64,000 bases of DNA from Physcia stellaris. Lineage: Eukaryota; Ascomycota; Lecanoromycetes; Caliciales; Physciaceae. The notes below the pieces were generated by a model. The model was given only the letters and a program-made list of their open reading frames with translations, was not told the DNA's origin and did no database searches. The translations under genes were made by a program, and so were the position numbers. The stretch lies in assembly GCA_018902385.1 (NCBI GenBank), contig JABSSW010000012.1:434001-498000 (forward strand), in the 5' to 3' direction. This document shows, piece by piece, positions 1-64,000 of the stretch; positions within the stretch are counted from its first letter, which is position 1; every line of letters starts with the position of its first letter.

Positions 1-3000
1 TAGAGACTGTGGAAAAAGGACTGTCGAAAGGCAAAGGGAAGGACACGAACGGTCCTCTTAGAAAGAGCGCTTTGTTACCACCAGAGATACTTGAGCAGTA
101 TGCGAAGTCCCATATCTTTAATGCAATCAGTCTAAGCTCCTTCGCTCGTTCATACAGTCGAAAGAAGCGCTGACACGAGACTTGCGCTAGTATCCTGTAT
201 CTCACCGACCCGGAGACGTTCGCATCTTTGGTGCTGGTGAGCTCATGCTGGCGAGAGGCGTCTCAGACACCTCATCTTTATGCCCATCATCTATCGAGGT
301 GTCCCTCCTTCTCCATCAACAACAATGTGATAGCGGGGCCTTTCACGGACAACAGCCTCGGTCGCTTCAAGAAACAATTCAACCAGGAAACTAAGAGGAA
401 TCTATTCCAAGCATACCTACGGCCTCGGCAGACAGCCGTCACCCTGACTTCGACAACGACAAGTTCTTCCGCATCGTTCCCCGGTGGCGAAGCCTTCGAC
501 TTCTCATTTTCGGCCAATGGACATTGGACACTTGCACTATCCTCATCGCGGATCTACGTGTTAGATACCCTTTCGCCCAAGATCTCAGTACAGCGAGAGC
601 TGAAGGTCTTGCGGCGGCCTTTGTCTGCAGCGATACTGGACGATGGCTCCATTCTTGCCGTCCTGTCTAGCGACCATCAAGTTAATGTGTATGATCTCTC
701 TAACCTCGAATTGAAACATCTACGCTCGCTTCCGCTCGACAACCGGCCAAACACAATAGCAATGTCGCCGAAAGGAGAGGTTTTAGCTACTGCTTTTGAC
801 GGAGGCATCGAGGTTCACTCGCTGGCCGCTAATGCCTTGTCCTCAGACCGAAGAGCAGTAAAGTGCGATTCGGTAGACTCCATCGCGTTCTCCAGTGACG
901 GGACAATGCTTTTGGGGACGACGCAGAATTCGAGAAATCCGAATACTGTTTTGCTGACTGCCCCCTATTACTCGGAAGGAGACCATAACCTACCAGCGGA
1001 AATATTACTTGGCCAAATGTGGACGTCGCAAATCATATTTCCGAACAGTAGCCGAGACTGTAGTCATGCCACGATGCTACCACATCCTACTGAAGGCGAC
1101 TCAAGCTGGACCTTTGCGTACGATAGGGTCTTTGAGAGCTTCCGAGCGGTGCGAACTGACGATATGAGGAATGGCACAACGTACTTCACGGGACCGAAGC
1201 CACGGAGCATCTCAGGGACAAGGGGAGCAAAGCGCAAATTGACACCTTCTACCTTACCTGCAACTAGTGACCGTGGCGAGCTCGTCGCAGCAGGCTTCGC
1301 TGGTAAGGACATATGGATCTATGGTGTGCCCGAGAATTTGGACCTCACGACCCTACCCAAAAGCGAGTATCAAAGCTCGCCTGGGATAGTAATGGCTGGA
1401 GCCAATGCTTCCTCGACCACTGGAAACAGTACCGGAAGTCCTCCAACATCACTGACTACAGGGGAAAGCGCCGAATTGACAAGATTACCACAGTGGCAAG
1501 TTTTGGTCGACAAGTATCGTAATGTCTTTGCGAAGGGCCGCCGAGTAGCTGAGGTACCTGGAGCTACCAATCTACGCTGGGTCAGCCGACGGCATGAGAG
1601 ACTTGGTGAGAAATCGATCGCCGAACGACTGATCATAGCTGCACCCGGTGGAATTCCGTCAACTTCAGGGCTCGAGCAAGATGAGTTTTCCTCAGTAGAT
1701 GGTGGTAGATTGGTCATCTTGGACTTTGACCGTACAATCGACGGTGAAAAGCTTGAGCAGCTGAATTTCGAGGTTGGTGACGCAAAACCAGAAATGCTTG
1801 AGGAAGGTAACATGGACATGGATACCGAGGTGGCATTCGTACGACAGAGGACTGTGCGTAAGAAGAGAGATACTTCCAATGGAGCGAGTGTTGCCAGTAT
1901 GCTTGCTTCTGCTCCTAGCATACCCCCAATGCCTCCTATACCACCACAGTCTACTCCACCAAGCCAGCCACAAGCAGCCGACTCGAGTCATTTATCCCCT
2001 GTGGATAGCAGCAACGTTCCGTCTCGAACGGCCAACTCCTCTCCCAGCGATGGTCTCACACTTGAAGAAGCCTCGGCAGCATTTGATGGACCTTACACTC
2101 AGACTGCCCCTCGCTCTCGTACGTCGTTGTATCGATCCGCTACTGCAGTGGCAGATCACCGGCAACGCAATCCTCCACGAATCATAGAATCAGGTCATGT
2201 CGCATATCGCAGGGCGGACGGAAGAACCCAAATACCTCATGAAAGTGATGCTGACAATTGGGTACCACCGCCACCTCCCTACACTGCGAAGTCAGACGTA
2301 CCACTGCCTGAGCATCTGCGTATGAGCATCATGCCTCGACGTACGGAACTTGTCAACCATGCCACTGCGGTCTTCGAAATCCCTCGGCGAGCAACAACGA
2401 TGTCTAGTCCGCCTCCGTCATCTACATCTTCCCAAAGGCGTGTGGCGTCTACTCCGGATAGAGAGCGACAGCTCGCGTTCCCGCAGCGTGGCGACTCCTT
2501 CGATTCGTCGATAAGAGCCCCACTGAGAAGATCAACTTCAAACACCATTTATGGAGGGACTGGCACAGTCAGCCCAATGAGCTCGGTTGGAATGTCCTAC
2601 GAAGCTGGGACAAATCAGTTCACCAGCCCCGTCAGCCGTGGTTCACCTAGCAGCATTACCCGAAGACCATTCTCCGCCTTCGTAGGCCGTTACATGGGTT
2701 CTCACCAACGCCCAAGCACCGCTCGCCTAACTTCGCCAATCTCTCCCATCCCCGAACCTCTCCTTCCTCCTCTTAGTACCGCTGGAAACTCCGTATCTCT
2801 CCCAGCCAGCCCTATCAGACCCTCGTTTCCGGAATTAACACTCTCGGGCGCAAACCTCCAAAGCCGCCTCGAATACCCTCTTCCCCCAGCACCCCGCGAC
2901 GATCCTGATGACCAGCCCCCAGCTGCCCCGCAAAACACCCCCAACCCCTTCATCCCCCAACCCCATCCTCACTCCCAATGCCAATCCCCACGCCAACGCC

Positions 3001-3642
3001 ACCTCAAGCCCCCAACCCCCAAACCGCCCCCGCGAACCCGAACTATCACCCTACCTCGAAACCCTCGCCGCCTCCATGCCCTCAGCCCAACAACTCGCAA
3101 ACCTAAACAACCGCTACCGCCAACCCCCCTCCTCATCCCCATCCCCAGCCTCATCGCGCACCGTCCGGCCCCCCGGCATAACCACCTCGACGGGCTACCC
3201 GATCCCCAAACCGCCCCGGGGCGCGCTCGGCGCCGCAGGAAGCCCGATCTCGCCTGCGCGGAGACGGAGGCAGAGTTTAGGCCAAGGAAGCAGTTTCTCG
3301 GCGAGTTCGCCGGCGCTGCTGAGGCCGAGTGCGCGGCGGCTGGATACGATTCATAGCGTTACGTCGCTGCTGAGTCGGTCGGGGAGTAGGGACGCGGAGG
3401 TGGTGACTGGGGCGGGAACGGGTGTTGGGATCGTGAGGAGGAGGAGTAGGAGTGTTGATCCTGGTGGTGGGCGGGGGGAGATGCCTGCGAGGAAGGGCTT
3501 GTTTGGGGGGAGGAAGAAGGATAAGGAGAAGGGGAAGAGGAAGGTCATGAGTGGGGATCTGGAGTTTAGTGGGGATGCATGGCAGCGGGTCCCCGAGCGG
3601 GAGGAGGAGGCAGAGGGGAAGGGGAAGTGTATCCAGATGTAA
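1..3642 (+). CDS. F-box / beta-propeller-like fungal protein (5' end outside window)
   Basis: The gene enters from the left edge: a frame open from base 3 reads into the F-box start LLPPEILE, an intron spans 98-190 (GTATGC...CTAG), and the next exon continues HILYLTDPETFASLVLVSS, a convincing F-box helix pair. About 350 residues of WD40/beta-propeller-like sequence follow (FSANGHWTLALSSSRIYVLD and similar blades), then a long Ser/Pro-rich disordered tail. F-box proteins recruit substrates to SCF ubiquitin ligases; the substrate is unknown. The tail changes frame by one base inside the C-rich tract at about 2880-2990 (for example the C5 at 2916-2920), after which a basic, Ser-rich C-terminus runs to the stop at 3642. 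Removing one base makes the exon length an exact multiple of three (1,150 codons from 192). I cannot tell a short unrecognised intron from a homopolymer error. The F-box assignment is firm; the function is inferred. Confidence 0.8.
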
Positions 3643-5462
3643 AGAGAGCCGCTTTTATTGTCTGTGGGCGATATTTCTACGATAGCAATGGAATTGCGGC
3701 GTCGAAAGCGGTTTATATGGATTTTTGGTTGATAAAAGCTTATATGGATGTGCGCTTTGACTGGGGTAGGATCGAGGCGTTGTGTGTGCTTGGGTTGGTT
3801 AAGTGTCTTGGGATAGCTTGTTCCCTCCTTTCAATACCCTCTCGACATCCTGGATCTAGATAGCCTGAGGAGAGTAAATCATCTCCTCACAGCATCCTCA
3901 ATTTCCCCTCCCATTTTCCTCCTACTACCGTCTCCTCTGCCCCCTCCTTTCCTCAGCAACAATAAATAAATCCGTCTCCAAGAATGAACACGCCCGCTGA
4001 ATTACTCCCTTATCCGTTCATTTGTGAAGGGATTGGTAGATGTGCTTCACGGGGAAATCGAGCGCGTGTGAGACGAAGATGAGTATTTTGAGGAAACAAC
4101 ATCGTTCTTTTTACAGCGTATCGTTGAATTTAATCCCCATGTTTTCGCTCATCCCGTTTTTTGTCCTCTTTTCGATTATATCTACTTTATGATGCCCACC
4201 AAACAATCGAATATCTCCACTCTCCTCGCTTCTCACCACCCAAAAGAACATTTTCGTAATTCATCAAGTCTTTCTTCATTCAAGTCTTTTAAGAAAGAAA
4301 TGAAAACCTCAATCGATCTCACTTCTATGCTCAGATAACCCATAAAAAAAGGGATTCGCAATCCAAAACCCCGAGAAAAAGCGAAAAAATCGATGTAAAA
4401 ATCCGAAAAATGAGATAAACAGAGGGAAAAAAAGACAAAAATCTCACACACAACACCACTCACCAGAAAAAACGCAGCAACTCCCATACAAAACCCCCAA
4501 CCCTCCCCCCGCCCCCAAAAACCCCTCAAACCCCAAAAATCCAAAAATCGCGGCTCCTTTCTCCGTTCGCGGTTGATGCGTAGCTTCACTGACTGTATAA
4601 CATTTATCCGTATATCAAAAGGAGGTTTGATGATAGGTGCTTTGAATTAGATTGTCGGTATAGAGCGGAGGGATTGCGGGACGGACTTTATTATTAATGG
4701 GGAGATATCAAGAAATTAGGAAGAAGATTGGCATCTTCAGTAATATAGAAAGAGGAGATTAAGGATGAGGAGACACAGAGACTTGAATTGAGAAGAAAGG
4801 AGGAGGAGAAGGGAGGGGGAGTAAGAAACCAAACCACTGATACAACTCCCCTTTCCCTATTGAGATGCGCGCTTTTCACCAGATCCTCAGCTCCCAACCT
4901 AAAGCAGGCAGAAAGCAAAAACCAAGTCACTCAAAAATACTCAATGCTTGCGCTCGTAACGCACCTCAAGGCAGCTTTCGATCTAACCTAAGGTAGAGTA
5001 GGAAGTAGCTAGCTAGAGTCAAGGTACGCATCCCCCCCCGACCCGCCGTGGAGATCCAAATACCATGATATCAGGTAACGCAAACGCGAACGGAAAGCAG
5101 CAAAAGACCTCCCTCCCTATCCATAGCCTATCATTCGCCGTCGTAGAAAAGGTGATAGGCGCGCGTGAGCGACGGGGTATCTCTATTGATGCTGATGTGG
5201 TTTGAAAGAAATTGAAAGGCAAGGGAAGATGGGTGGTGGGCTGCGTGTGACGACGGTAAGATCTGTGCTGAGAAGGGTGTAAATAAGCAGTTGAAATCTA
5301 GCGCCGTGTCGTCCGAGTTGTTCCAGAGTTGAGCCCTCGTCGGAAGGCAAGTAGTAAAGAGCGGTAAGCATAAGACAGTGTCGAATAAGTAGTCTAAGTG
5401 AATGGAAAGCACGGAGCTCACAGAGCTCGAAGTAATGCCGTTCGATTATCGTAGCGGCGCAT
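3643..5462. other. intergenic region, 3' ends of two convergent genes
   Basis: No convincing gene. The stretch has AT-rich and C-rich low-complexity patches (around 3880-3960 and 4440-4560) and short open frames with no protein-like composition. It separates the ends of two convergent genes, so it probably holds their 3' UTRs and terminators. Confidence 0.6.
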
Positions 5463-8400
5463 TTAGTGAGGCACACCCTGTCCGATTCAATTAGCATCCG
5501 TCCACCACTTCCAAGCAATTGAAAGCTTACGAAAAGATAAGCCAGCTGGCGGATATCCAGCCTTCCCACACTCTGAGCAGCCTTCTCATCCAAAGCCCCC
5601 TCAATAACCTTCCTCTTCTGCTCTTGTAAGGCCAATATACGATCTTCCACCGTCTCAGGCACCAGAATGCGATGGACCTTGACCGGACGAAGCTGGCCGA
5701 TACGGTGAGCACGATCGATGGCTTGTTCCTCAATGTAAGGGTTCCAAAAAGGATCAAGGATAATGACCTGTGAAGCAGCGACCAAGTTGAGGCCGGAATT
5801 GCCCGCTTTCAGCGAGACGAGCATGATCCTGCAGTTGTTATCATCGGTAAACTCCTCCACTGCTTCGTTGCGGGCTTTAGCGGTCATGCTCCCATCGTAG
5901 CGTTTAAATGGCCAAAGCTTCTCGAAGATCGGGATCTCGAGGAGATCGAGCAAGGAGGTGAACTGGCTGAAGACGATGGTCTTTTCGCCAGTGTTACTGT
6001 CCATGATTTCCTGCAGGATTTCCATGGTTTTGTCAATCTTGGCGCTGGGGATATACTCTTTCTTCAAGCGGGACATGTACCTCCTCCGTGCTCTTGAGTT
6101 GCTGGCGCCCTCTTTCTTCAACTGGGCAAGGGTTTTCTTGGGTGGCTTCTTGTGGTCGGCTTTAGCTTTACCTTTGCCTTTCTTTGACTTCTTCGCTTCT
6201 TGCTTAAGCTTGGGCTTGCTGGCGGCCTTGTCGAAGGGTGTCTGTTACAGACGAGGTTTAGCATACATGTCAGAGTCTAAAATTTGTTGGATTGTGAATC
6301 GTTTACCTTTCCTTTGCGGTAGCCCTCAGCATCGCTCTCGGCATCGTCTGTAGTCGAGTCCTCATCTACAACGTCATCATCAACGACAAAGTCTCTCAGA
6401 TCACCATCCGAGTCAGCATCGTTCTCCTCGTCATCCCCATCACTATCACTATCATCGGTGGAATCGTCATCATCGAGCCCAACTCCGCTCAGATCGTCTT
6501 GATGATCGTGCGATAGCTCTGGCATGTGGGCTTGCTTGAAGGCCTCATGGTTGATCACTTTAGTTAACACGATCTTCCCTCTGCATGTTGGGCACTTCAC
6601 GTCGTTACTAGTGCCTTCGCCGTCTCCGTTGGCAATTGCTTGGGTAGGATCGCTTATCTTGAGGAAGCATTCGGAGCAAGTACTATGCCCGCAAGGAATG
6701 ATGATTGAGGCGTTCTCGGTCATATCCATACAGACAGGACATTCCAATCCATGAGGAGGCTCCGTACCAGTCGAGTCTCTAATTCGCGCAATAACGTCGG
6801 GAATTAACCCTCGAGCCAGCTTCAACATGTCTTCCGTCGATACTTCTGACGACCCAGAAGACTGACCGAAGTCCTTGATCAAATGTGGATGACAGCATGC
6901 TTGACGGAGGCGAAGCAGCAGAACCAGGACATTCGAATAGTTTCGGCCCACAGTTCCCGCCTTGAGGTACTTGTTGAACTGAAGCTGAGTTCGGCTTTCA
7001 AGAGCTTGATAAAAACCCCGCTCATCATCGCTGAACTGTGAGTGCTGCTCATGGGTAGTTCTCTCCGGCAAGGACAGTATCGGCTTTCCGTCGATAGTCG
7101 ATTTCTTAGTACGACGGAGGAGGATGGCCTTGAGCAGTGCTTGTAGCATCTGCATGGCTTTCCCTGTTGGATCCCCCTTTTTCAATGGGTTCGTAAAATC
7201 ATGATTGAACTTTTCAACGGCATTGTACGGCTTAATACGCAAAAACCGGATCAGGGAATAAAGCTCCCCGACATTGTTCATCATTGGTGTACCACTCATA
7301 CAGAATCTGCTCAGAGCCTGGAGATGGGCCGCACCAACAGCAGCTTTGGTGTTTTTGTTCTTGATGCATTGGGCTTCGTCGATGATGACCCGATACCACT
7401 TACATTCATCACCCAAAAGTGGCAAACGATCGGCGGCTCCCATAGGTCGCCAGTTGGGATTGGCCCTCTTATGCATATCTATACCTTCCTTACGTTTCAC
7501 TTCGTTAGCTAAGGTACCGAAGGTTGTCAGAACAACATCGTAGGTCCTCAATTTCTCCCAGGTAGCGCTTCGCTGGGTTCCGTGGAGGATGTAGCTGGTT
7601 AACCTGTGTTCCCTGCTAGTCTTCAATTTCGTTCGAATCTCCTTTTGCCACTGACTCATTAGCGCTACAGGTGCCACTATCAATGTCGTCTTTCTAGAAG
7701 GATCTGTTGAGCGCCGTGATACCATCAAAGCGAGGGCCTGAATGGTTTTGCCCAAGCCCATGTCGTCTGCCAAGATACCGCCCTTATTTGAGCCTTCTTC
7801 CATCTTGCGCATCCATGTCAAACCTAGCTTTTGATGGGCCATCAACTTATAAGTCATGGCCTCTGGCGTTTCTTCGCGGTCTTCCTCTGGCAGATCCTCG
7901 TCTGGCCGGATATTCTCCAGTAGAGATTTGATTTCAGCAGTTGTACGCGTAGGATCATGAGTGAGGTAATCGACACGTTCCAAGTAACGATCGACGAGGT
8001 CCTTGTTCTTTGGGTCATAAGGGTTATATCCCTGAGCGTTGAGCGCGGTATGCGCAATGTTCTCTTGAGACATACCAGTATAGTAATCCAACTCGGAAAG
8101 ATTGATAGGATCGGAGCCGGTACCAAGTCCAGATTGGGGATCCAGAAAAGACTGTCCAGCGTTGTAGACGCTCTGCGCTGCATTTTGTGCCATGTCCCAG
8201 GCACCTGTGGCTATATTGCCCCAGCTTGAGGCCGCTATTGATGGGCTCTGGTAAGGCTTGATGCTATGCAGGCCATTCTGACCACCCACGGCATCTTCAC
8301 CCTTAAGCCAAGGCAGTTCACGCTTAGATGGACCCTGTCGCGCGTCAGACCAATGATTACTAAGAGAAGTTGCTCCAGTAATGGCGAAATCATCATCGTC

Positions 8401-9606
8401 ATCGCTGCCGAGATCAATGAACTCGGCATTATTTGGAACCATGGACGATCTTGGCTGTGTGTGGGAGCTCTCTGTTTTGATTCGACTGGGTGGGTCGAAG
8501 ATTGAGACACGGTCTTCCCTCTTCACAGGGCTCACATATTGAGGCGGTGAGCTGCTGTACAGTAATGAAGCTGGTTGAGATGGGGGTGGAGCAGGCCGTC
8601 GGAACCTTCCGTTCGAGTCCAAGAACGTTTGTGAGGTGTTCCGGAGTTGAGTGCTAGGCCCTGCCTGTGAGCTCGGTACAGACGGCGTAATTCCTTCATC
8701 TCCTGCCATTTCTGCCATGAGTTGTCTGGCGAATTCTTCGTCTTTCTCTTCTTGCTCCTTCTTTGCACGGAGGGCTGCCTCCTGTGCTTTCTGCTCCTCG
8801 CGCATCTCCCGTAGGTGCTCTTTTGGATTTCCACCCAACAAACGCATCATTTCATCGCTGTCTTCGATAGCGCCAATGTCAAAGTCGAAAGAAGATGGAG
8901 TAGTATCACGGGTTGCCGCCGGGCTTGGGGTAGGACGCATGGATTTTGAGACATGCTCGGTAGGACTACCGGGGCTATCACGAGGTCGCTTCCTAGAATT
9001 GAATGATGTGTCGAAGGACGATGGTGACGGCAATGATGTCTCATGGCCTGGGCTCGAGGTAGTTCCAGAGGAGGTCTCTCTGAATGGGCTCATGGTTGAC
9101 TCTCGATTTGTGTTTGATGGATCGTTTGAAGTGAAAGGCCAAGGTGTTGCAGCTGATAGGTTATTTCTGTCAAGTAAGACACTGTCGGAGGGAAAGTGAC
9201 CATCAAAACCGTTGATGTTGTTTCCAGTGTAGGATGCGAAACCGTTTGATTTTGCTGGTGTGGTGTGGCTAGACTGTGGGCGCGAATGATTGGGAAGAGA
9301 TGAGATCCCGTTTTCTTTCAACCATTTCATGCTCTCTTCATGCAGTTTTCTGTCTTGCTCCTGCTGCTGCATGACTAGCAACTGACTCCGTAAGCTTTCC
9401 ACTTGGTCTTCCAGCTCCTTCTTTGTTACGGATTGAGTGCCGGACCGAGCAAACTTTGGGTTGTGAGTCGCGGCGCTGGGATCAGACTCAATGAGCATCA
9501 ATAATTTTTGCTTCTCTTTCAACCTCTGCTGAAGAACTTCGGTGGACGCGGTAGGCGGGGCCACCAATGCTGCAACGGTTGTTTGCGAGGGCGCTCTTGC
9601 CGCCAT
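5463..9606 (-). CDS. ULS1: SNF2-family DNA translocase with RING finger, Uls1/Ris1 type
   Basis: Three exons: 9606-6307, 6241-5531 and 5477-5463, giving 1,341 residues. Both introns (6242-6306 and 5478-5530) are in phase 0, and the last exon finishes the canonical helicase end LAYLFGVPH. Visible in order: a disordered N-terminus, a SUMO-interacting-like patch FIDLGSDDDDD near residue 395, the Walker A block DDMGLGKTIQ, the DEAQ box (IIDEAQCIKN), a C3HC4 RING (CPVCMDMTEN...CPTCRGK), a long acidic linker, and the helicase C domain (VFSQFTSLLD, RAHRIGQ). No HIRAN domain is seen, which argues against Rad5. Yeast Uls1 is an ATP-driven translocase that removes poly-SUMOylated proteins from DNA; that role here is inferred from family. 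The start is the first in-frame ATG. Confidence 0.9.
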
Positions 9607-10620
9607 AAGGTCTGATGAAGTGGTGAGGCTTACGGTGCAAGGCTGTCTGTTTGGAAGTTTTCAGTGGGACGCGCACCCCTGCCAGGTGACGTAGCCGGTC
9701 GCTAAGTCACGGGGTTTTCCACTAGCACAGATAGGGCTTAAAACTTTACCTTAAAGCTGAAGTTCAGAATGAGGTGAGTCTCTGTAGTTGTTGACGTCGG
9801 TAGGAGGGAAGTGAAAGAGGAGGTCAAGAAGGGTTGTAGGTAGGCTCTTGTGTTCAACGCCTGCCTGCATACATCTTGTACGATAGCACGCCTGCAAAGT
9901 CAAAAAATGACCGGTCGCATTGACAAGGCTGCCTTGATGAGTGAACCCCGCCGAGCAATAGGCTGAGCACTGGCTCTTATGTAAGGTACGTTAACACTAA
10001 AGTTAAGTAAATGAGAGGGAAATGTTTCACATTTGTGTCATTTTGATGCATCACTTTCCTTGTTGGGCTTCGGGATGGTGAGGCTTGAAGACATGATGTG
10101 CTATCTCACCGGCTTGACCGGATCCAAGAGGCTCAACTGGCGCCGATGTTGGAAACGGTGAGAATAGTAAGGAATGGAATGACATCAAAAAAGTGCGAAA
10201 AGGGTAGTCGCTTATGCTTTGCAAGACCCTACCCTGAAGATTCGAGCTCGTGCTAGGGCGAACTTGCTATCGATGCCTGAAACAGAATACAGGCTGGTCA
10301 CCGCAAGCACCGGTAAAGTCTCTACAGAAAGCAATAGTAAGCCGTGGATATCATCGCCGAAACCTACCTCATCCTTCCCATAGACTCCATGCAAAATGCA
10401 AACACAGACCATCGCGCCACGTCGCCAAACGCCTTGTTTGATTAGATGGTACAAGGTTGATCTCTTCAAGTGGTAATTTAATGTGTCTAGCGTCATAGTT
10501 TTACCGAATGATTTGCCTAGGTCGCTCAAACACCATAGGACATAGTGATCCCTAGGTGCTGCACCAGATGCTCAATTGAGATGAGTGATTGGAGATTCGG
10601 ATTTTCCGTGTAGACTACGT
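9607..10620. other. intergenic region between Uls1 and the histidine kinase
   Basis: About 1 kb without a supported gene. It should contain the Uls1 promoter/5' UTR (right of 9606) and the 3' UTR of the kinase (left of 10621). A 105-codon open frame at 10212-10529 (-) has no recognisable domain and was not accepted. Confidence 0.55.
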
Positions 10621-13600
10621 TCAGCTGCTGTGAGAGCGTAACAGAAGCTATCAATGTCAGCATGAAGCAGTTCGTACGGTGATGGCCAACTCACACGTTC
10701 CAACGGATCCGACTGGTCCGCGCTGATCAGCGACGGACTCTCAGCATTGCCATCCATGTTGCCCGCGCTGGTGATGGATCGGCCCTTCATATGTGGTCGT
10801 TTCCTTGGAGGTCCCTTTGTCGCTGATGCCTGCGCCGGAGATCCTGTAGAGGGCACTGACGCTTTGGCTGCGTCTTGGGGGTCGTCTTTGGCTGATATCC
10901 TTGGTTCGGTTCCACGCTGGAGTAACCTACCGCCAAGCGTGGCACATTTCAAAATGGTCTGCATCATTTGATTCTGCTTCAATGGCTTGGTCAAATATTC
11001 ATCCATGTCGGCCTGTATACACTTTTCCCGGTCACCCATCATCGCGTGAGCCGTCAATGCGATAATCGGAGTGCGGACTCGGCCATTCGAGCGTTCATAT
11101 TCCCGGATCTTGGCTGTGGCCTCGAAGCCGCCCATGACTGGCATTTGCACGTCCATGAGAATCACCTCATAGGCCCTCCTCTCGACAGCTTCAAGAGCTT
11201 CCAATCCGTTGTTGGCCACAGTGACTCCATGGTTGTACTTTTCCAGAATCTTCTTCGCTAGTCGTTGGTTGACTTCATTATCCTCAGCCAGGAGAATATC
11301 GAAGGACTTGGAATGATCGGACGAGAGCACGGACTGGCGTCCTTCAAGTGCTGGAATCATGCCGTTGCCAAGGTCGTACAGCGAGCAAGGAGTAGTCATA
11401 TAAGAAGCTATCCCATGATCCAGAGCAGATTTCATACTGACAGACACGACCGGCGCGAGCAGAACAATAGGCACGAATCTCACCTCGTCCACGCTCCGTA
11501 CTTTCTTCGCGGTATCCATGTCGTCAACAAGGACTACATCATATGCAAGCCCATCAATGCCTTTCACGGCCGGCCTAGGGACTTGTAGTCGGCTATTCTG
11601 GTACTCGGTGCTGGCAATGATGGGCTCAAGTTCAAGCTCGCTGATCATTTTGGATATTTCGTTGGCGTAGCCAGTTCGTCCCTTGTCGATAAACAGCACA
11701 CGCTGACCCTTGTATTGTGCCATAGACTGCTGTAGCCTTAACAACGCCTCATCAGAAGCTTGCTTGAAGATGCAGGTGAAGCTAAAGGTGCTGCCGTGGC
11801 CATAGATGGATTCGACCTTCAGGTCTCCGCCCATGATGGTGACCAGTTTCCGTGAAATGGAAAGACCTAATCCTGTGCCTCCAAATTTCCGCGTAGTGGA
11901 GCCGTCAGCTTGTCGGAAGGTATCGAAGATTTTCTCCAGATTGCCTGGAAGGATTCCTATCCCTGTATCCGAAACCGAGAAATAGAAAGCATACTTGTCA
12001 GAGCTCGTGACCGCGCTAGGAGCCGCACTGATCGTTAGCTTGACCTCGCCTTCTTCGGTAAACTTTATTGCGTTTCCGACAAGGTTGAGAATGATTTGAC
12101 GTAGGCGGAAGGGGTCGCCATTGATAAAGTCGGGTATAGAGCTATCGACTTGATAGGCGAGATTGATAGACTTGTCACTTGCCCGAGTTGCCAATGTTTT
12201 GAGTGCGTTGAACACGGTTCCTCGCATCGAGAAATCCGTATTCTCCAAGTCCATACGATTCGCTTCGATCTTTGAGATATCTAGTATGTCATCAATGATC
12301 GTCAATAAACTGTTAGCTAGGTTGTGTACGATGTTCAGCATCTCGCGCTGGTAAGGCGTCATCTCGGTATCGAGCGTCAACTGGGACATTCCAATTATCC
12401 CGTTCATGGGGGTTCTTATTTCGTGGCTCATGTTCGCGAGAAATTCTGATTTTGTTTCATTCGCCTGCTCCGCCGCCTCCCTTGCAACATTGTTCTTCTG
12501 GATAGTATCCTTCAAGTTCAAGATCATGCGGTTGATTTTCTTCTTGAGATCATCCATCTCACCGGAAGCACTGACGATGATCAAGCGGGAGAAGTCTCCG
12601 TCAATAGCTGCGTCTGTGATGTCTGAAAACGCCCGCACCTGAGAGGTTAAGTTCTCCGCCATAGTGTTGACATCTGTAGTGATTTCTTTCCATCGTCCAC
12701 TGACGTTGTCGACGTTGGCTTGACCACCCATCTTTCCATCAACCCCGACGTCGCGTGCTACTCTCTTAAGCTCTCGAGCAAAAGTGTCCAATTGATCTAC
12801 CATGTCGTTGACTGTGACCTTTAACTTCAATACCTCGCCTTGCGCCTGGACTTCGATTTTCTGACTCAGATCTCCACGTGCAATGGCTTGAGTTACATCA
12901 GAGATGCCTCGAACTTGTTCGGTTAGGTTGAAAGCCATAATATTGACGTTATTCGTCAATTCTGCCCATTTGCCTTCCACATTCTCCACCTTGGCCTGGC
13001 CACCGAGTGTGCCGTCTGTACCGACTTCTCTAGCAACTTTGCTGACTTCGAATGCGAAATTGTTAAGTCTGTCAACCATGGAGTTTATCGTTACCTTGAG
13101 GCTCAGAATTTCACCCTTAACCTCAGCAGTCACCTTTCGGCTTAGATCGCCCCGTGCCACTGCTGTGGTGACCGAGGCGATCTCTCTCACTTGGGTTGTG
13201 AGATTCATAGCCATGACATTAACATTATCAGTTAGATCCTTCCATGTCCCTTCGACATCATGCACAGTCGCCTGGCCGCCGAGCTCCCCATCCGTACCAA
13301 CAGCTCGAGCGATCTTCGTCACTTCCTGAGCGAATTGACGAAGCTGATCGACCATGGAGTTGATGGTTGATTTAAGCTCCAGGATCTCTCCTTTGCAGCT
13401 CGCTTGAACTTTTCTCGTCAAGTCACCTTTGGCTACAGCAGTAGTGACGTCTGCAATGTCGCGCACTTGATTGGTGAGATTATCGGCCATAGCATTTACG
13501 TTGACGGTTAAGTCGCTCCACATTCCTTTCACCCCTGCGATTTGAGCCTGTCCGCCTAGAACACCCTCAGTGCCTACATCGCGGGATACTCTGGTAACTT

Positions 13601-14731
13601 CCATAGCAAACGTTCGTAGCTGATCCACCATTGTATTTATTGTCTGTTGTAGCTGCAGGATTTCCCCCCTTGCTGTCCGTTTAATTTTTAATCCCAAGTC
13701 TCCCTCGGCCACAGCAGTGGTTACCTCGGCGATTTCGCGCACCTGGAGAGTTAAATTGTTGGCCATAACGTTTACTAAAGCTTCAGTCAGTTTTGTAATA
13801 CAAGCGACATAGCATGCAGCAACTCACCGTTTTCTGTAAGCTCCTTCCATATGCCGTTGACGCCGGTTATACGCGCCTGACCACCCAAAATACCTTCTGT
13901 ACCGACTTCACGTGCCACCCGAGAAACTTCGCTTCCAAAGACTTGCAATTGGTCCATCATTGTGTTAATCGTCTTCTTGAACGTTACGATCTCTGGGTCC
14001 ATCTCGACATCGTGTATCTGCACCTTATGGCTTAAATCTCCGTTCGCGACATTTGTAATGATGGTTCCAATTTCCCTGAAAGCTTTCTGAAAAGCTTCGT
14101 TGGCTTGCTGATGTTTCCGCAACTCACGCTGCACTGTGACGATTTCCTTCTGCTCAATCTGAACAATGCTGTCTTGCAGCTGTTGCTGGAGTTCGTGGAC
14201 CTTGCTTTCGAGGGCGGTACTGTGATTCTTCAGGCTTTGAATATGGGACAGATGGTTATCGATTTGTTCGGCAGCCTCTTGTATCTGGTTTGATGTCTCT
14301 TCATTGAGACCTCGACCTCCTGCTCGTATTGGAAGCAGGCCAGATAGGCGACCATTGCGTGTTGATCCTGATGCTGAACCCTGCCGGACTGGACCACCGG
14401 AGCCGGTTCGAGTTTGTCCATTTGCAAGCCGAGGATCAAATGGCGAGGAAGGGCCACTCCACTCGCTGGGGGTGTCGGGCAAAGCCTGGTGGCTAGCAGT
14501 ACTGGCCCTGGCTTCGAGATATTGTATGCGACTCGCCAAAGAGGAAAGCTCTGTCTCAAAGGCACTCTTCGATGGATTGTCAGAACCGGGTAGCGTGATC
14601 TTCCCCGGGTGGAGAATATTTTCACTGCGGGGTTGAAGATTGAAATTTGGGGCATCGTACGGAGGTTTTGAAGTTTTGGCCAAGTCGCGAATGATGGCCG
14701 TTGCTGCCGCGAAGGTCTCTTCCTGAGACAT
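10621..14731 (-). CDS. NIK1: group III HAMP hybrid histidine kinase (Nik1/Os-1/Bos1)
   Basis: Exons 14731-13828, 13774-10695 and 10647-10621 (introns 53 and 47 bp) give 1,336 residues, the usual size for the family. A predicted coiled coil is followed by six tandem HAMP repeats of about 92 residues, each ending like [13 protein letters not shown]...LT(E/D)N (roughly residues 220-770). Then come the H-box [14 protein letters not shown], the ATP-binding G boxes VSDTGIGI and GGTGLGLSI, and a receiver with phospho-acceptor in [12 protein letters not shown] and the conserved TKPLK lysine. The 27-base last exon encodes LLLRSHSS, the typical end of these kinases. An ATG 69 bases upstream (14800) is in frame; I prefer 14731 because [13 protein letters not shown] resembles family N-termini. 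In other fungi this cytosolic kinase acts upstream of the HOG MAP-kinase pathway and is the target of phenylpyrrole and dicarboximide fungicides. Confidence 0.95.
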
Positions 14732-16455
14732 GGTGTTCGCAGACAGGTCAGGTTGGAGCTGGGTGAAGGGTGGAGGAATGCCTGCTGCAGTGGGAAGCAT
14801 CGATGAGATGTCAGCTGCTCAGTGAGGAGGCAGCTCAAGGCCACAAGTAAAGGTCAGTATGAGTGGAGCATGCTCACTTTCCGAGCTTCGTGGCCATATT
14901 TGAGTCCATGGTATGACAAAGAGGGAAACAGTTGTGGCTTTGTCGGCGCAGGCTCAGTGACAGTGAGGGCCCAAAGCAAACGATGCCGGCCAGCAAGCAT
15001 CCAACGTTCTGGGCGAGGTAATGGTAGATTTCCGTCGGGCAAACAGTAGAACACAAGAAGACAGCCCTCCTGATAAAATGACTAGAAATTCGGGGGTCAA
15101 GCATTGGAGGTCGCTGAAAGGGAAGGCTTGGCACCCCTTATTGGCGAATGGCGATCGTCGACAAGCGTGGGAGAAGTCGCTAAGACCTGCATCCCCTGAC
15201 TTTGGAGAAGAGAGAATGGAAGGTCTTATATGAGAGCATCTGGAGGGCTGCGTGAACGGATTGATGGCAACACAATTGCTATGACCATGAATTGGACACT
15301 ACGAAGAATTCGATCGATAATAATACTCAAAGAGAGTTCATTTCTCGAGTTCCTGTTACCACTTTCCTCAAAGCGCTCTTTGGCGCTCTGTGGCGCTTGA
15401 CACTCGGGATGCCATCATAATGCAGCGAGTAGCGCCCAGCTAAGGGGCAAATTCTCCGTGGAATACTCGTAGAGTACAAGGTAGAGCTCTTCCACCTCAC
15501 TGCTATCTTCGCTGTCGCTACTTCTCTCTCTCAAGCATCTGATCTCTGAGTATGAGCCTCCGATCTGGCCTTTGTAGCCTTGCAATCTACTTCTGGGACA
15601 CTGAAACGGACGCTAGTCTCAACGGCCAACGTCTCAACTACTCCACCGCGATTTTTACACTTCAAGCCTAGTGATATCATTGCCTATTGAATCCCGCATG
15701 CTCAAAATAATAGATCCTACCGCTATACACATAGCCACTCACCCTCTCCAGCACTTCTCGGGGAACCTGATCATGATGATTGACAAAGGTTTCCGATCCA
15801 TGGAACAAATTAGAAGAATATGCCGTGAAAGATTCTGTTCACCTTCAATTTCCCATCCTGGGAAGTCGTATTAAAGATGCCTATTTACTTGTAGAAAATA
15901 TGGTTCGGGGGCATCGCTTGTTGGGAGGATCCACAAAGCTTGATCGCCCATGCAACGCACCTTTCGGATAAGAATGACTTACCATCCGTTTAGATTTCTT
16001 GCTCAAAACCATCTCCAATATTCCATTGTCAAGATCCTCACCTTGATCGAGCAGAACGTATCTACTTTCATCAAGAGTAAAGCAATTCTTAGCATTCCAT
16101 TTCTTGACCGTCTTCTACCATGGAGCTTTTGAGTTTACGCTCTGCTTCTAAATCGACGGGAAAAGGGAATTTCGTAAAGGATGTTTCTGCGTACCTCAAG
16201 AATCTAAGTGGCAAAGCCTGGAGGCCTTTGAAAAAGTGGCGGAACAGAAAAGGATAGAAAAAGACAGCCCAGCAGATAGGTAGGTCTCTCCGAAAGCACT
16301 CAAGATACTATTTATATACTTTATCATCCTAGTTTCCCAGAGACTAATCGTTATACACAACCGCCATCATTAACCACACAATATAAGAATCCATACCTCT
16401 GGTTCTAGCACTCAAGATACGGAATCTAACTCAGCGGTCAACGCTTACCTGACCC
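14732..16455. other. long intergenic region between divergent genes
   Basis: 1.7 kb between the divergent kinase and 2EXR-like gene. No coding signal; short frames lack domain character. It must hold both promoters. No regulatory motif could be singled out by eye. Confidence 0.55.
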
Positions 16456-17342
16456 ATGAAATTTGCTGACCTCGAATACTTAACAGACGGAAGAAATCAT
16501 ACTCGACTTGGAACTCTGGGTTATCTACCGCTTGAAATCCGCCGACAAATATGGGAGTATCTCCTCGTATACGAATTGGAACAATACTGTCTCACTCCTT
16601 GCACGGACGGTCTTAATGTATTCCACATATCAGAGTGGTACAATCGGTTGCCAAATCCGCGTTCTTCCAGGCGCAATCCTATCGTAGTCCCGCGAAGCTG
16701 GTCCTTAGATCAGTGGCGTCCCACGCTCCGAGATGTCTCAACCACGGTAAAGGACGAGTACGATGCTTTGATATTCTCCTCGCGTGTTTTACATTTTCCA
16801 TGTGCTGCAGTCTTGGGTATGTGCTTGTTGTTGTTTTCTTTTCTTGGTTTTTTTGTCTCTCGTTATTGCTTGAGTGATGGGAACCGTATGATAGCTCGGT
16901 GTCTCATTGATAGTAGCAAGACTAATTCTCACGTCCATAACAGCCGATTTCACCTCTCACATATCGACTAAACAACTGAGTTCTCTCTTTCATATCAACA
17001 TAAGTTTCGATGCCATTGCGACATGTGATTGCGACTATTGGCACGAAGTGAACGATTGGAATTGTTGGCTCGTCGCCCAAGCTCTTACCTCCCAACCTGA
17101 GAAGCATACGTATTGATATCGGAAGGCGAGAAGAATTTGCGGAACAGATCCCGTATCTGTTGAGCCCGTATATGGCGCAGTGGGGACGGTGGAGCTTTCG
17201 AGATCGATATAGCAGGCCCGCTTCGATGAATCAGCATCTCACAGCACTTGACATACTCATCAATCAGGCACGTAGATCTATTCCAGGCGTCGGTGTGTCC
17301 ATGGGCAGGTGGGAATGGGAATCTCGATATTATTTGCTCTAG
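16456..17342 (+). CDS. 2EXR / F-box-like fungal protein, one apparent frame change
   Basis: Exon 1 (16456-16816) contains the fungal motif YLPLEIRRQIWEYLL typical of 2EXR/F-box-like proteins. An intron at 16817-16943 (GTATGT...AACAG) leads to exon 2, with CDCDYWHEVNDWNCWL and, one frame over, LLPPNLRSIRIDIGRREEF up to SRYYLL and the stop at 17342. The frame shifts by one base between about 17060 and 17085. Dropping one base gives 253 codons exactly. No homopolymer sits there, so this may be a young pseudogene, an allele or an assembly error. Function of these expanded fungal proteins is unknown. Confidence 0.6.
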
Positions 17343-18396
17343 ACTGCCCATGCTGATGCCAAGGCTTCTAATAGCGAGAGTTGTTCGAATCGCTGTTCGT
17401 TGAAGAGAAGGCTTAGGGCCTTCAGATAGGTAGGAAGTTTCATGCTCATCCAGGGCCAAACCTCGATTATGAACGGCCTTCGGGTATGGGTATGTTCATT
17501 GGAGGCGACGCAGCCCACTGTACTGAGTAGAAGGCACACTGCAGGCTGCGATGAAGAGTGCTTACACAGAGATGACAGTGCATGACTTCAATGCCTTTGC
17601 TTGCTAAAGTATTACGAAACATGTCGTTGAGTGGAATGCCCAGCACTACTGGAGTGGATTGAGATGATTGTGGTGCATTAGCTTGCAGCTGACCGCAGCC
17701 GTTGTCCAACAGTGTTCCACCCGAACAACGTGCAAGCCACCTTGAATTATCGAATGCTTCGTACCTCCCATGGAAGAGTACGAAACTTGCTTTTGCTTAC
17801 TAATAAGTACTGACTGATGCTTGAGCAAAGCGGTATCACGGACCGAATGACGGCGACGCTGCCACCCTCGCCAGCTTCGTTCATCTGTGCACCAGGTAGA
17901 TGGACCTAGTATGCTAACGTTGGCTTGATAAGCGCCTCGACACGATGTCGATTCTCAATCATCAATGCTCCCTGCGAGAGAAAACGGGTATGGCCTGATG
18001 AAGACATACGACTTCTTCTAGTATTCAGTATCCGAACATCCCGGTGAGCATGGCTGGGCATCCTGGGAGTGGAGGTATCATGACTCGATGATCGCCATGC
18101 AACCTGTGAGAGCTAGATATTCTAACACGAACTCTACTAATGTGTCCAGGAGCACCTTGGCAGACGATAGGTCATCTTCTCATCATCAACCTGCATATCG
18201 TGATGGCCACAGACGTCCGGTAAGACCAACGCCTGTATGATATCTGCTTTGAGAGCCTGTCGAGTGAAGAAGATATAAAGTCTAAGTGCACATCTCCTTC
18301 AAAGTCATCTTCATTGTGCAACACATCTCCAAGCTCTTCTTTAGTAGGATTCGTAGTACATCCATCTTCTCCATACAAGCAAGAAGGAACACCCCA
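17343..18396. other. intergenic, no gene seen
   Basis: About 1 kb of ordinary sequence with only short, unconvincing frames on both strands. No repeat or RNA gene recognised. The right part should contain the promoter of the isochorismatase-like gene. Confidence 0.5.
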
Positions 18397-19370
18397 ATGA
18401 TGATGCTCCATACTTCACCACTCATAGCGCTTCTGGCCACCATCTCAATCCAAGTAGCTGCCCTCACACCGGGACCTGAATTCGTGCGACTCAACAAGAA
18501 CGACTCTGTCAATACCCCCAGATAGTCCTATAAAACCCACCCGCTGACAGCACTAGGTGGTCATAGTCGCCGACCTCCAAGAAGGCCTCTACCAAATCGT
18601 ACCTCCACCACCACCTTATCAGCCCTCAATTAGAACCAGATTAACCCAGTGATCTATCTAGGTACGAGACTACGACCCCACCGTCTTCCGCAACAACATG
18701 ATCGCGCACGCCGCCATCGCCAAAGCCTTCAACATCCCCATCGTCCTGACCACGAGCGCGGAGACCGGCCCTAACGGCCTGCTCCCTAAGGAAATCACCA
18801 GCATGTATCCCGACGCGCCTTTGATCCGCCGCAACGGCGAGGTCGATGCATGGGACAACGCCGACTTCCGCGCCGCTGTCACGGCGACGGGCAAAAGCCA
18901 GGTCATCTTGGCCGGCATCACTACCGACGTTTGTTCGTACTTCCCCTCCGCTTCTCTCTCCCGCACCCACCTCATCTTCCTTTCCTTCCCTTCCCCACCC
19001 CGGAAATCATTACGCCCATCACCTACCCTCTCTTACTAACCCCCTCTCCCTTCCCCAAACAGGCACCGAATTTCTCGCCCTCTCCCTCCGCTCCGAGGGT
19101 TATACGGTCTTCGCCAACACCGAAGCCAGCGGGACCTTCTCGCGCCGCCTCGCCGACGACGCCAACCGCCGCATGGAGAATGCCGGCGTCGTGCTCCAGG
19201 GTATGTTCGCCATCGTCATGGATCTCATGCGCGACTGGCGCAATACCCCCGGCAGCCTGCAGCTGCTGCCCTTTTTGGACACCTATTTGCCGGCGTATGG
19301 CTATGTGGCGAGGGGCCATGAGGCGGCGGTGCTGAATGGGACTCTTGCGCCTGGTGAGGCGGGGTTGTAG
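18397..19370 (+). CDS. isochorismatase-family hydrolase with signal peptide
   Basis: Four exons: 18397-18507, 18557-18598, 18662-18932 and 19063-19370 (introns 49, 63 and 130 bp; total 243 residues, all phases consistent). The start is the first of three consecutive ATGs. The N-terminus LIALLATISIQVAA is a hydrophobic signal sequence. The fold is recognised by VVIVADLQEGLYQIV (first-strand Asp), RDYDPTVFRNNM and ILAGITTDVCTEFLALSL. The last carries the cis-peptide and the catalytic Cys. It is closest in style to YcaC-like cysteine hydrolases of unknown substrate. Some secreted isochorismatases of plant pathogens lower salicylate signalling in the host; that role here is only a possibility. 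Exons 3-4 are more GC-rich than the flanks. Confidence 0.85.
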
Positions 19371-19980
19371 AGATGTTCCTTACCGAGTGTAGATCGAGAC
19401 GAAGCAGGTGACGGGTTTAGGGGAAATTTACGAAGAGTAGAGTAGCCTGGGTAGTTAGATGGCATCGGCTTACGGTATTTAATCACGGCCTATTTAAGAC
19501 TAGCGTTGTCTGGGTTTTCCGTACTTGGGGAACCAAAAATATCTTTCGTCTGTCCCTCAACTACTAACAAGTACTGGGATCATGAGTCGTTATCCGCACG
19601 CTGTTATTTTATAGGTGTGATCCTCCCAATCAATCTCTCGTAATTTTTGCCATCCTACTGGACTGGCAGCATGCCACTGCCCAACACTTTGTCCGAGTGT
19701 TGAACGCGTACGCTAAAAGATACAGTGAGAACCTGTCAGAGACCGCGACTGTCCCGGTTGTGAGCTTTTCCAGAAAGAATATCACAATACTACAGCTACA
19801 CATCAACGTTGAGTCCAGATGCCTATGAGATGCATGTATGTGGAGGGTTCGCAACTAAAACAGCATATTTCAACGCCATCTCCGACGTTCATTATCTAGC
19901 AAATAAGCTGTTGGTTTCTACGCCAATCCTAAGCAACTAGGTAACAAGCCGACTTAAATTGCTGATATAATTCTTGAGGT

Positions 19981-20277
19981 ATCTTTGGCAAATGCAGGGA
20001 TTTCTCACTTCCATACCGTGGAAGCACTGAGAATCTAGAGATCAGTGAACCTGATGTTCCGCCAGAAAACTGCCCAGAAGATCCGGCCATTCCTGCTATT
20101 AATTACAATGCGACTGATCAAACAATGGTGAATGACTACTTGAGCTCCAATGAGCAGCAACTGACATTTGGCCGCTTGACAAGGCTACGCGTGCAGCTTG
20201 AGATCATCTTCCGTAAGAAGGGCCATATCGTGTTTTCGAAAGCAAGAAGATTATTGAAGTGTTCCATGGCAATGTAA
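19981..20277 (+). other. possible exon or coding remnant, unknown protein
   Basis: A 98-codon open stretch with good protein composition (for example NLEISEPDVPPENCPEDPAI and LTFGRLTRLRVQLEIIF) but no start at its beginning. A GTAAGA donor overlaps its stop (gcaat|gtaaga), and an acceptor-like AAATGCAG lies close to its left end, so it could be an internal exon. No family recognised and no linked exons found. Confidence 0.25.
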
Positions 20278-20640
20278 GAACATGGGCCATGTCAGAGAGC
20301 TACAAAGAGGATGTACGACGACTGACTCTCCGTCACCGAAATGCTTGCGGAGCGGAATTCGTGGGTTCAAGAAAGATGGTACTAACGTTCCGCTAGACGA
20401 CTGTCAGCCAGATTCTGGTTGAATTTCTTACCTAAAGTTGATTATCAAGGTTCAAAGAACCCATTTCTAGAGAAAGAATTGTAACAAGGCGTGAAGGTGC
20501 TTCGGCATTACCTGGTTGAGTAGTCGGCAACAATAATTCATAAGCCTTTGAAGTGGCGGGCTTGGCACAATACTACAACTCTCTACGAAAGAAGGTCAAG
20601 AGGCTTGTCGTCTATCCATGTGCGCCGCAGTTGAACAGCC

Positions 20641-20751
20641 CCCAGATGTCGCTCTTTAAGTCCTTGTCATCATACTTACCGGAGCTAATGCATTGTTGCC
20701 CCAGATATCGCTTCTCATGTCGAAATACTTGCCGGAGCTAATGCATTGTTG
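20641..20751. repeat. imperfect tandem duplication, ~55 bp unit
   Basis: Two adjacent copies (20641-20698 and 20700-20751) begin CCCAGAT(G/A)TCGCT and end with an identical block TTACCGGAGCTAATGCATTG, with one base difference before it. They lie in a gene-poor stretch. Confidence 0.7.
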
Positions 20752-22220
20752 AGACATCCTCAGCCGTGCCACGTAGTCACCCCAGCCTCGTCTCGAGGGG
20801 TTGCAAATGCACGGATAATTCTTTTAGTATCTATCCGAACTTCTCGAGATCCGAAGACCCATCATGCTCATTGGGCAGGCTGTTGGTCGACACCTCTACT
20901 TGAAATCAATCACAAAGATGACAATTATTTCAAATGGTGGCGTCATCAAGCGAGCTGTTCTGGAACTTTAGGTGGAGGAAACAAGGCAACCACACTAGTA
21001 GGCCACCAAAAACCCTGTCGCTGGCATGCTATTTAGGGATCGAAGGAAACCCCCATTGGCCAGAAACGAGGAATGTCCAAACAAGGGTCATCCTTTTCCC
21101 TTGACCGCCTTACAGATGATTAGTGCTTGCAGGTATCCAGAAAGGCCTTTTTTTTACTAAAGTGCATTGCCAGGCCTGGCTCTGTCGTGATTGGCCTGCA
21201 TCAAAACTGTACTATCTGATTGGCAAGACTCGCGCTTCACATGCGGTAAGTCCAAACATCTTAATGTGTCTGCTTCTGTCAAAGTCCTTGCTTGGCTGTT
21301 CGGGAGATCGCCCCTGAACCTCCTCATTCTCATGACAGTAGTCGCGAACTTCCGAGATGATTTACGTTTGATGAACTCTTAGAAAACGTGCTTTCACTAC
21401 GTGGTATTTCGCTTGTACATGTGTCCAGCTCAGGATGCACGGCAGTCTCCTTTGAACGCTGTGACCGACATTCGCGAGGCTATGGAAAGAGGCCAGCCTT
21501 CGATGCCTGCAAGGAGTTGCGCTCTTCTTTATCTACTACTTCTGGAATTTCGATTCGGTACATAGCATGGACTCGTATCGCAGTCGATACGGTGATTTCC
21601 AGAAGTGTCCAAGTGCTGATACTAACTAGAATATTAACGTTGTTCAATCCAGGGGTTTCGGTAGGTGCGGGCGCCAAAGTGCTGTTCGAGGGATCTAATT
21701 TCGTCAGAGGTGCTGTTCGCACTCTGGTAAGCGAGTCAGGATATCAGTAAAGGGAAACCCAAAAAATCCTCACCCAGCCCGATGCTGTTAATCTGAAATG
21801 GCCTCCTTACTCTCTAGCCCACCATGCTTTCTTATAAGGTCTTTTACGTGCGGCATCATTGGAAGTCCATGTCACACGGCGGTATTCAGGCCTCTTTTTT
21901 GGCCGCCTGCACTGTCGCTCACGCCAACATGCCACGAACAGGACGAACGGCCTTCACGTTTCCTCTTGAAAGGTTCAAGCGACAATTCTGGCAACTGTAT
22001 TGCGTCGACTCCTTTCAGCTTCCCCAAGTCACGCTGCTGTTCACTTGGCTTTTTGAAATGCTTGCGATAATCGAAAACAAAGGTGAGAGAATTCCTATGT
22101 TTGCACTACATTATCATCATCCCAGAGCTCGTGATGTGTCCATCAATGAGAGCACTAACATTGGGTCACCTCCCAGTGTACCAAGTCGAGTAAGCTTAGA
22201 CGTTCGTGACCTGCCCAAGC

Positions 22221-23316
22221 ATGAACTTATTGACAATTATAAGCGAAGACGACTGGAAAAGACGCCGTCGTTATTGGAACATGCAGAGACGCGAGGCTTT
22301 CCGGACAAACCCAGAAGAACTCGCCGACATGGAACTCTGGTTACGAAAAGATGGCCAGGGACGTCTCGAGATTGTGGCGAGGAAGTTGTTACCCGTTCTA
22401 AACTCGTGCGAGAGGTAACAGAATCGCGCCCATTTCACGGATAATGCTCAGTCGATCAGTCCTAGCTTTCTTCGACGAATTGGGGCCCTACCTTTACACT
22501 TGCCCAGTACCTACCCCTTGCCTCCTAGCCCACTAGAAGAATGGAATGAGAGTCTGCTATGGTAAGGATCAATCATGCTGACATAAGAACCTGGGGCTAA
22601 TGAATAACACTGTTCATAGCGATCGCTCCGAGAACTTCAATACAATAGGTCATCTTCCGGTCACAACCAATAGTATCAACAATAGCCTACCTCTAGATGA
22701 CGGTTCTTCTTCGCGTTTTGAGTCCATTCGAGTCTCGAACGGGGGTTCTCACGATGCTGGGAACATTCAAGGATCTGTTCTAAATACCAGCCCTTACTAT
22801 ACTGACCCTGAATCGGTCCATCATGTTGGAAATAGGCACTACTTTCAGGACATTCCATCGGCATTTGAGCGATCTTTACCTACGTGCACACGCGCATCAT
22901 TTGAACAAAGCGATCGACCCGCCGACGCCGCTCATGCACCATCTCGCCATGCCAATCTGGCCAGTCATAGTGGCTACCACCAGCGTGCTTCAAACGCCTT
23001 ACAAAGTACTCGAGAATCACCAAACTACGTCTGGGATAGGCCTCTGGTATACCCGCCTCAAACTTCTACTCAGCCGCAGAACCAGCTAGCGACTGCAGAA
23101 CGCACAGCCGTCTTTCGCCCAATACCCCACGGAACCCTTGACCTTCTCCAGCGAGCTACAGGCGGACATGCAAATGGCCGTTATTCGGATAGCAGCCAAA
23201 GCGCATTCATCGACCCTAGACTGTTATCTGGTCCTTCGAATCATCTCTCGGCCGGCATCGTCCTGCCCTACCGTGGCCCAGAGTCCAATAACGTCTGGCA
23301 GCCCAGACCGGAGTGA
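22221..23316 (+). CDS. unrecognised fungal protein, three exons
   Basis: The model has exons 22221-22414, 22460-22561 and 22620-23316 with introns of 45 and 58 bp (the second with GTAAGG donor and CTAAT branch site). The total is exactly 331 codons (330 residues). The N-terminus is a basic, probably helical segment (SEDDWKRRRRYWNMQRREAF). It is followed by EELADMELWLRK and a low-complexity Ser/Asn/Pro-rich remainder such as PLPPSPLEEWNESLLW. No domain recognised. The consistent phases across two introns support a real gene; the first exon could extend further left through another intron, and protein-like sequence after 23316 might be a further exon. Confidence 0.5.
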
Positions 23317-23957
23317 ATCAGTACACGCGGTCCTGCTCACTTTTTCGCCCTCAAATATGCCGTAACATACTGCCAGCGTCCCCTGAGGCATCCCGTAACG
23401 ACACGGTGCCCATTCTAGAGCTACAATCATTAGCCAGCACTCCGTTCAGTGGCAGCTGTCACCAACCTGCAGCGTTACAGCCGCCACCAGCCGACCAAAG
23501 AAAGCCTTTCAGACCTCTGCGACACATTCGCTGGCGAATCCCGTGTCGCTTTCAATTCTTCCGTTCCGTTCTAGGTTCATATAGAGAGTATCCCCGTCGA
23601 TCTACTTTCCATACCTCAGCATTGAGACTCTGTTCTCGATACCCATACCCTTTCACGACTTGATACCGATTTTTATCCCCCAAAAAGCGATTCTATTCTA
23701 ATCTAAATGCTATTCGATATTAGACTTTATTCTCTATCGCTAGAGAAATCAATTGAATCACCACAAAAAAAAGCCGTGCCACTTCACAAAACACCCCCAA
23801 AAGTTGCCCCGTCTCAAGGACCCGAGACGAGGGGTTACGTAATCCAATCCATCTCTCTCTCTCTCTCTATACATCCTCGTCCTCGTCCTCATCCTCATCC
23901 CCCTTCTACTTCCAGCTGTCCCCCTCAGCTCCAGTCTCAACCGCAAGTTAAAAAAAA

Positions 23958-24213
23958 AAAAGACCCCGCCTCAAAATCCCTCGACTAAGTAGAGCCCGCC
24001 CCCAGGCCATCCATTCCTCATATCATCTCATTCCCATCCCCACTTTCCAATCCCCATCTCCGAATCCATAGACCGTCAGCCCCAAGCAAAGGAGAAAAGA
24101 CCCCGCCTCAAAATCCCTCAACTAAGTATTGAGCCCCCCGGGGCCATCCATTCCTCATATCATCTCATTCCCATCCCCAATTTCCAATCCCAATCTCCAA
24201 ACCCATAGACCGT
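23958..24213. repeat. 119-bp direct repeat, two copies at 137-bp spacing
   Basis: Copy 1 (23958-24076) and copy 2 (24095-24213) both start AAAAGACCCCGCCTCAAAAT and end ATAGACCGT, differing at a few positions. C/A-rich, non-coding. Confidence 0.8.
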
Positions 24214-24284
24214 ACAAAAACAAAACAAGGAAAAAGAATCTCCCCTCTCTGATCCTACCAACCCCAAACACCAAAAGCGGCCAG

Positions 24285-24338
24285 GCGGGTATGACTATCA
24301 AACAAATGCTAGCGGGTATGACTATCAAACAAATGCTA
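24285..24338. repeat. perfect 27-bp tandem duplication
   Basis: The unit starting GCGGGTATGACTATCAAAC occurs at 24285-24311 and again at 24312-24338 with no difference. A young slippage or duplication event. Confidence 0.9.
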
Positions 24339-24924
24339 GCGTGCCTGAGTTATATATCATGTTACTCACTACCCCCTCTCCTCCCTCCCGCCCGCCCCCA
24401 GCGAGGAACAAAAAAGTAGGCCTCTCTCATGTTTCGAAGATTCCAAGATAGGAGTTTGCACTTGGACGGACGAGGTATAGTCAGGATAGGTTCGCGTGTA
24501 GCATAGATAGCCTTCGATATAATTCGAACGGTAGGGGTAACAGACAGTGGCTGGATATATCCATTCTTCACAGTTGGAAGTTTATAATCTTAGCCATATC
24601 GATGGCGAAAGCAAGCAAAGAAGATAAGTGACGATGCGTAGATACCGCACGAAAAGGGGAGGAGAGGGGAGGTGATAGCGCGCATATTTTTATGGTAAGT
24701 AGTTACAGTAGTACAGACTTGCTATTGAGGGACTAGACATGAAAACGTCAACAAGCCACCGGTGTATTCTCCGCTAACAAAGTACATACAACCCATCAGC
24801 AAAACACCAGCACGAAGTATGTAGCACGAAAGCATTCAAAACCACATCTCCCCATCCATCGAGACCTCCACGCACATACTCTTCCCCCTTCCTCATCTCT
24901 TCACATCCCTCCCCCACCAAAGTC

Positions 24925-27900
24925 CTACCTCCCAACCAGCGCAACGCCCCCATTCCCCCTCCTCCCCTCCCTCACCGCGCTCCTTTCCCTCTCCCCCCTC
25001 CTCATCTTCAGCATCCAGCCCGGCCCAGTCGGCAAGCTCGAATCGCCCTCATACGCGCTATCGCTCGGCTCCACCGGATCGCTGCTGAGGGTCAAATCGA
25101 TAATCTGGCTTCCCTCGGGCACCTGGCTGCCGAAGACGAAGCCCGTGTCGTATTGCAGGGCGCTTTCGTCGGAGCGGACGAAGGGCGGGGCGCGTTTCTG
25201 GGTGTGCTGTTTCTGGGTGTTGGAAGTCTGGGTGCTGCTGCTGGGGTGGGAGGGCAGGCCCGAGATGTCGAGGTCCGAGGCTTCGGATTTGATTTCCGAG
25301 ACGTCGTGATTGTCGTTGGTGGTGTCGAAGTTGGACGAGGTTGGATGGGTCATGGAGGCGATTTTGCGGGCGAAGACTCTTTCTAGGGAGGGGAATTCGG
25401 AGTCTGATGAGGAGGCTCTGTTGTGCGGGCTGCTGTCCACTTTCTTATTCGTAGTGCCGCCTTTGTCTTTCGATTTCAGGTCCGGTGCGGTGCTGCTGAT
25501 GCGAGGGTTGACTTTCGCTTTTGATAGCCTAGGTGGTGAGATGGACTTCGTAGTTCGTGAACGGCTGTTGTGCGAGGCGACCTTCGATTTGGACGCCTTC
25601 GGAGTCGACGACAACGAGCTCACACCGTCTGACTCAATCTGCTGGTTCGCTTGCGTGTCCCATAGCGCCGAGTCTTGGTCGATGGCTGTCGGATACTCAT
25701 CAGCAGCGTCAACGCTGAGCGAAGGCTCTTGCCTAAGGCTTGGAAGACGTGGCTCTTCGATACTGTCCGGTACTTCGGCTGGTTCCTGCATTGTCTCAGC
25801 TATCTCAGCTGGTAACACTTGGTCATCATCTCCTTGATCAAGGCGTGAGTCGGAATGGAAGCCATTAATAGGCGACGACGGCTCAGACGAGCGTACATGG
25901 ATCTCCTTCTCCATGGTTTCCTTCGCGGGAGACATTATCTCCTCCTGCCTGACCTCAGGATTGAGGCTTGATCGCCAGCCCGCGTCACGGATAAGTTTGG
26001 AAATCTCCTCGCGTACTTCTTCATGCATGTGATTTTTCTTCTCCTCGCTAGGTCGTGCGAAAGTCGGCCTCTTGCCGTCATTCTGGCTGGGTGAAGGTTC
26101 CCATGTTGGGGCCGCCATTGCTTCCGCTGTTCCAGATGTCTTTAATGTAGCGGAGAGATCTGGGTACTCGACCCGATCCGATGCGGCTTCCTGTGCGAGC
26201 TCTGCTGCGGTGTCCTCCATTTCAGTGTCTGGTGCAGTATCCGCGATATCTTCCTTGTCTGTAATCTCAGCCACTGTGTCCTCAATGCCCTCCCAGCTTT
26301 CGTCGGCATTCCCTTCTTCGACTTCATGGACATCATCATCCAATGCCGCTGTTTCATCGATAGTAGTTTCTCCCATCTCGGCATCAACGGCTACATCGTC
26401 TTGGTTCGTGTCCATAGCATGTGCATCCTCTTCGCATTGAATAGTCTGTGGGTCACCCTCATTTGCGGTCACCATATGCTCTTCCTCTGTAAGTTTAAGC
26501 GTCCGTGATTCGTCGTCGTTTTTAGTTACGATATGGTCGTCCTCATTCCCCTGGTATGACTCCGATCTGCGCAAGATTTTGGGCTCAATCAATTCAGCAA
26601 ACAGAATTTCGAGGCTACCACTGCCACCCTCGTCCTCCTCTTCTCCTTGGCTGTCATATCCTGGCATTTCAAATTTGTTATAAGTTCGCTTGCCTGTCAC
26701 AGGATCGTAAGACATCGCTTTGTTGGTTCGATCGCGGTGTGCTAGGGTCATTCTGAGGGTTCCATCTTCTGTAACCTCATTTATTATAGCAGTTTTATAA
26801 TCAGACACGCGGGGTTGCCAATTCGTCTCTTGTGACATATCAAGTTTTTTGAATGCAATCACCGTACCGGCAATGGCAGAATCTTTGACAAGACTGGCAC
26901 ATCCAGCCAAATCTTCTGGCAAAGGTGGTAAATCTTCTTCATATTTCTCGGTGGCGTCGGCGGATTCGATATGAGACTCCGCTGCGGCTGGCTCATTGAT
27001 CACACTTCCGTCTTGCTGGGCTTGCGATGGCTGTACTGAGTCTATCTGCTGGTTTTCCATTTCACCAATGCTCATGGTGAGAGGTGATACGGACTTCATA
27101 CGCTTTCCCTGAGGTTCTATCCCTTGCTCTTCAAATCCCTCATCATAATATTGCTGGTTGTTGCGTTTCCGCTTCTTGTTACCCCCTTTCTTGCCTTTGC
27201 CGCCATTGTATCCTCGCTGTTGCTGCGGATCCCATCTCTGGACGAACGGAAATGGAGGGGTACTTAATACAATGCCTTCCTGACAACATTCGACGGCCCT
27301 GAGATCAATCTTGTCTCTCCAGCTCTCATCGTCCTCCATAGCAGTTTCCGCTACCTCCTCTTGGTTGGAAGTCTCAGGCTGAGTTGAGACTTTTTAACGG
27401 GTCTGATGTCTTTCATCAATTTATCTTGTAAGGCCTTTTCGTCCTCCTTGGTCTTGGGTGTTCGGAGCCCTAGAGCACCGAACAGCATTCGTCTCGAGCT
27501 TGCCAGATCAATTTTGGCACGAGGCTTCGATGACTGGACTAACGGTGAGCTGTCATCTGCGGATCGCTCTTTCGATATCGATCTCTCTTGAATTGCATTA
27601 ACCGGACTTATCTTAGCGTGGGCTACTTCTAAACTTGGTGATTCCTTGTGCAGTGGCAGTTTCGAAGACTCGAGAAGGTGTTGTTCCGAGCTCTTGCGCC
27701 GCCTATTCGCTGAATCTTCTGACATTGACGGTCTGTGTACCACTGCAGGCTCGTTAGGAGTGTCATCGACTAAGGTCGGGCCGGAACCGTGGGCGGCTTG
27801 TTCCATTGCTGAAAGAGTGCCAACTTCAACACCTCCAGAGGCAATGGATTCCAGTAGAGCCTTCTTCCTACTTTCGAACTCGTCATTGCCTGTCGCTGCA

Positions 27901-29901
27901 TAATCGTTCGCAGACTTTATGTCGTTGCCTGGCTCAGTGGAAACCCCCTTTGCACTACGTATTCTTCTGACATCAGCAACCGTGGCATCGTCTGCAAAGC
28001 GGCCTGACTCTTTGCCTTGCTTCAGAATACGTGCTAACTTTCGACGTTCGTTACGCTTTTGAGTATGTCGATAACCCTCACCGGGCGCCACTGGAGGCTG
28101 CAGAGGACCTGATATCTCTGGCTGCGGTAGTGCTGCGTCTGCGGTGGCCGCAATAATGCTGCGTAAATCATTGTGCTTGGCTGAACTCTGGCTCTGTCCT
28201 GGTTTCGTTGCTTGAGTTTCCCTATTCTTATTTGGCGGCTTTGACAATGCGTCCTTGGAAGTTGTAGTTGGTGGAGAGACAGTAGATTCCTTTGTACTAG
28301 TAGGACCGTCGTCATCTTCAGAATCAGAGTCAGAGCTGCTACTGGAAGACGACAGATCAGAAGAAGATGTATTGGAATCCGCCTGAAGCTTCGACGAAGC
28401 GTCAGATGACTCGTCAACGTTCATGCCTGAGCTTGAGCTGCTGCTTGATGAAGACCCAGAAGAGGAAGTATCATCGCTATCCGAATCACTCTCGGATGAG
28501 ACAAATGATGATGTGTCGGATTCATTAGACATGATCTACGTAGGATCTTTGGTCAGCTTCGGGGATCATTGATGTTGGCAAATACGCAGCGCATATTTTT
28601 TTTGGGCAGGCCTCTAGCTATATATTGGAAATAGGTTCGATGTTTCATCTACCATGTAATGATAGAGAAGACATTATAGACTTACGTCGCTCGAAACCTC
28701 ACCAACACGCGGCTCAGTATTTTCCTTGTCTGATTCGTCCATATCATTGTCCACGTCAAGAGGAGGCTCGAAATCTCCATCCTCGGTATCTTCAGAGTCA
28801 TCGTGATTCAGTATTGTTGTGGGGGGCGTCTCGGGGCTGTTATTCTGGAATCGTACATTTTTATGCTAGCGCTCGATTCTCGCCTTTGTGGAGTTGCCAA
28901 TGCTCCGGAAGGCGTCCCTGAATTAGGGGCACCAACATTATTCGTATTCACCAAGCCGTTTGTCTTGCGTCGTTTCCTTCGCAAGCCTTCCTGGCCCCTT
29001 GACGCATTTTCCTGTGAGAAGAAATCCAGCAGCGGGTTATTGTAAACGCCAGGATATGGTCTGCCGTTTTCATCGAGTAATTTCAGTAATGCAGGACCTT
29101 GCAAACCTAGTCCTCGGAGCCTCTGAGACCTGGTCACCCGCTGTGAGTTCGTCTCTGCCGAAGCTGAATCCTGAGCTCCATTTGTGGCGTCCAGGGAGTT
29201 ACTGCCAGCTGTGACCGCTATTTCTCGCCCATCTGTGTGTATATCTTGAAGCTCTATAGCTAATTCCGATTGCTGATGATCATCTGCAAGCCATTCGTCA
29301 TCTGTGATATCGTCATTATCTTCGGCTGAGGCATCATCTTCGTTGTAAAAGCCAGAGGGAACAATAGCCTGACGTTCGTCGGAGAGTTCGTCGACGTCAT
29401 CGTCGTCCTGTTCATTGTACGTCACGCGTTTTCGCTTTCTGGGCGGAATTGCAATAGCTGGCCTGTCTATCCGTCGAGGGAATGGGCGGCCAAAAGCTAC
29501 TCCATCTATGAGATGCCTTCCATCGGATGAAATTTGATGTCTTCCAGATATCCTCCGCTGTCTGAGGTCTAGCGTTTGCAGGGGGCGTATGCTAACCATA
29601 TTTCAGCACACCGCCTGCACCAAATATGAAAGAAGGTCCCATACCAAACTTCGTCGTCTTCTTTCAGCACTTGATTCAGCTCGGTAAAGTGCAAGCACTC
29701 GAACCCCTTGACTTCAACGGCATAATCCTCTAGACCCCAGTTTTCCGCCTCCAATGGTATGACCTCATTCACTTGCTCCAGGAATTGGGAGATTGTGAGA
29801 CTACCCACGGCAGTACTAGATGTAGGTTGGGCTGCTCCAACATTGTACAGCACTTTCGCAGGCGGAAAAGTGTGCCGCTGTACAGTTAACTGTAGCCTCA
29901 T
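24925..29901 (-). CDS. coilin-like nuclear scaffold protein (fungal coilin N-domain plus Tudor-like domain)
   Basis: Exon 1 is 29901-29645, exon 2 is 29591-28686, and the last exon runs 28535-24925 (introns 53 and 150 bp). The N-terminus MRLQLTVQRHTFPPAKVL...VNEVIPLEAENWGLEDYAVE has the ubiquitin-like coilin N-domain character. It is followed by SGRHQISSDGRHLIDGV and basic PPRKRKR. A Ser/Asp-rich acidic region comes next, then SWRDKIDLRAVECCQEGI, and a coilin-type Tudor-like segment AGTVIAFKKLDM...VSDYKTAIINEV. A very acidic tail ends the protein. Coilin scaffolds Cajal bodies and snRNP maturation; the role here is inferred. Two one-base frame changes occur, at the G6 run 28821-28826 and the T5 run 27391-27395. 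Adding one base at each gives exactly 1,592 codons and continuous family-like sequence, so I treat this as one gene, not three. Confidence 0.75.
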
Positions 29902-30173
29902 CGGTGCGGTCAATATTTTCGTATGATAATCACAGCAATGCTAAATTTGTTCAGGAGAAATTATGGAGTTGTTGATGAACGCGTGCGTGCATTTGACGTG
30001 ACCGAGGCCCCACGCTAAAGGATTGCGGACATGACGCTAATCGAAGCGAGGCCCTAAGATGGCATTGGGGGACTCGGGAGTCGTCTCATGAGTCAATTCC
30101 CGATTAGATGTACGTATAACTACTACTTCAACGTACTCAATTCGAAGGCATCACACAGACAGGGATTACATGT

Positions 30174-31248
30174 TCAGTAGGCCATCCTGTGTTTCGATTT
30201 TGGCGTCCGCTCTATGTCACTTCCACTATCAACATTCCCATTGGGTAACGCTCCTGTCATGGTATGATCGCTACCATTTCCTGCCCCTAGCCTCCTACTT
30301 GAACTCGATCTACCTTGCGACCGAATGAAGTCCTGCTGGCGTAGCTCTTTCTCCTCTGCATCACCCAGCAACGTGCCTTCTATACTTACAAATGCCGGCT
30401 CTCGATCGGAAGTTCGCGATGCTTCCATGTCTTTAACCTTGAACGTCAGAGCCCCCTCCACTCTCTTCCCATCTCCGTTCACGAAATATCCGTCCCCATC
30501 TCCAAATCCATTGCTTTGCGGCGTCTCCTCTTCCCCCACTTGGACAGCTGACTGTTTTGATCTCCGTGCACCGAATCGTCCCGTACTCCCTCGTATCCAT
30601 TTCCACTCTTTTGGTAACCTCTTGCGCTCGATACTAGCGCTGAAGAAGTTGTAGCATACCAGGCCAATATTTCCTTCATTCTGTAAATTGATCCAACCTT
30701 CTATGCGACAACCCCTTCGCGGTCGAAAAACAAGGAAGTCAGCTGTGACCCACACGAAGCTAGCGGCATATTCGTCGATAGACTGCGCTAGCACTGGCCC
30801 TTCCCTCTCATCTCCGTCTTCTTCGGGGCCTTCTGGGGGTTGCAGATAGCTTTGGGTTGCTGTAAGATAGTACAACGCCATTCAGAGGAGGATAGTAATT
30901 CAATATCAGCGGTGATAGGTGTTCGGCGCATATACCTCGGAGAGGGTATTGTTGACATATTGGAGAAAGTGGTAGGTAGAGAGATGAGGTCTGCTCGAAA
31001 AAAGGCGATGCTTCGACTGTGTCGGTTGCTTGTGATGTTTCCTCGGCTATATCAAATTGCCCTTGAGTTTCCTCGGGTATCGAGCCATGCGTAGTTCCAT
31101 TTGCCCGGTGTTTCTTGACGGGAGTTGGTGAAATAGAATGCTGCTCGGTTCTTTTGCGCTTTTTGTCCTTTTTCCTTGATTTCTTGTCTTTTGATCTACT
31201 TATCTGAGCAGAATTGGGAGACTCGACGCCATCGAGCTGCATGGACAT
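30174..31248 (-). CDS. RPA43: RNA polymerase I subunit Rpa43
   Basis: About 357 residues. A Lys-rich N-terminus (KDKKSRKKDKKRKR) is followed by the Rpb7-N-like segment (SLYLPLSPICQQYPLRGICA, HLSPLILNYYPPLNGVVLSY). The OB/S1-like domain follows (SFVWVTADFLVFRPRRG, GWINLQNEGNIGLVCYNFF), then a Ser-rich tail. Rpa43 is part of the Pol I stalk and contacts initiation factor Rrn3. The frame changes once at the G5 run 30835-30839; with one base fewer the sequence reads SNPKLSATPEGPEEDGDERE smoothly and totals 358 codons. I judge this a homopolymer error rather than a broken gene, since the gene is essential in yeasts and both halves are intact. Divergent from the J-protein gene with about 300 bp between the starts. 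Confidence 0.88.
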
Positions 31249-31547
31249 TCTCGGTCCTTGACAGCTTTTGAAGGTGACAATTTGAGGCGAAAATCAGGCC
31301 TCGTGAAAAGCTTCCCCGACAATATTCTCCGCATGACGCTAGTGGGTGGCATTAAGCGGAGATAAAAAGCGGAAGAGCGCGTGTGCTTCCCGCGAGTCGC
31401 GTATCTAGAGGACACCTTTTCTGTCATGCCAATTATCACTTAAACATGCATCTACTGCCTGATCGAATTCCACACCAAGGTTGGGCTTTTGATGAGGGCA
31501 TAAGAATCTTCTCCTGTCAAACATAACATCTAGAGTGTCGTCGCAAT
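31249..31547. promoter_or_regulatory. bidirectional promoter region, RPA43 / J-protein
   Basis: Two oppositely directed, well-supported starts lie 299 bp apart with no gene between, so the promoters of both must sit here. No TATA box or specific factor site could be assigned. Confidence 0.5.
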
Positions 31548-32796
31548 ATGGCCGCCAACGTCAACGTCTCCCTCAATAACATCTTCTCCTACGTCGGCTG
31601 GACCTTTCTACCAAATGTGAGAGATCCCGCGTATGGACCCCTTTACTATTCTGTCCTGCGTACTACCCTTCAGTTTGAAGAACGCTGCTAAAAAACCTCT
31701 CAGCTTGTGACAGGATGGATCCAAGCAATCTACTATGGCATCGTTATCCGGGCTGGTGACCCCAAGCCCCAGCCTGGCACACCTCTCTATGTCAAGCATC
31801 GCCGTAGAATACACATTACCGTCGTACTCGCATACCTAGCCTACACCATATATGAGGCAGACTATTGGATGCGCCAAGCGGGCGATTTCTACCAACTCCT
31901 GGGCGTGCCCCTTGACGCCGATGACAGGGTAATAAAATCACGGTTTCGGAGACTGGCGGCCTTGCATCACCCAGACAAGATCTCATCCGTGTTTGGCTCG
32001 GACCGTGATACAGGTGCGGCAGACGCGTACTTTGTGAGCTTGAAGACAGCGCAGGATGCCCTTACGAATCCCGTGAAGAGATATGCGTATGAGAGATTCG
32101 GGCCGGATATTGTGCAGTGGCAGCATTGTTCGACAGTCAAGGACTATCTATGGGCGGGAGTACCGAGTGCTTCAGGGTTTTATATCGGAAGTTTCTTTCT
32201 CATGATTGTGTTGGGTACTCTGGGATATGTCAATTGGGGTCGCTACGTAAGTCATCCTTTCGCTGTTTGAGGTAATTTCGTGACTGATGTTGGAGGCAAA
32301 GTGGCGCTATTTGACCTTCACCGCTCTCTGCATCCTTGAAATGTACATCCTCACCCGCACCTACACTCCTCCCGTCCTAACCTCAGTCATCAACCCCTTC
32401 CTCACAACATTCACCACACATCCTCCCCTGCTCCCCTTTCAACTTCTTCACCTAGCTCGCAAATCGACCTTTACACTCTTCATTGCCCTCAGCCAGCTCT
32501 CCTCTATCTTCGCTCCTCCAACTTCTCCAACGTCATCCTCGAATGGCGGCATCGACCCCCAGCAACTCATGAGGTTGGAGCAAATGGCCAAAGGGAGCGA
32601 CATGGAAACAGTGCGTCTGCTGTCATTGGAGATGTCGCCCTTTGCAGGCGATGAGGGGATGGTCAAGGAGCTGAGAGGGCGAGTGAGGGACTGGCTGGTC
32701 ACCAATACAATAAGAGCGGATCCGGAGGTTAGGGACGCCGTGGGGAGGGCGTTGGGCAGGAGGAGAGTAGGAGCACCGCCTGGGGCACGGCAATGA
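31548..32796 (+). CDS. membrane J-domain (DnaJ/Hsp40) protein, ER type
   Basis: Exons 31548-31616, 31704-32246 and 32302-32796 (introns 87 and 55 bp) give 368 residues. The N-terminus has hydrophobic segments (around SYVGWTFLPNLVTGWIQAI and ITVVLAYLAYTIYEA). A J domain follows (GDFYQLLGVPLDADDRVIKS, with the HPD motif in ALHHPDKIS). Two further membrane segments follow (GFYIGSFFLMIVLGTLGYV and LTFTALCILEMYIL), then a C-terminal soluble tail. The HPD tripeptide stimulates an Hsp70 partner; the topology suggests ER or another endomembrane. The specific member of the J-protein family is not recognised. Its 3' end converges on the ankyrin gene. Confidence 0.87.
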
Positions 32797-32865
32797 CATT
32801 TGCTTGTAAGTTACGCTGTCTTAGATCCTACCGAAGCAGGCATAGAATGGTGATTCCGCCTAAAG

Positions 32866-33660
32866 TTATCCCATTCTATTATTTATGTGTTTCATTTGCT
32901 TCTCCGCTTGCTCTTGGATTAAGGCGATGATTTCCTTGTTTCCTTTCTCATGAGCCCAGTCAAGTGCCCTCTGCGGATCCTTAAGCCCGGATCGCTTCAG
33001 CAGAAACTCTAGAGTGGCGGTTCGTTGCTTCTGGATGACCTCGTTCAAAACCGCATTGGTCACCAAAGCTCCACGATCAACCATTTTCTCGACAATCTCC
33101 AAGGGCTGCTCGAATTTTACGGCGTAGAAAAGTGGTCCAGCTCCGGGGAAGCCGCCTTCATTTGGATCCGCTCCACTGTCCAAGAGATAGTTGGGTAGCA
33201 AAGGATTCCCACCACGACAAGCCTCCATCAGTAAGCTTGTATTCAGTGAGTCGAATTCGTAGTTGACAATAGAAGGAGAGTGGGCATGGAGAAGCTTGAA
33301 AGTCTCGAGATGTGGTTCTGAGAGAGCGGCCTCAAGGATGCTTTGGCGATTAAGATCGACTGTAGGGTATGTCTTGAGGATAAGTGCGACAATAGAGGAC
33401 TGGCCGTGACCAACCGCGGCAGCGATCAGTTTCCAGGTTGGTGGAGGAGCGGATGGCAGTGGATCGGGCTCGCCATATTTCGGATCGACCGGAGGGCTGC
33501 CATCTTTTATTCCGCATGCTTGTAGCAATTGCTGCAATTTAGGGACATTGCCGGACTCGCAGGCCTCAATCATGGCCTTCTGCATGTTTGAAGAATTAGA
33601 TCCCAAGTTTTCCTCGTCGTCGAGGTTTTGAAGAGAGCTTCCAGATTCCATGATGGGCAT
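32866..33660 (-). CDS. ankyrin-repeat protein
   Basis: Single exon, 264 residues, starting at the first ATG. Ankyrin-type repeats are visible: MQKAMIEACESGNVPKLQQL, WKLIAAAVGHGQSSIVALIL, LLMEACRGGNPLLPNYLLDSG(ADPN) and GPLFYAVKFEQPLEIVEKMV followed by DRGA. The C-terminus is a short helical segment. No catalytic domain. Such proteins are protein-binding adaptors; the partner is unknown. It converges with the J-protein gene, only 69 bp from its stop. Confidence 0.85.
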   Translation of the reverse strand: MPIMESGSSLQNLDDEENLGSNSSNMQKAMIEACESGNVPKLQQLLQACGIKDGSPPVDPKYGEPDPLPSAPPPTWKLIAAAVGHGQSSIVALILKTYPTVDLNRQSILEAALSEPHLETFKLLHAHSPSIVNYEFDSLNTSLLMEACRGGNPLLPNYLLDSGADPNEGGFPGAGPLFYAVKFEQPLEIVEKMVDRGALVTNAVLNEVIQKQRTATLEFLLKRSGLKDPQRALDWAHEKGNKEIIALIQEQAEKQMKHINNRMG

Positions 33661-34779
33661 TGATGGTGTGCTTTGTCTTGGCCAGCTCTTTGCCTAAGGA
33701 CGTTGGAAGTGAAGGAAGTACGGCTTGATGAAGGGATGGTGCTGTTGCTCTTGTGTGATGCCTGACGTCAGCCAGTTTTACGAAAGGGGGCTGTGCCGTG
33801 GGGGCCTGAGCAGTGAGCAGGAATGTTTCTCAGCTTACAGAACACTTTCACCACTTTGGCAGTGATGCTCCGGCTCACGTTTCGGAATTTCGAGAGTATG
33901 ACGTCGATTGACCTCAGGATATGATACTCGATCACGGTCCGCGCTAGACAAGAAGCATCATCAACATCCATCCAATCACGATGTGATTGGAATCCTGAAT
34001 AAACCCTCTCGAGCCTCGGTCTCATTCCGAAGTATCCGAAAACCGAGAACTTCCAACCCTAAGTGATGTGGACGATGTCAGATTAATATTGCGGCTGGCC
34101 TGATATACGGCAGGGGAGATGATCTCTGATCAAGCAGTCAACCTTACAGGTTCGAAAATACTCTTTGTTCAACTGTCAGCTGGAAAATACGCAATTGCCA
34201 TACTCGTTGATGAAACACCTACTCGTATTCTCACCGTTACTGGTATTTTCTCCAAGTCTGAACTGCCGCTGAAACCAAGTCCAGATCAAACCAAAATGAT
34301 CGGCCTTTGCATTCAAATCCTGGACGCAGAGTATCATACGCCCTTGTACCACTGTAATCTGGCCCCCATCCAACCCAGCTGTCGTCTCCATCTACTACTA
34401 TAGTCTACTAAGCCTTCGCCAAAGCCGGTTGCCTCGTTTCAATTTCCGCTGGATCTTCGTCCTCTGAAACATATTTGTACTACATCGTACCACTCTAATG
34501 CCTCAGTCCTGATCTTATGCTCGTGTCATATCCTATCCTTGTTGGTTCTCGAAGAAGGCGGAGCAGAAAAAGTCGGAGTTGTGACGCAAATCCGCCCACT
34601 TCAACTTGAATCGATCTACTCATGATCCCTTTCCTATAAATTGAATGTGTCTCGCAAGCTTAACATCAGACTCAATCCTTTCTTTCTATACCGACATCAT
34701 AGAGCCCTTCAGCTGACTGAGTTTTCTTCGGTGGGAAAAGAACCTGCCGCCTTTTCAAAAATCTTGACTGTCTCTTAAA
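33661..34779. other. intergenic between divergent genes
   Basis: About 1.1 kb with no accepted gene. A 94-codon frame at 34119-34403 (+) has no recognisable domain and no good context. The interval must include the promoters of the ankyrin gene (-) and the secreted-protein gene (+). Confidence 0.5.
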
Positions 34780-35932
34780 ATGAGGCCTCTCATATCCTCT
34801 CTTTATCTCCTCGGTATTCATACTACGTTTACCTTAGCTGGGAATTGCCTTTCCCTTTGTCGAGACCCCGACGACTGTCCCCCTGGTCCAACCCAGCCGA
34901 ATGAGTCGCCACCTATCTGGCAGACGTGCCCAAGCGGGCCTGCGACAGGAGCTCAATGGGCATGTCAGGCTCCCGATATCGCTTTCCCTACCGTTGCATG
35001 TCTTACTGCGGATATGAGAACCTGTGGTCTCATCGGTCAAGGTGGTCGCAGCACGGTCTTTTATTCCTTTGGTGTGGCAACTGTCCAAGCACGGACACAG
35101 TTCCGGGATACTCTCGATCCGAAAGGTGTCATGTTCAATGATGCACTGGACGAAGGCTATTGGAACTCGGTCCTCAATGTCCCCAAGTTTCACATGGACA
35201 TTAATGCGAGAATGGCGGTCTTGGTCGCTCGATATGCCGAAGCCATGGCAACGGTCTCCACGGGCGAAGTCTTCCTCGTTGTCAAGGCTTACGACGGCGC
35301 AGGAGGTGGGCGAGGAGCTTATCAGAATCCGTTACCTGGAGATAACACGATAAACGTGTGGCGTAATTACGAGTTTCCAACCTTGCAACGTAACTCTGCC
35401 GTCACCAAGGTGACCAGTGTGGATCTGACCGACAACCTCAAACGTCACGTGGACTGGCAGCCAAATTCAGGCGACCAGGAGTTGCCAGCACATCCTGCCG
35501 ACGATCTAGAGGTTCCTGACCCGCCAGAAGGCTGCGCCGCCAGGAGAGTGAAGAGACAAGCTACTGCATGCGCTACATGTATAACTTTTGCTCCGCCAGG
35601 ACGTGCCACAGGTACGATCTCGGTCAGTAGCACCCGGACTGGCAGTGCACACGCGACCACCGCCCAAACCCCAACCACCACCCCCGCCCCAGCTTCCCCT
35701 ACGGCTACTACAACAATGGTTACGACTACGAGCGCCGGTAAGTGATCTGATTGTGAGAGAGCGTTCAGGATGTGCGGATGACTGACCTGCTCTAGCCCCT
35801 GTTTGCTCACCGGGCTTCTATGGGACCGATACGAGCTGTGGGGATAAGTGTAACGGGTCAGGGGCGAAGTGCGAGTGTATTGAGGCAGGGTATTTGGTTT
35901 TCAACAACGCCTGTACCTGTACGTGCGGGTAA
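34780..35932 (+). CDS. secreted Cys-rich protein of unknown function
   Basis: Two exons, 34780-35737 and 35796-35932 (intron 58 bp), 364 residues. The N-terminus MRPLISSLYLLGIHTTFTLA is a signal peptide. A Cys-containing region follows (CLSLCRDPDDCPPG). Then comes a globular domain of about 150 residues (STVFYSFGVATVQARTQFRD, INARMAVLVARYAEAMATV) that I do not recognise. After it are a dibasic site, a Thr/Pro-rich stalk, and, on the second exon, a compact Cys-rich EGF-like end (CSPGFYGTDTSCGDKCNGSG and CECIEAG...CTCTCG). The architecture (signal peptide, domain, O-glycosylated stalk, EGF-like tail) fits a secreted or wall-linked protein, possibly lineage-specific. I assign no function. Confidence 0.75.
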
Positions 35933-36737
35933 AGGACGGGGGTTAGGTGTGTGAGAAAGCCATTCAAAGTAGACGAGAAGAGAAGAATCTTGACGCGTAG
36001 ACTGCTTCTTGACATGGTTGGTTCGGAAAGATGTCGAGAGCGTCGACTTCCAGCGCCGACTTTGGCAGGTTTGTATTCTCATGACTAAAGTATTCAATCT
36101 CATCAAGTGTATGAAATATTACACACACACTCTCTCTCCATTATAGAGTCATACATGTTGAGCGCAAAAAGCATGCAAATATTCACTTTCGTCAAAATAT
36201 CGACTGTGCACAACAAGACGCGAGTCAACATCGATAAACGCAGACACTACTATATTGATGCAGACACCAAACATCGATGTCTGATAACGTGTTTCCTGAT
36301 CTTGTCTAGCATTGAGAGTACCATCTAAGTATTAATTTACGGTATACAAGGACTAAATCAGGCAGTCATATCGAAGAAAGTACATACTCTGAGCTCAAGA
36401 ATGGAGTCTTAAAGCCCTGATCCATCGGTTACTTCCCGTCATGTCCATGGTAGCAAATCTATGATGATTGCTATGTATCAGGATGACTCCAACTCTGACA
36501 TTCCGTATTTATTTTACCTACTTCAATTTCCTATCCCCTCAGCTCTGCTTCGATTTCCACAAATCTCACTTCTCCTCTATAACCCACTCAGCCTATAGGA
36601 CCCCCAACAACAACCATCACACAGCTCCCATCAAAAACCCATCCAACCAACCTCCCTCCCCCCTCCTCCTCCCTCCTTCCTCCCTCCCCCTCAAAATCCC
36701 AAGGGAAAACAACGAAAACCCCAAAACAAACCACAAA
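35933..36737. other. intergenic region
   Basis: No gene seen. The left part is AT-rich, with an (AC)/(TC) run near 36119-36140. The right 150 bp (36590-36737) is a C-rich, purine-poor leader directly before the next ATG, probably its 5' UTR/promoter. Confidence 0.5.
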
Positions 36738-37403
36738 ATGGAAAATCAACCCCCGACCCGCGCATCCCCCCCCTCAGCCAACCTAGACAGCATCTACCTG
36801 CTCTCCCCCGACAACTACAAATCGCACTACCTAACCCTCCTCTCCCGCTTCCCCGCGCGCCAAGCCACCCTCCTAGCCCGCAGCCGCGCAGCGCGAAAAG
36901 CCACCATCGGGACCATCTTACCCGAAGATGCAGTGGAAAGGGCGCTCGAGAAGGGGGTGTTGAGGTGGTGGAGTGATGGGCCTTTGTACGTTTACCCCTT
37001 CTAAATTCTTTTTGCTATTGTTTTTTTTCGGGGGGGGATTGAGCATCTGAGATCTGTATACTAACCCCGCGCAAACAGAGGCGGCATCTGGATCCTCTCC
37101 CCCACCCCCACCAAAAACATCGAGCTCCTGACAATCCTCCTCGAAGAAATGGAAGCCCTGCGCCGTGCCCGAGAAGTGGGCGATACCCGCGGGTGGGAGG
37201 TGCTCGGTGAGGGGAGGAGGGGCAGTGAGGGGTATTTGTACCTGTTGCATCCGCCTGGACGGGGTGGGGTTGATTATGGTGATGAGGGGAAGGGTGAGGG
37301 GAAGGGAGGAGGAGGGGGAGGGGGAGGGGATGGAAAGGGGAAAGCGCGGGTGGGGAGATTGAAGAGCTTGGGGATGGTGTTGGGGAGGGTTTTGGAGATG
37401 TGA
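36738..37403 (+). CDS. small unrecognised fungal protein
   Basis: Exons 36738-36985 and 37079-37403 with a 93-bp intron (GTACGT...ACTAAC...ACAG) total exactly 191 codons. The protein has an N-terminal helical part (NLDSIYLLSPDNYKSHYLTL, ARQATLLARSRAARKATIG) and a core DGPLGGIWILSP...NIELLTILLEEMEALRRA. A Gly/Lys-rich low-complexity tail follows, including a long run of Gly. No domain recognised. The consistent splice phase and the clean switch of coding character at the intron support a real gene. Convergent with the coiled-coil gene. Confidence 0.65.
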
Positions 37404-37636
37404 GCTGGAAAAAAGAAAGAGGGAGGGAGGGAATGTCATGCAAAGCGAGAGCGGCGGAGAAAATTTGGAAGCAGTTAAGCGGTTAAACTCCTGAATTCCG
37501 ATTCTGGGATGTCGCATATGATGGGGTATCAAAACAAAAATCAAGCAAACCTGCCTCCCTCCCAAATTCCATGCTCCGAATGGCACAGCCTGCTCCATAC
37601 CATCCCCCCAAAACGCCTTAGGCTTTTCATGGACGA

Positions 37637-40026
37637 TCACCCCTCATCCAAGATCTCCCTCAGCGCACCTTCGTCAATGACATCCACCTCCGTTTTACTA
37701 GGTGCCCGTCTCGGTGGGCCCATTCCCTTCACCTTCCCCACTTGATTCACCCCCGTCGGCCTCACCTTCCCACCCTCCGCTAACGCTCCACTAAGCGCCG
37801 CCTTCGCTCTCAGATTCCCAGCACTGGCCATCGGCGCAACGCCCCACTTGCCGCGCACCCAGCCGCCGAACCGCTGCCCGAACGTCTGCTGCTCGGCAGA
37901 GTCTTGCGAATGGCTAGATGAACCCGATAGAATGGAGCGGTTGTAGCTCTTAGAGTCCTGTCTTTGAGTCTGGAGAGACGGGGCTGCGGTGGCGGACATG
38001 GAGTTGATGACGGGTTCTATGCGAGGAGAGGTTATGGATAGGGAGGTACGCGACTTGAGACCCTTGCCGTTGGAAAGAAGGCGAGTGTGCTGTGTACGGA
38101 GTGTTGGAATATCGGGTGGCGCGATCGAAAGGATACTTTCGTGTGAGGCGGAACGGCGGAGGCGTTGAGAGAATGGTTGTAATGGCGGATCATTGGCTTC
38201 ATCGCCGATTGGAGAATCGGCACTGCCTAGATTCGTCTGTGGAGCTAGCACATTCTCGGGTTCTTCCATGATGGTGGCATGGTCAAAGTAAGTGGTATCA
38301 ATATCAGACAGTCCGTCACCGTTAAAGCTTTCGCGTCGCTTTGAGTGGGTGTGGTGAGTACCTAATTTATTGGGTGATGCTGGCGATCGCGATCGTGACA
38401 CGACAGGGTTTGAGAACCTGCGCTGTGACAGATCAGATAGCCGTTTTGCAGGCTTGAGCGGGAATATTGGGGATTCGCTAGCCATGGATTCTGGACTTGT
38501 TGGTCTGGATGTATCCATGGCATTGTCTACGTAGTCGAAGAGCGAAGATGTTCTGTAGGCTGATTGTGGTGAGCTTGGGACGGTCGAATTGGCCACAGCA
38601 GAGCGGGTTTGAGGAGAATGTAAAGACCATCCCATTGGTTGAGCTAATTGAGGAATTGTAACAGAGGTCTGGGAAAGAATGGCAGCAGCGGACGAAGGTG
38701 TAGAAGCTCCCGAAGTACGAGCAGTCTGCGCACCTGCTGGAGGCGTGAAGACGCCTTGTAACAAAACACCTCGCTTTTTCTTTGGGCGGCGAGGTGTGGT
38801 GTATCTCTCTCGAGCGCTGCCTTCAGCCTTAGTAGGTGCATGATAATGATGGTGAACATGCAATTCTGGATGCAGCTCCGTCTTAGCAGGTTCGGTAGGC
38901 AGTTCGGCTAGTTCGTCTCTCAACGGCGACTGGAAGCTGTTGTCTCCATACTTCCTCGATACCGGTTGATGTTGTAACAGCTGCTCCCGAAGGTTTTCGA
39001 CCTCGGTGTTGGACCCCATGAGCATGTCTCTGAGTTCAACGATGCCCATTTGCAGATTGGCGTTGTCTTGCAGGATATCCTTGACAAAATGTGAAATCAC
39101 ACTGCTGGATCCACTCTCTTTCCCAAGGGTTGTGGCGGCTGCTGCTCCCTTCAGTCGTCCCGCAGCCGTTTCCAATTCGCGCTCAACCACCCTTCGTCTT
39201 TCCAATCGCCCAACAACCTCAGCATGTCTCTGACGCTCATCTCTTGCTTCTCGTTCTATACGGTCGACTTGCTCTTGTAGATCGCCAATTGTGCGCTCGG
39301 CGGTTTTCCAGCGCTGTACAGCAGTCCGCTGACCCTCTTCCTTCAGTATCAGATCTTCACGGAGTCCCAGCTGCTCTGTTTCGATCGCCGAGAGTTGCGA
39401 CTCTAACTGGGTCGTCCTCGCAGCCAGAACGGCAAGCCTCTCGAGCTCGGTACGTGTCGACTCTAGAGTCGCATTGAGAGCTTTGATATGAGCGTCCGAG
39501 TCGGCCACGTTATTATTCATTTCTTCCAGTTGATCTAGAAGTTCTCGATTCTCCTTGATCGTCCTCGCGTTGGCGGTCTCGAGCTCTTTCTTCTCATTCT
39601 CCAGCCTGCCAACACTGGCGGACATTTTGTTGCGCTCATCCTCAGCTTCCAGCATGAAGGCTTCATGACGGGCAAGTAAGGCCTGAAGGGCGAACCCAGC
39701 GCAGGTTAGCTTCGCATCAGACATCGAAGGCAGTCGGCCGGCCGATTGCAAACTGTAGGATCAATTCAAGTAGATCGAGTGAGACATACTTGACCAATCT
39801 GTGCAGCATTGCGGAGGTCTCTTTCGAGACCCTCTAGCGCGGAGTGATTACGTTCGAGATAGGCACAGTGAATTTGACCGCAACAGCAGGAAGGAACTTC
39901 CATGTCAGGGCGCCGCATTCCATTGGGAGATTGCGTCAATAAACTTTGCAGGGTAGCGGAGGCTCGGGAGGATTGAAAGGAATATTGTGGCATTTTATCG
40001 GCGGGTTTTGAGTTTGGTAGGCTCAT
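37637..40026 (-). CDS. coiled-coil protein, function unknown
   Basis: Exon 1 40026-39790 and exon 2 39682-37637 (intron 107 bp, CTAAC branch site) give 760 residues. Residues 40-290 are a long coiled coil (RNAAQIGQALLARHEAFMLE, ELETANARTIKENRELLDQL, ERTIGDLQEQVDRIEREARD). A conserved-looking core follows (ISHFVKDILQDNANLQMGIV, ELRDMLMGSNTEVENLREQL), then HVHHHYHAP, PRRPKKKRGVLLQGVFTPP and a Ser-rich disordered C-terminus with many SP/TP sites. The motif order suggests an ascomycete-conserved scaffold, possibly cytoskeletal, but I recognise no named family. The start could also be Met12 (39993). Confidence 0.8.
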
Positions 40027-40852
40027 AAATGAAAGTCATGGTGACCGAAAGCAAAAGAATGGCTGAGCGATGTTGCAAGTAAATGTGAAGTCGCTGAAAG
40101 GATAGGCAGTAGAAGGCGCATGTGAAAATAGGTTCGTGGGGAGGTCACGACGGCCATGTTTCGCGATCATGCAAGAGCAGGCGATTGGTCCAGCCTCCCA
40201 CTTGGAGCGTCGCTGGAATGCACGCTAAGTTGACGAGGCCAAAGCATCTGAATGCATGATGACATCCGGACGACTATCTTCGATACCCAAAATTCAATCA
40301 AGACGTTTATTGATCAGAAGTCGACTAATCCTCATTACATATACCTTTGATATATATAATCAAAAGACATGTGGAACACTGCTATGATGGGGAACTTTCA
40401 CGCTGCTAATGCTTTGTCCGTCTGAATCTCCCTGCTTTGGGCGCTCCTGAAAATGGGCCTTGAAATTGTTGTGTAGACCAGTGCCCAGAACTGCGTATCT
40501 GCTTGTCCCTGACGCAGCGTTCTCCTAGTTGTGACCATTTGTCCATTCACCGTCATCCGTAACGTGCTCTTGCCTTCATTTTGGTTCAATGATCGAGTGC
40601 CAAAAATCTCTCGACGCCGTCGTCGAGGCAAGAGTATACCGTAGTTGAATCAAGGTACCCTTTGTAAGGTATTGATATGATCGATGGTGATGTTTGGCCC
40701 GAGTTGTCTTCTCCTGCAATCGATGTTGCCAACAGCGCATTCAAGTCTCGAGGATCAGATTGCAATTCTCATACGAGTGACCCTTAGTAGTCTTTTCGGC
40801 TTCGTAGATAGAATGAACCATGGGTATTGGCGTCGGTGTCTTCGAGTTGCCT
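40027..40852. other. intergenic region
   Basis: No supported gene. It holds the promoter of the coiled-coil gene and the 3' UTR of PET117. A 77-codon frame at 40398-40631 (-) is unconvincing. Confidence 0.5.
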
Positions 40853-41164
40853 TCACCCGCCCCCGTCCCTAACTGTCTGCACCTTGCGGTACTCCTCTTC
40901 CAGTGCCTTTTGCATTTCAAAATCCGCCTGGCGTTCTTTCTTGACCCTTTGTTGCTCAATATCCCGTATGACTCCTGCGTGCATTGCCTGTCACACGTCA
41001 GTACATGGCACGACGTTTAAGGGAGTGGATAAAGCGGTGGTTTAGTCAGAAAGAAGGCATAAGCTTACAGCTTTCTCCGACTTTTGCTGAAAGTGCACAA
41101 AGTAGACGATGCCAGCAGCCATGGCGGAGGTTCCAGCCAGCGTCAGCTTTGCGGCTCTCGACAT
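40853..41164 (-). CDS. PET117: cytochrome c oxidase assembly factor Pet117
   Basis: Short two-exon gene: 41164-41069 and 40987-40853 around an 81-bp intron (GTAAGC...GACAG), 76 residues. The N-terminus MSRAAKLTLAGTSAMAAGIV has the family start (MSRxxK) and a single membrane-like segment. It is followed by FVHFQQKSEKAAMHAGVI and a charged helix (IEQQRVKKERQADFEMQKAL) ending VQTVRDGGG. Pet117 is a small mitochondrial inner-membrane protein that works with Pet191/Cox15 in heme A delivery and complex IV assembly in yeast. Its size, order of features and MSR start match well. Divergent from VMA10, with 220 bp between start codons. Confidence 0.88.
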
Positions 41165-41384
41165 AGTGGACGCCTGAAAGATGTAAGATCTTAAGGTCAG
41201 TGAATGCGGTGAAGTGGTGAAGAGTCAGAGGGCATTCAGTGGCGGTGTGAGAAAAGGCTTGGCAACGGATGGATTGGACAAGGGTGGAGTAGAGCTTCTC
41301 TCACGACATGCCTTCATGGGAACTTCATAAAACAGTCTTTCCCACCACTATACCCTCCTTTGTAGACTCATCAATCCTACCATC
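41165..41384. promoter_or_regulatory. bidirectional promoter region, PET117 / VMA10
   Basis: 220 bp separates two divergent start codons of a mitochondrial assembly factor and a V-ATPase subunit. No specific site assigned. Confidence 0.45.
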
Positions 41385-42057
41385 ATGGTGCGTGCTGCCT
41401 GCTGTGCATCCCGCTTCTTTTCCATCATTGAAGCGCTAATTGAACCGTTAGTCTGCCCAAAATTCAAAGGGCATCCAGACCCTGCTTGATGTCAGTACCT
41501 CGATTTCCCCCGCAGCACACGACCATGCTGATTGTCCAAAACAGGCCGAGCGAGAAGCACAGAAGATAGTTCAGAAAGGTAAGTTCTCCGTACCAGTTGT
41601 TCGTCATATTGTGCCTTCACTAACATTCACCACAGCTAGAGAATGTACGTCCAGCAACCACCACATCCTGCTCCTCTGCTCTCTTTACTCAATCATACCT
41701 TACAGACCGCACGAAACGCGTCAAGGATGCCCGTAACGAGGCTCAGAAAGAGATAGAAGAGTACCGCAAGCAGAAAGACGAGGAATTCAAAAAGTTTGAG
41801 AAGGAGGTACATGACGCCCTAATGATTCAGTGTCTACACGTGCACAAACGGAATTGGAGCTAACAGAGGTCGTGTAGCATACAAGTGGCAACAAGAAAGC
41901 CGAAGAGGACGCAAGCCAAGATGCCGAGGAGCAGCTAAAGAGCATCAAGGAGGCTGGAAGTAAGACGGGGGATAAAGTGATCGAAGACCTGTTGAGAGTG
42001 GTGACGGATGTCAAGCCCGAGGTCCCAGACAGGATTACTGCGCCCCCGCAAGCATGA
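41385..42057 (+). CDS. VMA10: V-type ATPase subunit G (V1 sector)
   Basis: Six exons: 41385-41387 (the ATG alone), 41452-41490, 41545-41578, 41636-41644 (9 bases), 41706-41806 and 41878-42057; 121 residues in total, 366 bases, phases all consistent. The product reads MSAQNSKGIQTLLD, AEREAQKIVQKARE, YRTKRVKDARNEAQKEIEEY and then FKKFEKEHTSGNKKAE. This is the signature of subunit G, the peripheral stalk partner of subunit E. It functions in acidifying the vacuole and other organelles. The high intron density (five introns in 670 bp) is typical for this gene in filamentous ascomycetes. Confidence 0.93.
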
Positions 42058-42392
42058 GTGGTTGAGATGGAGGTTGGCGTCCGGTGTACATGATTCATGA
42101 GCGGTTGGCATGAGAACATCGAGTCCCAGCGTCATGCGTACATTGTTTTGTAGAGCTCAATGGATTACACAATCAAATTTTGGGGACTCTCATATTACTT
42201 GTCTGACTTATCTAGACTAACGATGTAAAAACGCCAAAGAAACAAATAAGATCCAAATGTACCCCCAACCCAACATCTTTTAACCATCTCCAGGAAACGT
42301 AAACATCTGTAGGAGGTCAGCTCTGATCATTGCCACTTAGCATTTCTCGGAACGTACCCTTGCTCCAAGTTTGATCAAATGGAGGACTGAGC

Positions 42393-45300
42393 CTAAGAGG
42401 CCAATCTGGATTTCTTTGAGATTCTTCTGCTGCTACAACCACTCTGGCAACCAGAACCGCAATGAGCCGACGTCGAGCCACAATAACCTGCTGATGAACA
42501 GCAGCCACCATATGCTCCACTGGGGTCACATGTGGCTCCCGAGAAAGCCGAACCACATCGGCCATCAGATCGTGGGGCTGTTGATGAGGTCCCTGAGGTC
42601 CCCCCGGAGGTACAACCACTCTGGCATCCAGACCCGCAATGAGCCGACGTCGAGCCACAATAACCTGCTGATGAACAGCAACCACCATATGCTCCACTGG
42701 GGTCACATGTGGCTCCCGAGAAAGCAGAACCGCATCGGCCATCAGAGCGTGGGGCTGTTGATGAGGTCGTTGAGGTTCCTGAGGTTCCTCCGGAGGAGCA
42801 ACCACTCTGACATCCAGAGCCGCAATGAGCCGACGTCGAGCCACAATAACCAGCTGACGAGCAGCATCCACCATACGCGCCGTTGGGATCACATGTGGCT
42901 CCTGAAAAAGCAGAACCGCATCGACCGTCAGATCGTGGTGCTGTTGTTGTTCCTGAGCTCGTTGAGGTTCCTGAGGTTCCTCCGGAGGAGCAACCACTCT
43001 GGCATCCAGAGCCGCAATGAGCTGTGGTCGAGCCACAATAACCTGCCGATGAGCAGCATCCGCCATAGGCGCCGTTGGCATCGCATGTGGCTCCCGAGAA
43101 AGCTGAACCGCATCGCCCGTCAGATCGTGGTGCTGTTGTTGTTCCTGAGCTCGTTGAGGTTCCTCCGCTGGTACAACCACTCTGGCATCCAGAGCCACAA
43201 TGATCCGTCGTCGAGCCACAATAACCAGCTGACGAGCAGCATCCGCCATACGGGCCATTGGGGTCACATGTGGCTCCCGAGAAAGCCGAACCGCATCGAC
43301 CGTCAGATCGTGGGGATGTTGTTGATCCTGAGCTCGTTGAGGTCCCTCCGCTGCTACCTGCGCTGGTACAGCCACTCTGGCATCCAGAGCCACAATGATC
43401 CGTCGTCGAACCACAATAACCAGCTGATGAGCAGCATCCGCCATATGGGCCATTGGGGTCACATGTGGCTCCCGAGAAAGCCGAACCGCATCGACCGTCA
43501 GATCGTGGGGATGTTGTTGATCCTGAGCTCGTTGAGGTCCCTCCGCTGCTACCTCCGCTGGTACAACCACTCTGGCATCCAGAGCCACAATGATCCGTCG
43601 TCGAACCACAATAACCAGCTGATGAGCAACATCCGCCATATGGACCGTTGGCGTCACATGTGGCTCCCGAGAAAGCTGACCCACATCGGCCATCAGACCG
43701 TGGTGCTGTTGTTCCTGGATTCGTCGAGGTTCCTCCGCTGCTACAACCACTCTGGCATCCAGAACCACAATGATCCGTTGTCGAACCACAATAACCAGCT
43801 GATGAGCAACATCCTCCATACGGGCCGTTGACGTCACATGTAGCCCCGAGAAAGCTTGTCCGCATCGGCCGTCAGATCGTGGGGATGTTGTTCCTGGGTT
43901 CGTTGAGGTTCCTCCGCTGCTACAACCACTCTGGCACCCAGAACCACAATGATCGGAGGTTGTGCCACAATAACCTGCTGACGAGCAACATCCCCCATAT
44001 GGGCCGTTGGCGTCACATGTGGCTCCCGAGAAAGCTGAACCGCATCGGCCGTCAGATCGTGGGGATGTTGATCCTGGATTCGTTGATGTTCCTCCGCTGG
44101 TTGAGGTTCCCCCGCTGGTACAACCACTCTGACATCCAGAACCACAATGATCGGAGGTTGTGCCACAATAACCTGCTGACGAGCAACATCCCCCATATGG
44201 GCCGTTGGCGTCACATGTGGCTCCCGAGAAAGCTGAACCACATCGGCCGTCAGATCGTGGGGATGTTGATCCTGGATTCGTTGAGGTTCCTCCGCTGGTT
44301 GAGGTTCCTCCGCTGGTACAACCACTCTGACATCCAGAACCACAATGATCGGACGTTGTGCCACAATAACCTGCCGACGAGCAACATCCGCCATATGGGC
44401 CGTTCGCATCACATGTGGCCCCCGAGAAAGCCGAACCACATCGGCCGTCAGATCGTGGGGATGTTGTTCCTGGATTCGTTGAGGTTCCTCCGCCGCTTGA
44501 GGTGCCTCCGCTGCTTGAGGTTCCTCCGCTGGTACAGCCACTCTGGCATCCAGAGCCGCAATGATCGGACGTTGTGCCACAATAACCTGCCGACGAGCAA
44601 CATCCGCCATATGCGCCGTTGGGATCACATGTGGCTCCCGAGAAAGCTGAACCACATCGGCCGTCAGATCGTGGAGATGTTGAACTAGAGCTAGTACAGC
44701 CACTCTGACATCCAGCGCCGCAATGATCGGGCGTTGTGCCACAATAACCTGCCGACGAGCAACATCCGCCATATGCGCCGTTGGGATCACATGTGGCTCC
44801 CGAGAAAGCTTGTCCACATCGACCGTCGGTTCGTGGAGCTGTTGAACTAGAGCTAGTACAGCCACTCTGACATCCAGCGCCGCAATGATCGGGCCCTGTG
44901 CCACAATAACCTGCCGACGAGCAACATCCGCCATACTCGCCATCGGGTTGACATGTTGCTCCCGAGAAATCTTGACCGCATCGGCCGTCAGACCGTGGAG
45001 CTGTTCCAGTGCCGGTACAGCCACTCTGACATCCAGTGCCGCAATGCTCGGGCGTGGTGCCACAATAACCTGCTAACGAGCAACACCCGCCATACTCGCC
45101 GTTGGGATCACATGTGGCCCCTGAGAAATCTTGACCGCATCGGCCGTCATCTCGTGGCGCTGTTGGACTCGATCCTGGATTCGTGGAGGTTCCTCCTGTG
45201 GTACTCGTACAGCCACTCTGACATCCGGAACCGCAATGATCAACCGTGGTGCCACAGTAACCAGCGGACGAGCAACATCCTCCATATGGGCCGTTGACAT

Positions 45301-48300
45301 CACATGTGGCCCCCGAGAAAGCTTGACCGCATCGTCCGTCAGATCGAGGCGCTGTTGGACTCGATCCTGGATTCGTTGAGCTTCCTCCTGTGGTACTCGT
45401 ACAGCCACTCTGACATCCGGAACCGCAATGATCAACCGTGGTACCACAGTAACCAGCGGACGAGCAACATCCTCCATATGGGCCGTTGACATCACATGTG
45501 GCCCCCGAGAAAGCTTGACCGCATCGTCCATCATCTCGTGGCGCTGTTGGATTTGTGCCAGTTCCTGAAGTAGGTGAAGTAGATCCAGGGTTCGTTGAAG
45601 TCCCTCCTCCAGTGGTACAGCCACTTTGGCATCCGGTACCACAATGATCGACCGTGGTGCCGCAATAACCAGCTGACGAGCAACAACCGCCATATGGGCC
45701 GTTGGCATCGCATGTGGCACCCCCGAAAGCTTGACCGCATCGGCCATCATCTCGTGGCGCTGTTGGATTGGTGCCAGTTCCTGAACCAGACGAACCCGAT
45801 CCTGGAGCAGTCGTAGTCCCTGAGCCAGATGAACCAGATCCTGGATTTGAGGTTCCTCCTCCACCTCCTCCAGCGGTGCAGCCACTCTGGCATCCGGTAC
45901 CACAATGATCAACGGTTGTCCCGCAGTAACCAGCACTCGAGCAGCACCCACCATATGGGCCGTTGGCATCGCATGTGGCACCCCCGAAAGCTTGTCCGCA
46001 TCGGCCATCGTCTCGTGGAGCTGTTGGATTTGTGCCAGTTCCTGAACCTGACGAACCAGATGAGCTAGACCCTGGAGCAGTCGTAGTCCCTGAGCCAGAT
46101 GAACCAGATCCTGGATTGGTCGAGGTTCCTCCTCCTCCTCCTCCACCAGTGGTGCAGCCACTTTGGCATCCGGTACCACAATGATCAACGGTTGTCCCGC
46201 AGTAACCAGCTGACGAGCAACAACCGCCATATGGGCCGTTGGCATCGCATGTGGCACCCGAGAAAGCTTGTCCACATCGGCCGTCAGATCGTGGAGCAGT
46301 CGTAGTTCCCGAACCAGATCCGGATCCTGGATCGGTTGAGGTTCCTCCTCCTCCAGTGGTGCAACCACTCTGGCATCCAGCACCGCAATGATAGACCGTT
46401 GTCCCGCAGTAACCAGCACTCGAGCAGCACCCACCATACGGGCCGTTGGCATCGCATGTGGCACCCGAGAAAGCCTGTCCACATCGACCGTCAGCTCGTG
46501 GAGCTGTGGTACTTCCCGAACCAGATGAACCAGATCCTAGAGCTGTCGTAGTTCCCGAGCCAGATGCTGGAGCTATCGAAGTTCCCGAACCAGATCCTGG
46601 AGCAGTCGTAGTTCCTGAGCCAGATGAACCAGATCCTGGATTTGAGGTTCCTCCTCCAGTGGTGCAACCACTCTGGCATCCAGCACCGCAACTATCGAAA
46701 GGTCAGCTGTCATCTTATCGCTTAGTCAGTAGCCTACTCACTGATCGACCGTGGTGCCGCAGTATCCAGCACTCGAGCAGCATCCACCATATGGGCCATT
46801 GGCATCGCATGTAGCATAGCCGAAAGCTTGCCCACATCGGCCGTCAGCTCGTGGGGCTGTGGTACTTCCCGAACTAGATGACCCAGCTCCTGGGGCTGTT
46901 GTAGTTCCCGAGCCAGATGACCCAGCTCCTGGGGCTGTGGTACTTCCCGAACCAGATGACCCAGCTCCTGGATTGGTTGAGGTTTCGCCTCCTCCAGCGG
47001 TGCAACCACTTTGACATCCGGTACCGCAACTGTCGAGGCGTTAGCTGTCGTTATATTTTCCTGACGGAAGTCTACTCACTGATCACTTGTTGTGCCGCAG
47101 TAACCAGCTGACGAACAGCAACCACCATATTCGCCATTAGCATCACATGTAGCACCGCCGAAAGCTTGCCCGCATCGACCATCGGATCGTGGGGCGGTTG
47201 GACTAGAGGTGGTACAACCACTTTGGCATCCGCCACCGCAACTGTCAATGCGTCGATGCGTTAGCTGTCATTTTGTTTTCGTGACAGAAGTCTACTCACT
47301 GTTCAGGAGTCGTGCCGCAGTAACCAGCTGACGAACAGCAACCACCATATTCGCCATTAGCATCACATGTAGCACCACCGAAAGCTTGCCCGCATCGGCC
47401 ATCGGATCGTGGGGCTGTTGAACTGGAGGCGGTACAACCACTCTGGCATCCGCCACCGCAACTATCGATGTGTTAGCTGTCATTTCGTTCTCTGCGAAAG
47501 TCTACTCACTGCTCAGGAGTCGTGCCGCAATAACCTGCTGACGAACAGCAACCACCATATTCCCCATTGGCATCACATGTAGCACCCCCGAAAGCTTGCC
47601 CGCATCGGCCATCGGACCGTGGAGCTGTTGAACTGGAGGCGGTACAACCACTCTGGCATCCGCCACCGCAACTGCCGATGCGTTAGCTGTCATTCTGTTC
47701 TCTGCAAAGGTCTACTCACTGCTCAGGAGTCGTGCCGCAATAACCAGCTGACGAACAGCAACCACCATATGGTCCGCTGGCATCACATACAGCGCCCCCG
47801 AAATCTTGACCACATCGGCCGTCAGCTCGTGGAGTTGTTGGACCAGAGATGGTACAACCACTCTGGCATCCGGTACCGCAACTGTCGAGGCGTTAGCTTT
47901 TATCTCTTGGCAGAAGTCTACTCACTGTTCAGTTGTGGTGCCGCAGTAACCAGCTGACGAACAGCAACCACCATATGGTCCGCTAGCATCACATGTAGCA
48001 CCCTCGAAATCCTGGCCACATCGGCCGTCAGATCGTGGAGTTGTCGTAGGTACCGAACCAGATGAACTAGATCCTCCCGCAGGAGTGTTCGTTGCTGAAC
48101 TTGAAGAAGTTGTAGGGTTTCCATTTCCTTGAGCCGAGGACGACGTCGTGAGGCTCTGTCCTCCTCCTCTAGATGTGCTGGACGACGCCACACTGGACGC
48201 ACCAGGCTTTTGATAACTTGCCTTATAAGCACTGTCGATACCCGTCCTGGTATAGTCGGTGCTGGTAATTTGATACTTGAGGACACAGTTGCCACCTGGG

Positions 48301-50225
48301 GTTCCTTGACTCCAAGAGACACCCACGCAAGGAGCACCGCCGGCAATAGCGCTGTTTGGCTTGTAGTTATCGCATTGTAGGATACAGTCCTGGAAGATGT
48401 CGGTGTGAGAAGTGCTAAGGTCATTGGACGGGTATTCAGCACCACATTCGATTTGGTAGGCTTCTCCGTTGACATCGATGTATGCAATGCCGTCGTAGCT
48501 GGGGCAAGGGAAACCAGACTGAGAGGCGGAGATGCTGCTCGTCGGCCCAGCAGCAGTAGGAGAGCTTTGTGGACCAGCGCCACCTCCTCCACTCGTCGAC
48601 CCAGCAGCAGTAGGAGTGCCTGATCCTGAGCCTGATCCTGAACCCCAGCCCGAACCCGAGTACGTGGTTGTACTCGAAACAACCGCTGTGCTGACTGACG
48701 TGACTGTATTTCCTTGTGAGTCTGTTGTGATGATGTTTTGAGTGGATGTCACCACGACAACGCTTGTACCTGTTGGGTAAGACTGTGGTGGTGCCGTTGA
48801 GGTGCTCGAGGTTACAAAAGTTGACCCCTTGGAATCAGTCGTCGTGTAGACAACAACAGACGTCGATGGAGATGAAATTGGAAGGGTTGAAGTAGTTGAA
48901 GTAACGTAGGTTGATCCCTGAGAATCGGTGGTCGTATAAACCACAACCGTCCTCGACCCTGCGGAAGCTGGAACATAGGAGGTTGTTGATGTCAAATAAC
49001 TTGATCCCTGAGCATCAGTAGTGGTATACTGGATGACCGTGGCCGAAGATGACGGGACTGGCAGGGTTGAGGTGGCCAAAGATGACGATAATGGCAGGGT
49101 TGAAGTAGTTGAAGTAACGTAGCTTGACCCCTTAGAATCCGTGGTCGTATACACCACAACCGTTCTCGACCCTTCGGAAGCTGGAACATACGAGGTTGTC
49201 GAAGTGACATAACTCGAGCCCTTGGAATCGGTTGTGGTGTACTGGATTACCGTGGCCGAAGATGACGGGAATGGCAGGGTCGAAGTTGTCGAGGTGACAT
49301 AACTCGAACCCTTGGAATCGGTGGTGGTGTACACGACTACGCTTGTCGATGGCACGGGAACAAATGAGGTTGTTGACGTCAAATAGCTTGACCCCCGAGA
49401 ATCGGTAGTGGAGTACTGGATCACCGTGGCCGAAGATGACGGAAATGGCAGGGTTGAAGTTGTCGAGGTGACATAACTCGAGCCCTTGGAATCGGTTGTG
49501 GTATATACGATTACGCTCGTCCAAGGCAAGGCAGAAGTTGTTGACGTCAAATATGTAGAGCCCTTAGAGTCGGTTGTTGGGTAGACGATAACAGTAGATG
49601 AACCGGACCAAGATTTGCATGTAGGGCAGTGGTAGACAATGCCATACCTTGGCGAGCCACCGCACTGAGAAGGATTACCAGTGCAGCTTGTCATGCAGCC
49701 ATATTCTCCTATATCAACACCGGGGCCAGAGGGACCAGTAGATCCACAAATGCATATATTACCTGGCCCAAATTAGCATGTGTACGATACCAAGGCTTGA
49801 ATTGGGACGATCCCACCGTTCTCGATAGCAAAGTATGGACTGCCTTTACAGTACGCAGCGCAATATTCCAGGCTCATGGATGTACTGCTACTAGTAGCTC
49901 CAGTGACCGTATATCCTCCAGCAGATGCATCGTAACAGCCTAGAAGATCGTACGACCCGTAGGTGCTATTTACACTTGTCACGATCCTGGGCGGGCCACT
50001 AGAACCAGAATTAGCGGATCCCGGTAGAAGCTTGTGGACTTGAAAGCAGTACCTTGCAGCCCCCGAGCCAGAGCCGGTACCAATCCCTCCGTTATCGAAG
50101 GAGCCAGTGTAAGCGCCTGGGAGGCAGGTGCCCGTAGGTACTCGGACTATCACAGTGTCCACAGCGTGAACCAAGATAGATGGATCCAAAAATCCAAGGG
50201 CGAGGCCCCAGCGAAGAGACCTCAT
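42393..50225 (-). CDS. giant secreted chitin-binding protein: WSC + Thr/Ser stalk + PAN-like + 27 CBM18 modules
   Basis: Eight exons: 50225-49817, 49762-47926, 47881-47720, 47671-47510, 47461-47300, 47241-47080, 47029-46742 and 46691-42393. The start MRSLRWGLALGFLDPSILVH is a likely signal peptide. A WSC domain follows (DLLGCYDASAGGYTVTG...ICICGSTGPSG). Nine to ten tandem (V/I)VYTTTDSKGSSYVTSTTS units form a glycosylatable stalk. Next is a PAN-like Cys domain (GFPCPSYDGIAYIDVNGEAY) and a Ser-rich linker. Then 27 hevein-type CBM18 modules (core CDxxGxYGGCCSSAGYCG) run to the stop at 42393. By counting, every successive module stays in frame after splicing except one step between modules 8 and 9 from the right, where C4 at 43844-43847 is one base short. 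With it the CDS is 7,482 bases, 2,493 residues. CBM18 binds chitin; the likely place is the cell wall or secretome. No catalytic domain seen. The 486-codon plus-strand frame over this region is a shadow. Confidence 0.87.
42420..46500. repeat. intronless CBM18-coding repeat array, 21 units
   Basis: Units recur every 159-276 bases (53, 54, 59-66, 69, 72, 87 or 92 codons). The tyrosine-glycine core (GGTTAT...TGTGG on the minus strand) is at plus-strand positions 42484, 42661, 42847, 43039, 43222, 43417, 43612, 43792, 43971, 44169, 44367, 44583, 44745, 44907, 45066, 45258, 45450, 45666, 45927, 46203 and 46410. The spacing differs by multiples of three except 43792 to 43971 (179). Length variation is in Gly/Ser/Thr/Pro linkers. 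Confidence 0.9.
46692..47947 (-). repeat. six intron-bearing CBM18 repeat units
   Basis: Units at 46763, 47101, 47321, 47531, 47741 and 47947 each carry an intron of 44-58 bases at the same codon, between the ACTGAACA-like end of one exon and the TTGCGGTxxC start of the next. The introns (47882-47925, 47672-47719, 47462-47509, 47242-47299, 47030-47079, 46692-46741) share a GTGAGTAG start (GTGAGTAGG in one) and mostly a GCTAACG branch region. The coding period for the four steps from 47101 to 47947 is exactly 162 bases. Confidence 0.88.
48850..49620 (-). repeat. Thr/Ser stalk repeats in the giant chitin-binding gene
   Basis: About nine copies plus a degenerate tenth of a roughly 26-40 residue unit with core YTTTDSKGSSYVTSTTS, alternating VIQY and VVVY starts. 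The DNA is repetitive at 78-120 base spacing. Rich in Thr/Ser, so probably O-glycosylated and extended. Confidence 0.85.
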
Positions 50226-51662
50226 CCTGACACAAGAAAGGCACAACCAGTGGATTACTCCAACTAATTTATGCCTCTCAGGGGTCAATATTAACTATAA
50301 AGAAGCCAGAAGAAAAGAACAGCGAGAGATTACTACCAAGGAGATGTTGGTAATGAGCGTACAACCTCAAGAAAATGATTATATCATGAACAGTAAAGGG
50401 TTTCACAGGGGCTTATAGATGAGACCATTGCAGAAATTTATAAGGGCGTGGAATGCGTAAACATCGTGCCAAGCACCAATTATTCGCATTCGTTCACATT
50501 CCTCACCAACCCAGGGCTGGGGTTCTCGAGAATGCTCCCATCGAGTGATGGGGGGAAAAAAGTCCATAGCAACGGCTATGACAGTTCTATTGCGATTGGT
50601 CTCGCTGAGTAAAAGGAAACAGATGGGGGAGGTGTGGCTAGGGCGAGGAACCTAAATATGAGCTATTTCCATCCCACTAGAATCGTCTTTCTCTAACCCA
50701 ATAGCCCTTCTTTTCATCGGATCGAACCCCTAACGGAGCCTGGAGAGATCCTTCACAAGGTGATGGTACGTTTTAATATCAATAAGTACTCAATAATAAT
50801 GGCGCCACGAAAGGAAGATGTATCGCAATTGGAGGAGGAATTTCGAATGTTTGGTTCTTCACCTTAGATTAGTACTCGATCAAGAAACCCATGTAATAAA
50901 GGAACGGGTTACTCATCTTGTTCGTCTCGATGCCGCTCCGCTGGACCTCCCCCCTTCCGTCTCTCTATCGCAGCATTTAGGAGTCCTACTGCGTGATGAA
51001 GAACTCAGACACGCGCTGAACCGTGCCAGAAACACGTGCCTAAGAACCAGAGCACGACTAACAGCTCCAGCTTGAGGGTGGGCGGGGCCGAGATTGTCGA
51101 TGGAGGTGCCCTCCCCCTCCCGCCTCCCTTTATCGCAGCATTTACGAGTCCCACTGCGTGATGAAGAACTCAGACACGCGCTGAACCGTGCCAGAAACAC
51201 GTGTCTAGGAACCAGAGCACGACTAACAGCTCCAGCATGAGGGCGGGGAGGGGGCGGGATCGTCGATGGAGGTGCGAGGGCGGAGACCGAAGGCGGGCGA
51301 CGAGGTGCGCGCCCTGCGGAATGAGGTTACGTCTTACCCCTCTCCGCCATGACGGCGGCAGGAGGATATCGCATACTGGGTAGGGGTACTCGTAGTGTGA
51401 TTAGCGCTGGCTGATGTGTATGCAATGTACTGTGGGGAGGCTGGTTTGTGCCCCGACGCGACTCGGTGGTTTGATTCCAGCCTTGGCGTCTTGGCATTTC
51501 AACATTTCGCAGCGAAAGCATGTGAAGCATGGTTCCATCAAATATTTTGTCAACCAGCTTTTATTGCCTTATACAATCCATGTCCTAAGCTTTCAGAGAG
51601 CCATGATCGGTCATCAATGTTCTATCTCTGTCAATTGAGTATTCACGTCTCGAGGTAACCCA
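50226..51662. other. intergenic region with a local tandem duplication
   Basis: Contains the promoter/5' UTR of the giant gene near its right side of 50225 and of the lipase gene before 51663. Between these lies a duplicated GC-rich block (listed separately). No gene accepted. Confidence 0.55.
50966..51274. repeat. ~144-bp direct repeat, two copies at 165-bp spacing
   Basis: Copy 1 (50966-51109) and copy 2 (51131-51274) share TATCGCAGCATTTA, ACTGCGTGATGAAGAACTC, ACACGCGCTGAACCGTGCC and CGATGGAGGTGC with scattered substitutions, about 90% identical by eye. No protein-like frame common to both. Confidence 0.8.
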
Positions 51663-53035
51663 ATGGCTCTCGCTCTTCGAAGAAGTGACCTGGTATCTTG
51701 GTTTATTAATCGATATGTCCGCTATAATCCCATTCGCCGGTATTTCTCTTCTTCAAGAGTCTTGAGTCTACCAGCTTTACCGAACAAAGAATTCACGGGT
51801 TTCGGGCGAGCCATCGAGACCGACTATGCTCAAATTCGTGCGAAATACCGTGTGCCAACCCTTCGCCCGTCTGTAATTACCAAACCCCCCTAACATTGTG
51901 AATAGAGACCCCAAGAAATCCAATCGTATTGGCTCATGGTCTGCTTGGCTTCGACAAATTGCATCTTGCAGGGCCCCTTTTTCCAGGCCTGCAGTATTGG
52001 AGAGGGATTACCCAAGCCCTCACTGCAAATGGAATCGAGATTATCACAGCTTCTGTTCCAGCATCAGCATCTATAGAAGAGCGAGCAGCAAGATTGAGTA
52101 AAGAGATTACGATGAAGGCCCATGGCAAAAGCGTCAACATCATTGCGTAAGCCCCTTAACCCTTTCAAATGGCGAATGAGAACTTCGCTAATATTGAGTA
52201 GGCATAGCATGGTCAGTCCACATTACCATTCATGATAACAAGCTGACCTCTCCAATCAGGGGTAAGTGAAATGTAGCTCGCGCTTGTCTGTTTGGACGAC
52301 GTGCTAAGTATCATCTCCAGCGGTCTTGATGCACGCTACATGATCAGCCGCCTGAAGCCTGCAAATGTAAATGTCCTCTCTTTGACTACGATTGCATCCC
52401 CACATCGAGGTTCAGCATTCGCCGACTACGTTCTCGAACGCATCGGTCGTGAGTACATCTCTCCGCTCCGTAGGGTATGAAGTACTCAATTCTCAAAGCA
52501 ACCAATCTTCCGCGTATCTATCGCGTACTTCGGGCTCTCCAGATTGAGAGCGGTGCCTTCAGCCAGCTAACGCGCCGCTACATGGCTGAAGACTTTAACT
52601 CCAAGACCCCTGACCGTGAAGGCGTGGCCTACTTCTCGTATGGTGCAACGCTCTCTCCTGCTCTGTGGTCCGCGTTCCGTAAATCGCACCGCATCATCGA
52701 GGCTGAAGAGGGTCCTAACGATGGGCTGGTCAGCATAGCTAGCTGTCGATGGGGAAGCTACAAGGGTACGCTAGTGAACGTTAGCCACTTGGACCTCATC
52801 AACTGGACCAACCGGCTGAGATGGTTGGTGTGGCGAATGACAGGTCATGAAAGAAAGTGAGTTGTCCACCCAAGAATAGTCGACATCAGCGGATTTGCTC
52901 AAGTGGTGTGACAGTTTCAACGCTATTGCGTTCTATCTTGACATCGCAGGTAAGGTTTTAAGCTGTTCGACTATGACTTAAATCGAAGAGCTACTGACCT
53001 ATTAATTAGACATGCTGGCCAAAGAAGGCTTCTGA
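51663..53035 (+). CDS. mitochondrial-type alpha/beta-hydrolase lipase (Tgl2-like)
   Basis: Eight exons: 51663-51849, 51906-52146, 52202-52211 (10 bases), 52260-52261 (2 bases), 52321-52448, 52499-52856, 52915-52949 and 53010-53035. They sum to 987 bases, 328 residues, all introns GT...AG. The Arg-rich start (MALALRRSDLVSWFINRYVR) suggests mitochondrial import. Core motifs: NPIVLAHGLLGFDKL (oxyanion loop), IIAHSMGGLDARYM (nucleophile Ser), GPNDGLVSIAS (Asp) and NVSHLDLINW (His). This matches fungal Tgl2-type triacylglycerol lipases. The HSMGG elbow is spread over four exons, one of only two bases, which is discussed as a finding. The reading otherwise matches the family without gaps, so I trust the splice model. 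Confidence 0.88.
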
Positions 53036-53392
53036 CTACGGTTCAGGCTAGTAAGTATGGCGATTTGATCAGCGTGATTGACATAGTTGGCTTATTATTC
53101 GCTAGCTTATAGATCCAGCTTTGAGACAGTCGCCGGAATATATATATACATGTGTATACATATATGTATACGTATATGTATATGTATAGGTATATATATA
53201 CCTATATATATAAAAGGCTGTGTCACATTCGAATGCGATTCTTCGAAAGCCATCGAGCCACAAGCGCAATCCAAGGAGACCCAAATACATATCATGAGGA
53301 TGATGACAACCGAAGATCAAATTCTCAATGCTAGAAGCTTATTTTATACCTAGCATACAAACATGTCTAGTGTAATGGGTGTTCCTAGTCTT
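53036..53392. repeat. AT-rich (TA)n/(TG)n microsatellite between convergent genes
   Basis: The interval between the stops of the lipase and the flavoprotein genes contains, at about 53137-53213, an alternating purine/pyrimidine tract (TATATATACATGTGTATACA and similar) that includes near-palindromes such as AGGTATATATATACCT. Short frames over it are artefacts. Confidence 0.8.
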
Positions 53393-55256
53393 TCAGATCT
53401 TCACTTCCGCCGGCAACCCCACGCTCAACACATCCATTCCACCCTTCAATTCACTCTTTGTCGGCATCTTGCCTCTCCTCATCAACTCCGCGCTTTGACT
53501 CATCACAGGATCCATCATCATACTTGCTACTGCCACCACCGTCTCTCCCTTCGCATAGAATGCAGCAAACTTTCCTTCATCTGGTTCACCTTGCAGAACG
53601 AGGTCGTCCCATCCATGAGGAGTGTTCCCACAGTACCGGAGCTGGGAGCCAAGCGCAGACCAGAAGATAGGGATGAAAGCCTTAGGCTTGCTGTTCGGCT
53701 GGGTGATCGTCTTTGCTACAGACCGACCTGCGTTTTGCGCAACGTTCCAGTGCTCAATGCGGACAGGGGCACCTGAGCCACCAGGCCCATGGTAGGGATA
53801 TGTTGCTATATCACCAATTGCAAATACATCCGAGTTGGAGAGTAGTTGGAAAGCCTCGTTGACGCGAAGAGAACCATCTTCTTCAAGTTGGACGGCTGAG
53901 TTGTCTTTGAGATAAGATGTCTCGGGCTTGACGCCGATACCGAGAATGACAAGGTCACATGGAAGAGACGAGCCGTCTTTGAGTTTGACGCTGCCAACAA
54001 CCGAAGAATCCGACGAAGAGGGCTGAGCGCTGTCGACTGAAGCGGAGAGCTGAAACTTGACACCGTTTTTGGATACCAGTTTCTGGAAGATTTTACCTAC
54101 TTCGGCGCCCATCACGCGTTCCATTGGGGCAGACTCCATGCCGACAACTGTGACGTTGTTGTTCGAGGCCAGACAGTTGCCGACTTCCATGCCGATGAAG
54201 GATGAACCGACGACAACGATGTTTTTACCTTTCTTTTCGCCGACAGCGGCAAGAATGGCTTCGACATCTGGAATTGAACGGAGGAGGAAAATGTTCTTGA
54301 GGTCCTTGAAACCTGGCAGAGGCAGCATGTTGGGGGTGCCGCCTGTCGCGAGGACGAGCTTAGTGTAAGGGTATGAAGAGCCGGACTTGGTGGAGACTGA
54401 TTTCTGGGAGAAGTCTACCCCTGTAGCTTCATCATTGATGTATTTCACAGAGGCTGACTCGAACCATGCCGAATCCCTCCATTCAAGGGTCGATTTATCT
54501 GCCATGAGTGCCTTGGAAAGCTTCGTACGGTCGATTGGGTAATTTGGCTCGCGAGAGATGACGGTAATGCCGCCTTTGAAGTTTTGCTCTCGAAGAGCTT
54601 GGACTGCTCCAATCGTTGCGCTGCCCCTAAGGTTGAACAAGTATCAGCGCTTGAATCCCGACTTCGAGAGCTTCCCTCCAACTTACCCGCCAATGATCAA
54701 CACTTTCTCCTGGCCTTGGACAGAGCATTTGACATTTGGTTGCCTTCTGCTCGCTTTTATTGTGCTCTCCTCTCCTTTGATGTATACCGCTCCAGCCTTC
54801 TCGATAATGTCGAACTTGGCGAGAGGGTCCAGAGCAGGGGCGTCTTCGACGTCGCCCGAAGCGACATTGAAACATGCTATTGGGAGGAGTCAGTCATAGA
54901 CAGCAGAGAGGAAGCCAACATGATGTACCTCCATGCCAGGCGCAAGTAAGGCGCCCGTCTGGCGTCAGTACACCCTGCTTCAAAGGTGCCCCGTAATGGG
55001 TGCAATTGGAACTCATAGCGTGGGTTTTGTCGGCTTGCTTGACCAGGAGGATCTTGCCATTCTCAATGCCTTCGACCTCAACTTCACGCTTCTCTCCGTT
55101 TTTGAGGTCAAGCCCGGAAAGACCCTTGAGCTTGAATTCTTGAGCCATTGTTCGTAATGACGTGCTGAATGCGGCGCTTCTGTGATTGAGAGCTCGGATT
55201 GGATTTCGTGTAATAAGGCGAGAGTGTAGGGAGGTGAAGGTCAATGAAGGTGGCAT
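53393..55256 (-). CDS. AIFM3-like Rieske + FAD/NAD oxidoreductase
   Basis: Exons 55256-54929, 54876-54687 and 54626-53393 (introns 52 and 60 bp) give 583 residues. The N-terminus (HSRLITRNPIRALNHRSAAF) is a mitochondrial-type presequence. A Rieske domain follows with CTHYGAPL and CAWHGACF ligand boxes, then the pyridine-nucleotide reductase with GGGSATIGAVQALREQNF, LVLATGGTPNML, VVVGSSFIGMEVGNCLA and DVFAIGDIATYP. The C-terminal domain (LQGEPDEGKFAAFYAKGETV) matches the AIF family. Such proteins pass electrons from NAD(P)H via FAD to the 2Fe-2S centre; the acceptor is unknown. A second in-frame ATG at 55148 (MAQEFKLKG) could make a form without the presequence. Confidence 0.93.
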
Positions 55257-55975
55257 GTAAGTGTGGAGAGCAATATATCAGAGTAAAGAAGAGGTAAACG
55301 AGGGACACGACCAATTGATTCACAGTGAGCTTCCCAATAATGTCATCGTCACCATTCATCAGGTTTCCTTCAACCCTGAGCCCTTATCGATTAGCTTCTG
55401 CGGTCAAGCCAATCACAAGCGAACAATTGCACATCCCCGCTAATGCTTCGCTTCTGACGGCCCGTGGTATAATCCCTGTGTAGATCCTTCGACCTCAATG
55501 CTCATCACGCTTGGCTTGGCTTCACATGGACATTATCACGCCGTACTTTATCTTTGGTGAAGTCAGGTTCCGAAGAAGACTGTGCGATCATTATCCTTAG
55601 GCTCCCACTCGTAGATGAACTCCGGACAGAGTACCTTCAGGTGGTAGACTCTAGCCAATATTCACGGCTCACGTAACTTCCATCTTCGTTGAGGTGCATG
55701 AGGAGAGTGCACAGCCGCCTTCGCCGACAACCAAAAGTCGGCAGGCACCACTTTTCAGACCCATTTCCCTCAGCCGTAGCTGCTATAAATTATTGTACTT
55801 AAGAAATTGATGACGACGCTGACCAGGATAGACCTATCCTGCTCCTTCACAGCCAAAGAATTCGCAGACGAGACTCCTGATTTGGAGAGTGTGTTATATG
55901 AGGGACTGACTCGCCTCATAACTCCAATCTACTTTTCCCCAATTTCATACCTCATCTCTTGCTTAAAGGCTGGTC
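55257..55975. promoter_or_regulatory. intergenic region between divergent genes
   Basis: About 720 bp between the starts of the divergent flavoprotein and arrestin genes, with no gene of its own. Should carry both promoters; no site assigned. Confidence 0.45.
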
Positions 55976-58103
55976 ATGTCAGTCTTGATCCAGCTAGACA
56001 GGCCTCATGCCCACTTTACGAACATCGACTTCATTACCGGGAAAGTTATCCTGCGTCTCAATGACAATGAGTCAATATCATCGGTAGTTGTCAAGCTCGA
56101 AGGTGAAAGCAAGACGAGACTAGGAAGTGACTCCGCAAATGGCTACGGTCAATACGATCGATTTGAAAGGGGTCGACCCGAGCTGGAAGTCCATAAGGTG
56201 AGAACCCAGCGAGACGCGGATTGAGCCCATAATCGGACTCTATCCCTTCGGGAAATGCTTTTGCTGTTCGCAGCTGATTTCCGCATGATGAGCGACCTGT
56301 GTGCAGAATACTGAATGGTTTCAAGGCTTGCCTCATCTGTACTAATCTGACAGCAGCTACTTTACAAGACCGCTGTCGTCTTTCCATCTAGAGAGCTTCA
56401 AAACTCTGGGTCAGGTGGCCAAAGCTATACTTTTACAGCCGGTGTGTATGAATACCCATTTCGCTTCAAGGTAGGTCTTCAATGTGGCCCTGTCAGGCGT
56501 CAGCCGCCCAGTGACTGAAGTCCTCCTCCGGTCTTACACGCCCAGATCCTGACTTGAGCATCCAGATACCGATCAACAATGACTGCTCCAATCAGAATTC
56601 TAGGTTGACCAACCTGAATGTGGCTGGCCTACGTGTCGAGATGGCTAGGGACACAAATCGACATGTCAAGCAGACATTGCCACCTACATTGACAGGCTTC
56701 GCCGGTCAAGCAGCGATTCGGTACTACGTGAAGGCAACTGTTCAGCGACCAGCGTTTTACAAGGAGAACTTTAGAGCTGTGAGTACTCTTTTACCTCCTT
56801 GCCTCGTACCAACACCGCTGGCCATTGTGCTTTGATGCGTTGGAGTCCGGATATCTTAATATACATGTCAATTTCAAGCCAGCTTATCGGAGTGCTTGTA
56901 TCCCTGGGTGGAGCTAATATCTTTTTAGGAAGTAGACTTCAAGTTCTTCCCAATAGAACCACCGAGACCCGAGAGGAATTCCCGTGAAACATACGCCAGG
57001 CGACAGCACCAATTCGCTCCACCAATAGAAGTGCCTGACAGACCCAGCCTATTTCGGAAAGCATCCGCTGCGACGAATCCAAGACGGGACAGTAACGTTC
57101 CACCGAGTATCAGCTTTGATGGACGGTTGCCAGATCCTCCAATACTGACTTGCAACGAGCCTTTGCCGCTCCGTGTGCTGATTACAAAGATCAACGATTC
57201 TGCTGCGACTATCTTTCTTCAATTAATAGAGATCGTGCTTGTCGGCATCACTGTGACGAGAGCTCATGAATTGCAGCGAGAAGACGTTCAGAGTTTCATA
57301 GTGCTGAGTATGAGCAATTTGAAAGTGCCTCTGCAAGCTTCGGAGAGAAATCCAAACGAAATGGCTATCAGCTCTAGACTTTGGAACCAGATTCCTTTAC
57401 CGAATACTGTGAGTAATTGCTCTAGATCTCTATGCAGGCATCATTGAAGTACTTGAGGCCACCTAGCAAGACGAAGTCGTAACCTTCGTCGAGAGCCTCG
57501 CTGATGATTCCATATTTCTCGATAGGTAGCACCCACTTTTGATACTTGCAATTTGTCCCGAAGGTACGCACTTGAGATTAAGGTGGGCTTGTCATGGGGC
57601 TTGGGGAATAAGATCAACGTGAGTATTTGAGTTTGATTCGTCACAAAGTGTCCATTGAGGGTTTACAACGAAACCCTTTCCTCTTTCGGCACATGAATGA
57701 TATTTCATCTATCCTGAAAGTCTACGAAGACCGCCGGCCGATGCTAACATTGAGTATCTTCTAGCCCGAGTTGATGGTTCAGACCATAAGTATGCCCGTA
57801 CAGGTATACAGCGGCATTCGTCCTCCACAAGCTCTTTTAGACGCGACCTACAACCTTCCTCAACCACATGTGTCTCTACAATCCCCAGCGACCCCGAGTC
57901 GTCCAGTCCCAGCCTTCGCCCCTCCACAGTCTGATATCCCGCTTGAAGCGCCACCAAGCTACGAGGATGCTATAGCAGATGATCTTGGACCGATCGACGG
58001 GCCGAGACGTGAATATAGTCAGCCGCAACAACCACAAGTACCAGGCAACAGTGGTAGCAGCGAGAAATCAACAAGACAGAGGCTGTTTCCTGAGAATGCA
58101 TGA
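55976..58103 (+). CDS. arrestin-domain ubiquitin-ligase adaptor (ART-like)
   Basis: Six exons: 55976-56197, 56357-56470, 56566-56778, 56929-57408, 57526-57618 and 57765-58103, all phase 0, 486 residues. Arrestin N domain: MSVLIQLDRPHAHFTNIDFI, GKVILRLNDNESISSVVVKL, LLYKTAVVFPSRELQN and YTFTAGVYEYPFRF. Arrestin C domain: GQAAIRYYVKATVQRP, EVDFKFFPIEPPRPER and LKVPLQASERNPNEMAI. The tail has a PPSY motif (EAPPSYEDAIADDL) of the kind bound by WW domains of Rsp5/NEDD4 ligases. Such proteins direct ubiquitination and endocytosis of transporters and receptors. The acceptor of intron 1 is a CAGCAG pair, which could add one Gln. Confidence 0.92.
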
Positions 58104-59979
58104 GAAATCGGCTGCCGCTTCTGACTGTTCATCCGTCCTGTACCCTTTAACCGGCTGAGATACCACCTTCGAGTTCGATCACCTTGGGAGTCATTACATA
58201 TCTCTCATTATCATATCAGCAGTACTAAGACTATCACTGGATAATATTCACTTGTTGGCGCCGGCTGCTCGCTCCACCTCGTCTTACGGCCAGTTTCACA
58301 CGATAAAGCAAACCAACCATGCCTCGAACAAATAAACAGCAACGACCGCAAACGAGACATTACGAAACAGGCGTGAAAGATATGATTGATTACAGGAAGG
58401 TCTGTTCGTACAATCGTGTTTCCAGTGACAGAATCTCAGCGGTCTCCGAGCGTAGGTACTTCTGTGTATTGGGTTGTTTTCCAAGTATTAGAGCATTACT
58501 GAAAGATAGATACAGCACATTGAATGCGACAACACTCAAAACTCCTATGCGCCTGATGCACTATCTTCAATTCGGAGCCTAGCATCCTATCTCCGGAGAT
58601 AGTGTTCTTATAGAGTGCTCTGACACCTCTTAACAAGCGCCAATATGGGTTGTTGATGTACCGCACATTTTGATTGGGAAAGAATGTTAATCTAAGTTTC
58701 AAGAGAATAAGATTTTGAAAACCTACTCTCCTTTTTCCAAGTTCTATTCGGACCTTGTCTGATTTTCCGTATTCCATCAGAGCTCTTTAATGATTTTTGT
58801 TTCCCAAGAAATGTCTTTCACCTCCCTTGAAACCTCAAGAAGCGGATATGTGGCAGCGTCCAGCAGATTTAGTCATCTCAACGATAATTTCTGCTTTATT
58901 CTCGAGAAGGATGACTGGTTCATGTTCCAACGCTCTGAATCCATCGCATGTGGCCCAATGTTTACTGACGCGATATTCCATAAGTGAACCGGCGTTAGAG
59001 ATACCGAAGACTATATCGAAGACCTAATCGACAACCTAGACGACGACGTGGACGAAACAATTTATGAGGAGATGCAGGGGTCATACATCGGTTTGATGGA
59101 AGCGATATACAACGCCTTACTTGAAAATGACCGCAAAAACTATCAGCGGCACATAGACTGAGTACAAGGTTGATTGAGGATCCGGTGGCTGTAATCGCGC
59201 GGCCTAGGCATGTATTACCTTAACAGTTATCCCGGCAACGACGACCCTCTACACCGGAGGCTGTGGCGCTTTCCATCCGGCAATGACACTTGTAAGGACG
59301 TAATCGAGAAAATGCTTAGAGTCTGGAGTACCGCATCAATCAGATGTCGACGACGGATCGATGCGTGGAGATCGTGGAGCTTCCAGCACGGGATGGCAAA
59401 TGCTGTAGGGTTTTACTTGGCGGAAATCCCATACGCTGAGGTGGATGCTTTGGTCGCGGTTATGGATCCGGAGCTGGAGGGGCAGGACAGAATTGTTTTG
59501 AGGGATCCGGAGGTTTTGTTGCAGAGGGCGAGGGCGGGCGTGGCATCTGGGGTGGCTTTGTGTGATTAGAGTGTTGCTGGGGTAGGCTGTTATCAGTAGT
59601 CCCCAATGGGGGATTACACGAGCTGTTGACTTGGGGGGAAAGAGAAGTATGTCGCCACGAACCCTCTGCAACTTGACACGAGGTACATCGAGGCGTCGCG
59701 GTAGACTACATGTAGTTACGGGATATAGACCGGCCAGGGTAGGTCTTCCGTGATCATATTTGATGATTTTATGTCTGGGTTTTTAAGAGGTACTTCGTGA
59801 TCAAATATAGGTCTCATCATCATTAGCCCTGAAGCGCCAGCCAGCCAGCCAGATATCCCATGGTTCACTGCATGCATATGCCCGAGTATTCCTCCCGTTG
59901 TCTCCATTCAAAAGCCTTTGCTATCCTTCGTCTCTCGCTTTTCGTCTCTCGTCTCTCGTCTCCCATGTCAGTAAGCTGC
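58104..59979. other. intergenic region with a possible decayed gene
   Basis: Contains 3' sequence of the arrestin gene, the candidate remnant listed at 58790-59569, and 3' UTR of the Nas2 gene. Nothing else recognised. Confidence 0.5.
58790..59569 (+). pseudogene. possible decayed or unresolved gene, unknown family
   Basis: One frame carries three protein-like blocks separated by in-frame stops: about 58790-58986, 59000-59159 (DTEDYIEDLIDNLDDDVDET, EEMQGSYIGLMEAIYNALLE) and 59210-59569 (NSYPGNDDPLHRRLWRFPSG, MANAVGFYLAEIPYAEVDAL). The composition is coding-like, but I could not find donor/acceptor pairs that remove the stops, except perhaps a GTACAAG...CCTAG pair near 59163-59208. It may be a degraded gene or have introns I did not resolve. 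No family recognised. Confidence 0.3.
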
Positions 59980-60939
59980 CTAAATCGGCAGCAAATGGCA
60001 CCCTAACAGTCCCCTCCCGCCCCAGTTTCGGCGCGGCGTCAACTGTAGTTGTAGTTCTTTCTTCTCGGCACCTGGTCCCGGCTCTTCCCTAATAACTTTG
60101 ACGAGCACGGGTCTCTGTTTGAATCGTCAGCCGTTCCATAGCCTCAATCCTTTCTTTCCCTCTCGACCCTCGGCAGAGAAAAGACTACGACTGGAGAGAA
60201 AGCAAGAGAGGAGGAAGAACTCACCCCCTCACTCCCCTGCACAACCTCCGCTACCTTCGCCAACTTCTCATGATTCATCCAATTCGCGGTCCCAAACCTC
60301 CTAATCCGATCCCCAGCCTTCAAACCCGCCGTATCCGCCGGAGAGCCCTCAACCACACTATTCACCCTGGCGAAAGGCGTTTCGGGCAGCGCTGACGAGG
60401 GATCAGCACTGTTGATCGGTTCCGGTTTCGATACGGGGGGGCTGGAAGCTTGGATGGAGGCGTGGTGGGCGTGAAGACCGGTCTCGATGCGCGACATGAG
60501 GGCTTTGTAGTCGTTCCGGAGGTGGATTATGCGCGAGCGGGTGGTGCGGACTGGAGGGCTGGGGCGTTGGTATTAGGTTACGGTGGGGATGGGGAGGGAG
60601 GACGACGTACTTTGCGCGACGTCGAGGTCGGCGCGGGGGAAGCCGTCGAAGGTGGTGAGGGAGGTGGTCATGTTCACGCCGTGCTGGATGCGATCGTGTT
60701 AGCTTTGGCTGATGGTGTAGGATTCATGATGGAGGAGGAAGAAGGATTGGGTGAGGTGGGGGGAATACGCTTTCGAGCACGCTGATTAAAGCCCTGAGCT
60801 CGCTTTCTACGCGGTCTTTGTCGTTTATTAGGTCGAGGAGGGGCGGTTCTTCTTGTGATGGGCTTGTAGTTTGGTGAGCGCTGGATGCTGGCCCTGAGGG
60901 TACGGAAGGGGAATGTATGTTGTCCATGTGGAGTCCCAT
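59980..60939 (-). CDS. NAS2: 26S proteasome assembly chaperone Nas2/PSMD9
   Basis: Exons 60939-60769, 60683-60611, 60550-60225 and 60114-59980 (introns 85, 60 and 110 bp) give 234 residues with exact phase. N-terminal helical part: PPLLDLINDKDRVESELRAL, GVNMTTSLTTFDGFPRADLD and RSRIIHLRNDYKALMSRIE. Then a linker and a PDZ domain: FARVNSVVEGSPADTAGLKA, GDRIRRFGTANW, RPVLVKVIREEPG and LTPRRNWGGRGLLGCHLLPI. Nas2/PSMD9 (p27) binds Rpt5 and helps assemble the proteasome base. The start is the first ATG; Met5 (60927) is also possible. Confidence 0.93.
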
Positions 60940-61789
60940 TGTTGAATAAGAGTCGTTTCTCAGGTAGTAGATTGAGAGGTGGCTGTGCTTGGAGGATGCG
61001 GTTTGCCAAGAGATATTTACAGACGGGGAAGAGGACCGTGATCCGCTAGTGTGTTCCCACTCAAAAGCGTCTCATATTCGACAGCCCTGGATCTTTAGGG
61101 TTGTAGTAATGCTCGAGGGTCAGATAGAATCTGGATGCAAGATCCAACACACTGAGTCACAATAAGGAGGGTCGACTGTATCGCCTTCTCATGTCATGTT
61201 TACAAGGTTGTTTGACTGGCTGTATCTAACAGATCTATGGCTTACGTTTGAGACACTAGACGCGGCGCACATTCGATGCAATACAAAGCTGCTATGATCA
61301 TGTTGCAGCTTTCAAGGAAGCCTACAGGAAGCCAAGGTGAAGCGCTGGTGGAAGTCGCTTTTCAATATGGGATGATAGAGTACGAAAAAAGTATTCACAC
61401 AATGGGCACCATATTAAGAGACGGTGTGATTGATTTTAGATTGATAGCATATCAAGATCAGTAAATTTTCCTAGCCATGTCGACAGGTAAGATAAGGAAG
61501 GAGCAATTGCTTCGTTCCTACTATCTATTCTCTGTTCATTCGGTTGAATATGTCTCGCTCTTTCTTCTTCGGCTCTACTTTGTCAGCTGACAATGTTCCA
61601 CTGTGTGCTTCGCCGAATGCCGATCTTCGTATATCAATATCTAAGCATTTTGGAATCTTGGATTGTTTCTTTATAGACCGACTAGCTTCCTAATCCTTTG
61701 GGCTCGACTGTCAAGATTGGCACTCGGTGGATGCTGAAAAGCAGGATTGCCTTACTCTAGGTTGTCAATGTTCCCCTGTGTACCTCGTC
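60940..61789. other. intergenic region between divergent genes
   Basis: Promoters of Nas2 (-) and the RhoGEF (+). No gene supported; a small frame at 61276-61464 lacks context. Confidence 0.5.
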
Positions 61790-64000
61790 ATGGCGTCCAG
61801 GCTGCTATACCAGTTCCCAAGCTCTCCAACATCTTCTCCTCTTACCTCTGGAGAGTACATGCCAGCTTCCGACTTTCATTCATCCACAGATACCGTACAC
61901 AGGACACATCCGAGAAAGTTCTCCGAGGCCTCGGTCGAATCATCGAGTCCAACACCTCAAGTCCCTCTCCAAGTAAGAAATGCGAATCTCATTCCTGCAC
62001 ACAAGGCCTCGCAAGCTACACTCCGCTATCACAAAGGTCCTGTGAACTTCTCGTTGCCTGGACACATTTCAAGACCTAGACCAGAAAACATATATCTGCC
62101 AAAACAGATCGCATCGGCGCCAACCACCCCTTCATCCACCAGCGAGGTCGATTCGTTAATGGACATTGATCTCAATGCTGGATGTGGGGAAGACAGTCAC
62201 TATAGTGACGAGGAGATCGCTGGGTACATGAGTGAAGGTCAGCCGCGGCTATCATTTGATCCTACAATCGAAGACACTTTGGAGACGAGAAAGCGCCAAG
62301 CGAAATCAAATACACTCGACGAGAGATCGTCTCCCGCCGTCGGATCACCAAATTCAGCGAAATATCCCTTTAGAAGGTGGATGCGTTCTCTTCGCTATAA
62401 GAGTCCTGGTCAGAGCAGCCCCAAGCGCAAGAAGTCTCTCACGGTTCGACAAGAGCGCTGGTCCTTGGATGACTTCGAAGAGGAATCAATCAGCAAGCCC
62501 ACTCCACCAAAGTCTGAGAAAGAGCGACCTCGTCACAAGAAATCTTCATCGTGGTCCTCGTCTGGCTTGGTCACTGCTGTCAAGTCAGCTACTGTTGGCT
62601 TGACCGCGCCTCAGTCTCCAACGAAGTCGAGAAGATTAAGTCTTCTCAGGAATAGCCTCAGAAGTAGCGGCACTTCCCAAGCAACAGTTCGTGGCTCATT
62701 CGACAGCCATACATCTCCTAAAGTTCTGGACGATGCGGCGTGGGAACGAGCAAGACAGCGAAGACGTACTTTAGAGGAGATTCTAGGGTCAGAGGAAAGC
62801 TATGTCGCAGACTTGAAAGTCTTAGTGAATGTCAGTCAGTGAGAAGATTATCCGCATCGGATTATCACTGATTGACCGAGTAGGTATATTTCACTATGCT
62901 TGTTTCTGCAACGAATATTTCGCAACCAACACGGATGGAGATACACAGGAATATAACAGAGATCCTAGCATTACATGAAGAGCTACTCGGTCATATCCAG
63001 CAGGCATTTTCCGACCCCGAGATACGCTCCGACGAAACTGATGTCAAACTCACAAGACGGCCAACTTCTAGGCACGGACGTTGGCGTAGTCATGACGAAA
63101 CCCATTCTACGCTGCCTGTCACTGCCACCCCTGCAGGACGGCGTTCCATTGAGATATCGTGGCTTCGACGTCCCAAAAAGGCGGTACTGATCTCCGATCC
63201 ACGTGAAGTTGCTGACGTCGCCCGAGTATTCGACCGGATGGTAAGACACAAATTCAAGAACGTTTTTATCATGACTGAACTTCTCTAGATGCCAAGATTC
63301 TTTGTCTACGAGGAGTACGGTGCCAAGTATGAATCTACCTTACGTGATATGGCATCGGCCTCGAAACATATACCCAACTGGCACGCTTACGAACGAGGTA
63401 TAGAGGCTTTGGCCCATTCTCTAGGGTCTCATAACGTGCATGACCGAAGCAATCGGAAGGGTCTAACATTCGAAGATCTGCTGATTAAGGTATGTGACTT
63501 TCCTGAGAAGTTTGCTCGTAAGCTAAGTGATCTACAGCCCATACAACGAGTATGCAAATATCCTTTGCTGTTCGCCGACCTTTACAAACATACTCCCGTC
63601 ATTGATGGTCCAGAATCTCGAGCAGAGGTAGAAAAAGTGCTGTGTAGGCTTCGTGAGACCACTCAAGAGATCAACAAAGCCACGAATGATCATCAAACCC
63701 GAGCGAGGATTCAAAGATCATGGCAATTGCAGGATCTGCTCATCAGCCCTGATTCGGTGAGTAGAAGTTTCCATGACTAGCCTTTAGCTAACCGCTGAAG
63801 CCGACTGCGCCGCCATCACTACGTCTCCTTGGTCATCCCATTCTATGTGGAGTATTGTATGTCGCTTACCAGTCATCATCCGGGATGCGTGGTGACTTCA
63901 TGCTCGTCGTATTGTTCAAATCGTATCTCCTCCTTGGTATGCCAAATCCAGCGACGCCAAAGTATAGTATTACTGCAATCATCAGCCTTGGGGACGTTCG
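61790..64000 (+). CDS. Rho-type guanine nucleotide exchange factor (DH domain), 3' end outside window
   Basis: Exons 61790-62830, 62884-63240, 63289-63489, 63538-63756 and from 63801 off the right edge (introns 44-53 bp, all phase 0). I chose the ATG at 61790 (MASRLLYQFPSSPTS). The first 300 residues are disordered and Ser-rich, with a basic patch (KYPFRRWMRSLRYKS, SSPKRKKS). The DH domain follows: RARQRRRTLEEILGSEESYV, NISQPTRMEIHRNITEIL, FFVYEEYGAKYESTL and the hallmark PIQRVCKYPLLFADLYKHTP. The final visible exon (PILCGVLYVAYQSSSGMRGD, FMLVVLFKSYLLLGMP) looks like the PH-like part. It should activate a Rho/Cdc42-type GTPase in polarity or septation; which one is unknown. Confidence 0.88.

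What the first reader, a model, noticed from the sequence alone, without database searches (positions are those of the whole stretch)
42393..50225. A single protein of about 2,490 residues with 27 tandem CBM18 chitin-binding modules behind WSC, Thr/Ser stalk and PAN-like domains
Seen directly: 27 CBM18 cores in one spliced reading frame, after a signal peptide, a WSC domain and a nine- to ten-fold stalk. CBM18 proteins of ascomycetes usually carry far fewer modules, and expansions are known mainly from chytrids. The architecture reads as a wall anchor, a long extended stalk and a huge multivalent chitin-binding head, with no catalytic domain. It could cross-link or shield fungal chitin, bind other fungi or insect cuticle, or act as an adhesin. 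All of these roles are inference. This is my best candidate for an undescribed system.
Basis: partly seen in the sequence, partly recalled or inferred. Interest (0 to 1): 0.9.

Follow-up and report, generated by a model that had tools for sequence, protein, structure and literature searches.

The report
Giant chitin-binding lectin, probable lichen fungus
A fungus that is probably a lichen partner carries a gene with 27 copies of a small chitin-binding module in a row, more than twice the number in any relative examined, but as assembled its reading frame breaks at the twentieth copy, so the full-length protein still has to be shown.

Summary
Real and unusual, with one correction. A spliced minus-strand gene (ATG at 50225) encodes a WSC-like domain, a nine-fold YTTTDSKGS stalk, a PAN-like domain and 27 CBM18 modules (Pfam stretches 6+13+8 on three pieces). 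It is not one reading frame: the frame breaks inside module 20. The frame from the ATG holds 19 intact modules plus an out-of-frame tail; modules 21-27 lie in another frame. No consensus intron bridges the break. Modules on both sides keep eight cysteines and dN/dS of 0.05-0.15, so the break is recent or an assembly error. All copies differ, so the array is no assembly duplication. The genome groups with Lecanoromycetes. Stalk/PAN relatives carry 0-9 CBM18; the most in 135 fetched proteins is 12. Six modules share an intron site with a CBM18 of a glyoxal-oxidase-like gene in the same genome. All 26 intact modules have Ala where hevein has Trp21. Best reading: a secreted, non-enzymatic wall lectin working by avidity; the function is inferred. 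New variant of a known kind.

The parts
49817..50225 (-). exon 1: start codon, plausible signal peptide, first half of WSC-like domain
   Evidence: signal peptide by eye and hydropathy only
49763..49816 (-). intron inside the WSC-like domain, 54 nt
   Evidence: the splice gives a continuous WSC-like domain that matches own-genome WSC domains
47926..49762 (-). exon 2: rest of WSC-like domain, nine-copy YTTTDSKGS stalk, PAN-like domain, first part of CBM18 module 1
48799..49602 (-). stalk: nine repeats of 69 nt at 78-123 nt spacing
   Evidence: weak PF20646 match, E 1.6e-5 and 24.9 bits against a cut-off of 25
48210..48509 (-). PAN-like domain (approximate bounds)
   Evidence: own Pfam scan negative
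46742..47881 (-). five short exons carrying the rest of modules 1-5 and the start of module 6, each module split by an intron at the same site (introns 47925-47882, 47719-47672, 47509-47462, 47299-47242, 47079-47030; the sixth is 46741-46692)
   Evidence: Pfam 6 stretches
43898..46691 (-). last exon up to module 19: end of module 6 and intronless modules 7-19
   Evidence: Pfam 13 stretches, E 9.6e-102
43838..43871 (-). stretch inside module 20 where the CBM18 reading frame changes
42393..43871 (-). second frame: rest of module 20 and modules 21-27, then a short basic tail and stop
   Evidence: Pfam 8 stretches, E 1.6e-59
42317..43837 (-). out-of-frame tail that the first frame would read to its stop

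Best explanation
A secreted, non-enzymatic, multivalent cell-wall lectin of a Lecanoromycete (probably lichen-forming) fungus. Shown: one spliced gene with a WSC-like domain, a Thr/Ser-rich stalk, a PAN-like domain and 27 CBM18 modules that grew by tandem duplication, are of a type shared with a glyoxal-oxidase-like gene of the same genome, and were held under strong purifying selection. Inferred: the protein is exported; the WSC-like domain holds it in the beta-glucan or matrix layer; the CBM18 string lies along chitin of the fungus's own wall, each module binding weakly (Trp21-equivalent is Ala) and the array tightly by avidity, so that it cross-links the wall and covers chitin against chitinases, for instance those of an algal partner. 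As assembled the gene would make only 19 modules plus a foreign tail; I take the break to be an assembly error or a recent change.
For: Module count and integrity; dN/dS 0.15 for modules 1-6, 0.10 for 7-19, 0.05 for 21-27; no catalytic Pfam domain in the pieces scanned; no TM-like stretch in residues 41-2000 of the first frame or the last 60 of the second; one module matches chitin-binding lectins of known structure (lectin-C and -D, which I recall as pokeweed lectins, Arundo donax lectin, wheat germ agglutinin), and Ser at 19, an aromatic at 23 and His at 30 are kept in 26 of 26 modules, His being the commonest residue at 30 among 514 fetched modules (362). Stalk/PAN relatives. Literature, seen as passages: WSC proteins are enriched in a fungal outer matrix (PMC9252488) and the glucan-binding lectin WSC3 agglutinates fungal cells (PMC13039781); chitinase-shielding is proposed for Bd lectin-like CBM18 by analogy with a Cladosporium fulvum protein (PMC3569864); a Trebouxia photobiont encodes a putative GH19 chitinase with LysM and its predicted secretome has an endochitinase-like enzyme (PMC12712428). 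Genome placement.
Against: Reading frame broken in module 20. No expression, localisation or binding data. Loss of the aromatic at position 21 could mean weak or altered ligand binding. Farrer et al. judged a chitinase-shielding role of chytrid CBM18 unlikely because chitinase did not change their expression (PMC5364385, passages). WSC and PAN assignments rest on relatives, since Pfam missed both here and also gave no PAN hit in P0002, P0037 and P0131. The out-of-frame tail of the first frame holds a hydrophobic stretch (11-residue mean 2.93), so a membrane-held form of the as-assembled product is not excluded. The lichen lifestyle is inferred from one gene tree plus named homologues.
Confidence: 0.45

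Rival explanations
1. Broken or truncated gene: the frame break is real, so the living protein has 19 intact modules and an out-of-frame tail, and modules 21-27 are relics.
For: Frame change inside module 20 with no consensus splice across it; three neighbour ORFs of more than 1000 codons with Pfam domains (DUF7165, SNF2/RING, histidine kinase; 3 of the 9 ORFs scanned) carry their domains in one open frame each, so indel errors are not rampant here.
Against: Modules 21-27 keep every cysteine and have the lowest dN/dS of the array, 0.05; the near-identical pairs 22/23 and 26/27 together differ at 10 silent against 1 replacement codon. Any real break must be recent.
Confidence: 0.25
2. Adhesin: the stalk holds the CBM18 head out to grip chitin on other fungi, lichen neighbours or arthropod cuticle rather than its own wall.
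For: Order WSC-stalk-PAN-CBM18 puts the array distal; a skin-adhesion role was proposed for chytrid CBM18 (PMC5364385, passages).
Against: No membrane-anchor-like stretch found in the parts of the CBM18 frames that were scanned, so grip on the own cell would rest on one WSC-like domain; own wall chitin would compete for the head.
Confidence: 0.18
3. Neutral repeat drift: CBM18 copy number grows and shrinks by unequal crossing-over with little functional meaning of the number 27.
For: Neighbouring modules are most alike (Spearman -0.78 of identity against separation, 0 of 2000 permutations as low); relatives range 0-9; Bd strains vary in domain count within one homologue (PMC12204190, passages).
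Against: Strong purifying selection on the modules and no decayed module apart from number 20.
Confidence: 0.2
4. Assembly expansion of a short array.
For: Tandem repeats are hard to assemble.
Against: No exact repeat of 120 nt or more; the longest are 108 and 104 nt. All 26 intact modules differ in DNA, with mean dS near 1 over the 309 of 325 pairs that gave values. An assembler cannot invent that.
Confidence: 0.03

Closest known systems
Stalk-PAN-CBM18-PAN proteins: P0002, P0005, P0037, P0063, P0066, P0077 (unnamed sources) and P0131 (Xanthomendoza sp. 2 TL-2023), whose sequences I read
   Same: PAN-like domain followed by CBM18 units in the same place; P0002, P0005, P0063, P0066 and P0077 also begin with a YTTTDS-type stalk
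   Different: 2 to 9 CBM18 units, no WSC part seen, and two further PAN-like domains at the end that the window gene lacks (PAN by resemblance, Pfam gave none in P0002, P0037, P0131)
P0021 (ENA, 666 aa), nearest relative
   Same: 87% identical over the PAN region, 65% over 676 aligned positions with stalk gaps; WSC end, stalk, PAN, then the first part of a CBM18 that stops where the intron would begin
   Different: Has an extra PAN domain before the shared one; whatever follows its first CBM18 lies beyond the fragment
Batrachochytrium dendrobatidis lectin-like CBM18 proteins (BDEG_01757, 11 modules)
   Same: Tandem CBM18 without a catalytic domain
   Different: 11 modules, called the largest known in 2012; chytrid; the lectin-like group has no secondary domains (PMC3569864, passages)
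Ascomycete tandem CBM18 proteins, some named Lectin-B (for example P0024, P0025, P0026, P0028, P0029, P0031)
   Same: 10-12 tandem CBM18, no catalytic domain listed
   Different: Short linkers, no stalk, WSC or PAN seen; another module subtype
Teloschistes chrysophthalmus PAN protein P0001
   Same: YTTT-type stalk, PAN domains and a CBM18 that scores nearest to modules 8, 19 and 27 (5 modules tried)
   Different: One CBM18 only, several PAN domains
Glyoxal-oxidase-like protein with CBM18 in the same genome (C4, L006)
   Same: First CBM18: 32-36 of 44 residues identical to the array modules, intron at the same site and phase
   Different: Enzyme-like protein with two CBM18; has Tyr where the array has Ala

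Membership tests
CBM18 (PF00187) proteins | PF00187 above the gathering score | tested here: met
   E 2.9e-50, 9.6e-102 and 1.6e-59 for three pieces; 6 + 13 + 8 stretches
CBM18 (PF00187) proteins | Eight cysteines per module | tested here: met
   26 of 26 intact modules by sequence; module 20 is split by the frame change
CBM18 (PF00187) proteins | Hevein binding residues Ser19, Trp21, Trp23, Tyr30 (PMC6908686 passages) | tested here: inconclusive
   Ser kept, aromatic (Tyr) kept at 23, His at 30, Ala at 21, in 26 of 26 modules. Ala at 21 in 25 of 514 comparator modules, Tyr in 250
CBM18 (PF00187) proteins | Chitin binding | not testable with these tools
   Needs a binding assay
WSC-domain proteins (PF01822) | PF01822 match | tested here: inconclusive
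   No direct Pfam hit, and no C12 row among the 41 own-genome matches; 29-38% identity, best E 1.8e-10, to own-genome stretches, the best of which overlap PF01822 matches
Wsc-type cell wall integrity sensors | Transmembrane segment and cytoplasmic tail | tested here: not met
   Highest 19-residue mean hydropathy 0.86 in residues 41-2000 of the first frame; second-frame end short and basic. The out-of-frame tail of the first frame does hold a hydrophobic stretch (2.93 over 11 residues)
PAN-domain proteins (PF00024/PF14295) | PAN match | tested here: inconclusive
   No direct hit; 41% identity to the P0020 domain that PF00024 hits
Stalk-PAN-CBM18-PAN family seen here | Stalk, PAN, CBM18 in that order | tested here: met
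Stalk-PAN-CBM18-PAN family seen here | C-terminal PAN pair | tested here: not met
   Neither frame holds a PAN-like stretch after the array
Bd lectin-like CBM18 | Only CBM18, no other domain | tested here: not met
   WSC-like, stalk and PAN-like parts present

The most novel reading that the evidence does not exclude
A mycobiont 'chitin cloak': in a lichen-forming lineage a PAN-stalk surface protein took up a CBM18 module of the type also found in a glyoxal-oxidase-like gene, shed the module's intron, and amplified the intronless form into a 27-fold low-affinity, high-avidity string that coats hyphal chitin at the contact with the alga, so that algal chitinases and chitin receptors do not reach it.
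Probability: 0.12. Interest if true: 0.72.

Novelty: new variant of a known kind. Interest (0 to 1): 0.45.

Why it matters
If full-length, this would be the longest CBM18 array among everything compared here (27 against 12 in fetched proteins, and 11 in the 2012 record paper). It gives a concrete candidate for the old question of which fungal lectins act in lichen contact: PMC12712428 (passages) says fungal lectins have long been hypothesised to act in lichen recognition and adhesion, and the same paper reports putative chitinases in the alga. Its uniform Ala at the hevein Trp21 position, and the array's graded sequence, make the avidity-for-affinity trade directly testable with short recombinant pieces.

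Tried and rejected
Bridging the frame change by an unrecognised intron: 42 frame-keeping GT-AG joins, 0 with consensus ends. Assembly duplication: rejected on exact-repeat length and divergence. Downstream C-terminal PAN pair: none seen in either frame. A single intron loss as the origin of the intronless modules: not borne out by the module tree, which needs two changes of that label. Identifying the species by rDNA: the eukaryotic SSU search failed on the machine; the only 5.8S locus found is a 31% GC, heavily substituted copy and of no use for naming. Identifying the clade by the glyoxal-oxidase-like gene worked. The motif count was too strict and was replaced; the pattern was wrong and found nothing, and was replaced. 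Paper searches: CBM18 with 'PAN domain' gave 0 papers; CBM18 with 'lichen' gave 22 papers, 15 listed, none about a CBM18 protein of a lichen fungus by title or abstract start. Proteins of over 12 CBM18 were not found among the 135 fetched, but searches scored only the 8000 candidates sharing most words, one search listed 120 of 314 hits, and lengths were bounded, so larger arrays may exist.
Full report
What is there. The gene lies on the minus strand. Its start codon is at 50225; eight exons are joined by seven introns of 44-58 nt, all GT-AG. The first intron splits a WSC-like domain. The next six all sit at one and the same place inside CBM18 modules 1-6. The last exon holds the end of module 6 and everything after it without introns. 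The module starts were located by motif: 26 whole ones plus the split module 20. Pfam PF00187 counts 6, 13 and 8 stretches on three pieces with E-values of 2.9e-50, 9.6e-102 and 1.6e-59. All 26 intact modules align over 46 residues without a gap and keep eight cysteines.

The correction. It is not. The CBM18 frame changes inside module 20, between about 43871 and 43838. The frame that starts at the ATG runs 2518 residues to a stop at 42317; its last part, about 510 residues, is out of the CBM18 frame. The rest of module 20 and modules 21-27 lie in a second frame, 42393-43871. Among 42 GT-AG joins of 40-250 nt that would carry the frame across, none has consensus ends. I therefore treat the pieces apart. 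Whether the break is in the organism or in the assembly cannot be decided here.

Is the array real? Yes. There is no exact repeat of 120 nt or more in it; the longest are 108 and 104 nt. Over the pairs of intact modules mean dS is 0.99 and mean dN 0.09 (309 of 325 pairs gave values). Selection has kept the proteins: dN/dS 0.15 in modules 1-6, 0.10 in 7-19, 0.05 in 21-27. The last value matters: those modules, now out of frame with the start, were coding until very recently or still are. The open state of the wrong frames across the array is not evidence of anything, since several frames are open there.

How it grew. Identity between modules falls with their separation (Spearman -0.78; 0 of 2000 permutations as low), as expected of tandem duplication. 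In the DNA tree modules 1-5 form one group (99/95), module 6 pairs with module 7 (90/93), and modules 21-27 form one group (89/95). The first CBM18 of a glyoxal-oxidase-like gene on contig C4 of the same genome has an intron at the same site and in the same phase, also with a CTAAC before its end. Its DNA is 80-84% identical to the intron-bearing modules 1-6 and 73-81% to the intronless ones. An inference: an intron-bearing module of this type is ancestral, and the other 21 modules descend from intronless forms. The tree does not give the simplest version, a single loss: the intron label needs two changes, and 0% of 200 bootstrap trees have one, because module 6 groups with the intronless module 7; the starred branches force only one. 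Two losses, or exchange between neighbours, would explain it.

Binding site. In hevein, Ser19, Trp21, Trp23 and Tyr30 are the key binding residues, with Trp23, Tyr30 and Ser19 making the first subsite and Trp21 the second (PMC6908686, passages). In 26 of 26 modules these positions read Ser, Ala, Tyr, His, and the module 20 piece reads the same. Among 514 modules in 130 fetched proteins, near-duplicates included, position 21 is Tyr in 250 and Ala in 25; position 30 is His in 362. So His at 30 is ordinary for these modules, Ala at 21 is not. I read this as weaker single-module binding made up by number. No binding was tested.

Other domains. Pfam gave no WSC or PAN hit in this protein, and PF01822 gave no match on this contig among 41 in the genome. 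The WSC-like region nevertheless matches 16 other own-genome stretches at 29-38% identity, best E 1.8e-10, the best of them at places where PF01822 scores well. The PAN-like domain is 41% identical to a domain of P0020 that PF00024 hits. The stalk has nine repeats and a Pfam match just under the cut-off to the yeast Hpf1 YTTT repeat (24.9 bits against 25). There is no TM-like stretch in residues 41-2000 of the first frame and no hydrophobic end to the second; the out-of-frame tail of the first frame has one hydrophobic stretch.

Relatives. Three protein searches gave 135 fetched proteins. P0021, from ENA, is 87% identical in the PAN region, 65% over 676 aligned positions, and stops where the first CBM18 intron would begin. 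P0020, P0022 and P0023 share the WSC end, stalk and PAN domains but have no CBM18 and end in two PAN domains; P0019 is a shorter piece of the same kind. Of the array-bearing relatives I read P0002, P0005, P0037, P0063, P0066 and P0077: stalk and PAN-like parts (P0037 only the end of a PAN-like part), then 7-9 CBM18, then two PAN-like domains; others of that set were only counted. P0131 (Xanthomendoza) has two CBM18 in the same place, and P0001 (Teloschistes) one. Pfam gave no PAN hit in P0002, P0037 or P0131, so PAN there rests on resemblance. By motif count the most CBM18 in any of the 135 is 12 (P0031, Paramyrothecium). The published chytrid case had 11 and was called the largest by far in 2012 (PMC3569864, passages). 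The searches were bounded in length and candidates, so this is a record only among what was examined. In the own genome 23 of 35 PF00187 matches lie on this contig, the other 12 on eight others.

Whose genome. G000 has 44.0 Mb in 147 contigs. In a tree of 77 rows of the glyoxal-oxidase-like catalytic part (own plus 76 of 78 BLAST hits, those with more than 400 aligned positions), the own sequence sits in a ten-row group with support 100/96. The five named members of that group are Sticta, Gallowayella, Xanthoria, Gyalolechia and Xylographa; the other four are unnamed. Four of the five were looked up and are Lecanoromycetes; Xanthoria is recalled to be one. The closer group of five has 91/87. 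The named PAN relatives, Teloschistes and Xanthomendoza, are Teloschistaceae too. Lecanoromycetes are mostly lichen-forming (recalled), so a lichen partner is likely but not shown.

How it most likely works. A secreted wall lectin without enzyme activity: WSC-like domain to glucan, stalk as spacer, CBM18 string along chitin. WSC proteins are enriched in the outer matrix of Serendipita indica (PMC9252488, passages), and WSC3 agglutinates fungal cells (PMC13039781, passages). Covering chitin against chitinase is a role proposed for Bd CBM18 by analogy with a Cladosporium fulvum protein (PMC3569864, passages). Against it, Farrer and colleagues found no change in CBM18 expression on chitinase and preferred adhesion or dampening of chitin recognition (PMC5364385, passages). 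In a lichen the chitinase could come from the alga: Trebouxia sp. 'A48' has a putative GH19 chitinase with LysM, and its predicted secretome an endochitinase-like enzyme (PMC12712428, passages). Every functional step is inference.

Verdict. The array is real, diverged, selected and larger than anything it was compared with, in a family that the searches made here did not find described (CBM18 with 'PAN domain': 0 papers). The full-length 27-module protein is not shown.

Noticed in passing
L009 (G000:C41:44399-47552): The only 5.8S/ITS-like locus found is 31% GC and looks C-to-T and G-to-A substituted, mainly at CpC and CpT with CpG kept (by eye, against a recalled 5.8S); TpA/ApT is 0.38, so it is not the classic CpA pattern of RIP. 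A hypermutated rDNA copy would be worth a look.
   Followed up: partly
G000 contigs C14, C43, C20, C1, C34, C8: Several stretches with neighbouring WSC domains; 41 PF01822 matches in the genome.
   Followed up: no
L006 (G000:C4:384349-387474): Glyoxal-oxidase-like gene with two CBM18 modules, the first with an intron at the same site and phase as array modules 1-6.
   Followed up: yes
window 50949-51252: Two copies of a 139-nt direct repeat, 89% identical, 165 nt apart start to start, upstream of the gene.
   Followed up: no
window 10572-13823 (-): Hybrid histidine kinase with several HAMP domains and a receiver domain.
   Followed up: no
L023 (G000:C8:63484-66777): Another PAN-like stretch (32% identity, E 3.6e-8) in a 582-codon open frame; a weaker third one lies on C74 with a stop inside.
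   Followed up: no
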